NCBI RefSeq assembly: GCF_000166775.1 | Contig: NC_014720.1 | Location: 955,501-1,019,500, forward strand | DNA length: 64,000 nucleotides | Source: Caldicellulosiruptor kronotskyensis 2002 | GTDB lineage: Bacteria > Bacillota > Thermoanaerobacteria > Caldicellulosiruptorales > Caldicellulosiruptoraceae | Direction: 5' to 3' | Shown here: piece after piece, positions 1 to 64,000 of the stretch | How positions within the stretch are numbered: position 1 is the stretch's first letter | Layout of the letters: every line of letters starts with the position of its first letter | The notes under the pieces: generated by a model | Seen by the model: the letters and a program-made list of their open reading frames with translations, nothing else | Told to the model about the DNA's origin: nothing | Databases searched by the model: none | Made by a program: the position numbers and the translations under genes

Positions 1-385
1 CTTCAATTGCGCAGTTTAAAGAATCTTTGAACCATTCGATAGGATATAGGTTATATGGAAGCTTTGATGAAGCCAAATTGATATAACCTTGAGCATCTAC
101 AAGGTTTTCTTCCTCAAAAATGATTTTATCTTGATACTCACTGTATACAACGTAATAACCACTTCCAGGGGTTGCTTTGATATAGCCTTCATTTTCAAGC
201 TTGCTCAGCGCCTTTGTAACAGTTGAAAGATTCACATTTAACATCTTGCAAAGATTTCTCACAGACGGAAGCCTCTGCATATAACTAATCTCACCTGACA
301 AAATCTTTTGCTTTATATCTTCATAAAGCTGAAGGTAAAGAGGCTTTTTTAAATTCTTGTCAATCTGTATCGATACACTCATCAT
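1..385 (-). CDS. pdxR: PdxR-like MocR/GntR transcriptional regulator (5' part, runs off window)
   Basis: The reverse strand encodes at least 128 residues from an ATG pair at 385/382 to the window edge. Residues ~12-75 form a GntR winged helix-turn-helix (LPSVRNLCKMLNVNLSTVTK, then a wing around PGSGYYVVY). The protein continues into the start of an aminotransferase-like region (LPYNLYPIEWFKDSLN), the arrangement of MocR regulators. It is divergent from pdxST, which is the usual place for PdxR, the PLP-sensing activator of PLP synthesis genes. The family is clear from sequence; the PdxR role is inferred from position. Only the N-terminal quarter to third is visible, so the aminotransferase fold cannot be checked. 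Confidence 0.82.
   Translation of the reverse strand, partial: MMSVSIQIDKNLKKPLYLQLYEDIKQKILSGEISYMQRLPSVRNLCKMLNVNLSTVTKALSKLENEGYIKATPGSGYYVVYSEYQDKIIFEEENLVDAQGYINLASSKLPYNLYPIEWFKDSLNCAIE
366..377. promoter_or_regulatory. Palindrome TGTATCGATACA, candidate PdxR operator
   Basis: A perfect 12-bp palindrome lies over the first codons of the divergent regulator. Its core TATCGATA recurs at 452-459 just before pdxS. Paired copies of one core flanking the shared promoter region suggest regulator binding sites. This is inference from symmetry and position only. Confidence 0.4.
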
Positions 386-395
386 TCATCCCGTC

Positions 396-423
396 TTTAC
401 ACACAGTTTATTTTAATTATAAT
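396..423 (+). promoter_or_regulatory. SigmaA-type promoter for pdxST
   Basis: TTTACA (396-401), a 16-bp spacer and TATAAT (418-423) lie about 50 bp upstream of the pdxS start. The second TATCGATA core (452-459) falls near +25, between the promoter and the ribosome binding site GGAGGTG (461-467). Confidence 0.55.
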
Positions 424-451
424 AAAGTGGACAAAAGACTTCAACAAATTA

Positions 452-459
452 TATCGATA
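452..459. promoter_or_regulatory. Second TATCGATA core upstream of pdxS
   Basis: This 8-bp core repeats the centre of the palindrome at 366-377, 86 bp away. It immediately precedes the pdxS ribosome binding site. It is a candidate second half of a PdxR operator pair; not proven. Confidence 0.35.
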
Positions 460-474
460 CGGAGGTGCTAAATT

Positions 475-1365
475 ATGAGCGAGGTTGTAAATGAGAGATA
501 TGAGCTCAACAAAAACCTTGCGCAGATGCTAAAAGGCGGTGTCATCATGGATGTGACATCTCCAAAAGAGGCTGAGATTGCTGAAAAAGCAGGTGCTGTT
601 GCTGTTATGGCTCTTCAAAAAGTTCCGGCAGATCTGCGCAAAGAAGGCAAAGTAGCAAGAATGGCTGACCCGAAAATAATATTGGAAATTAAAAGTGCTG
701 TTTCAATACCTGTTATGGCAAAGGTAAGAATTGGACACTTTGTTGAGGCACAGATTTTAGAAGCACTTGGTATAGATTATATTGACGAAAGTGAAGTTTT
801 AACTCCTGCTGATGAGGAGCATCACATTGACAAGTGGAAGTTCAAAGCTGCGTTCGTGTGCGGTGCAAGGGATTTAGGCGAAGCTCTGAGGAGAATTCAA
901 GAGGGAGCTTCTATGATAAGAACAAAAGGTGAGGCTGGGACAGGAAATGTAGTTGAGGCGGTAAGACACCTTCGCAGAATAAATAAACAAATTAGCTATG
1001 CTGCATCGCTAAATAGAGATGAGCTTTATGCATATGCAAAGGAACTTGGAGTGTCCTATGAACTTTTGAAAAAAACAGCCGAGCTCAAACGTCTTCCTGT
1101 TGTCAACTTTGCAGCAGGAGGAATTGCAACACCAGCCGATGCAGCTTTGATGATGCAGCTTGGTGCAGATGGCGTATTTGTCGGCTCTGGTATTTTCAAG
1201 TCCAAAAATCCAGAGAAAAGAGCAAGGGCAATTGTGATGGCAACAACATATTACAATGACCCAAAAATCTTGGCAGAAATATCATACGACCTTGGCGAAG
1301 AGATGGAAGGTATAGATTTGAGAAGTCTTTCTGAGCATGAACTTTTGAGTCTCAGGGGGAATTAA
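475..1365 (+). CDS. pdxS: Pyridoxal 5'-phosphate synthase, synthase subunit PdxS
   Basis: 296 residues, the normal family length. PdxS makes PLP from ribose 5-phosphate, glyceraldehyde 3-phosphate and ammonia delivered by PdxT, in a cytosolic 12+12 complex. The TIM-barrel motifs are present: Asp26 in MDVTSP, Lys83 in MAKVRIGH and Lys150 in [12 protein letters not shown] correspond to the known catalytic Asp24, Lys81 and Lys149. The ATG follows GGAGGTG at 7-8 nt. The gene is three bases upstream of pdxT, so the two are co-transcribed and supply cofactor for enzymes such as alanine racemase encoded downstream. Confidence 0.98.
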
Positions 1366-1368
1366 AAA

Positions 1369-1935
1369 TTGAAGACAATAGGAGTATTAGCTTTTCAAGG
1401 CGGAGTTATAGAACATGTGAAAAAGATAGAAGAGCTTGGGGCAAAGCCTCAGCTTGTCAAGAAAAAAGAGGACTTAAAAAACCTTGATGGTTTAATTTTG
1501 CCTGGAGGAGAAAGTACTACAATTGGAAAATTTTTGATTGAAACAGGCTTAAAAGATCAGATTTTAAACTTAATATATGAAGGTATGCCAGTTTGGGGAA
1601 CATGTGCAGGAGCAATTTTGCTTGCTAAAAATATCAAAAATCAAGGAAGTGGAGTTCTTCCCACACTTGACATATTGATAGAAAGAAATGCCTATGGAAG
1701 TCAGCTTGATAGTTTCAAAAAAGAAGTTTTTGTGCCAAAGTTTAACATAGTTACAGAGTGCGTTTTTATAAGAGCTCCCAAGATTGTTGAAGTATCAAAA
1801 GATGTTGAGGTCTTAGCAGAGCTTGAAACTCCAATTGCAGTTTTGCAAAAAAATATCTTGGCTACAACATTTCATCCGGAGCTCACATCTCAAAATTATT
1901 GGCATTCTTTCTTTGTGGAGAATGTGGTAAAATAA
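1369..1935 (+). CDS. pdxT: Pyridoxal 5'-phosphate synthase, glutaminase subunit PdxT
   Basis: 188 residues, a class I glutamine amidotransferase that hydrolyses glutamine and passes ammonia to PdxS. The triad is visible: Cys79 in WGTCAGA, His169 and Glu171 in FHPEL. The PGGEST oxyanion-loop motif is at ~46-50. The start is a TTG three bases after the pdxS stop; the upstream pdxS end (CTCAGGGGG) supplies the ribosome binding site, which argues for translational coupling. Confidence 0.97.
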   Translation: MKTIGVLAFQGGVIEHVKKIEELGAKPQLVKKKEDLKNLDGLILPGGESTTIGKFLIETGLKDQILNLIYEGMPVWGTCAGAILLAKNIKNQGSGVLPTLDILIERNAYGSQLDSFKKEVFVPKFNIVTECVFIRAPKIVEVSKDVEVLAELETPIAVLQKNILATTFHPELTSQNYWHSFFVENVVK

Positions 1936-1938
1936 TTT

Positions 1939-2103
1939 CTAAAGGTTTTCTTTTTCTTTCTCTTTTTTTCTTTTAACACTTTCTATTGGTTCAAAAAACA
2001 GACAAAAATCAGTACAGTATTTTGATGGTGGACAAACGTGAGTTTTTAAGCAGTATCCTTCTTTTTGATATTTGCAGGGATACCAGCAGCTTATAAAACT
2101 CAT
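1939..2103 (-). CDS. Small six-cysteine protein, 54 aa
   Basis: A reverse-strand ORF begins at ATG 2103 with a strong upstream AAGGAGGGA site and ends at 1939, just past pdxT. The protein has six cysteines (residues 6, 10, 18, 24, 30 and 34) in the first 34 residues and a very basic/acidic tail (KRKKEKEKE). There is no signal peptide. The cysteine spacing suggests a small metal-binding (zinc or iron-sulfur) protein; I do not recognise a named family. The strong ribosome binding site and fit between convergent and divergent neighbours support a real gene. Confidence 0.65.
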   Translation of the reverse strand: MSFISCWYPCKYQKEGYCLKTHVCPPSKYCTDFCLFFEPIESVKRKKEKEKENL

Positions 2104-2188
2104 GTTTAGTCCCTCCTTTCATTTATATTTTTTGCTGTTTTTCAAGCAAAAATTATGCAATATTTAACTTAGAAGGGGAAAATAGTTT

Positions 2189-2554
2189 ATGATATTTAAT
2201 ATTGGTATTGATGTTGTTGAAGTGGACAGATTCAAAGATATGAAGAGATTTGATGAATTTTTAAAAAGGGTGTTTACTTCCTGTGAGCTTGAATATATAA
2301 AACAGAAAAGATATAATCCTGAGACAATAGCAGGGTATTTTGCTGCAAAAGAAGCAGTTGCCAAAGCACTTTCAACAGGAGTTGTTTTTTGCTTTAAAGA
2401 CATAGAAATACAAAAAGGAAAAACTGGTTGTCCAATGGTGAAGCTTTATAACAGGGCAGAGGCTCTTTGTTTTGATCTTGGAATTAAAAATATTGTGGTG
2501 AGTATATCTCACCAAAAATCGGTTGCAGTTGCAGTTGCCATTGCTGAAAAATAA
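2189..2554 (+). CDS. acpS: Holo-[acyl-carrier-protein] synthase AcpS
   Basis: 121 residues, normal for AcpS, which transfers 4'-phosphopantetheine from CoA to acyl carrier protein. Mg-binding Asp8 in GIDVVEVDRF and Glu55 in FAAKEAVAKAL are the family hallmarks, and the C-terminal ISHQKSVAVAVA strand is typical. The start is ATG 2189 after GAAGGGGAA. It heads a tightly spaced run (acpS-nnr-lipoprotein-alr). Confidence 0.97.
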   Translation: MIFNIGIDVVEVDRFKDMKRFDEFLKRVFTSCELEYIKQKRYNPETIAGYFAAKEAVAKALSTGVVFCFKDIEIQKGKTGCPMVKLYNRAEALCFDLGIKNIVVSISHQKSVAVAVAIAEK

Positions 2555-2574
2555 AAAAAAAGAAGGGATGATAA

Positions 2575-4110
2575 ATGTTTGTTTTGACCTCATCCCAGAT
2601 GAGGGAAATTGACAGGAAAGCTTCGCAAGAAATAGGGATACCTGAAGTTGTGTTGATGGAGAATGCTGGTTTTTGTGTTTTTGAAGAGATAAGAAAGGAT
2701 TTTGAAACTCTTGATGACAAAAACATTGCAGTTTTTTGCGGAAAAGGCAACAATGGCGGTGATGGATTTGTTGTTGCAAGGTATCTTGCCCAGGTTTGTC
2801 CAAATGTAAAGGTATTCTTATTCGATGAGAATGTGACTTTGACATCCAAAGTTTTCCTTGATATATTGAAAAGGCTGGAAGTCGATGTTAGCATTTTGTC
2901 AGAAGAACTATTATTATCTCTCAAAACCCAGAGATTTGACATAATAGTTGACGCAATCTTTGGAATAGGTCTTTCAAAAGACATTGATGGGCTTTATAAA
3001 AAGGCAATTGAGTATATAAATGGTAGCAGTGCTTGTGTATATTCGGTTGACATTCCAAGTGGAATTTGCTCTGATTCAGCTCAAGTTAAAGGCTGTGCTG
3101 TTAAGGCTAACAAGACAGTAACGTTTGTTTACCCTAAGATAGGGAATATTTTGTACCCAGGTAGCTATTATTGTGGAAAGGTAATTGTTAAAGATATAGG
3201 TATCCCTGAAAAGATTATCAAAGATATCAAGGTAAAAATTCTAACAGCCGAGGATTTAGATATATCCAAATTTTACAGGTTTCCCGACTCTCACAAAGGC
3301 GATTATGGCAAGGTGGGAATAGTTGCAGGGTCAAAGTATTATCCTGGTGCGGCGGTTTTATGTAGCAATGCTGCACTGCAAAGCGGCTGTGGACTTTGCT
3401 ACTTAATAACACCCCAAGAAGCGCTTTATTTTCAGAATTTAAGAAAACCGGAGATAATAGTGCTGCCTGTTGATGGCAAAGAAGGTGTTATATCTTTTGA
3501 TGGTTTTGTAAAATTTGACGAATACCTTGCCAAGTTTGATGTTTTGGGATTTGGCTGTGGGCTTACGAAGAATGAAGAAGTTGAAAAGATATTGATTCAT
3601 ATTTTAGAAAATTTCCAAATACCTATTGTAATAGATGCAGATGGACTAAATACTCTGTCATCAAGCCAAAAAGCAAAAAAACTCTTGGCAAACTATAAAT
3701 CTCAAAAAGTTTTAACCCCACATTATATGGAAGCTGCAAGGATTCTTGGCGTTGATGTAAAAGATGTTGCTAAAAGTCCAATTGATGCTGCCACAAAGAT
3801 TGCAAGTGAATTTAGAGCTATATGCGTACTAAAAGGTTCAAGAACAATAATAACAGACGGAGATGAGGTTTTTATAAATGTTCTTGGCAATCCTGGCATG
3901 GCAAAAGGCGGAAGCGGAGATGTTCTCACGGGTATTATTTTGTCTATGATTGCTCAAGGGTATTCTGCTTTTGAGGCGGCAAAACTGTCGGTATATCTTC
4001 ATTCTCTTTCGGCAGATATCTTGCTTGAAAAAAAGGCAATGCAGACAATTTTGCCCTCAGATATTATAGAGGGGTTGGACAGTGCTATTAGGAGACTAAT
4101 TGAAGGTTAA
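2575..4110 (+). CDS. nnr: Bifunctional NAD(P)H-hydrate epimerase / ADP-dependent NAD(P)H-hydrate dehydratase
   Basis: 511 residues with two domains. The N-terminal YjeF_N epimerase (~1-215) shows GKGNNGGDGFVVARYL. The C-terminal ribokinase-like ADP-dependent dehydratase (~225-505) shows HKGDYGKVGIVAGS, DADGLN and NPGMAKGGSGDVLTG. Together they repair damaged NAD(P)H hydrates, which form faster at high temperature. The start ATG follows AGAAGGGATG. It sits 20 bp after acpS, a common Firmicute pairing. Confidence 0.96.
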   Translation: MFVLTSSQMREIDRKASQEIGIPEVVLMENAGFCVFEEIRKDFETLDDKNIAVFCGKGNNGGDGFVVARYLAQVCPNVKVFLFDENVTLTSKVFLDILKRLEVDVSILSEELLLSLKTQRFDIIVDAIFGIGLSKDIDGLYKKAIEYINGSSACVYSVDIPSGICSDSAQVKGCAVKANKTVTFVYPKIGNILYPGSYYCGKVIVKDIGIPEKIIKDIKVKILTAEDLDISKFYRFPDSHKGDYGKVGIVAGSKYYPGAAVLCSNAALQSGCGLCYLITPQEALYFQNLRKPEIIVLPVDGKEGVISFDGFVKFDEYLAKFDVLGFGCGLTKNEEVEKILIHILENFQIPIVIDADGLNTLSSSQKAKKLLANYKSQKVLTPHYMEAARILGVDVKDVAKSPIDAATKIASEFRAICVLKGSRTIITDGDEVFINVLGNPGMAKGGSGDVLTGIILSMIAQGYSAFEAAKLSVYLHSLSADILLEKKAMQTILPSDIIEGLDSAIRRLIEG

Positions 4111-4119
4111 ATATAAAAA

Positions 4120-4641
4120 ATGAGGTTTTTGTCTAAAAAACTCTGGCTGTGTATAGTAGTTATGCTGCTTTTTGAACTTTCCGGATGCAAAAATACTGTT
4201 CAACGTCCTGCTTTAAAAATTTTTCCCGACTATATTGCAAAAGGTTATGTGGAAATCTCTTCAAAAGATGGTGTTTCAAAGTACTCGTTTTTAGAAAAGA
4301 GAATTGATGGGAGGGTTGAGGCGGAGTTTGTAAAAGGCACAAGACAAATAAAATTGACAAAAGAGGACGGAAATGTTTTGATGGATGGCAAAAACATAAA
4401 AAGTATTGCCCAGGACATATTTTTGGACTACTATATAGATAAGCTGATAAATGCCGAAAAGTACTCAATTGTAGTTCAGCAGAATCAAACAATTGTCACA
4501 TTGGAGCTGAAAGGTGATATAAGGTACCTTCACTTCTACTTTATAAACGGAGAACTGGAAAAGATAGGAGTAATATACCAGGATAAAAGGTTTATGAAAA
4601 CCATTTATTTGACGGAATATAAAAAGTATAGAAAGGGATGA
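4120..4641 (+). CDS. Lipoprotein between nnr and alr (YdcC position)
   Basis: 173 residues. A basic N-terminus and hydrophobic segment end in a lipobox LSGC with Cys23, so it should be lipid-anchored outside the membrane. The rest is beta-rich without a clear motif. In Bacillus the same slot between acpS and alr holds ydcC, a LolA-like lipoprotein; this one is about half that length, so equivalence is only inferred. It starts 9 bp after nnr and overlaps alr by 4 bp. Confidence 0.8.
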   Translation: MRFLSKKLWLCIVVMLLFELSGCKNTVQRPALKIFPDYIAKGYVEISSKDGVSKYSFLEKRIDGRVEAEFVKGTRQIKLTKEDGNVLMDGKNIKSIAQDIFLDYYIDKLINAEKYSIVVQQNQTIVTLELKGDIRYLHFYFINGELEKIGVIYQDKRFMKTIYLTEYKKYRKG

Positions 4642-5810
4642 ACAAATTGTCGCTCTACAACAGAGTTTGGGCAGAGATTGATCTTGACAATTTGGTGTAC
4701 AATCTTGAAAACATCAAGAAAAAGATTTTACCCCAAACTCATATAATGGCAGTGGTGAAGGCTGATGCATATGGGCACGGAGCGGTTGAAATTTCAAGAG
4801 TACTTGTAAAAAATGGTGTTAGTATGCTTGCTGTGGCAATAATTGACGAGGCATTGCAGTTGAGACATTTCAATTTTGATGTTCCAATTTTAATTTTAGG
4901 TTTTACTCCTTTTGAACTTTCTGAGCAGGTTGTTGAAAACGAGATAAGCCAAACAGTTTACACGTATGAGCAGGCATATTATCTTAGCCAGGCAGCACAA
5001 AAGATAGGAAAAAAAGCCAAGATACATATCAAAGTTGATACTGGAATGGGAAGAATTGGATTTTTGTGCTGTGAACAGAGCGTAAACACCATATTAAATA
5101 TTGCTAAGCTGCCGAACATCGAACTTGAAGGAATATTCTCTCATTTTTCATCTGCAGACGATCCAGATTCGGATGATTTTACGCATGAGCAGTTTATGAA
5201 ATTTGAAAACTTTGTGAAAGAACTCAATAAAAATGGGGTATACTTTAAATATAAGCACATTGCAAATAGCAGTGCGGCAATCCGTTTCCCCCAGTATCAA
5301 CTTGATGTTGTAAGGCTTGGTCTTATCCTATACGGGCTTTATCCAAACAGTAGCTTGAAAGAGCACATAAGTATCAAGCCTGTGATGTCTGTCAAGGCAA
5401 GAGTTATCAATGTAAAGGAGGTGCCGGAAGGCTTCCCAATAAGCTACAACAGAAGGTATATAACTACACGCAAAAGCAAAATTGCCACCATACCTATCGG
5501 TTATGCAGATGGTTTTACGCGCGTTGGAAGCAGTCAAAGACATGTTCTCATAAAAGGTGAGTTTGCCAAGGTTGTTGGGAGTATATGTATGGACCAGTGC
5601 ATGGTAGATGTGACCGATATTGAGGATGTGAAGATTGGCGATGAGGTTGTCATTATAGGAAAACAAGGAAAAAATGAGATTTTGGCTGACCATTTGGCTG
5701 AGCAGATTGGCACTATAAACTATGAGGTTGTGTGTTCGTTTAGCAAGCGAATTCCACGGGTTTATATAAAGGATGGGCGAGTTGTCAAAATATTAAACTA
5801 TATCTTATGA
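4638..5810 (+). CDS. alr: Alanine racemase
   Basis: 390 residues. This PLP enzyme interconverts L- and D-alanine for peptidoglycan. The cofactor lysine is Lys41 in VVKADAYGHG; the second catalytic base is Tyr270 in PISYNRRY. The pattern DTGMGRIGF and the C-terminal beta domain (SICMDQCMVDVTD) are as expected. Its ATG overlaps the preceding stop (ATGA), so it is translationally coupled. Confidence 0.97.
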   Translation: MNKLSLYNRVWAEIDLDNLVYNLENIKKKILPQTHIMAVVKADAYGHGAVEISRVLVKNGVSMLAVAIIDEALQLRHFNFDVPILILGFTPFELSEQVVENEISQTVYTYEQAYYLSQAAQKIGKKAKIHIKVDTGMGRIGFLCCEQSVNTILNIAKLPNIELEGIFSHFSSADDPDSDDFTHEQFMKFENFVKELNKNGVYFKYKHIANSSAAIRFPQYQLDVVRLGLILYGLYPNSSLKEHISIKPVMSVKARVINVKEVPEGFPISYNRRYITTRKSKIATIPIGYADGFTRVGSSQRHVLIKGEFAKVVGSICMDQCMVDVTDIEDVKIGDEVVIIGKQGKNEILADHLAEQIGTINYEVVCSFSKRIPRVYIKDGRVVKILNYIL

Positions 5811-5820
5811 AAAATTTACA

Positions 5821-5850
5821 TTGATTTATCCTTTTCAAAAACCGTATAAT
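5821..5850 (+). promoter_or_regulatory. SigmaA-type promoter before the antitoxin-mazF pair
   Basis: TTGATT (5821-5826), 18-bp spacer, TATAAT (5845-5850), in the only gap of the alr-mazF region. It suggests the toxin-antitoxin pair has its own promoter. Confidence 0.5.
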
Positions 5851-5915
5851 GATAATAAGCTCATCCGCTTATTCCTACATGTTTTTTATATTTTGTTTTG
5901 CAAGGGGGAAATGAG

Positions 5916-6230
5916 ATGCCGCAAATACGATTTGTGAAATTCCTTTTGCAGTATAAAAGTAATTCTTATGATGATAGTTTTATGAGGACAGCTATTGAAA
6001 AAAGAAAGCTGAAAAAGATTGAAAGAGAACTTGAAAGTTGTTATAAAAAGTATGCAGAGCTAAATAGAAACATTGCAAACGAATGGCTTGCACTTGACTT
6101 TGAAGGACTTTTAAAATATGAGAATATAATTTACGATGATTTTGGGTATGATTTTTATAGAATAGAAGAAAGTAGGGTAGCGGAGAGTGGAGAAAGTGAT
6201 ACAGCAAAATCAAAATCAACCACCACTTGA
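5916..6230 (+). CDS. Probable MazE/EndoAI-type antitoxin (divergent)
   Basis: 104 residues from ATG 5916, chosen because AAGGGGGAA lies 7 nt upstream; an in-frame TTG at 5898 is less likely. The N-terminus ([11 protein letters not shown]) could be the strand of a ribbon-helix-helix, followed by a charged helical middle ([19 protein letters not shown]) and an acidic tail. Identity rests mainly on position: it overlaps the following mazF by 44 bp, as antitoxins do, and in Bacillus ndoAI sits between alr and ndoA. Sequence similarity to EndoAI is weak. Confidence 0.65.
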
Positions 6231-6630
6231 AATCAAAAGGGGAGACATATTTTATGCTGACCTTGCTCCACATGTTGGTTCTGAGCAGGGCGGCATAAGA
6301 CCAGTTCTGGTAATTCAAAATGATATAGGGAACAAATACAGCCCAACTGTGATTGTGGCTGCGATAACTTCACAGATTGGCAAAGCTAAATTTCCAACGC
6401 ATGTTGAGATTCGTGCGGGTGAGTTTGGTCTCAGCCGTGACTCTGTCATTTTACTTGAGCAGATCAGAACAATTGACAAAGTGCGGCTCAAAAATAAGGT
6501 TGGCAAGCTTTCTGATGAGGTCATGGAAAAAGTAAACCAGGCAATTCTGATAAGCCTTGGGCTAATAGAATGGACAGCGGAGGGATATGATTGGAAAAAG
6601 AAAGAAGGCGCAGGTTTAAAAAAGGCGTAA
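6187..6630 (+). CDS. mazF: MazF/NdoA-type endoribonuclease toxin
   Basis: 147 residues (GTG 6187; GTG 6196 is an equally possible start). The core [37 protein letters not shown] and [15 protein letters not shown] is the highly conserved MazF/PemK signature, matching the Bacillus EndoA type that cleaves single-stranded mRNA. It runs ~20 residues beyond the usual ~116-residue family at the C-terminus ([16 protein letters not shown]) and ~10 at the N-terminus. It overlaps the antitoxin upstream and the next gene downstream. Confidence 0.93.
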
Positions 6631-7238
6631 ATTTTTTGATACTTGTTCTGGTCGCAGGAGTGCTGAGCATGGGGGTTATATTTGCATCTACACAGTCAAT
6701 TGACAGCAATGCTCTTGTCACATACGGTTTTTTAAAAAAGCAGGTTGACCAGTTAAAGGCGTACATAGACAATAAAATAAATGAATTAGATAAGAAAATA
6801 AAGGATACAAATATTTCTTCAGGGCAAGCACAAGATATTTCAAAGTTGCAAAGCCAGCTTGCCAATTTATCTTCCGAGATTGAAAAACTAAAGAAGCAAA
6901 CTACGCAGCTTGATACCAAGCTTAAAAACGTCTCAGGTTCTTCAGTAGTAAAAAAGAGCGATTTTGTATACACCAAAGGTTACGAGGTTATTAAGGTACC
7001 AAAAAGCAAGACCATCTTGTTTGATGCATCAACAGAGTTTGTGGTGCGGGTTGGAAAAGCTATTTCTGTTGTGCCCAAAGGGGCAACAATTATTGATTTG
7101 ACAAGCGCAAAAGATGTGGGAGCAAACCAGCAACTTTTATTTAACCATTTTTATTTAGTGGCAAGAAGCGATGGTAGAGGATTCAAAGCACTTGATGATG
7201 TGTGGGTAATTGTAAATGGTGGGTACAAAATCAAATAA
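6591..7238 (+). CDS. Exported coiled-coil protein of unknown function
   Basis: 215 residues, TTG start with GCGGAGGGA 7-8 nt upstream and overlap with mazF. A very basic start (RRRRFKKG) and a hydrophobic segment (~12-32) look like a signal peptide or membrane anchor. Residues ~48-110 form a heptad-like coiled coil ([19 protein letters not shown]). The C-terminal ~100 residues are a beta-rich domain ([19 protein letters not shown]). I do not recognise the family. Confidence 0.7.
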
Positions 7239-7255
7239 CAAAGGGGAAGAATATT

Positions 7256-7903
7256 ATGAAAATAGATATTTTAGCGGCGGCGACAGCCGGTTTTTTGTCT
7301 TTTTTCTCACCCTGTATTTTGCCGCTTATACCTGTGTATGTTCTATATCTTTTTTCTCAAAAGGGTAGCAGGTTAAAAAATAGCCTTTTGTTTGTTCTGG
7401 GATTTTCAATTGTCTTTGTTGTACTTGGAGTGCTTGCTGCAGCGGTAGGCAGTGTTTTTTCTGGGTACAGTTTTCTGCTAAAAAAGATAGCAGCAATAGT
7501 TATTGTTTTGATGGGTCTGGTGATGCTTGACTTGTCACCAGATTTTTTAAAAAGGATTTTTATACCTATACAGGGTAAAGGTAATTTGGATATTAATGCT
7601 TCACCGTTGATTTTAGGAATGGTTTTGAGCATAAGCTGGACACCCTGTGTAGGACCAGTTTTGACGTCTATTTTGAGCATGGCGGCTATTTCAAAGACTC
7701 TTTTAAAAGGAGCGATGCTGCTTTTTATCTATTCGATAGGTTTTGCCGTGCCGTTTTTGATCTCAAGCTTTTTAATAGACAGGCTAAAAGCTTTTTTTGG
7801 CATGTTGAATAGGTACAGCAGGGCAATAGAGTATTTTACAGGTGCGCTTTTGATTGCATTTGGCATGCTTGCGTTTTTTGATAAGATAAATTTCTTCAGG
7901 TAG
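7256..7903 (+). CDS. ccdA: CcdA-like thiol-disulfide transmembrane transporter
   Basis: 215 residues from ATG 7256 (AAGGGGAAG upstream). Six hydrophobic spans. The two redox cysteines that carry electrons across the membrane are Cys20 in FFSPCILPLIP and Cys131 in SWTPCVGPV. It should pass reducing power from cytosolic thioredoxin to outward-facing thioredoxin-like proteins; the next gene encodes such a partner. Confidence 0.95.
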   Translation: MKIDILAAATAGFLSFFSPCILPLIPVYVLYLFSQKGSRLKNSLLFVLGFSIVFVVLGVLAAAVGSVFSGYSFLLKKIAAIVIVLMGLVMLDLSPDFLKRIFIPIQGKGNLDINASPLILGMVLSISWTPCVGPVLTSILSMAAISKTLLKGAMLLFIYSIGFAVPFLISSFLIDRLKAFFGMLNRYSRAIEYFTGALLIAFGMLAFFDKINFFR

Positions 7904-7937
7904 AAAATAGAAAAATTCAAAAAGAGGTGAATATTTT

Positions 7938-8438
7938 ATGTTGAATAATAGAATCAAAAGTGTTATCTTTATATTGATAAGCGCCATTTTGATTGGGCTT
8001 TTAGTATACCAGATTATGTCGCGCTCAAAAGAGAATGCAGCTGCCGAAGGTATAGTTAATTTCAAGCTTGTATCAGTGGATGGCAAAGAGTATTCATTAT
8101 CAGATTTTAGGGGCAAAAAGGTTGTGCTCAACTTTTTTGCAACATGGTGTCCACCCTGCAGGGCTGAGATACCCGATTTTGAAAGATTCCATCGCGAAAA
8201 CAAAGATGTTGTTTTGATTGGCATTAATATTCAAGAAGATAAAGCAACAGTTGAGGAATTCTTAAGTTCAATGGGAATTACGTACCCAGTACTTCTTGAC
8301 AGGGATGGGAAGGTTTCTGCACAATTTGGGATTGAAGGAATACCCACAACATTTTTGATTGACGAAAATGGAAGGATAATAGCGAAAAACGTTGGTATGA
8401 TGACTTATGAGCAGCTTAAAAAATTTGCTGGAAAGTAA
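7938..8438 (+). CDS. Membrane-anchored thioredoxin-like protein (TlpA/ResA type)
   Basis: 166 residues. An uncleaved N-terminal anchor (~6-27) is followed by an AhpC/TSA-like thioredoxin fold with active site Cys71-Pro-Pro-Cys74 (FFATWCPPCRAE) and the cis-Pro loop GIPTTFLID. It should reduce disulfides on the outer membrane face with electrons from CcdA. AAAGAGGTG lies upstream of ATG 7938. Candidate clients include the exported proteins encoded nearby, but none is shown. Confidence 0.93.
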   Translation: MLNNRIKSVIFILISAILIGLLVYQIMSRSKENAAAEGIVNFKLVSVDGKEYSLSDFRGKKVVLNFFATWCPPCRAEIPDFERFHRENKDVVLIGINIQEDKATVEEFLSSMGITYPVLLDRDGKVSAQFGIEGIPTTFLIDENGRIIAKNVGMMTYEQLKKFAGK

Positions 8439-8468
8439 AAATACTTCGAAAAAAGGGAATGAAAAAGG

Positions 8469-8789
8469 ATGCTGTATGGTGAGAGGCTTCTTTTTGGGGA
8501 TATGTGGGTTGAAGTTAATGGTTCGATTGCTTCGGTAGGTATAACTAAAAATTTGGAGATGGAGCTTGGTGACATTGTGATGTTTGAGTTTTTCAAGACG
8601 TCAGGGTATATTCAAGAAGGAGAGGAGTTTGCAAGAATTGAGTCAATCTACAAGACGTACACTTTGAAATCCCCAGTGAGTGGTTATATAAGGTGGGTAA
8701 ACCGTGAGCTTCCTTTTGATCCTACTTTATTAAATTTATTACCAGAAGAAACAGAAATAATTAGTATAGACATCCAGCAACTTGTGTGA
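8469..8789 (+). CDS. GcvH-like lipoyl-domain protein lacking the lipoyl lysine
   Basis: 106 residues with the beta-sandwich pattern of glycine cleavage H proteins: WVEVNGSIASVGIT, then LGDIVMFE, then ESIYKTYTLKSPVSGYIRWVN. Aligned with the usual ESVKAASDxYxPVSG, the lipoyl-lysine position is Tyr, with a Lys one residue later. It may not be lipoylated. No other glycine-cleavage genes are nearby. A role beside the redox pair is possible but unsupported. Confidence 0.75.
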   Translation: MLYGERLLFGDMWVEVNGSIASVGITKNLEMELGDIVMFEFFKTSGYIQEGEEFARIESIYKTYTLKSPVSGYIRWVNRELPFDPTLLNLLPEETEIISIDIQQLV

Positions 8790-8831
8790 TATAATAATGC
8801 AAGCAAATTATTACATACAAAGGGGTTGAAT

Positions 8832-9782
8832 ATGCTGATGAAGTTTTCTAAAAAGTTAGTTGCAATAGTTGTTTTAATTGCATTTGCGGTAGCTTTAATT
8901 CCATTTTATTCTCATGCTGCCGACTTTCCTGTCACAGTCAAGGATGGAAAAGGATATAGCATAACTGTAAAACAGAAACCTCAAAGGATTTTGTCGCTTG
9001 CGCTTCAGACAGATGAGATTTTGCTCAATATGGTGTCTGCTAACAGAATTGTTGGGCTTTCTATATTTGCTGATGACAAGAACAATTCGAATGTCGTAAA
9101 TCTTGCTAAGAATGTAAAAGGCAGATATTCGAGCAACGACATTGAAAAGATAATTGCGGCAAAACCTGACCTTGTGATAGTACCTTATTACATTGACAAG
9201 TCAAAGTACGACCTTTTGAAGAAAGGTCTTAAGTGTCCTATATATGTCAGCTTAAATCCAAATTCGATTGTAAATATCAAACAAGAGATTATAAATCTTT
9301 CAAAGCTAACTGGTGAAATCCAGAAAGGTCAGGCTCTTATAAAGTACATGGACGATAAAATTAATTTTGTGCAAAAAAAGGTAAAATACTTGAGAAAAAA
9401 GAAGTATGTGCTCTTTTACACATACTATTTCAACTCAACATATGGCAAAAATACAACCCAGCATGAGATAGCAAAGTATGCAGGGGTTATAAATATAGCA
9501 GCTGTTGCTGGATTGAAAGGCTGGCCAACTATCTCAAAAGAACAGATTTTGGAGTGGGACCCGGACATCATTGTTATTCCATCTGCGTCGTACAATCCAA
9601 AAAAGACTTCTCAGCAGTACGTAGAGGAGTTCAAAAAAGACCCTGCTTTCAAAAACCTGAAAGCTGTGAAGAACAACAGCGTAATTATTCTTGATGATAG
9701 GCACGTTCAAACAGTTTCGCACTATATTGTTGAAGGTATTTATGACTTGGCAAAAGCTGCATATCCGTATCTTTTCAAATAA
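8832..9782 (+). CDS. ABC transporter substrate-binding protein (FecB/BtuF-like)
   Basis: 316 residues from ATG 8832 (AAAGGGGTTG upstream). Signal peptide up to ~SHA-AD, then a class III periplasmic-binding fold (PF01497 pattern: PQRILSLALQTDEILLNM; IIAAKPDLVIV; WDPDIIVIPSAS). These bind iron chelates, haem or corrinoids. No lipobox is seen, which is unusual for a Gram-positive binding protein. It heads a binding protein-permease-ATPase-LUD set. Substrate cannot be decided; no cobalamin riboswitch or Fur box was recognised upstream. Confidence 0.9.
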   Translation: MLMKFSKKLVAIVVLIAFAVALIPFYSHAADFPVTVKDGKGYSITVKQKPQRILSLALQTDEILLNMVSANRIVGLSIFADDKNNSNVVNLAKNVKGRYSSNDIEKIIAAKPDLVIVPYYIDKSKYDLLKKGLKCPIYVSLNPNSIVNIKQEIINLSKLTGEIQKGQALIKYMDDKINFVQKKVKYLRKKKYVLFYTYYFNSTYGKNTTQHEIAKYAGVINIAAVAGLKGWPTISKEQILEWDPDIIVIPSASYNPKKTSQQYVEEFKKDPAFKNLKAVKNNSVIILDDRHVQTVSHYIVEGIYDLAKAAYPYLFK

Positions 9783-9805
9783 GGCTTTTATAAGTGGTGG
9801 TACAG

Positions 9806-10816
9806 TTGAAAAAGGTTTTGATTATTTTAGCTCTTCTGCTTTTGACAGTATTTATAATATCCATAGGGGTGGGAAGTGTTTTTATCCCTCCCCTTCGTGT
9901 TTTAAAGGCACTTTTATCGCTCATAGGTATAAGTTTTGGTCCTGCGAATGATATGGATTTGACAATTGTCGGGCAAATAAGACTTCCAAGAATAATAATT
10001 GCCATGATTGTTGGGATGAGCTTGAGCATAGCAGGTGCGCTTGTTCAAGGACTTTACAGAAATCCCATGGCAGACCCAGGAATTATCGGAACGTCAAGCG
10101 GTGCAAGTTTTGGTGCTATTGTTTGCATAGCCTTTTCGCTTAACACCATAAACATATTTTATTTACCATTGTTTGCTTTTGCAGGTGCGTTTTTGATTTC
10201 GTTTTTAGTGTACAGGCTTTCAACCAAGAACAACAAAACGCCCATTACAAGCCTCATTTTAATTGGTATTGCAGTTTCAACCTTTGTGTCTTCCATAAAC
10301 TCTTTGATTCTTTCAAACATAAATCAGTATCAGGTAAGCGAATATATATTTTGGATGCTCGGTAGTTTAGACGGTCGAAGCTGGGTGCATGTGAAGATTA
10401 GCTTTGTTCCTCTTTGTATTTTGATACTGTGCTCTTTGCTATTTGCAAAGAGGATAAACATTTTGATACTTGGAGAGGAAGAAAGCTTTACAATTGGGGT
10501 AAATCCAGAAAAGCTGAAAAAAACCTTGCTTTTTCTTGTTTCGCTCATAACGGGGATAGCGGTTTCTGTCTCAGGACCAATCAGCTTTGTTGGGCTAATT
10601 GTCCCCCACATGCTCAGACTCATTGTTGGAAACGATTATAGAAGGCTGATACCTGCTTCGGTTCTGAGTGGTGGAATATTTTTGATTGTGTGTGATACAA
10701 TTGCAAGAGTATTGTTTTCACCAGTTGAAGTAAAGGTTGGGGTTATAACCTCTTTAGTAGGGGTACCATACTTTCTGTACCTTCTGAAAAAGAGTGAAAA
10801 TGAGGTGAGTGTATAG
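9806..10816 (+). CDS. FecCD-family ABC permease
   Basis: About 336 residues. TTG 9806 is preferred (GGTGG just upstream, MKKVLIILALLLL N-terminus); GTG 9794 is possible. Many hydrophobic spans and family motifs: RLPRIIIAMIVGMSLSIAG, QGLYRNPMADPGIIGTSSGA, and GPISFVGLIVPHMLR. Imports iron-siderophore, haem or cobalamin with its neighbours. Confidence 0.93.
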   Translation: MKKVLIILALLLLTVFIISIGVGSVFIPPLRVLKALLSLIGISFGPANDMDLTIVGQIRLPRIIIAMIVGMSLSIAGALVQGLYRNPMADPGIIGTSSGASFGAIVCIAFSLNTINIFYLPLFAFAGAFLISFLVYRLSTKNNKTPITSLILIGIAVSTFVSSINSLILSNINQYQVSEYIFWMLGSLDGRSWVHVKISFVPLCILILCSLLFAKRINILILGEEESFTIGVNPEKLKKTLLFLVSLITGIAVSVSGPISFVGLIVPHMLRLIVGNDYRRLIPASVLSGGIFLIVCDTIARVLFSPVEVKVGVITSLVGVPYFLYLLKKSENEVSV

Positions 10817-10820
10817 AATA

Positions 10821-12071
10821 ATGCCTCTTTTTGTTGAGAACCTTAAATGCGGCTACTCTTATCCCATTGTTGAGGTAGATGGAAGGCTTAAGTTCGAAGA
10901 AGGAAAAGTCTATGGATTTGTTGGACCAAACGGAAGTGGTAAAAGTACACTGATAAAAGCTTTAGCAGGACTTGTCAAAATTTTTGAAGGAAAAATCTAT
11001 TTTGATAATATGCAACTTAGCCAACTTTCTGATATAGAAAGGGCTAAGCTTATCTCGTATATGCCACAACATGTATTTTCAAACTTTCCTTTTACAGTCC
11101 TTGATGTTGTTATGATGGGAAGATTTCCTTATGAAAAGAGTAAATTTTTAAACAGCAAAGAAAGTAGAACAATTGCAGAGAAGAAAATAAAACAGGTTGA
11201 ACTTTCAAGTAAAAAATTTTCGAGCATATTAAGGATATCAGGTGGTGAGAGACAAAGAACATCTTTTGCTCGTGTACTTGCTCAGGATACTAAAGTTTTA
11301 CTTTTGGACGAGCCGAACTCAAATTTAGACATCTCTCATCAGGAAAAGATACTGAGGCTTGTAAGAGAAGAAGCGTGTTCTGGGAAGATAGTCATAATGG
11401 CAATTCATAATCTGAAGATTGCAGCAAAAGTGTGTGACAGCATCATTATGATGAAAGATGGCAGAGTTGTGGATATTGGAAGACCTGATGAGGTTTTAAC
11501 TCAGGAGAATATAAGAAAAGTATATGAAGTTGATGCAGTTGTTTACAAAAATCCTTTCGGTATATTTGACATAGAGCTTATCCAGACAGACGTTCCAAAA
11601 ACTTTTCATGTTCATGTTGTATCAGGAGGTGGAAGTGCACAGCTTCTTTATAAAATGCTAATTGAAATGGGATGCAGGGTGACAACAGGCGTTCTTTCCA
11701 CAAACGATACAGACTTTGAAACAGCTCAACTTTTTTCCATCTATACAGTTTTTACAAAACCTTTTATGCCAATTGGAGAAAAAGAGTACATCGAAAACAT
11801 TCAGCTTATCAAGAAAGCAGACCTGTGTGTGCTGTGCAACATTCCATTTGGTGTTCAAAACTTAAAAAACTTAGAGGCACTTAAATTTGCTAATCATCTT
11901 TGTATAATTGAAGAAGAGGATATTTCAAAACGTGATTTCACAGGTGGTTTGGCAACTAAACTTTACAATTGCTTGAGGGAAAAAGCGTTAGTTTTTTCAA
12001 GCATTGAGAGCTTGAAAGATTATATCTTAAAAGAGACAAACGATAAAATGTCAAGGGGTGATTTAAAATGA
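10821..12071 (+). CDS. ABC transporter ATPase with extra C-terminal domain
   Basis: 416 residues from ATG 10821 (GTG 10809 possible). Walker A GPNGSGKST, Q-loop MPQHVFSN, signature ISGGERQR, Walker B VLLLDEP and a switch-region MAIHNLKI; the core is ~250 residues. After it comes ~160 residues (PKTFHVHVVSGGGSAQLLY to SSIESLKDYIL) outside the normal FecE/BtuD length of ~260, with an alternating alpha/beta look. That domain is not identified. The stop overlaps the next ATG (ATGA). Confidence 0.92.
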   Translation: MPLFVENLKCGYSYPIVEVDGRLKFEEGKVYGFVGPNGSGKSTLIKALAGLVKIFEGKIYFDNMQLSQLSDIERAKLISYMPQHVFSNFPFTVLDVVMMGRFPYEKSKFLNSKESRTIAEKKIKQVELSSKKFSSILRISGGERQRTSFARVLAQDTKVLLLDEPNSNLDISHQEKILRLVREEACSGKIVIMAIHNLKIAAKVCDSIIMMKDGRVVDIGRPDEVLTQENIRKVYEVDAVVYKNPFGIFDIELIQTDVPKTFHVHVVSGGGSAQLLYKMLIEMGCRVTTGVLSTNDTDFETAQLFSIYTVFTKPFMPIGEKEYIENIQLIKKADLCVLCNIPFGVQNLKNLEALKFANHLCIIEEEDISKRDFTGGLATKLYNCLREKALVFSSIESLKDYILKETNDKMSRGDLK

Positions 12072-12709
12072 ATCCACACAAGGCATGGTGGATAGATACA
12101 AACTTTGAAACTGTAAAGAAAAACTTGGAAGTAAGAAACTTTGAATGTTTTATTGTCGAGAAAAAAGAAGATGTTGTGCCTCTTTTAGAAAAGCTCATTT
12201 CAAAAGGCAGTGTGGTATCGTGCGGTGGGTCAATGACACTTTTTGAGTGTGGTGTGATAGATTTTCTGAGAAATGGCAATTACAACTTTTTGGACAGATA
12301 CAAAGAAGGTATAACACCTGAGGAGCTTGGTGAGATTTACAGAAAATCTTTCTGGGCTGACTACTATCTTATGTCAACAAACGCAATAACACTTGACGGA
12401 AAACTCATAAACATAGATGGAAATGGCAACAGACTTGCAGCGCTTCTTTTTGGTCCTAAAAATGTAATAGTGATTGCCGGTAAGAACAAGCTTGTTTTAA
12501 ACGAAGAGCAAGGTTTGCTGAGGGTAAGGAACATAGCATCTCCTATGAACTCAAAAAGACTTTCTCGAAACACACCATGTACTCAGGATGGAAAATGCCA
12601 TGATTGTTTAAGTTTTGAGTGCATCTGCAGCCATATTGTTGTAACAAGAAGGTCTCCTGCAAAGGGAAGAATCAAGGTTGTGCTTGTCAAAGAAGACTTA
12701 GGTTTTTAA
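12068..12709 (+). CDS. LUD-domain (LutC-like) protein
   Basis: 213 residues, coupled to the ABC ATPase by a 4-bp overlap. SCGGSMTLFECGVIDFLR, LMSTNAITLDGKLINIDG and FGPKNVIVIAGKNKLV are typical LUD (DUF162) segments. A cysteine group near the C-terminus (CTQDGKCHDCLSFECIC) may bind metal. The family includes lactate-utilisation proteins; in this operon the job is unknown. Confidence 0.88.
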   Translation: MNPHKAWWIDTNFETVKKNLEVRNFECFIVEKKEDVVPLLEKLISKGSVVSCGGSMTLFECGVIDFLRNGNYNFLDRYKEGITPEELGEIYRKSFWADYYLMSTNAITLDGKLINIDGNGNRLAALLFGPKNVIVIAGKNKLVLNEEQGLLRVRNIASPMNSKRLSRNTPCTQDGKCHDCLSFECICSHIVVTRRSPAKGRIKVVLVKEDLGF

Positions 12710-12763
12710 AAATATCGTTGTAATATTTTAGAAATATTCGCGTAACAATTCTGTAAAAAAGGG

Positions 12764-12793
12764 TTGACAGAATAAAGTGACTTGTAATAAAAT
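12764..12793 (+). promoter_or_regulatory. SigmaA-type promoter for riboswitch-controlled NlpC/P60 gene
   Basis: TTGACA (12764-12769), 18-bp spacer, TAAAAT (12788-12793). Transcription would start near 12800, just before the c-di-AMP aptamer. Confidence 0.6.
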
Positions 12794-12813
12794 AATATCA
12801 TCAAAATAATAAA

Positions 12814-12965
12814 CTTCATAGGCTGAATGTCTGAGCAAATTGTAAAAATTGCTCAGACAGCGGGAGACCCAAAGTAAGTCAGGGGTGAATCGGCAAGAAA
12901 GAATTTGCCGTAGGGATAGCCTTCTTGTCCCGAACCCGTCAGCTAATCCCGTAAGCCTCAAGAAG
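12814..12965 (+). ncRNA. ydaO/yuaA c-di-AMP riboswitch
   Basis: The leader contains the conserved ydaO blocks in order: GGCTGAAT (12821), GCGGGAGACCCA (12859), GGGGTGAATC (12882), AGGGATAG, CCCGAACCCGTCAGCTAA (12929) and CCCGTAAGCC. P1 pairs AGGCT 12820-12824 with AGCCT 12954-12958. The class binds c-di-AMP and typically turns off cell-wall hydrolase and osmolyte genes, and the next gene is an NlpC/P60 hydrolase. The gene's ribosome binding site (AGAAGGGAG, 12961-12969) overlaps the 3' edge of the aptamer, which points to translational control here. Confidence 0.93.
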
Positions 12966-12976
12966 GGAGTTTTTGT

Positions 12977-13936
12977 ATGAATCTAAAAAGTTTAATAGCT
13001 ATAATTCTTGGAATTTTTTTGATGTTTTTTTCTGCAAAGGCCTTTGCCCAGTCAGCCCAGGCAAAATCTACAATAAATATAAGAAGTGCACCTTCAACAA
13101 GTAGTAAGGTTTTAGGTGTTTTTCCCAAAGGGTTTAAAGCCCAGGTTTTGTCAAATGCAGGTGGATGGGTAAAGATTTCGTATGATGGAATTGTTGGGTA
13201 TGTAAAGTCTGATTACATAACTATTACAAATGGAAAAAGGAGCGCAGTTTCAAATACTTCAAGGGCAAGTGTTGCAAAAACGCCTGCTAAAGCTGCGCAA
13301 GCTACAGTTTTAAAAGACAATGCGCGACTGAGAACTGATATGTCAACCACATCAAAGGTGCTAAAGACATTAAAAAATGGTAGCAAGGTGTATGTCCTGT
13401 CAAGAGAACAAAATGGCTGGGTGAAGGTAAAGACGCTTGATGGCACAGTAGGATATATGGCTTATTACCTTTTGAAGATGCCATCGCAGCTTGTATCAAA
13501 AACAGTGTCACGTGGTGGGTTTGAAAGAAGTCAAGTAGAAACTTTTACAAATCTTAGCTTGGCACAGAGAATTTTGGAATTTGCTCAAAGATTTCGTGGT
13601 ATAAGATACTCATACGGTGGAACATCGCCATCAACTGGTTTTGACTGTTCAGGATTTGTTCAGTTTGTGTTCAAAAACTTTGGAATAAATTTAGAAAGAA
13701 CAGCAGCTGACATGGCAAAAACAAATGGTGTGAGAGTTTCATATAGTGAAATTAAACCGGGAGATTTGCTTTTCTTTGACACAGATGGCGGGAAAAATTA
13801 TATAAATCATGTTGGCATATATTTAGGTGGTGGCAAGTTCATTCATGCATCAAGTGCAAGGGGACGTGTAACAGAAACTGACCTAAATTCATATTATGGA
13901 AGATTTTTTATGATGGCAAAAAGAGTCATAAGATGA
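12977..13936 (+). CDS. Secreted SH3-SH3-NlpC/P60 peptidoglycan endopeptidase
   Basis: 319 residues. Signal peptide ~1-25 (cleaves near AFAQS), two bacterial SH3 domains (~28-80 and ~110-163; SAPSTSSKVLGVF and TDMSTTSKVLKTL), then an NlpC/P60 domain (~190-319). The catalytic Cys224 is in GFDCSGFVQF; His278 (NHVGIYLGGG) and His290 (FIHASS) complete the site. It cuts peptide stems of peptidoglycan outside the cell. Controlled by the c-di-AMP riboswitch directly upstream. Confidence 0.95.
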   Translation: MNLKSLIAIILGIFLMFFSAKAFAQSAQAKSTINIRSAPSTSSKVLGVFPKGFKAQVLSNAGGWVKISYDGIVGYVKSDYITITNGKRSAVSNTSRASVAKTPAKAAQATVLKDNARLRTDMSTTSKVLKTLKNGSKVYVLSREQNGWVKVKTLDGTVGYMAYYLLKMPSQLVSKTVSRGGFERSQVETFTNLSLAQRILEFAQRFRGIRYSYGGTSPSTGFDCSGFVQFVFKNFGINLERTAADMAKTNGVRVSYSEIKPGDLLFFDTDGGKNYINHVGIYLGGGKFIHASSARGRVTETDLNSYYGRFFMMAKRVIR

Positions 13937-13942
13937 AAGTAA

Positions 13943-13986
13943 AAAGGGGCTTTTTCCTGAAAATCAGAAAGGAAGAAGCCCCTTTC
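13943..13986. terminator. Bidirectional terminator between convergent genes
   Basis: AAAGGGGCTTTTTCC pairs with GGAAGAAGCCCCTTT around a short loop. T-rich runs occur on both sides, so it can serve both the NlpC/P60 gene and the convergent gene at 14004. Confidence 0.8.
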
Positions 13987-14003
13987 AAGTTTAAAAGTGC
14001 TTT

Positions 14004-14903
14004 TTACTTTTTTATCAAAGGCAAAATCAGGTTTTTGACATCTTCCTCGTTTTCAATGGTAACGTCAACTTTCTTGAGCTGCCAAACCTCATTATGAGAA
14101 ATTTCTTCGCCCGGTGCAACAAGGTAAAGTGGACTTAGAGTTTCCATCTCAAGCATGAAATCGGTTGTATATGTTTCGTAAGAACATCCAAAGTCAGGGT
14201 ACTCTGCACCGTCTACATGTTTGTATTGTTTTATAAACAGATTACCATCATTTAAATAACAAGCCCATCCATCCAAATTTGGATATCCAATCTTAAACGG
14301 TGGCTTGCAGTTTTTATCCTGTTTTAGAATAATAAAATCCTCTCCCCACAAGACTCTGTGGTCGTTAAGTTTTGTATATGGCCACATGACCAAAGGATAG
14401 CTTGGTAAAAGTCCTGTATCAATCTTTGGAATTGGCATGACCTCAACTCCACCAGGTGCCATTACAGAAAGCGCCCAAATTGCGAACTTAACTTCAAAAA
14501 GACCATTGTTCTTGATTTTATACGTAACATAAGCTTCTGGTTCGGTTGGGTGAAACTTAAGTTCAATAGTTTTTTGCAAAAATGTAGTGGTTTCTGTGGG
14601 CTGTTTTAGAATTATACCGTTTTCAACAATTTCAAAATCAATTTTTTGGTTATCAGGGAAATATGTGCGCTCAATAGCTTCCGGACTGTGCCACAGTCTT
14701 GTTCCGCCGTATATTCTCCACTCATCACCCCCAACTTTTCCTGCCTGTTCTTCTACCACGCAAAAGACATTTTTGTCACCTTCAAATCCAAAATGAATTA
14801 TTCTTGGACCCACATCTGTTGTGACAATCGCTTCAATTTTTCCGTTAGAGATTTTATAACAGTTTTCCCAGCCCATATATTCGACTTTTTTTACCTCAAC
14901 CAT
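14004..14903 (-). CDS. Aldose 1-epimerase-like / DUF4380-type protein
   Basis: 299 residues from ATG 14903 (AAAAGG and GGGGG upstream; the upstream TTG would place the ribosome binding site in the protein). The pattern is beta-rich and galactose-mutarotase-like: VTTDVGPRIIHFGF near the start, GGTRLWHSPE, KIKNNGLFEVKFAIWALSVMAPGG. Such proteins bind sugars or act on anomers; no signal peptide, so cytosolic. Exact reaction unknown. It is alone on this strand. Confidence 0.75.
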   Translation of the reverse strand: MVEVKKVEYMGWENCYKISNGKIEAIVTTDVGPRIIHFGFEGDKNVFCVVEEQAGKVGGDEWRIYGGTRLWHSPEAIERTYFPDNQKIDFEIVENGIILKQPTETTTFLQKTIELKFHPTEPEAYVTYKIKNNGLFEVKFAIWALSVMAPGGVEVMPIPKIDTGLLPSYPLVMWPYTKLNDHRVLWGEDFIILKQDKNCKPPFKIGYPNLDGWACYLNDGNLFIKQYKHVDGAEYPDFGCSYETYTTDFMLEMETLSPLYLVAPGEEISHNEVWQLKKVDVTIENEEDVKNLILPLIKK

Positions 14904-14933
14904 TTTTAACCTTTTCCCCCTTCTCAATTTATT

Positions 14934-14962
14934 TTGAAAAATATACAGGGTTAGAATATAAT
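14934..14962 (+). promoter_or_regulatory. Probable promoter for yqeG-aroE
   Basis: TTGAAA (14934-14939), 17-bp spacer, TATAAT (14957-14962) in the divergent gap. The pattern is good but the region is AT-rich, so chance matches are easy. Confidence 0.4.
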
Positions 14963-15077
14963 TAAATTATACCTTATCAGGTTGTATTTTCACAAATCAA
15001 AAAACAAAAAAGTTGTGTAGATTCATTTTTTCTTTGACAATTTTTAGATGGTAAAAGGGAGAGAAAGGGCAGAGAAG

Positions 15078-15587
15078 ATGCTAAAAAAATTCAAGCCTGA
15101 TATGATATGCAAAAGTATATTGGATATTGACCTTGAAACTCTTCTAAAAAGAGGAATAAACTATCTCATTATCGACATAGACAACACCATAGTTGCGTGG
15201 GGTGAATTTGAGGTAAGAGACGAGATTATTGAGTGGCTTGAAAAGGCTCAAAAGATGGGATTTAAAATTTGCCTTGTTTCGAACAACCAGAAGGATAGAG
15301 TCAAAAAAATAGAAAGTATGCTTGGCATTCCTGCCATCTATAATGCTAAAAAGCCTTTGAAATCTGGATTTTTAAAAGCATCGCAGTTGCTTCATCAGGG
15401 CAAGAAAAATAATCAAACAGCTGTGATAGGTGACCAGTTTTTTACAGATGTCATAGGTGCAAAAAGGTTAAAACTCTTTGTGATTTTGGTAAGGCCAATG
15501 AAAGAAAAGGAGTTTTTTGTAACAAGGATAAACAGGATTTTTGAAAAGAAAATATTAAAGTACTACGAAAAGGATGAGAGGGAATGA
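15078..15587 (+). CDS. yqeG: YqeG-family HAD phosphatase
   Basis: 169 residues from ATG 15078, preferred over ATG 15048 because known YqeG proteins begin close to the LKKFKPD segment and GGGAGAGAAAGGG lies upstream. HAD motif I is DIDNT (LIIDIDNTIVAWG), motif II LVSNNQ, then KPLKSGF and GDQFFTDVIGA. It overlaps aroE by 4 bp. YqeG beside aroE is a common Firmicute arrangement; the substrate is not firmly known. Confidence 0.9.
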   Translation: MLKKFKPDMICKSILDIDLETLLKRGINYLIIDIDNTIVAWGEFEVRDEIIEWLEKAQKMGFKICLVSNNQKDRVKKIESMLGIPAIYNAKKPLKSGFLKASQLLHQGKKNNQTAVIGDQFFTDVIGAKRLKLFVILVRPMKEKEFFVTRINRIFEKKILKYYEKDERE

Positions 15588-16450
15588 AAAAGCTTTTTTT
15601 GATTGGCAAGAGCTTAAAACACTCAATTTCACCTTTTATTCATAACAGGATTCTTTCTGAGTTTGATATTGATGCGATTTATTCAAATTTAGAACTTCTT
15701 GACACTGAAAAGCTAAAAGAATTTGTTGAGATGGTGAGAAAAGATGAGGATGTTGTTGGATTTAACATAACAATCCCATACAAGGAAGATATTTTAAAGT
15801 TTTGTGATGAAGTCTCAGAAGATGTCAGAATAATAAAAGCGGCAAATACAGTGAAAAAAGAAAATGAGAAGCTTTTGGCTTACAATACAGACTGGATAGG
15901 TTTTAAAAGAAGCTTGGAGGATATGGAAGTTGATGTGAAAGACAAGAAGATATTGGTACTTGGTAGCGGTGGTGCGGCAAAAGCTTGCATCTATGGACTA
16001 TACAGGATGGGGGCAGAAGAGGTTTTTGTTGCAAACAGAACATATGAAAAGGCAGAAAGTTTAAAAGAGACTTTTCAAAACATTTTAAAAATTGTTCCAG
16101 TTGAGTGGATAAGAAGATATGAATTTAAATACGATATAATTATTAACACAACATCTGTGGGAATGTTTCCGAATATTGAAAGCAGTCCTTTTGACTTTGA
16201 AAACTATGTGGCTGGCATACCAGTTTTTGTATATGATATGATATACAATCCTCTTAAAACTGCTTTTTTAAAGGAAGCTGAAAAAAAAGGGATAAAGATT
16301 GAAAATGGACTTAAGATGCTTGTATACCAAGCAATTGAAGCTGAAAAGATTTGGTTTGATATTGTAAATCTTTCTCCAAATTTTTTACTTGAAATCCTAA
16401 ATGATACAGAGAAAAATTTTGGCTTGGGAATATATAAGGTTATAGGGTAG
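15584..16450 (+). CDS. aroE: Shikimate dehydrogenase
   Basis: 288 residues. Reduces 3-dehydroshikimate to shikimate with NADPH in aromatic amino-acid synthesis. Shikimate-binding SISPFIHN at ~14-21, catalytic Lys67 in NITIPYKE and Asp103 in NTDWIGF, NADP loop GSGGAAKA, and NRTYEKAE. The ATG overlaps the yqeG stop. Confidence 0.96.
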   Translation: MKKLFLIGKSLKHSISPFIHNRILSEFDIDAIYSNLELLDTEKLKEFVEMVRKDEDVVGFNITIPYKEDILKFCDEVSEDVRIIKAANTVKKENEKLLAYNTDWIGFKRSLEDMEVDVKDKKILVLGSGGAAKACIYGLYRMGAEEVFVANRTYEKAESLKETFQNILKIVPVEWIRRYEFKYDIIINTTSVGMFPNIESSPFDFENYVAGIPVFVYDMIYNPLKTAFLKEAEKKGIKIENGLKMLVYQAIEAEKIWFDIVNLSPNFLLEILNDTEKNFGLGIYKVIG

Positions 16451-16992
16451 GGTATTAAGACATATAAGAGGCATGTAAGTTGGAAGTGGGTTGCTCAATT
16501 AAGAGAGGTATGTAACAAAAAACGATAAGTAGCATATTTCTCCCATATATGTTAATATAATTTGCAATAACCTTTATATTATTGGAAAATCATTTTTTCA
16601 ACAAGCTATTACATTCCCTGAAAACACAGAATATTAACACTTTCGGGAACTATATCCTAAAACTTTTTCTTGTTAGAGCAAAAATCTATAGTAATAAAAT
16701 AACAAAAAGAGAAATACCAATAATAAAGCAACAATGTACTCAAAAATATTTTTACATGTTTTTATGAATACTTTCATTATTTGTCTCCATTTTAGTAATC
16801 ACCCAGAATTTATATAAAATATAGTTTACTACTTGAGCACATAAAGTTGCAAATATTTTTGTAATTATAATTGAATTTTACAGATATAGCCTTGAAAGTT
16901 TTATAATTACAATTGAGAGTAGCAATGAGATAATATTTGTAATGGTGGACTTTGCTACTTTTAGTATTATTATACGTCATTTTGTTCTATTT
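16451..16992. other. AT-rich gap without recognised gene
   Basis: About 540 bp between aroE and an IS relic. I see no ORF with a good ribosome binding site, no RNA gene and no clear terminator. A 61-codon ORF inside looks random. Confidence 0.5.
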
Positions 16993-17869
16993 TCAAATGT
17001 CCACTTTTTGTTCATCAAAAAGGCATTTGGTGAAGACATATTTACCACCTAATTTATTACAGAATAGAAAATAAAAAGTTCCTACTTTCTTTAATAAGTC
17101 TTCAAGAAGTAAAGTAGGGAACTGAAATACATGGGAGGGGACAAGAGTTTTAGAATCTATGAATTTTTCAAATGGTGTCCTCCCATTCATACCTTTACCA
17201 TTATGAGGTCTAAAAAAGTTCCACGTATTCTGCCACTTTTGAGCTCGTTGAATAAAGTCATTTTGTTTTTACATCTTTCGGCATGAATCATTAAAAAATA
17301 TTTGTCATCTGCTCCATGTGAAATTTCAATTAATCCCATAAGATGTTTTACTCTTGTTGCAATGTCTATCATGTTCCGCTCATAGCAAGGTAAATTGTGT
17401 TTTTTCATACATTAATATACCTCTTCAGGAAGATTGTCTTTATCTAAAAGATGTTTTGTATCAAGTTGAAATTCAGAAAATGGAATGAGTGTTTCATAAT
17501 CGTACAAACTTCTTTCACCCTTTTTGTCTTTCTTGATTTTCTTGGTATAGTATTTCTTTTGAGAATAGACTTTATTGTATTTTCGCTTATTTTAATACCA
17601 TATTTTCTGAGCAGGTAAAGAGACAAACATCTGTATCAGAAGATAGTTCTTTTAGATTCCTCGATAATGAGATTTTCAAGTTCAGTAGAAAGTTTTCTGG
17701 GGCAAGTTTTAGGTTTTCTTGATTTATCCTCAAGGGGACCATATATTGCTCTTCTGACAGTATGCCTTGATATACCTAATATTTTAGCAGTTCTTGATAC
17801 GTTTTTGTTATTATTTTCAAACACTTTTCGGATTAATTCCCTTGCTTTTTCGGAAGATATTTTTCTCAT
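16993..17869 (-). pseudogene. Decayed transposase, possibly IS481/IS30-like (HTH plus integrase relic)
   Basis: Reverse-strand fragments in successive frames read as one broken transposase from 17869 down: an N-terminal helix-turn-helix (KNVSRTAKILGISRHTVRR), a second segment (LLRKYGIKISENTIKSILKR), a middle piece and a C-terminal integrase-like tail containing NGRTPFEKFI. Each junction is a frameshift or stop. A more decayed relative of the N-terminal part lies at 38961-39140. It is inactive. Confidence 0.75.
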
Positions 17870-17895
17870 TTCATGATATGATATAATATTTATAG

Positions 17896-17992
17896 TAGGC
17901 TGTCCTCCTATCCTGGTTAGTTTTTTGATTTTTCTTTTGGATGGGAGATTACACTTTTTAATTAATATTCATGTCAGGATGGAGGCAGCCTC
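17896..17992. repeat. Imperfect inverted repeat beside the IS relic
   Basis: AGGCTGTCCTCCTATCCTGG (from 17897) is mirrored by CAGGATGGAGGCAGCCT (from 17975), arms of ~20 bp with mismatches. It sits at the 5' end of the transposase relic and may be an IS end or an old terminator. The rest of the 17870-18208 gap holds only the pilus promoter. Confidence 0.4.
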
Positions 17993-18100
17993 AATTCTTT
18001 TTATGAGTTTCTCCTTACTATTTTCGCACATTCTTTCGCTGTGGTAAATATCTTTACACCTATTCGAGTGAGTATTCGAGTTTATCACAAATTTTTTTAA

Positions 18101-18129
18101 TTGCACAATTAATTTAACCATAGTATAAT
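18101..18129 (+). promoter_or_regulatory. SigmaA-type promoter for the type IV pilus operon
   Basis: TTGCAC (18101-18106), 17-bp spacer, TATAAT (18124-18129), ~80 bp upstream of the first small gene. No riboswitch is seen in this short leader. Confidence 0.6.
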
Positions 18130-18208
18130 AAAAAGTAAGAAAATGTGTAAATTTATTTGCAAAAGGTTCACAAAAATATATGAAAAATATTCGAGGGGGT
18201 ACAGGTGA

Positions 18209-18412
18209 TTGAATAAATTAGAAAAATTCATAAAAGAAAATGTGGGAATGTTGGTAGGCGGAGCTTTAGCTCTTATTTTGATTCTGTTTATTTTAGAAGT
18301 TGGAATTGTCAAAGCTATACTGATAACAGTAGTTGTCATTGTTGGAATAATATTAGGTAAAAAGTTTATAACGTATGATAAAATAAGAGATCTTCTGAAA
18401 GATAAGAATTAA
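18209..18412 (+). CDS. Small DUF2273-like membrane protein
   Basis: 67 residues from TTG 18209 (GAGGGGGT upstream). Two adjacent hydrophobic spans (MLVGGALALILILFIL; AILITVVVIVGIILGKK) between basic ends resemble the DUF2273 family of small membrane proteins. It opens the pilus operon and is 40 bp before the REC protein. Function unknown. Confidence 0.75.
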   Translation: MNKLEKFIKENVGMLVGGALALILILFILEVGIVKAILITVVVIVGIILGKKFITYDKIRDLLKDKN

Positions 18413-18451
18413 AATAACCGAAAGTTTAAATAGAGGGGTAGGTGTATCAGA

Positions 18452-21400
18452 GTGAAAATCTTAATTGTGGATGATGCTGTTTTTATACGAAAGGTTTTAA
18501 GGGGAATATTGCAAGAATTAGGAGAAGAAGTAGTGGGAGAAGCTTCAAGTGGAAATGAAGCTTTAAGAATGGTTAAAGAATACAGACCTGATGTAGTGAC
18601 TTTAGATATTACTTTGCCGGATATGAGTGGATTAGAACTCTTAAAAAAGATAAAAGAAATTTCATCCTCTACGCAGGTTGTAATGATTACAGCAATTAGT
18701 AATCATGAGGTTGTAAAAGAGGCGATGAAAGTTGGAGCAACAAATTATATCACAAAACCATTTTCCCGTGAAAAAGTTGAAGAGGTTCTGAAGAAAGTAG
18801 AAAAAAATATTCAAGCGTTGTCTCAAATTGAAAAAAATATGACTGACGAGAAAAGTATAAGTCAGAATGAATTAAGTCAAGCAAGAGTTGAAACACTTGG
18901 TGTAGAGAATGAAAGCAAAAATGAGGAAGTTGCTAAAATAGATAAATTGGTAAAAGTTGAAAGCGAAGAAAGTAAAAGTAAAATTGATACAACTGAAATT
19001 TTAAATATTTCAGAATTGACCCAAGATCTCTCAGAAAAAAGAAATGAAACAAATAATCAGCAAGAAATCAGCGAAAAAGTTTCAGATTTAATAGAGACAG
19101 AGGTAGGTGTGTCAGATGAGTTTCTTGAGGATGAAAAAGAAGGAAGTACTACAGCTGTTTTTTACGACGAAGACAAAGGTGAGGAGTTAGAAGTTGGTGT
19201 TGTAACTAATATAGAATTTGAGCAGAAGGGTGGAGAAGATATTCTTTCAATTTGTATAAATAAAGAATTAGCTTACAATGTAGGGAGAATGAAATTAGGG
19301 AATGGAATAATAGTTACTCTCGAAGAATGTTTTGTATTGTCGAGTGTCAAACATGAATATATATTTGAGAATAGTCTTATCGAGAAAGTTGAAGTAAAGG
19401 AAATAAATGAGAATGCATACGTTATGATTTTTACTAAAGCTAAAAAATTTGATATACGTGAAAGGGAAGGAAAGATATCGATAGTTTTCAAAAAGAGCAA
19501 AGGAGTTATTTCTTACAATAAAAATAACAAATTCATAATGATAGATAATGTGCTACCTTCTAATATTCAAGTAGATACTGTTTCCGAGAAAGAATACATC
19601 ATTAGAATATCCACTAAGGATGTTGTATATAACGAGGGAGAAACTAAAGTAGAGGATTTAATAGTAGACAGATATACAGTAGAGAAGAGTGCAAACGGAT
19701 ATGATGTGAAAATTGTTTTATATAAGGAAGCAAGATATGAAATTATTGAAGGAAGAACATCGGTTGGAATAAAATTTGTGGAAGTAAATATTTTGAAAGA
19801 TGTGGTAGTACATCATTCTGAACAGGAAACATTAATAGAACTTGTGACAAACTCAAATAATGTACCTGTAGTGTTAGAACATGATGCAGAGAATGGTGTT
19901 GCTTATGTATATTTGCAAGGTTATAATGTATCAAAGTCGTTACTTGAGAAAAACTTTGAATTTGAAGAGGAGTATCTTGAAAGCCTTAAAATAGTTGAAG
20001 AAAGGGAGAAGGGACAGTCGTATCTTGTTATTTATTCACCAGTAAAAAGAATTTCAGTAGTAAAAGAAAAAGGCAAGACATTTATTTCGATAAAGCCTAA
20101 AAAAGCTTTTATACTCTATAATGTGTTTCAGGAATGCATTGTATTTCAAAACATACTTCCTGAAGAAATTGAAATTAACCATAACCAGATTCAAAACACA
20201 ATCGAGTTTCAAGTTAATAACAAATATGTGATTTTATTGAAAGACCCTATTTTAGACAAAGAAGAATATAATACATTTAGTTCCATAAAAGTAGAGAAAA
20301 CAGGGATGAAATATATAGGAACAATTGTTCTTAAAAGCAAGAGCAAAATTGAAGTTGCGTTGTCGAATGATAAAAATTCGACAAATCTATTTGTTATTCC
20401 ATATAAAAAGTTGAATAAAATCAAAGCATTTGAATATGAAGGAAGTGGTCCTAAGACATTTTTAACTCTCAAGGGTGAAGGAGAAATAAAATATATTGCA
20501 GAAAGGGACAAAGAAAAAGGTGCTGTTACAATAAGAGTTTTAACTGCTTCATTGTGCAACATTGAACAGCCAATAGTTGAGTTCAGAGAGGGCTGTATTG
20601 AACGTATAGAGTTTTATGAGCAGGAGGAAGATGTTGTAATAAATGTTTATAGTAAAGCAGAGGATTTTGATGTAAGGTTGGAAAATTCAGATATAATTGT
20701 TGAGTTTGAAGCACAAGTTGTAACATTTACTCCAGTTATTGAAGATTATATGGTTGTATTTGAATTGCCTTTGATAAATTATGATGATATAGATATTGAA
20801 AAAAATGAAGAAAATAACATGTTGGTTGTTAAAGTGAATAGGAGAGATATATATATAGAAAAAGGGATCAAGTATTTACAAACCGGGATTGTCAAAAGGT
20901 ATCAAGTAGTTCAGGAAAATGGTTATAAACTATTAATTGATACTACTGACGAGATTAGATACTCTTTAGAAAGGAAAGAGAATAACGTATTATTTGTAAT
21001 AGAAAAATGCCCTGTTCTTGAAAAGGTTGAAGTTAATGAACAAAGTGATGAACTGGTACATGTTAGTTTGTATTTTAACAGAGGAGGAATTAAACCTCAG
21101 AAGATTGAAAAAATTGACGGTAGACTTGAAATCTTGTTAGGAGAAGTATTAACTAAGGATAAAAATATTGTTTGGAATACCGAATCAAGGAGAATTGTTA
21201 GAAATATCGACTATATAATTAACGAAAAAGTGCTTGTCTTATCCATAGAACATGCTTATGCATTGTGGCAAATAATCGCAGAAAACAATGTTATAAAACT
21301 TACTTTTGAGGTGAAACACTGTGAAATTTTAATAGAAGATGAATATATTAAAATACAAAATGTTGAAAGTGATAAAGTGCAAGTCTTGAAATTTGAAGAC

Positions 21401-21652
21401 AATGGTTTACTGATTGTAATAGTACCACAGAATGCAGCTTTTCTAACTTCTAATTCCATCAAATTTAACTCAGAAAATGTTTTATATACTGCAGTTGAGC
21501 AAGACATAAATCAAACAGTTTGGAAAATTTACGTTTTATACAAATTGAACATGACATTTGAGTCAGAAATCAGCAATAATGACGTAATAATAAAAGTGAA
21601 TACAAAGAGAAACGATTTTGTGGGGAGAGAGTTAGAAGCAGAAAGAAATTAA
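18452..21652 (+). CDS. Response-regulator receiver fused to a long AMIN-like beta-repeat region
   Basis: 1066 residues, GTG start after GGGGTAGGTG. Residues 1-120 are a complete CheY-like receiver: Asp7, Asp8, phospho-acceptor Asp52, Thr80 and Lys102. A low-complexity acidic linker (~120-250) follows. The remaining ~800 residues are repeated blocks (IEKVEV..., VIVNVYSKAEDFDVR..., then a hydrophobic strand) that resemble AMIN domains known from PilQ and cell-wall amidases. There is no signal peptide or membrane span, so it should be cytosolic, unlike normal AMIN proteins. It directly precedes pilB and has no DNA-binding domain. I infer a regulatory scaffold for the pilus; no such family is known to me. 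Confidence 0.8.
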   Translation: MKILIVDDAVFIRKVLRGILQELGEEVVGEASSGNEALRMVKEYRPDVVTLDITLPDMSGLELLKKIKEISSSTQVVMITAISNHEVVKEAMKVGATNYITKPFSREKVEEVLKKVEKNIQALSQIEKNMTDEKSISQNELSQARVETLGVENESKNEEVAKIDKLVKVESEESKSKIDTTEILNISELTQDLSEKRNETNNQQEISEKVSDLIETEVGVSDEFLEDEKEGSTTAVFYDEDKGEELEVGVVTNIEFEQKGGEDILSICINKELAYNVGRMKLGNGIIVTLEECFVLSSVKHEYIFENSLIEKVEVKEINENAYVMIFTKAKKFDIREREGKISIVFKKSKGVISYNKNNKFIMIDNVLPSNIQVDTVSEKEYIIRISTKDVVYNEGETKVEDLIVDRYTVEKSANGYDVKIVLYKEARYEIIEGRTSVGIKFVEVNILKDVVVHHSEQETLIELVTNSNNVPVVLEHDAENGVAYVYLQGYNVSKSLLEKNFEFEEEYLESLKIVEEREKGQSYLVIYSPVKRISVVKEKGKTFISIKPKKAFILYNVFQECIVFQNILPEEIEINHNQIQNTIEFQVNNKYVILLKDPILDKEEYNTFSSIKVEKTGMKYIGTIVLKSKSKIEVALSNDKNSTNLFVIPYKKLNKIKAFEYEGSGPKTFLTLKGEGEIKYIAERDKEKGAVTIRVLTASLCNIEQPIVEFREGCIERIEFYEQEEDVVINVYSKAEDFDVRLENSDIIVEFEAQVVTFTPVIEDYMVVFELPLINYDDIDIEKNEENNMLVVKVNRRDIYIEKGIKYLQTGIVKRYQVVQENGYKLLIDTTDEIRYSLERKENNVLFVIEKCPVLEKVEVNEQSDELVHVSLYFNRGGIKPQKIEKIDGRLEILLGEVLTKDKNIVWNTESRRIVRNIDYIINEKVLVLSIEHAYALWQIIAENNVIKLTFEVKHCEILIEDEYIKIQNVESDKVQVLKFEDNGLLIVIVPQNAAFLTSNSIKFNSENVLYTAVEQDINQTVWKIYVLYKLNMTFESEISNNDVIIKVNTKRNDFVGRELEAERN

Positions 21653-21672
21653 GAAAAAGAGGGGAGATTATT

Positions 21673-23385
21673 TTGCCAAGAGAAAGAAAGAGAATTGGAG
21701 ATGTTTTAGTAGAGGCAAAGATAATTACACCTCAGCAACTGGAAGAAGCACTTAAAATTCAAAAGCAGACCAATAAAAAATTGGGAGAGATACTGGTTGA
21801 GAAAGGTTATATAACAGAAGATGAGTTAATAGAGATTTTAGAGTTTCAGTTAGGGATACCGCACATAAAATTAGATGTATATCCGATTGATCCTAAGGCA
21901 GTTGAAACGATTTCTGAGTCGATTGCACGAAGGCATACCGTTTTGCCGGTAAGTTTTGCTGAAGATGGAAGCCTGATTGTGGCAATGGCCGACCCGCTCA
22001 ACATATTTGCTATGGAGGATATTGAGATTTATTCAGGCAAAAGAGTACGACCACGAATCGCCAAGGCATCCGATATTAAACGTGCAATTGAAAGGTTCTA
22101 TGGTAAGCAAGAAGCTTTAAAAGCAGCTGAAGAGTTGCAAAAAGAAAGTAGCGAAAAGGACAGCCAAGCCAAAAGAGCTACTGTTACGCCTCGATTCCAG
22201 CTTGGTTTGGAAGACGGAACAGAAGGACCTATTGTAAGACTTGTCAATTCGATTTTTGAACAAGCTATTACATCGCGTGCAAGCGACATTCACATTGAAC
22301 CGTTTGAGAACGAGATAAAAGTCAGATACAGAATAGATGGTGTATTGTATGATGTCTTGAAGTTAGATATTGGGATATTGCCATCACTGGTGGCAAGAAT
22401 TAAGATTGTAGGTAATATGGACATTGCAGAAAAGAGGATACCACAGGATGGACGAACAACTTACATTTTTTCGGATAAGATTTATGACATGAGAATCTCA
22501 TCTTTGCCCTGTGTGTATGGCGAAAAGATTGTTGTGCGTGTGATAGACAAAAGTGCATTTGTGCGTTCTAAAGCTGAGCTTGGCTTGACTGAAGAGGACG
22601 AAGAGAAATTTAACAAGCTGATTGCTGCGCCACATGGAATAATCTTGGTATGTGGTCCTACCGGTAGTGGTAAATCTACTACGCTTTATACTATTTTAAA
22701 CGAACTTAATACAGGAACACGCAACATAATAACTGTTGAGGATCCTGTCGAAAGTACCATAGAAGGTATTAATCAAGTAGAGGTCAATACCAAAGCAGGG
22801 CTAACATTTGCAGCGGCGCTGAGATCAATCTTGCGACAGGACCCAGATATAATTATGATTGGTGAGATCCGAGACAGAGAGACAGCTGACATGGCAATCA
22901 GGGCTGCTATTACAGGACATTTAGTGTTGTCAACCATTCATACAAATGATGCAGCAAGTGCAATTACAAGGTTGGTTGACATGGGGATAGAAAACTTTTT
23001 GATAAGCTCGTCGTTGGTAGGAGTAATATCACAGAGATTGATAAGAAAACTATGTCCATACTGTAAAGAGCCTTATGAGCCATCAGAGGAAGAAAAAATT
23101 CTTCTTGACATAAAGCAAGATGAGAATGTAAAATTATACAGAAAGAGAGGATGTCATATATGTGATAAAAAAGGTTACTATGGTAGAACAGGTGTATATG
23201 AAATTCTGATTGTGACAAAAGAGTTGAGAAAACTTATAAACAAAAAAGATGTCAGCAGTGAGGAGATAAAGGAACTTGCTGTCAAACAGGGGATGAAGAC
23301 ACTGCGACAAGCTTGCAAAGAGAGAGTTTTGAATGGAATTACATCAGTTGAAGAATATCTTAAGATTACTTATGCACTTGAATAG
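21673..23385 (+). CDS. pilB: Type IV pilus extension ATPase PilB with MshEN domain
   Basis: 570 residues, TTG start after GAGGGGAG. Residues 7-30 and 36-59 are tandem MshEN motifs (RIGDVLVEAKIITPQQL and KLGEILVEKGYITEDEL), a fold known to bind c-di-GMP in MshE-type ATPases. The GspE/PilB ATPase follows: Walker A GPTGSGKSTT near 328, Asp box, Walker B IIMIGEIRDRET, His box, and a zinc tetracysteine (CPYC...CHIC). It drives pilin polymerisation at the inner membrane face. The first MshEN motif lacks the usual glycine (AK for xG), so ligand binding must be tested. Confidence 0.95.
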   Translation: MPRERKRIGDVLVEAKIITPQQLEEALKIQKQTNKKLGEILVEKGYITEDELIEILEFQLGIPHIKLDVYPIDPKAVETISESIARRHTVLPVSFAEDGSLIVAMADPLNIFAMEDIEIYSGKRVRPRIAKASDIKRAIERFYGKQEALKAAEELQKESSEKDSQAKRATVTPRFQLGLEDGTEGPIVRLVNSIFEQAITSRASDIHIEPFENEIKVRYRIDGVLYDVLKLDIGILPSLVARIKIVGNMDIAEKRIPQDGRTTYIFSDKIYDMRISSLPCVYGEKIVVRVIDKSAFVRSKAELGLTEEDEEKFNKLIAAPHGIILVCGPTGSGKSTTLYTILNELNTGTRNIITVEDPVESTIEGINQVEVNTKAGLTFAAALRSILRQDPDIIMIGEIRDRETADMAIRAAITGHLVLSTIHTNDAASAITRLVDMGIENFLISSSLVGVISQRLIRKLCPYCKEPYEPSEEEKILLDIKQDENVKLYRKRGCHICDKKGYYGRTGVYEILIVTKELRKLINKKDVSSEEIKELAVKQGMKTLRQACKERVLNGITSVEEYLKITYALE

Positions 23386-23438
23386 TATTATGAGTAAGTA
23401 CAAGAGGGGAGATTAGGGGAAGGAGGAAGCAAATACTC

Positions 23439-24494
23439 ATGGATATTAATTCAATTCTCAAAGAAGCATTTCTCAAGGAGGCTTCAGATATACATATTAC
23501 ACCAGGTGTTCCTCCAATTTATCGAATACACGGCAGATTAGTACGGACAGATGACTCAATTCTGACCCCTGAGATGGTGGAGGAGTTTGTGCGACAGATC
23601 ACCAACGAAAACCAGTTTAAAATTCTTGAGCAGAAAGGTGAGATAGACTTTTCTTACGGCATAAAAGGCGTAAGCAGATTCAGAGTAAATGTTTATAAAC
23701 AAAGAGGTTCATATTCTATAGCTTTTAGAATAATTCCAGTAAATATACCACCATTTGAGACACTTGGCCTTCCACCAGTTTTGAAAGAATTTACAAAATT
23801 GAATAAAGGGCTTGTTTTAGTTACAGGTCCAACTGGTTCGGGTAAGTCAACAACACTGGCATCGCTGATTGACATAATCAACAAAGAAAGAGATGTACAT
23901 ATAATCACATTAGAGGACCCAATAGAGTATTTGCATAGACACAACAAGAGTATTATCAATCAAAGAGAGATAGGTAGTGACACACTCAGCTTTGCAGACG
24001 CGCTGAGGGCGGCTTTGAGAGAAGATCCTGACGTAATCCTGGTTGGTGAGATGAGGGATTTGGAGACAATTGCGATAGCTTTAACAGCTGCTGAAACAGG
24101 ACACCTGGTGTTTTCCACACTTCACACAATTGGAGCGGCAAAGACAATAGACCGTATCATTGACGTTTTTCCACCGCATCAACAGCAGCAGATAAGAATT
24201 CAGCTATCAACTGTTTTGCAGGGAGTTGTGTCTCAGCAGCTTTTGACCCGTCGTGATGGTAAAGGCAGGGTTGTTGCAACAGAGGTAATGATAGTAAATC
24301 CGGCCATAAGAAACCTCATTAGGGAGGCTAAAACGTATCAGATTCAATCAATTATTCAAACGCATCAGCGACAGGGCATGATAACAATGGAGCAGTCACT
24401 CATAGACTTGTACAAACGAGGGTTTATTACTCGTGAAGATGCGTTCAACTATGCTACTGACTTTGATTTTATGCAAAGACTGCTCAGTGCATAA
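23439..24494 (+). CDS. pilT: Type IV pilus retraction ATPase PilT
   Basis: 351 residues. PAS-like N-terminus with SDIHITPGVPP, Walker A GPTGSGKST, Walker B DVILVGEMRDLET, and the PilT-specific AIRNLIREAKTYQIQS segment near the C-terminus. Retracts pili. It lies 53 bp after pilB. Its presence predicts dynamic pili rather than a pseudopilus secretion system. Confidence 0.95.
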   Translation: MDINSILKEAFLKEASDIHITPGVPPIYRIHGRLVRTDDSILTPEMVEEFVRQITNENQFKILEQKGEIDFSYGIKGVSRFRVNVYKQRGSYSIAFRIIPVNIPPFETLGLPPVLKEFTKLNKGLVLVTGPTGSGKSTTLASLIDIINKERDVHIITLEDPIEYLHRHNKSIINQREIGSDTLSFADALRAALREDPDVILVGEMRDLETIAIALTAAETGHLVFSTLHTIGAAKTIDRIIDVFPPHQQQQIRIQLSTVLQGVVSQQLLTRRDGKGRVVATEVMIVNPAIRNLIREAKTYQIQSIIQTHQRQGMITMEQSLIDLYKRGFITREDAFNYATDFDFMQRLLSA

Positions 24495-24564
24495 GCTTTT
24501 CAAATGCTTTTTAGGTTTGGTGGTGTGACGAATAAATTTGGGATGTTAAGGAGAGTAGTGGGGT

Positions 24565-25776
24565 ATGCCGGAGTTTGTTTACAAAGCGGTAGATAGCAGT
24601 GGGAAAAATGTTGAGGGGACAATATTGGCAGATACAATTGAGCTTGCAGCAGAAAGTCTTAAGAGACGTCAGCTATATATAATAGACTTGCGAGAAAAAG
24701 GAGTATGGCAAAAAGATATTTCAGTTCAGTTGCGAAAAAAGATACCTATAAAAGACTTAGCAGTGTTTTGTCGCCAGTTTGCAACAATGCTTATGGCGGG
24801 TATACCAATGGTAAGTGCGTTAGATGTCATTGCTGAGCAGTTCAAAGGCAGATATTTCGGAAAGGTATTAGAGGATATACATAAGAAAGTGCAAAGTGGG
24901 TCAATGTTGTCGAGAGCGTTGACAGAAAAAGCTGAATGTTTTCCATCAATTTTGATAAACATGATTGAAGCTGGTGAGATGTCAGGTTCTGTTGATCAGG
25001 CACTTGACAGGATGGCTACCCACTTTGAAAAAGAGTTAAAATTACGTCAGAAAATTATAAATGCCTTGATATACCCGGCAATTGTTATTCTTGTAGCAAT
25101 AGGTGTATTGATAATAATGCTTACATTTGTTGTACCTACTTTTGTAGGGATTTTTAGCGAACTTAATGTTGAACTGCCTGCAACCACAAGGTTCATAATC
25201 TCCAGCTCCAATTTTATGAGAAACAATTTTATTTTAATAATAATAGTATGCATTTTATTAGTGGTAGCTTACAATGTAATTAGAAAAACCGACAAAGGTG
25301 GATTTTATATTGATAAGTTCAAACTTCAAATTCCAGTCATAGGTAAGATTATCCTTGGGCAAATTGTAACAAGGTTTACAAGAACGCTTGGCACGATGAC
25401 AGCAGCTGGTGTTAGTATAGTGATAGCTCTTGAGACAACAAAAAATGTCATGACAAATGTATTTGTTGAGAAGAAGTTTGAAGAAGTTATCGAAAGGGTA
25501 CAGAGGGGAGAGGGTTTGAGTTATCCGATTGCTGAGGTGGGGATTTTCCCAAGGCTTGTTGAAATTATGATAAGAACCGGTGAAGAAAGTGGTAATTTGG
25601 AATACATGCTTAACAAAGCAGCAGATTACTATGAGAATGAAGTTGAAAATCAGGTAACAAGGCTAACATCAATATTTGAGCCAATAATGATTGTGTTGCT
25701 TGCTATCATGGTTGGTTTCTTGCTGGCGTCAATAATCTTGCCGATATTCAAATTGTATGGAAGCGTTGGTGCGTAA
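24565..25776 (+). CDS. pilC: Type IV pilus inner-membrane platform protein PilC
   Basis: 403 residues with two GspF domains (~60-185 and ~265-390): FCRQFATMLMAGIPMVSALD and FTRTLGTMTAAGVSIVIALE, and three hydrophobic spans. It couples the ATPases to pilin assembly. Confidence 0.95.
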   Translation: MPEFVYKAVDSSGKNVEGTILADTIELAAESLKRRQLYIIDLREKGVWQKDISVQLRKKIPIKDLAVFCRQFATMLMAGIPMVSALDVIAEQFKGRYFGKVLEDIHKKVQSGSMLSRALTEKAECFPSILINMIEAGEMSGSVDQALDRMATHFEKELKLRQKIINALIYPAIVILVAIGVLIIMLTFVVPTFVGIFSELNVELPATTRFIISSSNFMRNNFILIIIVCILLVVAYNVIRKTDKGGFYIDKFKLQIPVIGKIILGQIVTRFTRTLGTMTAAGVSIVIALETTKNVMTNVFVEKKFEEVIERVQRGEGLSYPIAEVGIFPRLVEIMIRTGEESGNLEYMLNKAADYYENEVENQVTRLTSIFEPIMIVLLAIMVGFLLASIILPIFKLYGSVGA

Positions 25777-25814
25777 AAAACTCAAAGATGTATAAAAAGG
25801 CGGGGAAAATTAAA

Positions 25815-26231
25815 TTGAAAAGAAAAGGATTTACCTTAATTGAGCTGGTGGTAGTGGTTGCTATCCTGGGTGTGATTATTGCTATAGCCGTCCCCCAGGT
25901 TTTAAAGAATATAAATAAGGCAAGAAAGTCAGCTGATATACAAAATGCAAGACATATTGCATATGCCTTCTATCTTTTTGAAGAAGAAACAGGATTAAGT
26001 TTAAATGTGCTGATACCTGATAACAATTTTCACAAAATTGACTCAGATGTTGTAAGTTTAAGTCCTCCATATAGTTTAAAGCTTAGCGATTATATTTCAG
26101 GAGGCTTGCCAAAACCAGTTTACCGGCGTTCCTACTACTTCTACTATAAACTTGATAGTGTTTTGAAGGTTTATAGTGGAGATGGAACTAACTTTTACGA
26201 ACTTTTTCCAAGTGTAGATCCAGGTTACTAA
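25815..26231 (+). CDS. Type IV prepilin
   Basis: 138 residues from TTG 25815, chosen because AAGGCGGGG lies 9 nt upstream and it gives a short leader (MKRKG/FTLIE); ATG 25788 has no such site. After cleavage at Gly-Phe the mature protein begins FTLIELVVVVAILGVIIAIAVPQ, with the conserved Glu at +5. It is similar to the next gene over the N-terminal ~50 residues. Major or minor status is not decided. Confidence 0.9.
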   Translation: MKRKGFTLIELVVVVAILGVIIAIAVPQVLKNINKARKSADIQNARHIAYAFYLFEEETGLSLNVLIPDNNFHKIDSDVVSLSPPYSLKLSDYISGGLPKPVYRRSYYFYYKLDSVLKVYSGDGTNFYELFPSVDPGY

Positions 26232-26266
26232 AAATTTTAGAAAACTAAGAGGGGGCGATTTGAAAG

Positions 26267-26704
26267 ATGATGGCTTGGCTTGTAAAACAGGTTAACAGCA
26301 AGCACAAAGGTTTTACATTAATTGAGATGGTTATAGTTGTTGCAATAATTGCAATCTTGATTGCAATTGCGGTACCTCAAGTATTAAAACAGATAAACAA
26401 GTCAAAAATTGAGGCTGATAAGGCAAATGCAAAGAATATTGCAACAGCTATTCAGCAATGGGTTTCAGAAGGAAATGTGTTGAACGATCAAGCTGACTGG
26501 AAAGTAATACAAAATAACGACCCTGTTAACACTGGTAACGGTATTGTAGATTACTTGGGCAGTGGACTTCCAAAGACAAAGTTAAAAAATGGAGATTTTT
26601 ATTATAAATATGATGCGACTAATCAAGTATTGAGAATAGGTGCTCAAAATTCTTCTGGTACTGTTGTGGAGCTCTATCCGTCTCCAGATCCAAACTACAA
26701 GTAA
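26267..26704 (+). CDS. Type IV prepilin, probable major pilin
   Basis: 145 residues. Leader ends KHKG, mature FTLIEMVIVVAIIAILIAIAVPQ, Glu+5 present. The C-terminal half is short and polar. AGAGGGGG is upstream. Its small size and strong ribosome binding site suggest the major pilin, by inference only. Confidence 0.9.
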   Translation: MMAWLVKQVNSKHKGFTLIEMVIVVAIIAILIAIAVPQVLKQINKSKIEADKANAKNIATAIQQWVSEGNVLNDQADWKVIQNNDPVNTGNGIVDYLGSGLPKTKLKNGDFYYKYDATNQVLRIGAQNSSGTVVELYPSPDPNYK

Positions 26705-26750
26705 TGTATGTTTGGTACTCTTTATTTCATTTTGAAGGAGTATACCAAAG

Positions 26751-27527
26751 ATGTTAGAGGCAATAGTGGGAACGTTGGGATTGGTGATTGGCAGCTTCCT
26801 GAATGTATGTATATACAGAATACCTCGAGGGGAATCAATTATATTCCCCTCGAGTCATTGTCCAAATTGTGGAAAAAGGATAAGATGGTTTGATTTAATC
26901 CCTGTCTTAAGCTTTATTATCCTGAAAGGGAAGTGCAGGTATTGCAAAAGTCCAATTTCACCTTTATACCCGGCTGTTGAAACTGTGTGTTGTTTGCTTG
27001 CAATAGCAAGCGCAAGAGTGTATGGTTTGAGTGTATCAGCTTTTTTATTATTTTTGATAGGCTGTATCCTGATATACATTTCAGTTGTAGATTTCAAAAC
27101 TTACGAGATGAGCGTAACAAGTATTCTTTTGCTTGCCATTTTAAAGTTTGGGTTTGAGGTGAGTTTAAAAGGGGTTTCAAAAACCTCAATGACATTTATG
27201 GTGCTTGGACCAATTTTAAATGCTCTTCTGGTAGGGCTTATATACTTAATTACCCGGGGTTATGCAATGGGGTTAGGGGATGTTTTGCTTTTGATGGCAG
27301 GAGGTGTAGGATTTACAATAAGACAGGCAATTGTGTGCAATTTCATAGCATTTTTTGTAGCGTTTTTATATGTTTTAGGCTTGAAGCTTGTTCAAAGCAT
27401 TTTAAAGGGAAACGAGAAAAAGAGGGAGATTCCGTTTGGTCCGTTCATATCAATTGGCATATTTGTGTCAACAGTGGCAGGTGAAAGGATTGCTGATCTT
27501 TACTATCAGCTAATAATAGTGAGGTAG
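26751..27527 (+). CDS. pilD: Prepilin peptidase / N-methyltransferase PilD
   Basis: 258 residues. N-terminal zinc-binding pairs [10 protein letters not shown] and [13 protein letters not shown], membrane spans, and the two catalytic aspartates in DFKTYEM and GLGDVLLL. It cleaves after the Gly of the prepilins in this operon and methylates the new N-terminus. AAGGAG precedes the ATG. Confidence 0.95.
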
Positions 27528-27531
27528 AGTT

Positions 27532-27825
27532 ATGATGTATGTTATAAAAAATCTGATGGAGGAACTTGTTCAAAAATACTACGAGAAGATAAATGATGAA
27601 TTGGGTGTTTGCAAATGCGAAAAATGCAAAGCCGATGTAATGGCATTGGCTTTGAATAGGCTTCCACCTCGGTATTGTGTGACTGAAGATGGTAAGATGT
27701 TTGTGAAATTAAAAGAATTAGAAATTCAATTTGAAGTAGATATAATTGCTGCGCTGGCAGCAGCGGCTTATGTTGTAAAAAATAATGTGAGACATGAAGA
27801 AAGGGATTGTAGTGATGAAATGTAG
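27532..27825 (+). CDS. ComFB-family protein
   Basis: 97 residues with CKCEKCKADVMALALNRLPPRYCV, the signature of the ComFB (late competence) family. It starts 4 bp after pilD and overlaps the next prepilin by 11 bp. ComFB-family proteins have been reported as cyclic dinucleotide receptors linked to pilus and competence control in cyanobacteria (recalled, not checked). In this operon, with an MshEN PilB and c-di-GMP riboswitches nearby, such a role is attractive but inferred. Confidence 0.82.
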   Translation: MMYVIKNLMEELVQKYYEKINDELGVCKCEKCKADVMALALNRLPPRYCVTEDGKMFVKLKELEIQFEVDIIAALAAAAYVVKNNVRHEERDCSDEM

Positions 27826-28369
27826 GGGATTTTCTCTTAGTGAAATGATAATTGTAATAGTTATAATTGCTATATTATTAGCTATTGGAATACCTGCATA
27901 TCTATCATCTGTTCGTCGTGCAGAAGTTCGAAATATTGCAAATGGGTTGTCAGATATGATTTCTATGCTGTATGAGTACGAAGATAAAGAAGCAGTTTAT
28001 TACAAATATTTTGTTAAAATTAATAATTATGTTATACCAGATCCAACAACAGGTGAAAGGTGTTTACAGATTCAACTGATAAAATATGTGGGGGGAACAG
28101 AAACAGTTTTGAAGGAATTAAAAAGCAAAGCTGTTGAGTTAAATTCTGATATAATTGTTACAGGCGCAGGAGCAGTTGCTACATATTTGTATTATGACAA
28201 AAATGGAACATTATGGCGATTCTCAGGTTCACCAGGTTTACGAGCAAACGAAAGTCATTATCAAAATGTAAATAAAGAATTAGTGGTACAAATAAGAGGG
28301 GCAACAAGTGGTTATCAGAAAAGAGTTATTATTAAAGCGTTGCCTCCGGGGAGTGTTGAAGTTAAATGA
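27815..28369 (+). CDS. Type IV (minor) prepilin
   Basis: 184 residues from ATG 27815 (AAAGGGA ~9 nt upstream), preferred over ATG 27794 because it gives a typical leader MKCRG. Mature N-terminus FSLSEMIIVIVIIAILLAIGIPAY with Glu+5. The C-terminal domain has no recognised fold. Overlaps its neighbours on both sides. Confidence 0.88.
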   Translation: MKCRGFSLSEMIIVIVIIAILLAIGIPAYLSSVRRAEVRNIANGLSDMISMLYEYEDKEAVYYKYFVKINNYVIPDPTTGERCLQIQLIKYVGGTETVLKELKSKAVELNSDIIVTGAGAVATYLYYDKNGTLWRFSGSPGLRANESHYQNVNKELVVQIRGATSGYQKRVIIKALPPGSVEVK

Positions 28370-28938
28370 GATTTAATTTAGAAATAAAAAGCATTACAAA
28401 ATTAAAGGGTTTAACCCTAGTTGAGTTAATAATAGCTGTTGTAATTGCAGCAATCATACTTGGTGCAATTTATTCCTTTTTTATTCAGAACTTTAAAGTT
28501 GCACAGGAGAACATTAATATAGCAAGGATTGAAGGTGAAGCGAAAAGATTGAATGATCAGGTAAAACAATGGCTGTCAATGTCTGACCAGTCTACTATTA
28601 AGAATATGGTTGTTGGTACAACTAAACAAGTAATAATGGATGTGTATCAAAATGATTTGCCAGCACTAACTGCACGACCTGATTTTAGAATTAAGCTTAT
28701 ATATGATTCAAATTCAAGGAGCATTAGCATTGAAAAGATTTATTTGACATCCTCAAGTGGTTCTTCGGTTCCGTCACCTGCAGCGTTCATCTTCTTAAAT
28801 GGTCTTGTAGAAAGATTTGATTGTGTCTATATTTCAGATTTGAAGATAGTAATAGAATATGAGGTTGTAATAAATAAACGTGGAGCTAACCGAATAACCA
28901 GAGTGTACAAAGTTGAACATGTTTTTAGGAATTTTTAG
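28366..28938 (+). CDS. Type IV minor prepilin, PilW-like
   Basis: 190 residues. Leader ends KLKG, mature LTLVELIIAVVIAAIILGAIYSFF, Glu+5 present; Leu replaces the usual Phe at +1. Its ATG overlaps the preceding stop. The C-terminal part (FRIKLIYDSNSRSISIEKIYL) is beta-rich, like PilW/GspJ minor pilins. Confidence 0.85.
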   Translation: MRFNLEIKSITKLKGLTLVELIIAVVIAAIILGAIYSFFIQNFKVAQENINIARIEGEAKRLNDQVKQWLSMSDQSTIKNMVVGTTKQVIMDVYQNDLPALTARPDFRIKLIYDSNSRSISIEKIYLTSSSGSSVPSPAAFIFLNGLVERFDCVYISDLKIVIEYEVVINKRGANRITRVYKVEHVFRNF

Positions 28939-28988
28939 TCAAAAAATGCTTATAATGTATTTTATATGAATCGTAGAGGTGATTTATA

Positions 28989-29951
28989 GTGAGCGAAAAA
29001 GTTGTTGTTGAGATTGGAAAAAACTACATTAGAGTGGTTGAGGGGAAATATCACAATGAGACAATTGAAATTGATAGATTTTTTGAAAAAAATCTTGACG
29101 ATAATATAATTAGAGAAGATATTAAAGTTGATGATGTACTTTTGCAGATAGAGTTAAGAAGCTTTTTTAATCAAAATAAGGTTGGTAAGAAAAATGTGAA
29201 TATAATATTTTCAGGGATTTCTAACATTTTGATAAGAGAACTGGAGATGCCTTATGTTACCGATGACAAAGTCTACAATATGATACGCCATGAGGCAAGA
29301 CAATATTTCCCAATTAACATAGATAATTATGTACTTGATTATAAGCAATTAAGAATATTTGATGAAGGAAAAATTAAAAAGCAAAAGGTACTAATTGTTG
29401 GTGTACATAGATTCTTAATCGAAGGAGTAATAAATGCTTTTAGAAATTCAGGAATAAAAATATCTAAGATTGATATTGAACCAAATTCTATTGTCAAATT
29501 ATTCAAAATTGAAAGAAAGTTGAATAAACAAACAGATGATAATTCATATTTAATAGCAAATATCACCCGAAATGGGGTTTCTACATCAGTTGTTGCAAAT
29601 AACGAGCTCTGTGCCACAAAACTTTTTCCGCTTGTTCAGCTCGAAGAGATGTTTAAGGAAAATTCAGATCAATCTTATGATTATGAATTTAGCTATATTG
29701 AGGATCTTATTTCTGAAAGTATAATCAAGTTTTATGACTTTGTACGAACGAGAGAAGAACCGATAACGAATATTAAAAAAGTATATCTAACAGGAGAGGT
29801 ATGTCAACATATTGATATCAGTGATATTTTAAAAAAGAGAATTAATATGGATGTAGAACTTGTAAGTGGGTTTAAGTCTATCAAGAAAATTGGAACACAA
29901 GAAAAAAGTGTAATGTTTAGTTATGTAACAGTTTTCAGCGGGTTAATCTAA
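28989..29951 (+). CDS. pilM: Type IV pilus assembly protein PilM
   Basis: 320 residues, GTG start after GAGGTGA. Actin-like ATPase fold: VVVEIGKNYIRVVEG at the start, RHEARQYFPINIDNYVLDYK and VLIVGVHRFLIEG. PilM is cytosolic and binds the N-terminus of PilN. The pilMNO order is intact. Confidence 0.88.
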   Translation: MSEKVVVEIGKNYIRVVEGKYHNETIEIDRFFEKNLDDNIIREDIKVDDVLLQIELRSFFNQNKVGKKNVNIIFSGISNILIRELEMPYVTDDKVYNMIRHEARQYFPINIDNYVLDYKQLRIFDEGKIKKQKVLIVGVHRFLIEGVINAFRNSGIKISKIDIEPNSIVKLFKIERKLNKQTDDNSYLIANITRNGVSTSVVANNELCATKLFPLVQLEEMFKENSDQSYDYEFSYIEDLISESIIKFYDFVRTREEPITNIKKVYLTGEVCQHIDISDILKKRINMDVELVSGFKSIKKIGTQEKSVMFSYVTVFSGLI

Positions 29952-29996
29952 AAGATATAAGGTATGTACATTATATGGTAAAGGAGGCAAGAAGTA

Positions 29997-30530
29997 GTGC
30001 CAGTTTTAAAAGATATAAATTTATTAGAGGCATATAGTAAGCAATATAAAGTAGACAAAGAAAAAGTAAGCGGTGGATTGGTAATTACTTTATTATCGGT
30101 AATTGGGGTATGTGTTTTAATATCAGTATTTATCTTTATTCAGATAATTTCGTATTCTATGAAGATCAGCAGCACTATAACCGAGATTAACTCTAAAAAA
30201 ATAATTGTAAACAAGATACAAAAAGATTTAAGGATAAAAGAGGCATATGATATGAAAATTGGGTTTATTAATCAAAAGAAGAATGAAAACCTTAAATTAA
30301 AGGAATTACTTACAACTCTTGAAAAGTTAACCCCAATAGATCTGACATTTGAGATGCTGCAGATAGAAAATAACAAACTTAATTGCAGAGTAGCAAGCAA
30401 GAATGTTGAGAGTGTGGTTCAGTTTGTTTACAGCCTATCTAATGATCCACACTTTGCAAATGTAGTATTTAATGGTGCAAATGATGTAGAAGGTATCAAA
30501 AAAGCTGATGTGAGTGCTGATATAAGATAA
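29997..30530 (+). CDS. pilN: Type IV pilus assembly protein PilN
   Basis: 177 residues, GTG start after AAGGAGG. The N-terminal DINLLEAYSKQYK is the PilM-binding motif (normally INLLP), followed by one membrane span and a coiled coil, then a ferredoxin-like PilN fold. Part of the inner alignment complex. Confidence 0.85.
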   Translation: MPVLKDINLLEAYSKQYKVDKEKVSGGLVITLLSVIGVCVLISVFIFIQIISYSMKISSTITEINSKKIIVNKIQKDLRIKEAYDMKIGFINQKKNENLKLKELLTTLEKLTPIDLTFEMLQIENNKLNCRVASKNVESVVQFVYSLSNDPHFANVVFNGANDVEGIKKADVSADIR

Positions 30531-30581
30531 GAAGTTTTAAGAATTTTAAGATCAATTTAATGAAGGTGGTGAAAGGTAGCA

Positions 30582-31226
30582 ATGAGTTATAAATTGAGCA
30601 GTAGAGAAAAAAATTTACTGATTATTGGGTTAATAGTGATAATTGGATTTGTTTTTTATTCATTTGTATATAGTAACTTGTCTCAAAGATTAGAGAATTT
30701 AAAAACACAGTATGAAACCCTTACTGCAGAGCTTTCAAGGTTGAATATGATAATAAACAATTATAACGCACACAAGGGAGAAATAGAAAATGCAAAAAAG
30801 GAGTATGCTAAATTAAAAGATATTATTCCGCCAAATCAGAATGCTTTGTTTTGTGTTGTAGATTTAAAAAGACTATTAGAAACAGTGAAGATTAGTACTT
30901 CTTCATATATGTTTGAGCCTTCACAGAAAATTGAGCTTGGAAATACAAAAAATATGGGTGACCAGTTTTATCCATATTATTTGTCATCACGGCAAACATG
31001 GAATTGTGAATATGAAAATATACACTCAATTCTTGATAAACAACCGAATTTTGCGCCTTTATTTACCATTGATTCTCTGAACATGACAAAGGCAGAAAAC
31101 AAGTTAATGGTAAATGCAGTGATAAAATTTTATGGATTTAACGACCCGCAAAGTCCAGCGCGTGAGTTTGTTTTGAATAAGACAATTAAGAAAAGTCCAA
31201 GTGGAAAAAATAATTTATTTAAATAA
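30582..31226 (+). CDS. pilO: Type IV pilus assembly protein PilO
   Basis: 214 residues. Short cytosolic N-terminus, one membrane span (LLIIGLIVIIGFVFYSFVY), a coiled coil (~30-75) and a C-terminal ferredoxin-like domain. It pairs with PilN. AAGGTGGTGAAAGG lies upstream. Confidence 0.83.
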   Translation: MSYKLSSREKNLLIIGLIVIIGFVFYSFVYSNLSQRLENLKTQYETLTAELSRLNMIINNYNAHKGEIENAKKEYAKLKDIIPPNQNALFCVVDLKRLLETVKISTSSYMFEPSQKIELGNTKNMGDQFYPYYLSSRQTWNCEYENIHSILDKQPNFAPLFTIDSLNMTKAENKLMVNAVIKFYGFNDPQSPAREFVLNKTIKKSPSGKNNLFK

Positions 31227-31237
31227 GGTGAGTTAAC

Positions 31238-32086
31238 ATGAAGCTAAAGGGTTTTTCGTTAATAGAGGCTATAGTTGCTGTTGCTATATTTGCTATAATA
31301 TTGGTTCCAATTGGAATTGCATTTAACCAGTCGATAAGGGTAACCTCAAAGTCAAAAGAGAACATGGATATTGCTCAGGTTTTGAACAAAGCAATGGAAA
31401 AAATGTATGCTGAAATGGCAAATGATGTTAGTCATTTTACAGATACAGTATATTTTTTGCCAGATTATAGTGGCAATGAACTGCAATATGGCAATGATAG
31501 ATATAGAGTAAAGTATACAGTTAAAAGGATAGAAAGTGATTTCGACTTAATTCTGACAGCTGACTCTTCAAATACAGTATCAGTATATCAAAAAGTTTAT
31601 GATGCAACATATGGTGGTGTTAGATATGACCATAGGTTTTCTATTCCATCAAGTTTAAACGGAATAGTGAATATTGAAGTTTATAAAGAAATAAGCGGAG
31701 CGAACCGGGCAGAGTACAAATTCAATAATATACCATTAATAATTGAAAGACCCAAATTTAAGATATATTTTATTGACAACTCATCTGCGGTTAATTGTAA
31801 TATTAATGGCGTATTTGAGATGAGTGGAGGTGTTCTTACATCAAATTATACCACTCAAAGTTTAGAAGTATGGTCTAAGAGCTTTTCAGTAAGTTCTGCG
31901 GCATCTCCTCTACCAAGTCCGACAGCAAGTTCTGCTATTAATTTTACAACGCAGAGGACCACTGTAAGATTTATTTCGTACAATGATTCAAAGTTTTATC
32001 ATCAGCTTTTTGAAGTAACAATGGAGATTTGGGACGAAAAAAGGAATAGAAAAGTGAGAGATTATAAATTTATGGTGAGGGGGTAA
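31238..32086 (+). CDS. Type IV minor prepilin, PilV-like
   Basis: 282 residues, AAGGTGAG upstream. Leader MKLKG, mature FSLIEAIVAVAIFAIILVPIG with Glu+5. The large C-terminal domain (~230 residues) is longer than most minor pilins. It is the last pilin before the tapirin genes, 6 bp away, so they share a transcript and it may anchor or display the tapirin. Confidence 0.85.
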   Translation: MKLKGFSLIEAIVAVAIFAIILVPIGIAFNQSIRVTSKSKENMDIAQVLNKAMEKMYAEMANDVSHFTDTVYFLPDYSGNELQYGNDRYRVKYTVKRIESDFDLILTADSSNTVSVYQKVYDATYGGVRYDHRFSIPSSLNGIVNIEVYKEISGANRAEYKFNNIPLIIERPKFKIYFIDNSSAVNCNINGVFEMSGGVLTSNYTTQSLEVWSKSFSVSSAASPLPSPTASSAINFTTQRTTVRFISYNDSKFYHQLFEVTMEIWDEKRNRKVRDYKFMVRG

Positions 32087-32092
32087 AAGGAG

Positions 32093-34021
32093 ATGCCACA
32101 AAAATTTATCGGGTTAAAAGAAAGATTATTTGTTAAAAAGGTTAACGGGTCTGTTTTGATTGTTGTAATAATAGTGATTGCTATTTTGAGCACGGTATTA
32201 CTGGGGACGATGTCGGCTGTGTTAGCATCGCTGAACCAGAGCACATCTATATATCAGAAATCTGCAACAGGTTATGGAGCTGAAAGTGCGGCAGAGGAGT
32301 TTTTATATTATTTTAATCAATTATTGGAGGCTGCAAAGGATATAGCATATGATTATTATTACAAAGCGGATGGGACACTGGAAAATACAAGTCCTGGTAG
32401 AGTAAGATTGTTATTGGGGGACGAGAGTTACGAACCGGGGAAGATATTAGATGATTTGCGACACGGGAGGATAACTCAAGATGTAGCAAAGGACAAGGTG
32501 TATAAAGGTATGGAAGCGATAATAAAGGATGAGGTAAGTCGGTTTATGAATGACGTGGGTAGTGATGCTTCCATAAAGGTTGAATTTCTGTCGCTGCCGG
32601 AGTTTAAGAAGTTATCTGACTTAGTAGAGTTGTATATAAAGCCACATTATGAGAGCCTGACTGGGTATGAACTTGATGATATTACAGTTAATGCATGGTC
32701 AGGTACGACAAGTGGGTCTCTTCCTGATGGATATACAATTTACATTGATGTATCTAAAAAGAGAGCAGGAACTTCGTCAGATAAAGAGATAAAGAGAACA
32801 TTACGATTAGATGTTGGAATAGCTGGTAACAGTGGAGGTTCAGTGAACTTAATTTTGAATCCATCACCAACGTCTGTTCCTTCATCACCGCTTGATTATG
32901 CAATATTTTCAAAGGGTGCTCTTAATACTAACAAAAACCTTACTGTCGAAAATGGAAGTGTGTATTCAGGTGGTGACCTAACGATTGACGGTGGTGCGGT
33001 GTTTAATATTGACAATTTGATATCAAAAGGTGAGATGGTGATAAATCAAGATAGTGACTCGCGATGTCGTGACAACAATATAGTTGTAAGAAACATAATT
33101 TATGTAGAAAAAAGTTTGAAAGCAAATAGGATATCCCCACGCTCAACTAATATTGATGCAAAAACAATTTATGTTGGTCAGGAAATGCAATTATATGGGG
33201 CCGGTAGCTATAAGTTTGTACAATTGTTTTCCGATAGCAATGTAAAGCTAGCTGGACCGGGTGTGAACATGGAAGTTTCAACTTTAGCAAGTATAAGAGG
33301 GACACTTGAGGTTATTGATGGAGCAACAGTAACGTTGAAAAGCAACAGTGCGGTTTACTGCAATTCATTGGTAGTACGCAATGGTTCTCGTTTGATTCTT
33401 GAAAATGGAGCAAAATTATATTTAGCAACAACTCCCGATGCATCCACGATAATATCCATACAAAATAATGGTGGGACAATTTCGTATTCTTCTTCTTTTT
33501 CATATCCCTCTCCACCAGCTGAAATTGACGAGATAAGAAATCGGGATTATACCAGTGGATTGCTAACAACACCATTGCCAGCTGATAGTGTAGGTAGTAA
33601 CCAACTTGGCAGTACTGCAGATACATCTCAGACGCCTCCGCAGATAGTAATATATGGTGAGTCCTATATTAATGATAATGAAGCAAGAATAGAGATATCA
33701 GCCAGATTGGGATCACCAATTGTTGATTTCTCAACACTCCAGTTGCATTTAATTTCAAGAGGAAACATTACATTTGTGGGTGGTGGCTTAACCATTATGA
33801 ATGGTTCAATTATCTCTCTTGGTAGTACTTTTAACATTAACGCTACGGGAAATCCATATGCAGGACTAACGTTGAAGTATCAAATGCCAAGTCCACCCAT
33901 TCAGCAAGACATTGAGAGTAATACAGGTATTCAACCATCTCAAGCAATATTCACACAAAATGATGCTATCGAAAGAAAAACTTTATATGACATTTTAAGA
34001 CGAAACATGGTTACAAGGTAG
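32093..34021 (+). CDS. Tapirin-like cellulose adhesin 1 (PilX-like N-terminus, beta-helix C-terminus)
   Basis: 642 residues, ATG with GAGGGGG 8 nt upstream. The N-terminus has a PilX-like hydrophobic anchor (SVLIVVIIVIAILSTVLLG) with no prepilin Gly-Phe-Glu site. Residues ~250-640 are short repeating strands (NLTVENGSVYSGGDLTIDG; IDNLISKGEMVINQ) typical of a right-handed beta-helix. Tapirins are cellulose-binding proteins peculiar to Caldicellulosiruptor, coded between the pilus operon and celA, with a beta-helix C-terminal domain; location, size and fold all fit. Assignment is from memory of that context, not a search. Confidence 0.82.
   Translation: MPQKFIGLKERLFVKKVNGSVLIVVIIVIAILSTVLLGTMSAVLASLNQSTSIYQKSATGYGAESAAEEFLYYFNQLLEAAKDIAYDYYYKADGTLENTSPGRVRLLLGDESYEPGKILDDLRHGRITQDVAKDKVYKGMEAIIKDEVSRFMNDVGSDASIKVEFLSLPEFKKLSDLVELYIKPHYESLTGYELDDITVNAWSGTTSGSLPDGYTIYIDVSKKRAGTSSDKEIKRTLRLDVGIAGNSGGSVNLILNPSPTSVPSSPLDYAIFSKGALNTNKNLTVENGSVYSGGDLTIDGGAVFNIDNLISKGEMVINQDSDSRCRDNNIVVRNIIYVEKSLKANRISPRSTNIDAKTIYVGQEMQLYGAGSYKFVQLFSDSNVKLAGPGVNMEVSTLASIRGTLEVIDGATVTLKSNSAVYCNSLVVRNGSRLILENGAKLYLATTPDASTIISIQNNGGTISYSSSFSYPSPPAEIDEIRNRDYTSGLLTTPLPADSVGSNQLGSTADTSQTPPQIVIYGESYINDNEARIEISARLGSPIVDFSTLQLHLISRGNITFVGGGLTIMNGSIISLGSTFNINATGNPYAGLTLKYQMPSPPIQQDIESNTGIQPSQAIFTQNDAIERKTLYDILRRNMVTR
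32160..32553 (+). repeat. 394-bp perfect direct repeat, copy 1 (tapirin N-terminal module)
   Basis: Base-for-base identical to 34521-34914 as far as I read it, offset 2361 bp. It codes the membrane anchor and the following helical region. Sequence diverges quickly on both sides. Confidence 0.93.
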
Positions 34022-34206
34022 TATGTAGAAAATAATAAATTTGATTATATCAATAAAAATACTTAAAAAGATGGATGTGGAAGCAATTATCAGTTTTAAT
34101 ATAAATTAGTTATCACCATAATACGAAAGTTTAATAATATGTCTGAAAAACATCAAGTTTTGTAAGTTAATAAAGTCTAAGAAAGTGAAATTAATAAAAA
34201 AGCTGT

Positions 34207-34309
34207 GGCATATATCGAAAGGGCAAACCTGTCGAAAGGCAGGGGCGCAAAGCCATGGGCCTGTCGGAAGAAAATCTTCCTATGGTTGCCAGGCTGCCGA
34301 AGATATGCC
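34207..34309 (+). ncRNA. Class I c-di-GMP (GEMM-I) riboswitch aptamer, tapirin 2 leader
   Basis: Conserved GEMM-I blocks are all present: AAAGGGCAAACC, a GAAA tetraloop (CTGTCGAAAGGCAG), GGGGCGCAAAGCCATGGGCCT, a variable P3 hairpin (GGAAG...CTTCC), and TATGGTTGCCAGGCTGCCG. P1 pairs GGCATAT 34207-34213 with ATATGCC 34303-34309. It lies between the two tapirin genes and is followed by a terminator. Nearly the same core occurs at 40845-40944 before celA. Confidence 0.95.
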
Positions 34310-34343
34310 GAGTGATTATTTGTGAATATAATCCTTGGCTAAT

Positions 34344-34373
34344 GGCATCTGGCAACCGTCAGATGCCTTTTTT
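34344..34373 (+). terminator. Riboswitch terminator before tapirin 2
   Basis: GGCATCTG (34344-34351), 8-nt loop, CAGATGCC (34360-34367), then TTTTTT. The strand 34344-34357 can instead pair with aptamer bases 34284-34298 (14 bp, one bulge), forming an antiterminator. This makes c-di-GMP binding favour termination. Confidence 0.9.
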
Positions 34374-34450
34374 ATATCCATTGTTATTTGGAGTTTTAAA
34401 GGGTTAATGAGTTATTAATGAAAAATAAAAGCACAAAGGGAGTGAATAGT

Positions 34451-36400
34451 ATGATTATAATAAATAGAATTACTTTTAATCCAAAAATACTAAAAACTAA
34501 TATAAGAGGAAGCACCTTAATTGTTGTAATAATAGTGATTGCTATTTTGAGCACGGTATTACTGGGGACGATGTCGGCTGTGTTAGCATCGCTGAACCAG
34601 AGCACATCTATATATCAGAAATCTGCAACAGGTTATGGAGCTGAAAGTGCGGCAGAGGAGTTTTTATATTATTTTAATCAATTATTGGAGGCTGCAAAGG
34701 ATATAGCATATGATTATTATTACAAAGCGGATGGGACACTGGAAAATACAAGTCCTGGTAGAGTAAGATTGTTATTGGGGGACGAGAGTTACGAACCGGG
34801 GAAGATATTAGATGATTTGCGACACGGGAGGATAACTCAAGATGTAGCAAAGGACAAGGTGTATAAAGGTATGGAAGCGATAATAAAGGATGAGGTAAGT
34901 CGGTTTATGAATGATGTGGGCAGTGATGCTTCTGTAAAGGTAGAATCTTTACCGTTGAAGGAGTTTAAGAAGTTATCTGACTTGGTACAATTATGGATAA
35001 AACCCCATTATGAGGGTTTGACTGGATATAAATTTGATGGTATTACAGTTAATGCATGGTCAGGTGTGACAAGAAGTTCTCTACCTGACGGTTATACCAT
35101 TTACATTGATGTTTCTAAAACAAGAGCTGTAACTTCGTCAGATAAAGAAGTAAAAAGAACATTGCGATTAGACTTTAAAATACTTTCAAGTAGCCCTAAT
35201 AGTCTGGAAAGTGTTATATCGATCGGGACTATAACTCTTGCGTCTTCAATATTTAACTTATTCGACTATGCACTATATACTAATGGGAACTTTGTGGCAA
35301 ATGTCAACTTTACCATAATAGGTGGGAATGTGCATACAGGTGGTGATTTACAATCACATGGTGGTCTGCAAACTGACATTAATAATTTAGTGGTAATGGG
35401 TGAGTTATCACTGGGTGTGAACGGTAATCCACAAGTTCGCGAAGACAATGTAAAAGTGAACAATGTAACTTATATTAGGTCAAATTTGAGAAGAACAGGT
35501 GTTGGAGATAGAAATATTAGCTTGCAGATGGGTAAAACGTACGTGGGGGGAAATGCGGAATTATATGGTAGAGGTAGATATGAGTTCGATGAGTTATACT
35601 GCGATGGGGATGTCATAGTTAAAGGTAGTATAGCAAATGCGGTAGATGTTGTAATAAAGAAAATAGGAGTAATCAGAGGTGTGCTAAGAATACAGGATCA
35701 GGGGACAGTTACAATAAAATCTGGTGCGGTAGTATATTGCGATTCGATTCAGTTTTTGAACAATCCAACTACGTTAGTAATAGAAAATGGCGCAACCGTT
35801 GTGACGAGGATGCCGCCTGACTACAGTCGGATTGTTAATTCAGGTGGAATTATAAATGTAGCACCTTTTATTCCATATCCACCTTTACCTCAAATAATAA
35901 GTGATATAAGAAATTTTAATTTTCCTAATAGTACAAGTATACCATCGATAACACCCCATGACTCAGTTCCACCAGCATCAATTGACAGTGCTGCAGATAT
36001 TTCAAAGTCACCTCCGCAGGTTGTAGTTATTGGAGAAAATTGTGATGCTGGTGAAATTGAAGTTGAGATTAAAAACAGGTTAGCAAGCATTGGCGTTTCA
36101 CCAGTTCCAAGTCCACTACAATTGCATGTTTTTGCAAGAAACAACATTACTATTTCAGTGGGAACGAGAATATTAAATGGTCAATTGATTGCGTTAGGTA
36201 ATACTCTTAATATAAATAGTTCGGGCGGGAGTCCATTTGATGGTGTTATATTAATATATGGCTCACCGAGTTCACTCATTCAGAATCAGATAACAAATAG
36301 TACTGGATATGTTCCACCTGTAACGATGTCCAGTCGAAGAGATACAATTCAAAGCGGTACTCTGTATAGGGTAGTAAGAAGAAGTATTGTTGTTAAATAA
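34451..36400 (+). CDS. Tapirin-like cellulose adhesin 2 (c-di-GMP riboswitch controlled)
   Basis: 649 residues from ATG 34451, chosen for AAAGGGAG 8 nt upstream; ATG 34418 lacks a good site. Same plan as tapirin 1: PilX-like anchor, an identical ~130-residue module, a similar middle, then a beta-helix that is clearly diverged (~270-649). It is separated from tapirin 1 by its own riboswitch and terminator, so its expression can be set apart from the pilus operon. The two adhesins probably differ in substrate surface. Confidence 0.82.
   Translation: MIIINRITFNPKILKTNIRGSTLIVVIIVIAILSTVLLGTMSAVLASLNQSTSIYQKSATGYGAESAAEEFLYYFNQLLEAAKDIAYDYYYKADGTLENTSPGRVRLLLGDESYEPGKILDDLRHGRITQDVAKDKVYKGMEAIIKDEVSRFMNDVGSDASVKVESLPLKEFKKLSDLVQLWIKPHYEGLTGYKFDGITVNAWSGVTRSSLPDGYTIYIDVSKTRAVTSSDKEVKRTLRLDFKILSSSPNSLESVISIGTITLASSIFNLFDYALYTNGNFVANVNFTIIGGNVHTGGDLQSHGGLQTDINNLVVMGELSLGVNGNPQVREDNVKVNNVTYIRSNLRRTGVGDRNISLQMGKTYVGGNAELYGRGRYEFDELYCDGDVIVKGSIANAVDVVIKKIGVIRGVLRIQDQGTVTIKSGAVVYCDSIQFLNNPTTLVIENGATVVTRMPPDYSRIVNSGGIINVAPFIPYPPLPQIISDIRNFNFPNSTSIPSITPHDSVPPASIDSAADISKSPPQVVVIGENCDAGEIEVEIKNRLASIGVSPVPSPLQLHVFARNNITISVGTRILNGQLIALGNTLNINSSGGSPFDGVILIYGSPSSLIQNQITNSTGYVPPVTMSSRRDTIQSGTLYRVVRRSIVVK
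34521..34914 (+). repeat. 394-bp perfect direct repeat, copy 2
   Basis: Copy of 32160-32553 within tapirin 2. Perfect identity at the DNA level, including silent sites, indicates recent duplication or gene conversion. Confidence 0.93.
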
Positions 36401-37578
36401 TATAAAAAAATTAATAAAAAATATATCATTATTTTTTAGGATTATCTAAAATCAAAAATTTACTGTATCCAATACAGGTTGTTTTAGTTTATTTACATGA
36501 TAATCCCATCTTTGTTAAGATACATTTCGAGTGTATTTAATTAGTTATTAACTAAGGATTTACCACTTGTATTAATTCATATAAAATTACACTTGCCCCC
36601 TACCTGATTAATACAACTTTTTATAATACCACTTTTTATTTCATTTTAGTGTTTAAATTTTATATCTTTGTGGTATAATTATTATAAGTTATGAACACAG
36701 TATTTTTTGCATACTTAATTTTGTTTGTAACAACTAAGTATGTCCTTTATCTTGAGTCTCATGATACTGTAGCAAAATTTTAATAGAATTTAGTAGAGTA
36801 CATATAGTTAGTCATATAACACAATGTGAAAAAAGTTTTGAAAATTTTGTTTAAATAATCTAAACTAGAAAGTAATGAAATATTGAGCTATTCAGACAAG
36901 GATTTGACTATTGGGTTGTTAGTGGGAAATTTTTTTGGTATAATTATTGATTCTATAGTTTGCTTGATAAGAAGATAGTAATACAAGAAAGTTGATTATT
37001 ATCTTTACTCATTGAAGTTTCAGTGAATTGAAAAACTTTAATTGGTACTGAATTCAAACTGTTCCCGAATTATGCCATAAAAACTTTATTTTTGAAACAT
37101 TAAAGTTCACCTATTTCTCTTATTTGATAACTGCGAAAGTAAATAATATTTTGACTTATAAGCTTTGCTTATACAGCTGTTCGAGATTAGGTCATTCATA
37201 ATATGTGAATAACTGTTATTAAAATACATCATGCGAAAATTACAAAATATGGCTAAAATAAACTAAGTATAGTACTTATTATGCAAAGGAAATGCAAAGG
37301 ATAGGTTCTTATGAGAATTCTTAACGATGAGCAGAGCATGTGTAGAAAGTTTCGAAAAAGATTATAGAATTAGGCAAAGAATGCTAGAAAATTACTTATG
37401 TAACCAATTAAGGAAGAAGAACTGCTAAATTAATATTTTTAAAGACCTTGCAAAGTTTTTTGTAAGAGAGCTTTTTGGTTTGTTTTTTGTTTAATTATAA
37501 ACATTCTTGTGAAGAGTTTACATTTTAACTGCCTATAAGGAGAAGGGGAATTTTTTTAAAAAATCTTAAAAGAGTGTG
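36401..37578. other. 1.2-kb AT-rich intergenic region, no gene recognised
   Basis: No ORF has both a ribosome binding site and family pattern; the longest readable piece is a 33-codon ORF at 37327 with no ribosome binding site. I see no structured RNA with confidence. Stretches could be decayed genes, but no parent was identified. Confidence 0.5.
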
Positions 37579-37602
37579 AAAACGCTCATTTTGAGTGTTT
37601 TT
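37579..37602 (+). terminator. Hairpin with U-tract upstream of the NHL gene
   Basis: AAAACGCTCA (37579-37588) pairs with TGAGTGTTTT (37592-37601), a short loop and T-run. A related hairpin, AACGCTCA-TGAGCGTT, lies near 39326-39344. Confidence 0.55.
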
Positions 37603-37649
37603 GCAACTGGCTAAATTATATTATATGTGAGGGAGGAGGTATATATAAC

Positions 37650-38573
37650 ATGAAAAAACTTATTATTACTTTTCTGACTTTATTTGTATGCGTATCTGTT
37701 TTGCTAATGTCAGTTGTTGTGTTTGCAAGTGTACTCCAAATTATACCAACCAAGGACAAAAGTGAAAATTTGCGTTTGCCAAATAGCGTGGCAGTTGATT
37801 CAAAAGGGTTTATAATTGTAGCTGATACAGACAATTGTAGGATAGTTAAATTTGATCCTACTGGTAAGAAAGTTTTTTCAATTGGTATGAAGGGTAATCA
37901 AAAGAATCAGTTTTCATACCCTGCAGCAGTTACATGCGACAAGAATGGCAATATATACGTAGCGGATACAGGAAATTCAAGATTAGTTAAGTTATCCTCA
38001 GATGGAAAGTGGATTGCTTCATGGGAAAAGGTTAAAGCAAAGCAAGGTAAATTACAGGCACCTATGGGAATTGCTGTAGATCTTAAAGGTTATATATACG
38101 TTAGTGATTATTCACTAAGTAAAATTGTTAAATATAACAGTAAGGGAGAATTTGTGTCTGAAATAACAAAGTTAAATACAAATGGAGATAAATTAAATTT
38201 TCCTCGCGGTATCGCTGTTGATTCAGCTGGAAATCTATATGTAGCTGATAGTGGAAACAATAGGATTGTTGTTATAAACCAAAAAGGCAATGTTGTTTCT
38301 ATATATAACAAAATCAATAATTATTTCAAACTTCATCACCCATTAGGTATTGCAATTGATCAAAGTGGCGAGAATATTGCTATCACGGATACTGATTACC
38401 ATCGAGTTATTTTATATTCTTTAAAGATGAAAAAAGCTTATACCTGGGGAAAAAATGAGAAAAACAAATTTATTTTGAATTATCCGACTGGTGTGTGTTT
38501 TGACTTAAAAGGAAATATTATCTTTGCAGATACGTATAATAGCAGAATATTGAAAATTGTAATTAAAAAATAA
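37650..38573 (+). CDS. Secreted NHL-repeat beta-propeller protein
   Basis: 307 residues, GGGAGGAGG upstream. Signal peptide ~1-28 (cleaves near VFA). About six NHL repeats follow, each with a pattern like GNIYVADTGNSRLVKL (LPNSVAVDSKG, YPAAVTCDKNG, APMGIAVDLKG, FPRGIAVDSAG, HPLGIAIDQSG, YPTGVCFDLKG). The fold is a six-bladed propeller for binding protein or carbohydrate outside the cell. It lies alone between tapirin 2 and the cellulases; a role in surface attachment is only suggested by position. Confidence 0.9.
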   Translation: MKKLIITFLTLFVCVSVLLMSVVVFASVLQIIPTKDKSENLRLPNSVAVDSKGFIIVADTDNCRIVKFDPTGKKVFSIGMKGNQKNQFSYPAAVTCDKNGNIYVADTGNSRLVKLSSDGKWIASWEKVKAKQGKLQAPMGIAVDLKGYIYVSDYSLSKIVKYNSKGEFVSEITKLNTNGDKLNFPRGIAVDSAGNLYVADSGNNRIVVINQKGNVVSIYNKINNYFKLHHPLGIAIDQSGENIAITDTDYHRVILYSLKMKKAYTWGKNEKNKFILNYPTGVCFDLKGNIIFADTYNSRILKIVIKK

Positions 38574-38671
38574 CGAAGTTCAAGTAATAGATTTCTCTCA
38601 AAGAATGATTAAGATAATTATATTCTGAAGACTTGTTTACTATGAAAACTGAAATAGGAAATAGAATTAAA

Positions 38672-38722
38672 GGAAGGAGACCAGAGTTTTTAATTAAAAA
38701 ACTTTGCATATGGTCTCCTTCC
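38672..38722 (+). terminator. Hairpin downstream of the NHL gene
   Basis: GGAAGGAGACC (38672-38682) and GGTCTCCTTCC (38712-38722) pair perfectly over 11 bp, with an inner AT stem. A T-rich tract follows, so it is a likely terminator. Confidence 0.7.
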
Positions 38723-38960
38723 ACTTATTTTTTACATTTGCGAGAATTGCGGTGACAATACTTAAAAAACCTGAAAATGTAAGCATAAATAGAAGCAGTT
38801 AGTGGTATTCAGAAGGTTAACATCAAATATTTGCGATTGTTACTATATTTTTCTTGCTTTTTCTTTGTAAGCTTAAATTACTTTTTTAATTGTTTAAAAA
38901 TTATTATGCGCTAAAATTTAACTTAGTTTTACACATTCTTGTTTTTCAGTAAACAGCATT

Positions 38961-39140
38961 TTGTTTGAGAATAGATTTTATACTATTTATGGTGATTTTA
39001 ATACTATTTATTTAAATAAAGATAGAATGATAAACGTTTATAGTCTCATGAAAGTTCTACTAGTTTTTTTAATGGTGAGATTTTCAAGGGTAGAAGTAAG
39101 TTTACTGGTCGTATCCTCAAAATAACCATGTATATTTAAT
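38961..39140 (-). pseudogene. Very decayed relative of the 17-kb transposase relic
   Basis: TTTGAGAATAGATTTTATAC, then GATTTTAATACTATTT, TGAGATTTTCAAGGGTAGAA and ATCCTCAAAATAACCATGTA match 17570-17745 in order and spacing, with many substitutions. It is a fossil of the same element, on the same strand. The rest of 38723-39449 holds nothing recognised. Confidence 0.6.
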
Positions 39141-39449
39141 ATAACAGAATTTATTAAAATGCACTATTCATTGGAAGTTTTAGATATGTTTTGTTATTTG
39201 CTATCTGTCACTTTTCAAAATAATTCGCATGTTTTTTATAAAAGATTTTTGAGTTTGTGGGTTTGGTTTAAACATAACAAAGCAAACTATTTTTCAATCC
39301 TTATAGTTTTTTAATATTTTGCAGAAACGCTCAAGATGAGCGTTATCAAGCTTTATAAAAATTCAAAAAAGTTTGATCACACTCCTCATAATTATAGTAA
39401 AATATGATTATATAAAACAAATCTTCTATTATGAGGAGAGTTCCAAAAT

Positions 39450-39863
39450 GTTCAACACCAAACCTAAACAACTTTCATTTTTAGATTTATTCTCCCACCT
39501 AAAGGCTTTGGTTTCTTAACAACTCTTGATACCCTCTTGGGCTTGTTCAATAAATTCATCGACTTGTCAAACTACATACCTTCTTCTTTCTATAATGCTT
39601 ACTATAAACACTTTGGCAAGCATAGATACTTCTCCTTAGAATCTATGCTTCTGTGCTTCCTTGTCCAAAAATTACTCAAACTAAATACCCTTACACAGCT
39701 TCGCGCTGTTCTTCTTAACTCTTATGAACTCCGTTTATTTTGTAACTTAAATGGCAATGTCCCCTCTATTTCTACTTTCTCTCGCTTCAGAAAACTATTT
39801 AACAGTGAAATCGGGAGTTATAAAAATTGTGTCCATTGCATAATTATTATTACAATAATATAA
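39450..39863 (+). pseudogene. Truncated, frameshifted transposase (5' part)
   Basis: ATG 39450 after a GAGGAGAG site reads MFNTKPKQLSFLDLFSHLK, then must shift frame near 39503 to continue GFGFLTTLDTLLGLFNKFID and on to ISTFSRFRKLF. This is the N-terminal region of an IS1182/IS5-type transposase (DUF772-like). It stops after ~130 residues. Not functional. Confidence 0.7.
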
Positions 39864-39989
39864 TCACCAAAGGGGGTTCACGATTATGGAAAAAATGAAA
39901 TTTTTGAGACTTTTAAATATATTGTTATCGAACAAATGCTAAATATGTATTGATTCTTATGATAGTTTTATCTGCCCAGCTCTAAAACA

Positions 39990-40240
39990 GCTAAAAGTAA
40001 AATTTGCTTGATTGCTTTTTGTTATCAGAAAGAACTGTTTACCTTGCTAAAAACGAAAATGACAAAGGCAATGCTTTTTATTGAAGTAAAACTTGTAGCA
40101 CCTGCTATGCAGCTTGAAATTTCTGTTCCTCGTACACATTCCGGTAACTTTCGGCCTTCTATTCTTTTCTTTCAGCTACAAAAGAGTGGATAGCTTCTAC
40201 ACTGACCTGCTTATATCTATAGTTGTAAATGGAAACCTTG
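39990..40240 (+). pseudogene. Transposase fragment, possibly mutator (IS256) family
   Basis: A stretch reads LLKTKMTKAMLFIEVKLVAP, then LEISVPRTHSGNFRPSILFF, then after a frameshift SFYTDLLISIVVNGN. The VPRxRxGxFxPxI pattern recalls IS256-type transposases. Too short to be sure. Confidence 0.4.
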
Positions 40241-40373
40241 TCGAGAATTTCGTGTTTCCGTCTCAATAGCGAATATTGTAGAGATGTAATATATTGTAAC
40301 AACATTTTTTAAGAATAGGTACTCCATTTTTCCACTTGCCGCTGACATACTTGTGACATAAGCAGGATGTAGT

Positions 40374-40712
40374 GCAGAAGGGCATGTAAGTCATGTATTA
40401 GCAGAGAGGATGAGTTCAAGACCAAGAGGATGGAGTGAAGATATAGCAGAGACCATGGTAAAGTTATTGAGTTTAAAATACAATGGTTTTGAACTTATGA
40501 ATGTATATTTAGAGAAGATAAAAGCCAAGAAAGCAGAAAGGCAAGAAGTTAAAAGAAATAGCAAAAGGAATTATAAAGAACGGGAAAAGAGTACGAAAAG
40601 GTACGGAAAAGTGGAATAATATACCAGTTATAGCAAATGGTAAAGTTAACCAGTTACGAAGAGCATTAAAGTCTTTGATTAGTTGTAGCTTCTATAATGC
40701 AGGTATGTTCTA
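40374..40712 (+). pseudogene. C-terminal relic of an ISLre2-type transposase
   Basis: From 40374 the frame reads AEGHVSHVLAERMSSRPRGW, typical of ISLre2 (UPF0236) C-termini. A frame change near 40615 continues IPVIANGKVNQLRRALKSLI to a stop. The 5' part is missing. Confidence 0.65.
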
Positions 40713-40765
40713 ATAAAAAATTTTTTCCTACAAACTCTTGACACTATCCCGTTGAAAAAGATTAG

Positions 40766-40794
40766 TTGACAAATTACTGAGTTAATGATATAAT
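40766..40794 (+). promoter_or_regulatory. Consensus sigmaA promoter for the celA riboswitch leader
   Basis: TTGACA (40766-40771), 17-bp spacer, TATAAT (40789-40794): a perfect consensus. Transcription would start near 40801, ~45 nt before the aptamer, giving a ~700-nt celA leader. It lies just after the ISLre2 relic. Confidence 0.82.
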
Positions 40795-40844
40795 TCATAT
40801 TAAAAGAAAGTATGATAAAACATAAAAAAAATTGAATATGAAGT

Positions 40845-40944
40845 GGGTAGTCGAAAGGGCAAACCTGTCGAAAGGCAGGGGCGCAAAGCCATGGGCCTGT
40901 CGGAAGAAAAACTTCCTATGGTTGCCAGGCTGCCGAAACTACTC
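40845..40944 (+). ncRNA. Class I c-di-GMP (GEMM-I) riboswitch aptamer, celA leader
   Basis: From TCGAAAGGGCAAACC (40851) to GGTTGCCAGGCTGCCG (40920-40935) it matches the tapirin 2 aptamer almost base for base. P1 differs but still pairs: GGGTAGT (40845-40851) with ACTACTC (40938-40944), covariation that supports a real RNA. A terminator follows 28 nt later. Between terminator and celA (41004-41498) I found only AT-rich leader. Confidence 0.95.
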
Positions 40945-40972
40945 GAGGTGTGAAATATTTGATGAGTGGTTT

Positions 40973-41003
40973 AAAACGGCGTCTGGCAAGGCGCCGTTTT
41001 TTT
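40973..41003 (+). terminator. Riboswitch terminator before celA
   Basis: AAAACGGCG (40973-40981), 10-nt loop, CGCCGTTTTTTT (40992-41003). Bases 40977-40989 can pair with aptamer 40922-40935 (13 bp, one U bulge) as an antiterminator. Stem sequence differs from the tapirin 2 terminator, yet both keep complementarity to the same aptamer strand. Confidence 0.92.
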
Positions 41004-41498
41004 AGTACATGTAAAAAATTAAAAAAAAGAAATAACTATGTATATTCTTCTGTAACACTGAAAAAGCTATCCCCTAACCCCCTCTTTTAACATACATTAC
41101 ACTAGGCATTGGCTGCCATTGATTGGCAGCCAATATTTAACCTTGTATGAACAACAAAAAATTTATTATCACTTCCTAATTTAATCAATAAAATATAACA
41201 ATTATTTTCACGTCGAATAAATTTATTTGGTTTCCACTTAACAACTTAATATCATGTTGTATTTTTTTGACTCACGATAGAGCAAAATAATACAAATTAT
41301 TAGAAACATTTATACTATAATTTTGCAATAAAAAAAATATCAGAAATATGAGTATATCTAAGTAATCAAAAATATTTAAGCTGTACTGCATTTTAGACAA
41401 TTAAACAAACAAATTAGACAAAAAAAATCAATTGTCATCTATCCATTTTAGTTATACAATTAAAATCGAAATAAATTGAATGAGGAGGTTAGAGATTA

Positions 41499-44400
41499 AT
41501 GAAGCGTTACAGAAGAATTATTGCCATGGTTGTAACCTTCATATTTATTTTAGGAGTGATATATGGGGTTAAACCATGGCAGGAGGTTAAAGCTGGTTCA
41601 TTTAACTATGGGGAAGCTTTACAAAAAGCTATTATGTTTTACGAATTTCAAATGTCTGGTAAACTTCCGAGTTGGGTACGCAACAACTGGCGTGGCGATT
41701 CAGCATTGAAGGATGGTCAAGACAATGGACTTGATTTGACAGGTGGTTGGTTTGATGCAGGTGATCATGTCAAGTTTAACCTTCCAATGTCATACACTGG
41801 TACAATGTTGTCATGGGCTGTGTATGAGTACAAAGATGCTTTTGTTAAGAGTGGTCAATTGGAACATATCTTAAATCAAATCGAATGGGTTAATGACTAT
41901 TTTGTAAAATGTCATCCAAGCAAATATGTATACTATTACCAGGTTGGGGATGGAAGTAAGGATCATGCATGGTGGGGGCCTGCTGAGGTTATGCAAATGG
42001 AGAGACCTTCATTTAAGGTCACCCAGAGCAGTCCTGGATCTACAGTAGTAGCAGAGACAGCAGCTTCCTTAGCAGCAGCTTCAATTGTTTTGAAAGACAG
42101 AAATCCCACTAAAGCAGCAACATATTTGCAACATGCAAAAGATTTATATGAGTTTGCAGAAATTACAAAAAGCGATGCAGGTTACACTGCTGCAAATGGA
42201 TATTACAATTCATGGAGCGGTTTCTATGATGAGCTTTCTTGGGCAGCAGTTTGGTTGTATTTGGCAACAAATGATTCAACATATCTCACAAAAGCTGAGT
42301 CATATGTCCAAAATTGGCCCAAAATTTCTGGCAGTAACACAATTGACTACAAGTGGGCTCATTGCTGGGATGATGTTCACAATGGAGCGGCATTATTGTT
42401 AGCAAAAATTACCGGCAAGGATATTTATAAACAAATTATTGAAAGTCACTTAGATTACTGGACTACAGGATACAATGGTGAAAGGATTAAGTATACACCA
42501 AAAGGATTAGCATGGCTTGATCAATGGGGTTCGTTGAGATATGCAACAACTACAGCATTTTTGGCATTCGTTTATAGCGATTGGGTTGGCTGTCCAAGTA
42601 CAAAAAAAGAAATATATAGAAAATTTGGAGAAAGCCAGATTGATTATGCGTTAGGCTCAGCTGGAAGAAGCTTTGTTGTTGGATTTGGTACAAATCCACC
42701 AAAGAGACCGCATCACAGAACTGCTCATAGCTCATGGGCAGACAGTCAGAGTATACCTTCATATCACAGACATACATTATATGGAGCGCTTGTTGGTGGT
42801 CCAGGCTCTGATGATAGCTACACAGATGATATAAGTAACTATGTGAACAATGAGGTTGCATGTGATTATAATGCAGGGTTTGTGGGTGCATTAGCAAAGA
42901 TGTATCAATTGTACGGTGGGAATCCAATACCAGATTTCAAAGCTATTGAAACTCCAACAAACGACGAATTCTTTGTTGAAGCTGGTATAAATGCATCCGG
43001 AACTAACTTTATTGAAATTAAAGCGATAGTTAATAACCAAAGTGGTTGGCCTGCTAGAGCAACAGATAAGCTTAAATTTAGATATTTTGTTGACCTGAGT
43101 GAATTAATTAAAGCAGGATATTCACCAGATCAATTAACCTTGAGCACTAATTATAATCAAGGTGCAAAAGTAAGTGGACCTTATGTATGGGATGCAAGCA
43201 AAAATATATACTACATTTTAGTAGACTTTACTGGCACATTGATTTATCCAGGTGGTCAAGACAAATATAAGAAAGAAGTTCAATTCAGAATTGCAGCACC
43301 ACAGAATGTACAGTGGGATAATTCTAACGACTATTCTTTCCAGGATATAAAGGGAGTTTCTAGTGGTTCAGTTGTTAAAACTAAATATATTCCACTTTAT
43401 GATGGAGATGTGAAAGTATGGGGTGTGGAACCAGGAACTTCTGGAGCAACAACGACTCCAACACCAACACCAACTGCTACACCAACACCAACGCCAACAT
43501 CGACACCGACGCCAACACCAACACCTACACCTACACCATCACCAACTCCAACTCCAACACCGACAGTGACACCAACCCCAACCCCAACCCCGACACCAAC
43601 AGTAACAGCAACACCAACACCGACGCCGAGCAGCACACCTGTAGCAGGTGGGCAGATAAAGGTATTGTATGCAAACAAGGAGACAAATAGCACAACTAAT
43701 ACGATAAGGCCATGGTTGAAGGTAGTGAACACTGGAAGCAGCAGCATAGATTTGAGCAGAGTAACGATAAGGTACTGGTACACGGTAGATGGGGACAAGG
43801 CACAGAGTGCGATATCAGACTGGGCCCAGATAGGAGCAAGCAATGTGACATTCAAGTTTGTGAAGCTGAGCAGTAGCGTAAGTGGAGCGGACTATTATTT
43901 AGAGATAGGATTTAAGAGTGGAGCTGGGCAGTTGCAGGCTGGTAAAGACACAGGGGAGATACAGATAAGGTTTAACAAGAGTGATTGGAGCAATTACAAT
44001 CAGGGGAATGACTGGTCATGGATGCAGAGCATGACGAATTATGGAGAGAATACGAAGGTAACTGCGTATATAGATGGAGTATTGGTATGGGGACAGGAGC
44101 CGAGTGGAGCGACAGCGGCACCAGCACCGACAGTGACACCGACACCAACATCAACACCAACACCGACGCCGAGCAGCACACCTGTAGCAGGTGGGCAGAT
44201 AAAGGTATTGTATGCAAACAAGGAGACAAATAGCACAACAAACACGATAAGGCCATGGTTGAAGGTAGTGAACACTGGAAGCAGCAGCATAGATTTGAGC
44301 AGAGTAACGATAAGGTACTGGTACACGGTAGATGGGGACAAGGCACAGAGTGCGATATCAGACTGGGCCCAGATAGGAGCAAGCAATGTGACATTCAAGT

Positions 44401-46688
44401 TTGTGAAGCTGAGCAGTAGTGTAAGTGGAGCGGACTATTATTTAGAGATAGGATTTAAGAGTGGAGCTGGGAAGTTGCAGGCTGGTAAAGACACAGGGGA
44501 GATACAGATAAGGTTTAACAAGAGTGACTGGAGCAATTACAATCAGGGGAATGACTGGTCATGGATGCAGAGCATGACGAATTATGGAGAGAATACGAAG
44601 GTAACTGCGTATATAGATGGAGTATTGGTATGGGGACAGGAGCCGAGTGGAGCGACAGCGACACCGACACCTACACCAGCACCAACTCCAACTCCAACTC
44701 CAACAGTAACACCTACCCCAACACCAACGTCAACACCAACCCCGACACCAACAGTAACAGCAACACCAACACCGACGCCAAGCAGCACACCGGGTGTGCT
44801 TGGCGAATATGGGCAGAGGTTTATGTGGTTATGGAACAAGATACATGATCCTGCGAACGGGTATTTTAACCAGGATGGGATACCATATCATTCGGTAGAG
44901 ACATTGATATGCGAAGCACCTGATTATGATCATTTGACCACGAGTGAGGCATTTTCGTACTATGTATGGTTAGAGGCAGTGTATGGTAAGTTAACAGGTG
45001 ACTGGAGCAAATTTAAGACAGCATGGGACACATTAGAGAAGTATATGATACCATCAGCGGAAGATCAGCCGATGAGGTCATATGATCCTAACAAGCCAGC
45101 GACATACGCAGGGGAGTGGGAGACACCGGACAAGTATCCATCGCCGTTGGAGTTTAATGTACCTGTTGGCAAAGACCCGTTGCATAATGAACTTGTGAGC
45201 ACATATGGTAGCACATTAATGTATGGTATGCACTGGTTGATGGACGTAGACAACTGGTATGGATATGGCAAGAGAGGGGACGGAGTAAGTCGGGCATCAT
45301 TTATCAACACGTTCCAGAGAGGGCCTGAGGAGTCTGTATGGGAGACGGTGCCACATCCGAGCTGGGAGGAATTCAAGTGGGGCGGACCGAATGGATTTTT
45401 AGATTTGTTTATTAAGGATCAGAACTATTCGAAGCAATGGAGATATACGGATGCACCAGATGCTGATGCGAGAGCTATTCAGGCTACTTATTGGGCGAAA
45501 GTATGGGCGAAGGAGCAAGGTAAGTTTAATGATATAAGCAGCTATGTAGCGAAGGCAGCGAAGATGGGAGACTATTTAAGGTATGCGATGTTTGACAAGT
45601 ATTTCAAGCCATTAGGATGTCAGGATAAGAATGCGGCTGGAGGAACGGGGTATGACAGTGCACATTATCTGCTATCATGGTATTATGCATGGGGTGGAGC
45701 ATTGGATGGAGCATGGTCATGGAAAATAGGGAGCAGCCATGTGCACTTTGGATATCAGAATCCGATGGCGGCATGGGCATTAGCGAATGATAGTGATATG
45801 AAGCCGAAGTCGCCGAATGGAGCGAGCGATTGGGCAAAGAGTTTGAAGAGGCAGATAGAATTTTACAGGTGGTTACAGTCAGCGGAGGGAGCGATAGCAG
45901 GAGGCGCGACAAATTCATGGAATGGCAGATATGAGAAGTATCCAGCAGGGACAGCAACATTTTATGGAATGGCATATGAACCGAATCCGGTATATCATGA
46001 TCCTGGGAGCAACACATGGTTTGGATTCCAGGCATGGTCTATGCAGAGGGTAGCGGAGTATTACTATGTGACAGGAGATAAGGACGCAGGAGCACTGCTT
46101 GAGAAGTGGGTAAGCTGGGTTAAGAGTGTAGTGAAGTTGAATAGTGATGGTACGTTTGCGATACCGTCGACGCTTGATTGGAGCGGACAACCTGATACAT
46201 GGAACGGGGCGTATGCAGGGAATAGCAACTTACATGTTAAGGTAGTGGACTATGGTACTGACTTAGGAATAACAGCGTCATTGGCGAATGCGTTGTTGTA
46301 CTATAGTGCAGGGACGAAGAAGTATGGGGTATTTGATGAGGGAGCGAAGAATTTAGCGAAGGAATTGCTGGACAGGATGTGGAAGTTGTACAGGGATGAG
46401 AAGGGATTGTCAGCGCCAGAGAAGAGAGCGGACTACAAGAGGTTCTTTGAGCAAGAGGTATATATACCTGCAGGATGGACAGGGAGGATGCCGAATGGAG
46501 ATGTAATAAAGAGTGGAGTTAAGTTTATAGACATAAGGAGCAAGTATAAACAAGATCCTGATTGGCCGAAGTTAGAGGCGGCATACAAGTCAGGGCAGGC
46601 ACCTGAGTTCAGATATCACAGGTTCTGGGCACAGTGCGACATAGCAATAGCTAATGCAACATATGAAATACTGTTTGGCAATCAATAA
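41499..46688 (+). CDS. celA: CelA: GH9-CBM3c-CBM3b-CBM3b-GH48 cellulase
   Basis: 1729 residues, ATG after GAGGAGG. Signal peptide ~1-32; GH9 ~35-470 with DAGDH at 86-90 (base Asp89) and acid Glu452 in [13 protein letters not shown]3c ~475-645; Pro-Thr linker; CBM3b ~714-870; linker; CBM3b ~896-1053; linker; GH48 1098-1729 with EAPDYDH and TTSEAFSYY, which carry the family glutamates. The architecture equals the known processive CelA of Caldicellulosiruptor, a secreted enzyme combining endo- (GH9) and exo- (GH48) attack on crystalline cellulose. It is the first gene behind the c-di-GMP riboswitch leader. Confidence 0.97.
43639..44115 (+). repeat. CBM3b module repeat (first of ten near-identical copies)
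   Basis: A ~475-bp block starting near GGGCAGATAAAGGTA and ending at GTATGGGGACAGGAGCCG recurs near 44185, 47903, 48512, 52593, 53172, 56951, 57601, 61892 and 62568. Copies differ at few bases, mostly silent. Each encodes a cellulose-binding CBM3b flanked by CCAACACCGAC-type Pro-Thr linker DNA, itself a length-variable microsatellite. Confidence 0.92.
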
Positions 46689-48420
46689 TTAAGTAGGTAA
46701 ATGAAAATTTAGCGGGGTAGCACAACTATAGGTATGATGTGCTGCCTCGCTAAAATCCTGTATGGAGGTGTTTAAAAAATAGTACAAAAAATAAAGAGGT
46801 ATAATGGCAAAAATGCATAAAAAAGAGGGGGTTAGGTTTTAAGATGAGAGTAAAAACAAAAATGGGAAAGAAATGGTTGAGTATACTATGTACAGTTGTT
46901 TTTTTATTGAACATTTTGTTTATAGCAAATGTAACGAATTTACCCAAAGTTGGTGCGGCTACATCTAATGATGGAGTAGTGAAGATAGATACTAGCACAT
47001 TAATAGGAACAAATCACGCACATTGCTGGTACAGAGATAAACTTGAGACGGCATTGCGAGGGATAAGGTCATGGGGTATGAACTCTGTGAGGGTAGTGCT
47101 GAGTAATGGCTATCGATGGACGAAGATACCAGCAAGTGAAGTAGCAAATATTATATCATTGTCAAGAAGTCTTGGATTCAGAGCCATTGTATTAGAAGTT
47201 CACGACACGACAGGATATGGTGAGGACGGTGCAGCATGTTCATTGGCGCAAGCAGTAGAATATTGGAAAGAGATAAAGAGTGTGTTAGAAGGCAATGAGG
47301 ATTTTGTTATAATAAACATTGGTAATGAGCCGTATGGGAACAATAACTATCAAAACTGGATTAATGACACGAAGAATGCTATAAAAGCGCTAAGGGATGC
47401 AGGGTTCAAGCACACGATAATGGTTGATGCACCGAACTGGGGGCAGGATTGGTCTAATACTATGAGAGACAATGCCCAGAGCATAATGGAAGCAGATCCG
47501 CTGCGCAATTTGGTATTTTCGATTCATATGTACGGTGTATACAATACAGCGAGCAAGGTAGAAGAATATATCAAGTCATTTGTGGAGAAAGGGCTGCCAT
47601 TAGTTATTGGGGAGTTTGGGCATCAGCATACAGATGGTGACCCTGACGAGGAAACTATTGTCAGGTATGCAAAACAATACAAGATAGGACTTTTTAGCTG
47701 GTCTTGGTGTGGCAATTCGAGCTATGTGGGGTACTTGGACATGGTAAACAATTGGGACCCCAATAATCCAACTCCATGGGGGCAATGGTATAAAACTAAT
47801 GCGATTGGTGCCTCTTCAGTACCTACTTCAACACCAACACCGACACCAACACCAACAGTAACACCAACTGCTACCCCAACACCGACGCCGAGCAGCACAC
47901 CTGTAGCAGGCGGGCAGATAAAGGTACTGTATGCAAACAAGGAGACAAATAGCACAACTAATACGATAAGGCCATGGTTGAAGGTAGTGAACACTGGAAG
48001 CAGCAGCATAGATTTGAGCAGAGTAACGATAAGGTACTGGTACACGGTAGATGGGGACAAGGCGCAGAGTGCGATATCAGACTGGGCCCAGATAGGAGCA
48101 AGCAATGTGACATTCAAGTTTGTGAAGCTGAGCAGTAGCGTAAGTGGAGCGGACTATTATTTAGAGATAGGATTTAAGAGTGGAGCTGGGCAGTTGCAGG
48201 CTGGTAAAGACACAGGGGAGATACAGATAAGGTTTAACAAGAGTGATTGGAGCAATTACAATCAGGGGAATGACTGGTCATGGATGCAGAGCATGACGAA
48301 TTATGGAGAGAATACGAAGGTAACTGCGTATATAGATGGAGTATTGGTATGGGGACAGGAGCCGAGTGGAGCGACAGCAGCACCGACCCCGACAGCGACA
48401 CCGACACCTACTCCAGCACC
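44738..48420 (+). repeat. 3.7-kb direct repeat, copy 1 (GH48 + intergenic + GH5 + CBM3b)
   Basis: Matches 53786-57468 at a constant 9048-bp offset, with few substitutions (for example A to G at 44928/53976, Asp to Gly). It spans the end of celA, the whole 155-bp gap and the start of the next gene. Confidence 0.93.
46708..46754 (+). terminator. Long hairpin after celA, lacking a U-tract
   Basis: TTTAGCGGGGTAGCACA (46708-46724) pairs with TGTGCTGCCTCGCTAAA (46738-46754), 17 bp with one G-U. No T-run follows, so it could end transcription weakly or protect/process mRNA between the two enzymes. Confidence 0.55.
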
Positions 48421-50695
48421 AACAGCAACTCCAACAGTAACACCAACCCCAACTCCAACCCCGACACCAACAGTAACAGCAACACCAACACCGACGCCGA
48501 GCAGCACACCTGTAGCAGGTGGGCAGATAAAGGTATTGTATGCAAACAAGGAGACAAATAGCACAACTAATACGATAAGGCCATGGTTGAAGGTAGTGAA
48601 CACTGGAAGCAGCAGCATAGATTTGAGCAGAGTAACGATAAGGTACTGGTACACGGTAGATGGGGACAAGGCGCAGAGTGCGATATCAGACTGGGCCCAG
48701 ATAGGAGCAAGCAATGTGACATTCAAGTTTGTGAAGCTGAGCAGTAGTGTAAGTGGAGCGGACTATTATTTAGAGATAGGATTTAAGAGTGGAGCTGGGC
48801 AGTTGCAGGCTGGTAAAGACACAGGGGAGATACAGATAAGGTTTAACAAGAGTGATTGGAGCAATTACAATCAGGGGAATGACTGGTCATGGATGCAGAG
48901 CATGACGAATTATGGAGAGAATACGAAGGTAACTGCGTATATAGATGGAGTATTGGTATGGGGACAGGAGCCGAGTGGAGCGACAGCAGCACCGACCCCG
49001 ACAGCGACACCGACACCTACACCAGCACCAACTCCAACTCCAACAGTAACACCTACCCCAACCCCAACCCCGACACCAACATCAACACCAACATCAACGG
49101 CAACGTCAATTCCATTACCAACAGTATCACCATCGTCGGCTGTTATTGAAATAGCAATAAATACAAATAAAGATAGGTCACCAATTAGCCCGTACATTTA
49201 TGGTGCAAACCAGGATATTGAAGGTGTAGTTCATCCTGCAAGAAGGTTAGGTGGAAACAGACTAACAGGATACAATTGGGAAAACAACTTTTCAAATGCG
49301 GGGAACGATTGGTATCATTCAAGTGACGATTATTTGTGCTGGAGCATGGGAATTTCTGGTGAAGATGCGAAGGTTCCAGCAGCAGTGGTATCTAAATTTC
49401 ATGAGTATTCCCTTAAAAATAATGCTTATTCTGCTGTAACTTTGCAAATGGCAGGATATGTGTCAAAAGATAATTATGGTACTGTTAGTGAAAATGAAAC
49501 AGCTCCATCTAACAGGTGGGCAGAGGTAAAATTTAAGAAGGATGCTCCTTTATCTTTGAATCCAGACTTGAATGATAACTTTGTTTATATGGATGAATTC
49601 ATAAATTATTTGATAAACAAATACGGAATGGCTTCTTCACCTACCGGGATAAAAGGGTATATACTTGATAATGAGCCTGATTTGTGGGCATCAACACATC
49701 CACGTATACATCCTAATAAGGTCACATGCAAAGAGTTGATTGATAAATCTGTTGAACTGGCAAAAGTTATAAAAACCCTTGATCCATCAGCTGAAGTTTT
49801 TGGATATGCATCATATGGGTTTATGGGTTATTATAGTCTCCAAGATGCGCCTGATTGGAATCAAGTTAAAGGAGATCATAGATGGTTTATAAGCTGGTAT
49901 CTGGAACAGATGAAAAAAGCATCAGACAGTTATGGAAAAAGATTATTAGATGTGCTTGATTTACACTGGTATCCAGAGGCACGAGGTGGAAATATTCGCG
50001 TGTGCTTTGATGGCGAAAATGACACATCAAAAGAAGTTGCTATAGCTAGGATGCAAGCTCCAAGAACACTATGGGACCCGACCTATAAAACATCAGTGAA
50101 AGGGCAAATTACAGCTGGTGAGAACAGCTGGATAAACCAGTGGTTTTCAGATTATTTGCCTATAATTCCAACCATAAATGCGGACATAGAGAAATATTAT
50201 CCTGGTACAAAACTTGCTATTAGCGAATTCGATTATGGCGGTCGAAATCATATTTCAGGGGGAATTGCTTTAGCTGATGTTCTTGGTATATTTGGTAAAT
50301 ATGGAGTGTACTTTGCAGCAAGATGGGGCGATTCTGGTAGTTATGCAGCGGCTGCATATAACATTTATCTTAATTATGATGGAAAAGGCTCAAAATATGG
50401 CAATACAAATGTAAGTGCTAATACAAGTGATGTTGAAAATATGCCAGTTTATGCCTCAATAAATGGGCAGGATGAATCTGAACTTCATATTATTCTAATA
50501 AACAGAAACTATGACAAAAAATTGCCTGCGAAGATCAGCATTACAAGCTCAAAAAACTATACAAAAGCAGAAATTTATGGTTTTGACAGTAATAGTCCTA
50601 TTGTCAGAAAAATGGGAAGTATGGATAATATAAAAAACAATGTTTTAACTATTGAGGTACCTAATTTAACAGTTTATCATATTGTTTTGTATTAA
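46844..50695 (+). CDS. GH5-CBM3b-CBM3b-GH44 mannanase/endoglucanase (ManA type)
   Basis: 1283 residues, GAGGGGGTTAG upstream. Signal peptide ~1-39; GH5 (mannanase-like, subfamily 8 pattern) ~42-330 with acid Glu162 (NIGNEPYGN) and nucleophile Glu257 (VIGEFGHQ); CBM3b ~354-510 and ~557-713; GH44 ~765-1283 with Glu944 (LDNEPDLW) and Glu1128 (AISEFDYGG). The order equals ManA-type proteins of this genus, which degrade mannans and beta-glucans/xyloglucan outside the cell. It follows celA by 155 bp with no own promoter recognised. The GH44 DNA is unlike its repeated partners and is unique in the window. Confidence 0.95.
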
Positions 50696-50929
50696 ACATC
50701 TATACAAACTAAATAAATCATTTAAAGTAATTTAGACAATTTCATAAGGATAGATGTTTATGTTGGCTATGGTGCCATTGCTATATTATTTGCAGAATGT
50801 GTGGTATTGCTGTCATGATTTCAATAACAATATATGGTATGTATTTATCCATAGGCGTTACAAAGTGCAGGACAGTGTTTATATCCAGCAAATAATGAAG
50901 AGACAGGCGTGTAGCTTGGGAAGAGGAAA

Positions 50930-51230
50930 TCTGGAATAAGAGTTTAATGGAGTTGTTTGATAGTTGATACTGTTGCAGCTTGAGAATCGAGTAGACTTTA
51001 AAAGTTTCTTTGAGCATGAGATAATTATACCGGATAGGATTTAAAGGAGAACTACCAAGTGAAAAGGTAATAAAGAGACGAATTGGGATTTTAAAGAGAT
51101 TAAGGGGAAAGTAAAACAGGATCTAAGTTTGCAGCAGTTAGAGTTGACATGTGAATCTTGGCAGGCACCAGAGCTTAGGTTTTACAGGCTTTAGTTTATA
51201 GCGCGGAATTGTAGCTATTATTGGAACTTA
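50930..51230 (+). pseudogene. Fossil GH48 3' end in the intergenic gap
   Basis: In the ~610-bp gap after the GH44 gene, translated fragments align with the GH48 C-terminus: DFKSFFEHE against [20 protein letters not shown] against [11 protein letters not shown], and WQAPELRFYRL against [11 protein letters not shown]. The DNA also matches, for example GTAATAAAGAG at 51067. Stops and indels have destroyed it. Nothing else was recognised in 50696-51305. Confidence 0.82.
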
Positions 51231-51305
51231 AAAAATATTATTTATAATGATTATATCTTAATGTAAAATAAAAAATAAAATAGAAAGAGGAGGTTAGTAG
51301 ATAAT

Positions 51306-54300
51306 ATGATGAAGAAATTAGTTAAAATTATAGCTCACGTGGTATTGATTACATTTGTAGCAGGTGTTTGTTTGTTTGGTGCGATGAGTTATTATCCAAT
51401 TGAAACCAAAGCAGCACCTGACTGGAGCATTCCAAGTTTGTATGAGAGTTATAAGAATGATTTTAGGATAGGTGTAGCAATACCTGCAAAATGTTTGAGC
51501 AACGATACAGACAGGAGGATGGTATTAAAACATTTTAACAGTATAACAGCAGAGAATGAAATGAAGCCAGAAAGTTTATTAGCTGGGCAAACAAGTACAG
51601 GTCTAAATTACAGATTTAGCACTGCTGATGCCTTTGTAAACTTTGCGAATACGAACAATATAGGAATTAGAGGACATACTTTAGTATGGCACAGCCAGAC
51701 GCCTGATTGGTTTTTTAAAGACAGCAGTGGACAAAGGTTAACCAAGGATGCATTGTTAGCAAGATTGAAGCAATATATATATGATGTTGTAGGAAGGTAT
51801 AAGGGAAAAGTATACGCATGGGACGTTGTAAATGAAGCCATTGATGAGAATCAGTCTGATGGTTATAGGCGGTCGACATGGTATGAGATTTGTGGACCAG
51901 AATACATTGAGAAAGCATTTATATGGGCACATGAAGCAGATCCCAACGCAAAGCTATTTTATAATGACTATAATACTGAGATTTCCAAGAAAAGAGATTT
52001 TATATACAACATGGTTAAGAATTTAAAATCAAAAGGAATACCAATACATGGTATTGGAATGCAATGCCATATAAATGTTAACTGGCCTTCAGTTAGCGAA
52101 ATAGAGAACAGCATAAAGTTATTCAGTTCAATACCGGGCATAGAAATTCATATAACAGAGCTTGATATGAGTTTATACAATTACGGATCAAGCGAAAACT
52201 ATTCGACACCCCCACAGGACTTACTTCAGAAGCAAGCTCAGAAGTACAAAGAATTATTTACAATGTTAAAGAAGTATACGAATGTTGTAAAATGTGTAAC
52301 ATTTTGGGGATTAAAAGATGATTATTCATGGTTAAGATCTTTTAACGGCAAAAATGATTGGCCATTATTGTTTTTTGAGGATTACAGTGCAAAACCAGCT
52401 TATTGGGCAGTAATAGAAGCATCAGGGACATCAACAACACCAGCTCCAACTACAACTATTACACCGACTCCAACACCAACATCAACAGCAACACCAACAC
52501 CGACACCCACACCAGCACCAACAGCAACTCCAACCCCAACAGTGACACCGACACCAACGTCAACACCAACACCGACGCCGAGCAGCACACCTTTAGCAGG
52601 TGGGCAGATAAAGGTATTGTATGCAAACAAGGAGACAAATAGCACAACTAATACGATAAGGCCATGGTTGAAGGTAGTGAACACTGGAAGCAGCAGCATA
52701 GATTTGAGCAGAGTAACGATAAGGTACTGGTACACGGTAGATGGGGACAAGGCACAGAGTGCGATATCAGACTGGGCCCAGATAGGAGCAAGCAATGTGA
52801 CATTCAAGTTTGTGAAGCTGAGCAGTAGTGTAAGTGGAGCGGACTATTATTTAGAGATAGGATTTAAGAGTGGAGCTGGGAAGTTGCAGGCTGGTAAAGA
52901 CACAGGGGAGATACAGATAAGGTTTAACAAGAGTGACTGGAGCAATTACAATCAGGGGAATGACTGGTCATGGATGCAGAGCATGACGAATTATGGAGAG
53001 AATACGAAGGTAACTGCGTATATAGATGGAGTATTGGTATGGGGACAGGAGCCGAGTGGAGCGACAGCGACACCGACACCTACACCAGCACCAACTCCAA
53101 CTCCAACTCCAACAGTAACACCTACCCCAACACCAACGTCAACACCAACACCGACGCCGAGCAGCACACCTTTAGCAGGTAGACAGATAAAGGTATTGTA
53201 TGCAAACAAGGAGACAAATAGCACAACAAACACGATAAGGCCATGGTTGAAGGTAGTGAACACTGGAAGCAGCAGCATAGATTTGAGCAGAGTAACGATA
53301 AGGTACTGGTACACGGTAGATGGGGACAAGGCACAGAGTGCGATATCAGACTGGGCCCAGATAGGAGCAAGCAATGTGACATTCAAGTTTGTGAAGCTGA
53401 GCAGTAGTGTAAGTGGAGCGGACTATTATTTAGAGATAGGATTTAAGAGTGGAGCTGGGAAGTTGCAGGCTGGTAAAGACACAGGGGAGATACAGATAAG
53501 GTTTAACAAGAGTGACTGGAGCAATTACAATCAGGGGAATGACTGGTCATGGATGCAGAGCATGACGAATTATGGAGAGAATACGAAGGTAACTGCGTAT
53601 ATAGATGGAGTATTGGTATGGGGACAGGAGCCGAGTGGAGCGACAGCGACACCGACACCTACACCAGCACCAACTCCAACTCCAACTCCAACAGTAACAC
53701 CTACCCCAACACCAACGTCAACACCAACACCGACACCAACTGCTACACCGACGCCAACACCGACAGTAACACCAACCCCAACCCCAACCCCGACACCAAC
53801 AGTAACAGCAACACCAACACCGACGCCAAGCAGCACACCGGGTGTGCTTGGCGAATATGGGCAGAGGTTTATGTGGTTATGGAACAAGATACATGATCCT
53901 GCGAACGGGTATTTTAACCAGGATGGGATACCATATCATTCGGTAGAGACATTGATATGCGAAGCACCTGATTATGGTCATTTGACCACGAGTGAGGCAT
54001 TTTCGTACTATGTATGGTTAGAGGCAGTGTATGGTAAGTTAACAGGTGACTGGAGCAAATTTAAGACAGCATGGGACACATTAGAGAAGTATATGATACC
54101 ATCAGCGGAAGATCAGCCGATGAGGTCATATGATCCTAACAAGCCAGCGACATACGCAGGGGAGTGGGAGACACCGGACAAGTATCCATCGCCGTTGGAG
54201 TTTAATGTACCTGTTGGCAAAGACCCGTTGCATAATGAACTTGTGAGCACATATGGTAGCACATTAATGTATGGTATGCACTGGTTGATGGACGTAGACA

Positions 54301-55736
54301 ACTGGTATGGATATGGCAAGAGAGGGGACGGAGTAAGTCGGGCATCATTTATCAACACGTTCCAGAGAGGGCCTGAGGAGTCTGTATGGGAGACGGTGCC
54401 ACATCCGAGCTGGGAGGAATTCAAGTGGGGCGGACCGAATGGATTTTTAGATTTGTTTATTAAGGATCAGAACTATTCGAAGCAATGGAGATATACGGAT
54501 GCACCAGATGCTGATGCGAGAGCTATTCAGGCTACTTATTGGGCGAAAGTATGGGCGAAGGAGCAAGGTAAGTTTAATGATATAAGCAGCTATGTAGCGA
54601 AGGCAGCGAAGATGGGAGACTATTTAAGGTATGCGATGTTTGACAAGTATTTCAAGCCATTAGGATGTCAGGATAAGAATGCGGCTGGAGGAACGGGGTA
54701 TGACAGTGCACATTATCTGCTATCATGGTATTATGCATGGGGTGGAGCATTGGATGGAGCATGGTCATGGAAAATAGGGAGCAGCCATGTGCACTTTGGA
54801 TATCAGAATCCGATGGCGGCATGGGCATTAGCGAATGATAGTGATATGAAGCCGAAGTCGCCGAATGGAGCGAGCGATTGGGCAAAGAGTTTGAAGAGGC
54901 AGATAGAATTTTACAGGTGGTTACAGTCAGCGGAGGGAGCGATAGCAGGAGGCGCGACAAATTCATGGAATGGCAGATATGAGAAGTATCCAGCAGGGAC
55001 AGCAACATTTTATGGAATGGCATATGAACCGAATCCGGTATATCATGATCCTGGGAGCAACACATGGTTTGGATTCCAGGCATGGTCTATGCAGAGGGTA
55101 GCGGAGTATTACTATGTGACAGGAGATAAGGACGCAGGAGCACTGCTTGAGAAGTGGGTAAGCTGGGTTAAGAGTGTAGTGAAGTTGAATAGTGATGGTA
55201 CGTTTGCGATACCGTCGACGCTTGATTGGAGCGGACAACCTGATACATGGAACGGGGCGTATACAGGGAATAGCAACTTACATGTTAAGGTAGTGGACTA
55301 TGGTACTGACTTAGGAATAACAGCGTCATTGGCGAATGCGTTGTTGTACTATAGTGCAGGGACGAAGAAGTATGGGGTATTTGATGAGGGAGCGAAGAAT
55401 TTAGCGAAGGAATTGCTGGACAGGATGTGGAAGTTGTACAGGGATGAGAAGGGATTGTCAGCGCCAGAGAAGAGAGCGGACTACAAGAGGTTCTTTGAGC
55501 AAGAGGTATATATACCTGCAGGATGGACAGGGAAGATGCCGAATGGAGATGTAATAAAGAGTGGAGTTAAGTTTATAGACATAAGGAGCAAGTATAAACA
55601 AGATCCTGATTGGCCGAAGTTAGAGGCGGCATACAAGTCAGGGCAGGCACCTGAGTTCAGATATCACAGGTTCTGGGCACAGTGCGACATAGCAATAGCT
55701 AATGCAACATATGAAATACTGTTTGGCAATCAATAA
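51306..55736 (+). CDS. GH10-CBM3b-CBM3b-GH48 xylanase/cellulase
   Basis: 1476 residues, AGAGGAGGTTAG upstream. Signal peptide ~1-37; GH10 ~42-370 with acid Glu177 ([10 protein letters not shown]) and nucleophile Glu285 (HITELDMS); CBM3b ~430-586 and ~623-780; long linker; GH48 845-1476, nearly identical to that of CelA. Secreted; xylan and cellulose attack in one chain, as in the GH10/GH48 enzyme known from C. bescii. The second CBM3b starts AGRQIKV where others have AGGQIKV. Confidence 0.95.
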
Positions 55737-57468
55737 TTAAGTAGGTAAATGAAAATTTAGCGGGGTAGCACAACTATAGGTATGATGTGCTGCCTCGCTA
55801 AAATCCTGTATGGAGGTGTTTAAAAAATAGTACAAAAAATAAAGAGGTATAATGGCAAAAATGCATAAAAAAGAGGGGGTTAGGTTTTAAGATGAGAGTA
55901 AAAACAAAAATGGGAAAGAAATGGTTGAGTATACTATGTACAGTTGTTTTTTTATTGAACATTTTGTTTATAGCAAATGTAACGAATTTACCCAAAGTTG
56001 GTGCGGCTACATCTAATGATGGAGTAGTGAAGATAGATACTAGCACATTAATAGGAACAAATCACGCACATTGCTGGTACAGAGATAAACTTGAGACGGC
56101 ATTGCGAGGGATAAGGTCATGGGGTATGAACTCTGTGAGGGTAGTGCTGAGTAATGGCTATCGATGGACGAAGATACCAGCAAGTGAAGTAGCAAATATT
56201 ATATCATTGTCAAGAAGTCTTGGATTCAGAGCCATTGTATTAGAAGTTCACGACACGACAGGATATGGTGAGGACGGTGCAGCATGTTCATTGGCGCAAG
56301 CAGTAGAATATTGGAAAGAGATAAAGAGTGTGTTAGAAGGCAATGAGGATTTTGTTATAATAAACATTGGTAATGAGCCGTATGGGAACAATAACTATCA
56401 AAACTGGATTAATGACACGAAGAATGCTATAAAAGCGCTAAGGGATGCAGGGTTCAAGCACACGATAATGGTTGATGCACCGAACTGGGGGCAGGATTGG
56501 TCTAATACTATGAGAGACAATGCCCAGAGCATAATGGAAGCAGATCCGCTGCGCAATTTGGTATTTTCGATTCATATGTACGGTGTATACAATACAGCGA
56601 GCAAGGTAGAAGAATATATCAAGTCATTTGTGGAGAAAGGGCTGCCATTAGTTATTGGGGAGTTTGGGCATCAGCATACAGATGGTGACCCTGACGAGGA
56701 AGCTATTGTCAGGTATGCAAAACAATACAAGATAGGACTTTTTAGCTGGTCTTGGTGTGGCAATTCGAGCTATGTAGGGTACTTGGACATGGTAAACAAT
56801 TGGGACCCCAATAATCCAACTCCATGGGGGCAATGGTATAAAACTAATGCGATTGGTGCCTCTTCAGTACCTACTTCAACACCAACACCGACACCAACAC
56901 CAACAGTAACACCAACTGCTACCCCAACACCGACGCCGAGCAGCACACCTGTAGCAGGCGGGCAGATAAAGGTACTGTATGCAAACAAGGAGACAAATAG
57001 CACAACTAATACGATAAGGCCATGGTTGAAGGTAGTGAACACTGGAAGCAGCAGCATAGATTTGAGCAGAGTAACGATAAGGTACTGGTACACGGTAGAT
57101 GGGGACAAGGCGCAGAGTGCGATATCAGACTGGGCCCAGATAGGAGCAAGCAATGTGACATTCAAGTTTGTGAAGCTGAGCAGTAGCGTAAGTGGAGCGG
57201 ACTATTATTTAGAGATAGGATTTAAGAGTGGAGCTGGGCAGTTGCAGGCTGGTAAAGACACAGGGGAGATACAGATAAGGTTTAACAAGAGTGATTGGAG
57301 CAATTACAATCAGGGGAATGACTGGTCATGGATGCAGAGCATGACGAATTATGGAGAGAATACGAAGGTAACTGCGTATATAGATGGTGTATTGGTATGG
57401 GGACAGGAGCCGAGTGGAGCGACAGCAGCACCGACCCCGACAGCGACACCGACACCTACTCCAGCACC
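53786..57468 (+). repeat. 3.7-kb direct repeat, copy 2
   Basis: Second copy of 44738-48420, covering the GH48 of the GH10 enzyme, the gap and the GH5-CBM3b of the next gene. The direct orientation allows 9048-bp deletion or amplification. Confidence 0.93.
55756..55802 (+). terminator. Long hairpin after the GH10-GH48 gene
   Basis: Identical copy of 46708-46754, carried in the 3.7-kb repeat; again without a U-tract. Confidence 0.55.
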
Positions 57469-59557
57469 AACTCCGACCCCAACGACGGCACCAACACCAA
57501 CTGCTACACCGACGCCAACACCGACAGTAACACCAACCCCAACCCCAACCCCGACACCAACAGTAACAGCAACACCAACACCGACGCCAAGCAGCACACC
57601 TGTAGCAGGTGGACAGATAAAGGTATTGTATGCAAACAAGGAGACAAATAGCACAACTAATACGATAAGGCCATGGTTGAAGGTAGTGAACACTGGAAGC
57701 AGCAGCATAGATTTGAGCAGAGTAACGATAAGGTACTGGTACACGGTAGATGGGGACAAGGCACAGAGTGCGATATCAGACTGGGCCCAGATAGGAGCAA
57801 GCAATGTGACATTCAAGTTTGTGAAGCTGAGCAGTAGCGTAAGTGGAGCGGACTATTATTTAGAGATAGGATTTAAGAGTGGAGCTGGGCAGTTGCAGGC
57901 TGGTAAAGACACAGGGGAGATACAGATAAGGTTTAACAAGAGTGATTGGAGCAATTACAATCAGGGGAATGACTGGTCATGGATGCAGAGCATGACGAAT
58001 TATGGAGAGAATACGAAGGTAACTGCGTATATAGATGGAGTATTGGTATGGGGACAGGAGCCGAGTGGAGCGACAGCAGCACCGACCCCGACAGCGACAC
58101 CGACACCTACTCCAGCACCAACTCCAACTCCAACGCCGGCACCAACACCAACGTCAACACCAACATCAACGTCAACACCAACATCAACGCCGACTCCGAC
58201 ACCGACTCTGACAGCTACCCCGACGCCGACACCAACACCGGTGCAGACTGTAACACCAACGCCAACAGTAACTCCAAATCCAACATCAACACCGAGTATT
58301 CCTGATGATGCAAATGATGATTGGCTTTATGTAAGTGGTAATAAAATAGTTGATAAAGATGGTAGACCGGTATGGTTAACAGGTATTAACTGGTTTGGAT
58401 ACAATACAGGTACAAATGTTTTTGATGGTGTATGGAGTTGCAATCTAAAAGATACTTTGGCTGAAATAGCCAATAGAGGCTTTAATTTGCTAAGAATTCC
58501 AATATCAGCCGAGATTATACTGAACTGGTCGCAAGGTATTTATCCAAAACCAAATATAAACTACTACGTTAATCCAGAACTTGAGGGCAAAAACAGTCTA
58601 GAAGTATTTGACATAGTTGTACAAACATGTAAAGAAGTTGGTTTGAAAATTATGTTGGATATTCATAGCATAAAAACAGACGCAATGGGACATATCTATC
58701 CAGTATGGTATGATGATAAATTTACTCCAGAGGATTTTTTTAAGGCGTGTGAGTGGATTACAAATAGATATAAAAAGGATGATACTATTATAGCTTTTGA
58801 CCTAAAAAATGAGCCACATGGAAAACCATGGCAAGACACAACATTTGCAAAATGGGATAATTCAACAGATATTAATAATTGGAAATATGCGGCTGAAACA
58901 TGTGCGAAACGTATACTAAATATAAATCCAAACCTTCTTATTGTAATAGAAGGAATTGAAGCATATCCAAAAGATGACGTTACATGGACATCAAAATCCT
59001 ATAGCGATTACTATTCAACATGGTGGGGCGGTAACTTGCGAGGTGTTAAAAAGTATCCTATTAATCTGGGTAAATATCAAAATAAAGTAGTATATTCACC
59101 TCATGATTACGGACCCTCTGTTTACCAGCAGCCGTGGTTTTATTCAGGCTTCACAAAAGAGTCTTTACTACAAGATTGTTGGCGTCCGAATTGGGCTTAC
59201 ATCATGGAAGAAAACATTGCGCCGCTGCTGATAGGTGAATGGGGTGGTTATCTTGATGGAGCTGATAACGAAAAGTGGATGAGATATCTACGAGATTACA
59301 TCATAGAGAATCATATTCATCACACATTTTGGTGCTTTAATGCTAACTCAGGTGACACTGGAGGTTTGGTTGGATACGATTTTACGACATGGGATGAAAA
59401 AAAATACTCATTTTTAAAGCCGGCTCTTTGGCAAGACAGTCAAGGTAGGTTTGTTGGATTAGATCACAAGCGATCCTTAGGTACAAATGGGAAAAACATT
59501 AATATTACAATTTACTACAACAATAATGAACCAGCGCCAGTTCCAGCCGCAAAATGA
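55892..59557 (+). CDS. GH5-CBM3b-CBM3b-GH5 mannanase/cellulase
   Basis: 1221 residues. The first ~510 residues are nearly identical to the ManA-type protein (signal peptide, GH5 with Glu162 and Glu257, CBM3b ~354-510). A second CBM3b (~571-727), a ~75-residue Pro-Thr-Ser linker and a different GH5 (~805-1221) follow. The C-terminal GH5 has acid Glu974 (LKNEPHGKP) and nucleophile Glu1116 (LIGEWGGY) and resembles cellulase GH5 modules of the genus. Secreted. The two GH5 domains are not related closely, so this is a mannan plus glucan enzyme. Confidence 0.95.
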
Positions 59558-59828
59558 TAAAATACGGTAAATGGGAATTTGTAGATATATAAGAAAAATT
59601 TGAGGACAGTAAAGGACTGCATAGTTGAAGTTATAAACAAGTAAATTTAAAAAAAAAAAGAAGGGGTGATCTAAAACAGATAGAAATATATGTAATTATA
59701 TTAAAATTATATTAAGTAACTATTAAACATTTATTTGTGGGAACAAAGTATGAGTTTCGAAATTATAACATCCAATACGATTAATTAAAAATTAACTATC
59801 AGATCAAAAAAGGGGGTTAGGGTTAAAA

Positions 59829-62168
59829 ATGCTTAAACTAAAAAGAGCAATAAAAATGATTACATTTTGTGTTGCTGTGGTATTTCTATTGCAGATTTTC
59901 TTTCTATTTTCAGGATATAATAACAGTGAAGTAAAAGCAGCAACAACCTTTAACTATGGTGAAGCTCTTCAAAAAGCGATCATGTTTTATGAATTCCAGA
60001 TGTCAGGTAAACTACCATCATGGATCCGTAACAACTGGCGCGGGAATTCTGGTCTAAATGATGGCAAAGATGTGGGTTTAGATCTTACTGGTGGCTGGCA
60101 TGATGCTGGTGACCATGTAAAGTTTAATCTACCAATGTCATACAGTGCTTCAATGCTTTCGTGGGCAGTTTATGAGTACAAAGCAGCATTTGAGAAAAGT
60201 GGTCAGCTTGAACATATACTTAACCAGATTGAATGGGTAAATGACTACTTTGTAAAATGCCATCCATCAAAGTATGTATACTACTATCAAGTTGGTGACC
60301 CAATTGAAGATCATAACTTCTGGGGTCCAGCAGAAGTTATGCAAATGAAACGGCCAGCATACAAGTGTGATTTAAATAATCCAGCAAGTTCGGTTGTTGC
60401 AGAAACAGCAGCATCCTTAGCTGCAGCTTCAATCGTCATACGTGAAAGAAATAGTCAAAAGGCAGACACATATTTGCAGCATGCGATGGAACTCTTTGAT
60501 TTTGCCGATAGAACTCGTAGTGATGCAGGGTATACCGCAGCAACAGGATTTTACACATCAGGTGGTTTTATTGATGATCTTGGTTGGGCAGCAGTGTGGC
60601 TATATCTTGCGACAAATGACAAATCATATTTAGATAAAGCTGAGGCGCTTATGGCAGAATATGCCGGTGGCACAAATACATGGACACAGTGCTGGGACGA
60701 TGTAAGATACGGAGCAATATTGCTTTTAGCAAAAATAACTAATAAAGACATATATAAAGGTGCTGTTGAAAGAAATCTTGATCATTGGACATATAACATA
60801 ACCTATACACCTAAAGGTCTTGCATGGATAACAGGGTGGGGCTCACTTAGGTATGCCACAACTGCAGCTTTCTTAGCGTTTGTTTATGCAGATTGGTCAG
60901 GATGTCCAGAAAATAAGCGAACAGCTTATCTAAAATTTGGTGAGAGTCAGATTAACTATGCATTAGGTTCAACAGGAAGAAGCTTTTTGGTAGGATTTGG
61001 GCAAAATTATCCACAACATCCACATCACAGAAATGCACACAGTTCATGGGCGAACAGTATGCGAATACCTGAATATCATCGACACATACTTTATGGTGCA
61101 TTAGTAGGCGGACCAGGCTCTGATGATAGTTACAATGATGATATTACTGACTATGTTCAAAACGAGGTGGCTTGTGACTACAATGCTGGTATTGTAGGTG
61201 CTCTGGCAAAAATGTACCTTATGTATGGAGGAGACCCAATACCTAATTTCAAAGCTATCGAAAAGCCAACTAATGATGAAATTTTTGTTGAATCCAAGTT
61301 TGGTAATTCACAGGGTACAAACTATACCGAAATAATTTCATACATTTATAACAGAACGGGATGGCCGCCTCGAGTCACAGATAATCTAAACTTTAAGTAT
61401 TTTATTGACCTAAGTGAGTTAATCAAGGCTGGGTATGGTCCTGATGTTGTTAAAGTAGAGACATATTATTCAGAAGGTGGAAAAATATCTGGACCATACG
61501 TATGGAATGCATCAAAGAACCTTTACTATATATTAGTTGATTTTACAGGAACAAAAATATATCCAGGTGGGGAAGTAGAACACAAAAAACAAGCTCAATT
61601 TAAGATATCTGTACCACAAGGTGTTCCATGGGATCCAACTAATGACCCATCTTATGCAGGATTAACAAAAGAACTTAGTAAAAATAAGTTCATAGCAGCT
61701 TATGAAGGTAACGTGCTGGTATGGGGACAAGAACCAGAGGGTTCGTCAAGTTCAACGTCAACCCCAACACCAACTGCTACACCAACACCGACACCAACTG
61801 CTACACCGACGCCAACACCGACAGTAATACCAACCCCAACCCCGACACCAACAGTAACAGCAACACCAACACCGACGCCAAGCAGCACACCTATAGCAGG
61901 TGGGCAGATAAAGGTATTGTATGCAAACAAGGAGACAAATAGCACAACTAATACGATAAGGCCATGGTTGAAGGTAGTGAACACTGGAAGCAGCAGCATA
62001 GATTTGAGCAGAGTAACGATAAGGTACTGGTACACGGTAGATGGGGACAAGGCGCAGAGTGCGATATCAGACTGGGCCCAGATAGGAGCAAGCAATGTGA
62101 CATTCAAGTTTGTGAAGCTGAGCAGTAGCGTAAAGTGGAGCGGACTATTATTTAGAGATAGGATTTAA
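59829..62168 (+). CDS. GH9-CBM3c-CBM3b... cellulase, 5' part of a frameshifted gene
   Basis: 779 residues to a premature stop; AAGGGGGTTAGG upstream. Signal peptide ~1-37; GH9 ~40-465 with DAGDH 92-96 and acid Glu446 ([10 protein letters not shown]); CBM3c ~470-635; linker; CBM3b from ~690. At 62131 the sequence reads GCGTAAAGTGG where all nine other CBM3b copies have GCGTAAGTGG. The extra A shifts the frame and stops it at 62168. Without it the protein would be ~1373 residues, GH9-CBM3c-CBM3b-CBM3b-GH5, a known architecture of this locus. GH9 itself is intact and could still be secreted. Confidence 0.9.
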
Positions 62169-62184
62169 GAGTGGAGCTGGGCAG

Positions 62185-63951
62185 TTGCAGGCTGGTAAAG
62201 ACACAGGGGAGATACAGATAAGGTTTAACAAGAGTGATTGGAGCAATTACAATCAGGGGGATGACTGGTCATGGATGCAGAGCATGACGAATTATGGAGA
62301 GAATACGAAGGTAACTGCGTATATAGATGGAGTATTGGTATGGGGACAGGAGTCGAGTGGAGCGACAGCAGCACCGACCCCGACAGCGACACCGACACCT
62401 ACACCATCACCAACTCCAACTCCAACAGTAACACCTACCCCAACACCAACGTCAACACCAACACCGACACCAACTGCTACACCGACGCCAACACCGACAG
62501 TAACACCAACCCCAACCCCGACACCAACAGTAACAGCAACACCAACACCGACGCCGAGCAGCACACCTGTAGCAGGCGGGCAGATAAAGGTACTGTATGC
62601 AAACAAGGAGACAAATAGCACAACTAATACGATAGGCATGGGGTTGAAGGTAGTGACACTGGGAAGCAGCAGCATAGATTTGAGCAGAGTAACGATAAGG
62701 TACTGGTACACGGTAGATGGGGACAAGGCGCAGAGTGCGATATCAGACTGGGCCCAGATAGGAGCAAGCAATGTGACATTCAAGTTTGTGAAGCTGAGCA
62801 GTAGCGTAAGTGGAGCGGACTATTATTTAGAGATAGGATTTAAGAGTGGAGCTGGGCAGTTGCAGGCTGGTAAAGACACAGGGGAGATACAGATAAGGTT
62901 TAACAAGAGTGATTGGAGCAATTACAATCAGGGGAATGACTGGTCATGGATGCAGAGCATGACGAATTATGGAGAGAATACGAAGGTAACTGCGTATATA
63001 GATGGAGTATTGGTATGGGGACAGGAGCCGAGTGGAGCGACAGCAGCACCGACCCCGACAGCGACACCGACACCTACACCAGCACCAACTCTAACGCCGA
63101 GCAGTGGGATAGTGAAGATAGATACTAGCACATTAATAGGAACAAATCACGCACATTGCTGGTACAGAGATAAACTTGAGACGGCATTGCGAGGGATAAG
63201 GTCATGGGGTATGAACTCTGTGAGGGTAGTGCTGAGTAATGGCTATCGATGGACGAAGATACCAGCAAGTGAAGTAGCAAATATTATATCATTGTCAAGA
63301 AGTCTTGGATTCAGAGCCATTGTATTAGAAGTTCACGACACGACAGGATATGGTGAGGACGGTGCAGCATGTTCATTGGCGCAAGCAGTAGAATATTGGA
63401 AAGAGATAAAGAGTGTGTTAGAAGGCAATGAGGATTTTGTTATAATAAACATTGGTAATGAGCCGTATGGGAACAATAACTATCAAAACTGGATTAATGA
63501 CACGAAGAATGCTATAAAAGCGCTAAGGGATGCAGGGTTCAAGCACACGATAATGGTTGATGCACCGAACTGGGGGCAGGATTGGTCTAATACTATGAGA
63601 GACAATGCCCAGAGCATAATGGAAGCAGATCCGCTGCGCAATTTGGTATTTTCGATTCATATGTACGGTGTATACAATACAGCGAGCAAGGTAGAAGAAT
63701 ATATCAAGTCATTTGTGGAGAAAGGGCTGCCATTAGTTATTGGGGAGTTTGGGCATCAGCATACAGATGGTGACCCTGACGAGGAAACTATTGTCAGGTA
63801 TGCAAAACAATACAAGATAGGACTTTTTAGCTGGTCTTGGTGTGGCAATTCGAGCTATGTGGGGTACTTGGACATGGTAAACAATTGGGACCCCAATAAT
63901 CCAACTCCATGGGGGCAATGGTATAAAACTAATGCGATTGGTGCTGAATGA
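62185..63951 (+). CDS. CBM3b-CBM3b-GH5 mannanase, 3' part of the frameshifted gene
   Basis: 588 codons in the frame that continues the GH9 gene. It holds the end of the broken CBM3b, a complete CBM3b (~128-287) and GH5 (~310-588) nearly identical to the mannanase of the two other genes, with NIGNEPYGN and [11 protein letters not shown] 62185 is only the first start codon after the frameshift; there is no ribosome binding site or signal peptide, so it is not an independent gene. The second CBM3b has [15 protein letters not shown] for [15 protein letters not shown]. Confidence 0.85.
63110..63944 (+). repeat. GH5 mannanase module, third copy
   Basis: About 835 bp matching 46977-47811 (offset 16133) and 56025-56859. 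Here the module is C-terminal and ends in GAE-stop rather than running into a linker, showing that it has moved as a cassette. Confidence 0.9.
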
Positions 63952-63957
63952 AGGGAG

Positions 63958-64000
63958 GTGCGAAAATTATTTGAAAAGTATGATAGTTCAATAGGCACTA
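63958..64000 (+). CDS. Possible start of next gene (partial)
   Basis: GTG 63958 opens a frame MRKLFEKYDSSIGT that continues to the window edge, 6 bp after the GH5 stop. AAGGGAG precedes it but is very close. Too short to identify. Confidence 0.3.
   Translation, partial: MRKLFEKYDSSIGT

Follow-up and report, generated by a model that had tools for sequence, protein, structure and literature searches.

Predicted c-di-GMP-I riboswitches before the cellulase gene celA and a tapirin gene of Caldicellulosiruptor

Organization of the celA leader

The window, the 64-kb stretch of DNA analysed here, is taken from the 2.84-Mb genome (G000) of a hot-spring bacterium that feeds on cellulose, whose celA (GH9-CBM3-GH48), tapirin and type IV pilus genes are in keeping with Caldicellulosiruptor/Anaerocellum. 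It contains celA, whose product is central to thermophilic cellulose degradation without cellulosomes. The transcriptional start inferred for a distal promoter, at about 40801, precedes the celA ATG at 41499 by approximately 698 nt, and the last 495 bp or so of this leader, between an intrinsic terminator and the gene, contain strongly conserved islands. The following features were recognized.

40766-40794, + strand: distal promoter TTGACA-17-TATAAT, matching the consensus at 12/12 positions, with an extended -10 TG
40845-40851, + strand: 5' strand of helix P1, GGGUAGU, pairing with 40938-40944 (fold of the transcript to 40945)
40848-40937, + strand: c-di-GMP-I (GEMM-I) aptamer of the celA leader (RF01051, 81.9 bits)
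40922-40935, + strand: aptamer 3' strand UUGCCAGGCUGCCG, doubling as the antiterminator 5' strand (duplex search)
40936-40972, + strand: anti-P1 hairpin AAACUACUC/GAGUGGUUU, lying within the antiterminator (folds, orthologue comparison)
40973-41003, + strand: intrinsic terminator AAAACGGCGUC-UGGCAA-GGCGCCGUUUU with U-run, its 5' arm being the antiterminator 3' strand (sequence, folds)
41048-41092, + strand: nearly invariant 45-bp block TTCTGTAACRCTGAARAAAGCTATCCCCTAACCCCCTCTTTT (7/7 celA leaders)
41108-41134, + strand: conserved inverted repeat TTGGCTGCC..GGCAGCCAA without T-run (z -3.8)
41393-41421, + strand: direct repeat TTAGACAA-N13-TTAGACAA, candidate activator site (0.97 conservation)
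41432-41460, + strand: candidate proximal promoter TTGTCA-17-TACAAT, sigma-70-like (7/7 celA leaders, 17-bp spacing)
41499-46688, + strand: celA, encoding a GH9-CBM3x3-GH48 cellulase (Pfam)

An initial annotation of this DNA had placed a perfect consensus promoter, a complete GEMM-I aptamer and an intrinsic terminator, in that order, within a celA leader of about 700 nt, and all of these elements were recovered. Besides the distal promoter, no 12/12 match occurs in the 64-kb window, where 0.01 would be expected by chance, and this promoter scores 10-12/12 in six of the seven orthologous celA leaders, as TTGACA with either TATAAT or TACAAT. The covariance model RF01051 matched 40848-40937 over its full length (1-87/87) with 81.9 bits (E 1.4e-14) against a gathering cut-off of 35 bits, and no additional Rfam families were found in 40700-41520. 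In the predicted fold, the aptamer is closed by the seven pairs of P1 (GGGUAGU/ACUACUC), and alignment to the RF01051 consensus and A1 located the G of the GGCAAA core, the A of CGCAAAG and the terminal GCC, which we take to be the bases that contact c-di-GMP. The identity of 40848-40937 as a c-di-GMP-I riboswitch aptamer is confirmed at the level of sequence, and binding of the ligand is predicted. The terminator stem, which carries the loop UGGCAA and a U-run at 40997-41003, folds at about -16 kcal/mol and is kept in all seven celA leaders; a simple terminator scanner listed none.

Downstream of the terminator, the core of the block at 41048-41092 and the TTAGACAA direct repeat, for which 0 occurrences are expected in the window, are each present as a single copy in the genome, and the notion that either represents a dispersed element was consequently rejected. 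The proximal promoter, absent from the initial annotation, follows the consensus TTGNCW-17-TAYAAT over the seven celA leaders; a transcript starting at its inferred site (about 41467) would have a 5' UTR of approximately 32 nt and would not include the riboswitch. The region upstream of the distal promoter bears mobile-element scars between the tapirin gene and celA, namely a DUF772 transposase fragment at 39537-39863 and a second degenerate gene remnant at 40400-40760 that stops just 5' of the promoter.

Alternative folds of the leader

A search for duplex partners of the aptamer 3' strand at 40922-40935 ranked the terminator's 5' arm first (-22.3 kcal/mol; p 0.003 relative to shuffled sequences); UUGCCAGGCUGCCG pairs with the terminator 5' arm and loop, CGGCGUCUGGCAA, at 40977-40989, while the 3' strand of P1 pairs with GAGUGGUUU at 40964-40972 to form the nested hairpin. 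The resulting antiterminator is the minimum-energy fold of the celA leader at both 37 and 55 C, and at 55 C also of transcripts ending at 40985, 40991 and 40996. The same partnership was recovered in 26/26 leaders belonging to three orthologous groups, with p <= 0.027 for each leader against dinucleotide shuffles, values that are mutually dependent among orthologues. The terminators differ among the three groups (CGGCGTCTGGC, GGCATCTGGC and GGCACCTGGC) with their complementarity to the aptamer 3' strand kept. Pairing in the nested hairpin is likewise maintained despite sequence change, as with AACCU/AGGUU vs AACCA/UGGUU, a covariation given descriptively, without pair counts, and with two celA subgroups offset by one base.

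Under energy models extrapolated to 70 C, the antiterminator was predicted to form with a probability of at least 0.82 in 25/25 leaders of the genus before the 3' arm of the terminator is made, and locking of the aptamer was predicted to raise the probability of the terminator to about 1. With the full leader at equilibrium, most celA and small-protein leaders prefer the terminator even without ligand, and hence the OFF logic requires co-transcriptional timing. In each of the 26 leaders, the terminator and the aptamer have no sequence in common, and the antiterminator shares strands with both. A terminator accompanied by a mutually exclusive antiterminator built on aptamer strands is the arrangement expected of an OFF riboswitch, and c-di-GMP should therefore cause termination; the initial annotation had given no direction of switching.

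A twin before tapirin and the distribution of the arrangement

A nearly identical and complete twin of the aptamer, which the initial annotation lacked, lies further upstream in the window, before a gene for tapirin, a cellulose adhesin.

34213-34302, + strand: second c-di-GMP-I aptamer (RF01051, 82.1 bits; RF03167, 70.6)
34344-34373, + strand: terminator of the twin, GGCATCTGGC..GTCAGATGCC TTTTTT, able to pair with the 3' strand of its aptamer
34418-36400, + strand: tapirin gene (PDB 6n2b, E 5e-82; 4wa0, E 3e-61)

No strong promoter candidate was found between the tapirin terminator and the tapirin gene, and thus the predicted switch, judging from the two leaders, probably controls tapirin more strictly than celA. 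A third c-di-GMP-I copy, likewise new to the annotation, resides outside the window, where it precedes the gene of a small secreted protein and neighbours a GGDEF gene.

RNAs of the c-di-GMP-I class were found in 13/13 genomes of the family. The celA copy is present in seven of the eight family genomes that carry GH48; the eighth, G007, also of the genus, contains just one c-di-GMP-I RNA, and this is remote from its GH48 genes. Six genomes, those with close orthologues of the window tapirin, have the tapirin copy, and in one of them (G008) the tapirin gene is interrupted. The celA leader of G003 (L015) is chimeric, resembling the small-protein copy on its 5' side and the celA copy on its 3' side, and it looks like the product of recombination between riboswitch copies; inspection revealed no clear P1 helix in it, and a distal promoter was likewise not found.

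In other bacteria, none of 80 loci encoding CelA-like GH9 enzymes had a c-di-GMP RNA nearby (within flanks of mostly <=10 kb, some shorter), and a sample of 398 genomes of the phylum contained nine with GH48 outside the genus, none of which had a c-di-GMP-I RNA near GH48, with six of the nine carrying such RNAs elsewhere. As far as this sample goes, the arrangement is thus confined to the genus. What sets it apart within an established riboswitch class is an unusual, genus-restricted pair of targets, a cellulase and a cellulose adhesin. A search of the open literature found no published c-di-GMP riboswitch in Caldicellulosiruptor.

The c-di-GMP-I RNA L023 (G010) seems to have a translational expression platform: one of its hairpin segments, CTCCTTATATGGAGT, matches the reverse complement of the ribosome-binding region, ACTCCATATAAGGAG, at every position. 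In L005, from a genome of a sister genus (G012), A replaces G (TAGCAAAC) at an Rfam column where the celA copy (UAGUCGAAAGG-GC-AAACC) and the other copies of the genus have G. It is the only such copy, and a change at this position is known to shift specificity towards cGAMP.

The proposed switch, its alternatives and its setting

The modelled folds make it probable that the celA riboswitch functions as a transcriptional OFF switch on the distal promoter. RNA polymerase starting near 40801 would first produce the aptamer. Without c-di-GMP, pairing of 40922-40935 with 40977-40989, and of the P1 3' strand with 40964-40972, would generate the long antiterminator and permit read-through towards celA; with c-di-GMP bound, P1, P2 and P3 would be locked, the terminator arm would be free and transcription would stop at about 41003. 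The proximal promoter would bypass this switch, such that the share of transcription tuned by c-di-GMP would probably be partial for celA and larger for tapirin.

The initial annotation had proposed that c-di-GMP sets the expression of celA and of any co-transcribed enzymes. A riboswitch on a transcript directed at celA has the backing of the covariance model and of conservation in seven genomes, and co-transcription fits the published operon celA1-celB1-X-celA2-celB2-celC. Sole control by the riboswitch does not stand, given the candidate promoter that follows the terminator in 7/7 leaders. A fair reading of the leader is that celA may have two inputs, a distal one gated by c-di-GMP and a proximal one responding to an unknown factor, and that riboswitch control is probably partial, tuning expression rather than setting it. 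It is quite conceivable that this part is minor, with nearly all celA mRNA arising from the proximal promoter under an unknown activator at the TTAGACAA repeat and the distal unit yielding an attenuated RNA of about 200 nt with slight read-through. Conservation of the proximal promoter and upstream repeat in all seven leaders points in this direction, as does L015, which retains the proximal promoter without P1 or a distal promoter. Mapping of 5' ends in the close relative C. bescii provides further support: 329 bp was the longest 5' UTR mapped for a carbohydrate operon, and therefore any celA start mapped there falls downstream of 41003; the celA locus was described as without a dedicated regulator, motifs for unknown factors were reported in the celA1 promoter region, and the locus (GDL) was up 4-7 fold on cellulose or xylan (PMC8579813). 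The distal promoter may thus be weak or silent, given that no published leader exceeds 329 bp among the mapped operons. Against a minor role, six genomes have kept the aptamer, antiterminator and distal promoter, conserved islands persist between the terminator and proximal promoter, and the main text of the mapping study, which covered 83/100 operons, does not say if celA was included (PMC8579813).

The direction and ligand of the switch have also to be considered. As a messenger, c-di-GMP usually promotes adhesion, and an ON switch, in which bound c-di-GMP would prevent termination and raise both celA and tapirin expression, would fit a role in attachment. Such a switch has a precedent in Bc2 of Bacillus thuringiensis, before a collagen adhesin (PMC4933901), but in the present leaders it is the antiterminator and not the terminator that shares strands with the aptamer (26/26), locking of the aptamer leads to the terminator in the predictions, and no structure that would let the bound aptamer block the terminator was found among the leader folds; we regard an ON switch as unlikely. 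GEMM-I variants with a G-to-A change at a ligand-contacting position are known, and the aptamer might in principle sense another cyclic dinucleotide, as does the 3',3'-cGAMP variant of GEMM-I. This is very improbable for the celA copy, as it and the other copies of the genus have G at the relevant column, and measurements in the genus have shown c-di-GMP itself.

The aptamer sequence and fold and the terminator-type platform are those of other c-di-GMP-I (GEMM-I) RNAs in RF01051, from which the present copies differ in having a CelA-type cellulase and tapirin as targets in one bacterial genus. A close parallel is Vc1 of Vibrio cholerae, a c-di-GMP-I RNA before gbpA, which encodes a chitin-binding LPMO and hence, like the genes here, a secreted binder of an insoluble polysaccharide, and which is induced at low c-di-GMP, as predicted here; however, Vc1 was reportedly not needed for the inhibition of gbpA by c-di-GMP, and bacterium, substrate and platform differ (PMC4545359). 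Bc2, upstream of the adhesin Cap, resembles the tapirin copy in combining a c-di-GMP-I RNA and a terminator before a surface adhesin, but was shown experimentally to be an ON switch whereas the Caldicellulosiruptor one is predicted to be OFF (PMC4933901). Bc1 of the same species shares a long expression platform and differs in its dual terminators 28 bp apart, in place of one terminator and a second promoter; it is also a caution that conservation of a c-di-GMP riboswitch does not guarantee a response in vivo (PMC11218506).

The genome holds six GGDEF and three EAL domains. Within the locus, a type IV pilus ATPase (21673-23385) contains an MshEN domain, a type that binds c-di-GMP elsewhere, and this ATPase is, by analogy, a possible protein-level input for c-di-GMP. 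Low levels of c-di-GMP were measured in pure cultures of C. saccharolyticus and C. kronotskyensis, both cellulolytic, against higher ones in C. owensensis, which forms biofilms; one co-culture showed c-di-GMP increasing together with residual sugar (PMC4342205, PMC9933333). A scheme in which adhesin and cellulase are expressed at low c-di-GMP, and both are shut off at high c-di-GMP, would be compatible with an OFF switch. We suggest only tentatively that c-di-GMP may enter a single locus at three levels, the pilus ATPase, tapirin and CelA, as a signal of sugar repletion to let go of cellulose that would shut down adhesin and cellulase together; if true, this would be the reverse of the usual pro-attachment role of c-di-GMP. 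A second-messenger RNA on both a cellulose adhesin and CelA would link attachment with hydrolysis, and the riboswitch would offer strain engineers a defined element to remove. The window also includes a c-di-AMP (ydaO/yuaA) riboswitch at 12811-12972 (88.6 bits), before an open reading frame at 12977-13936.
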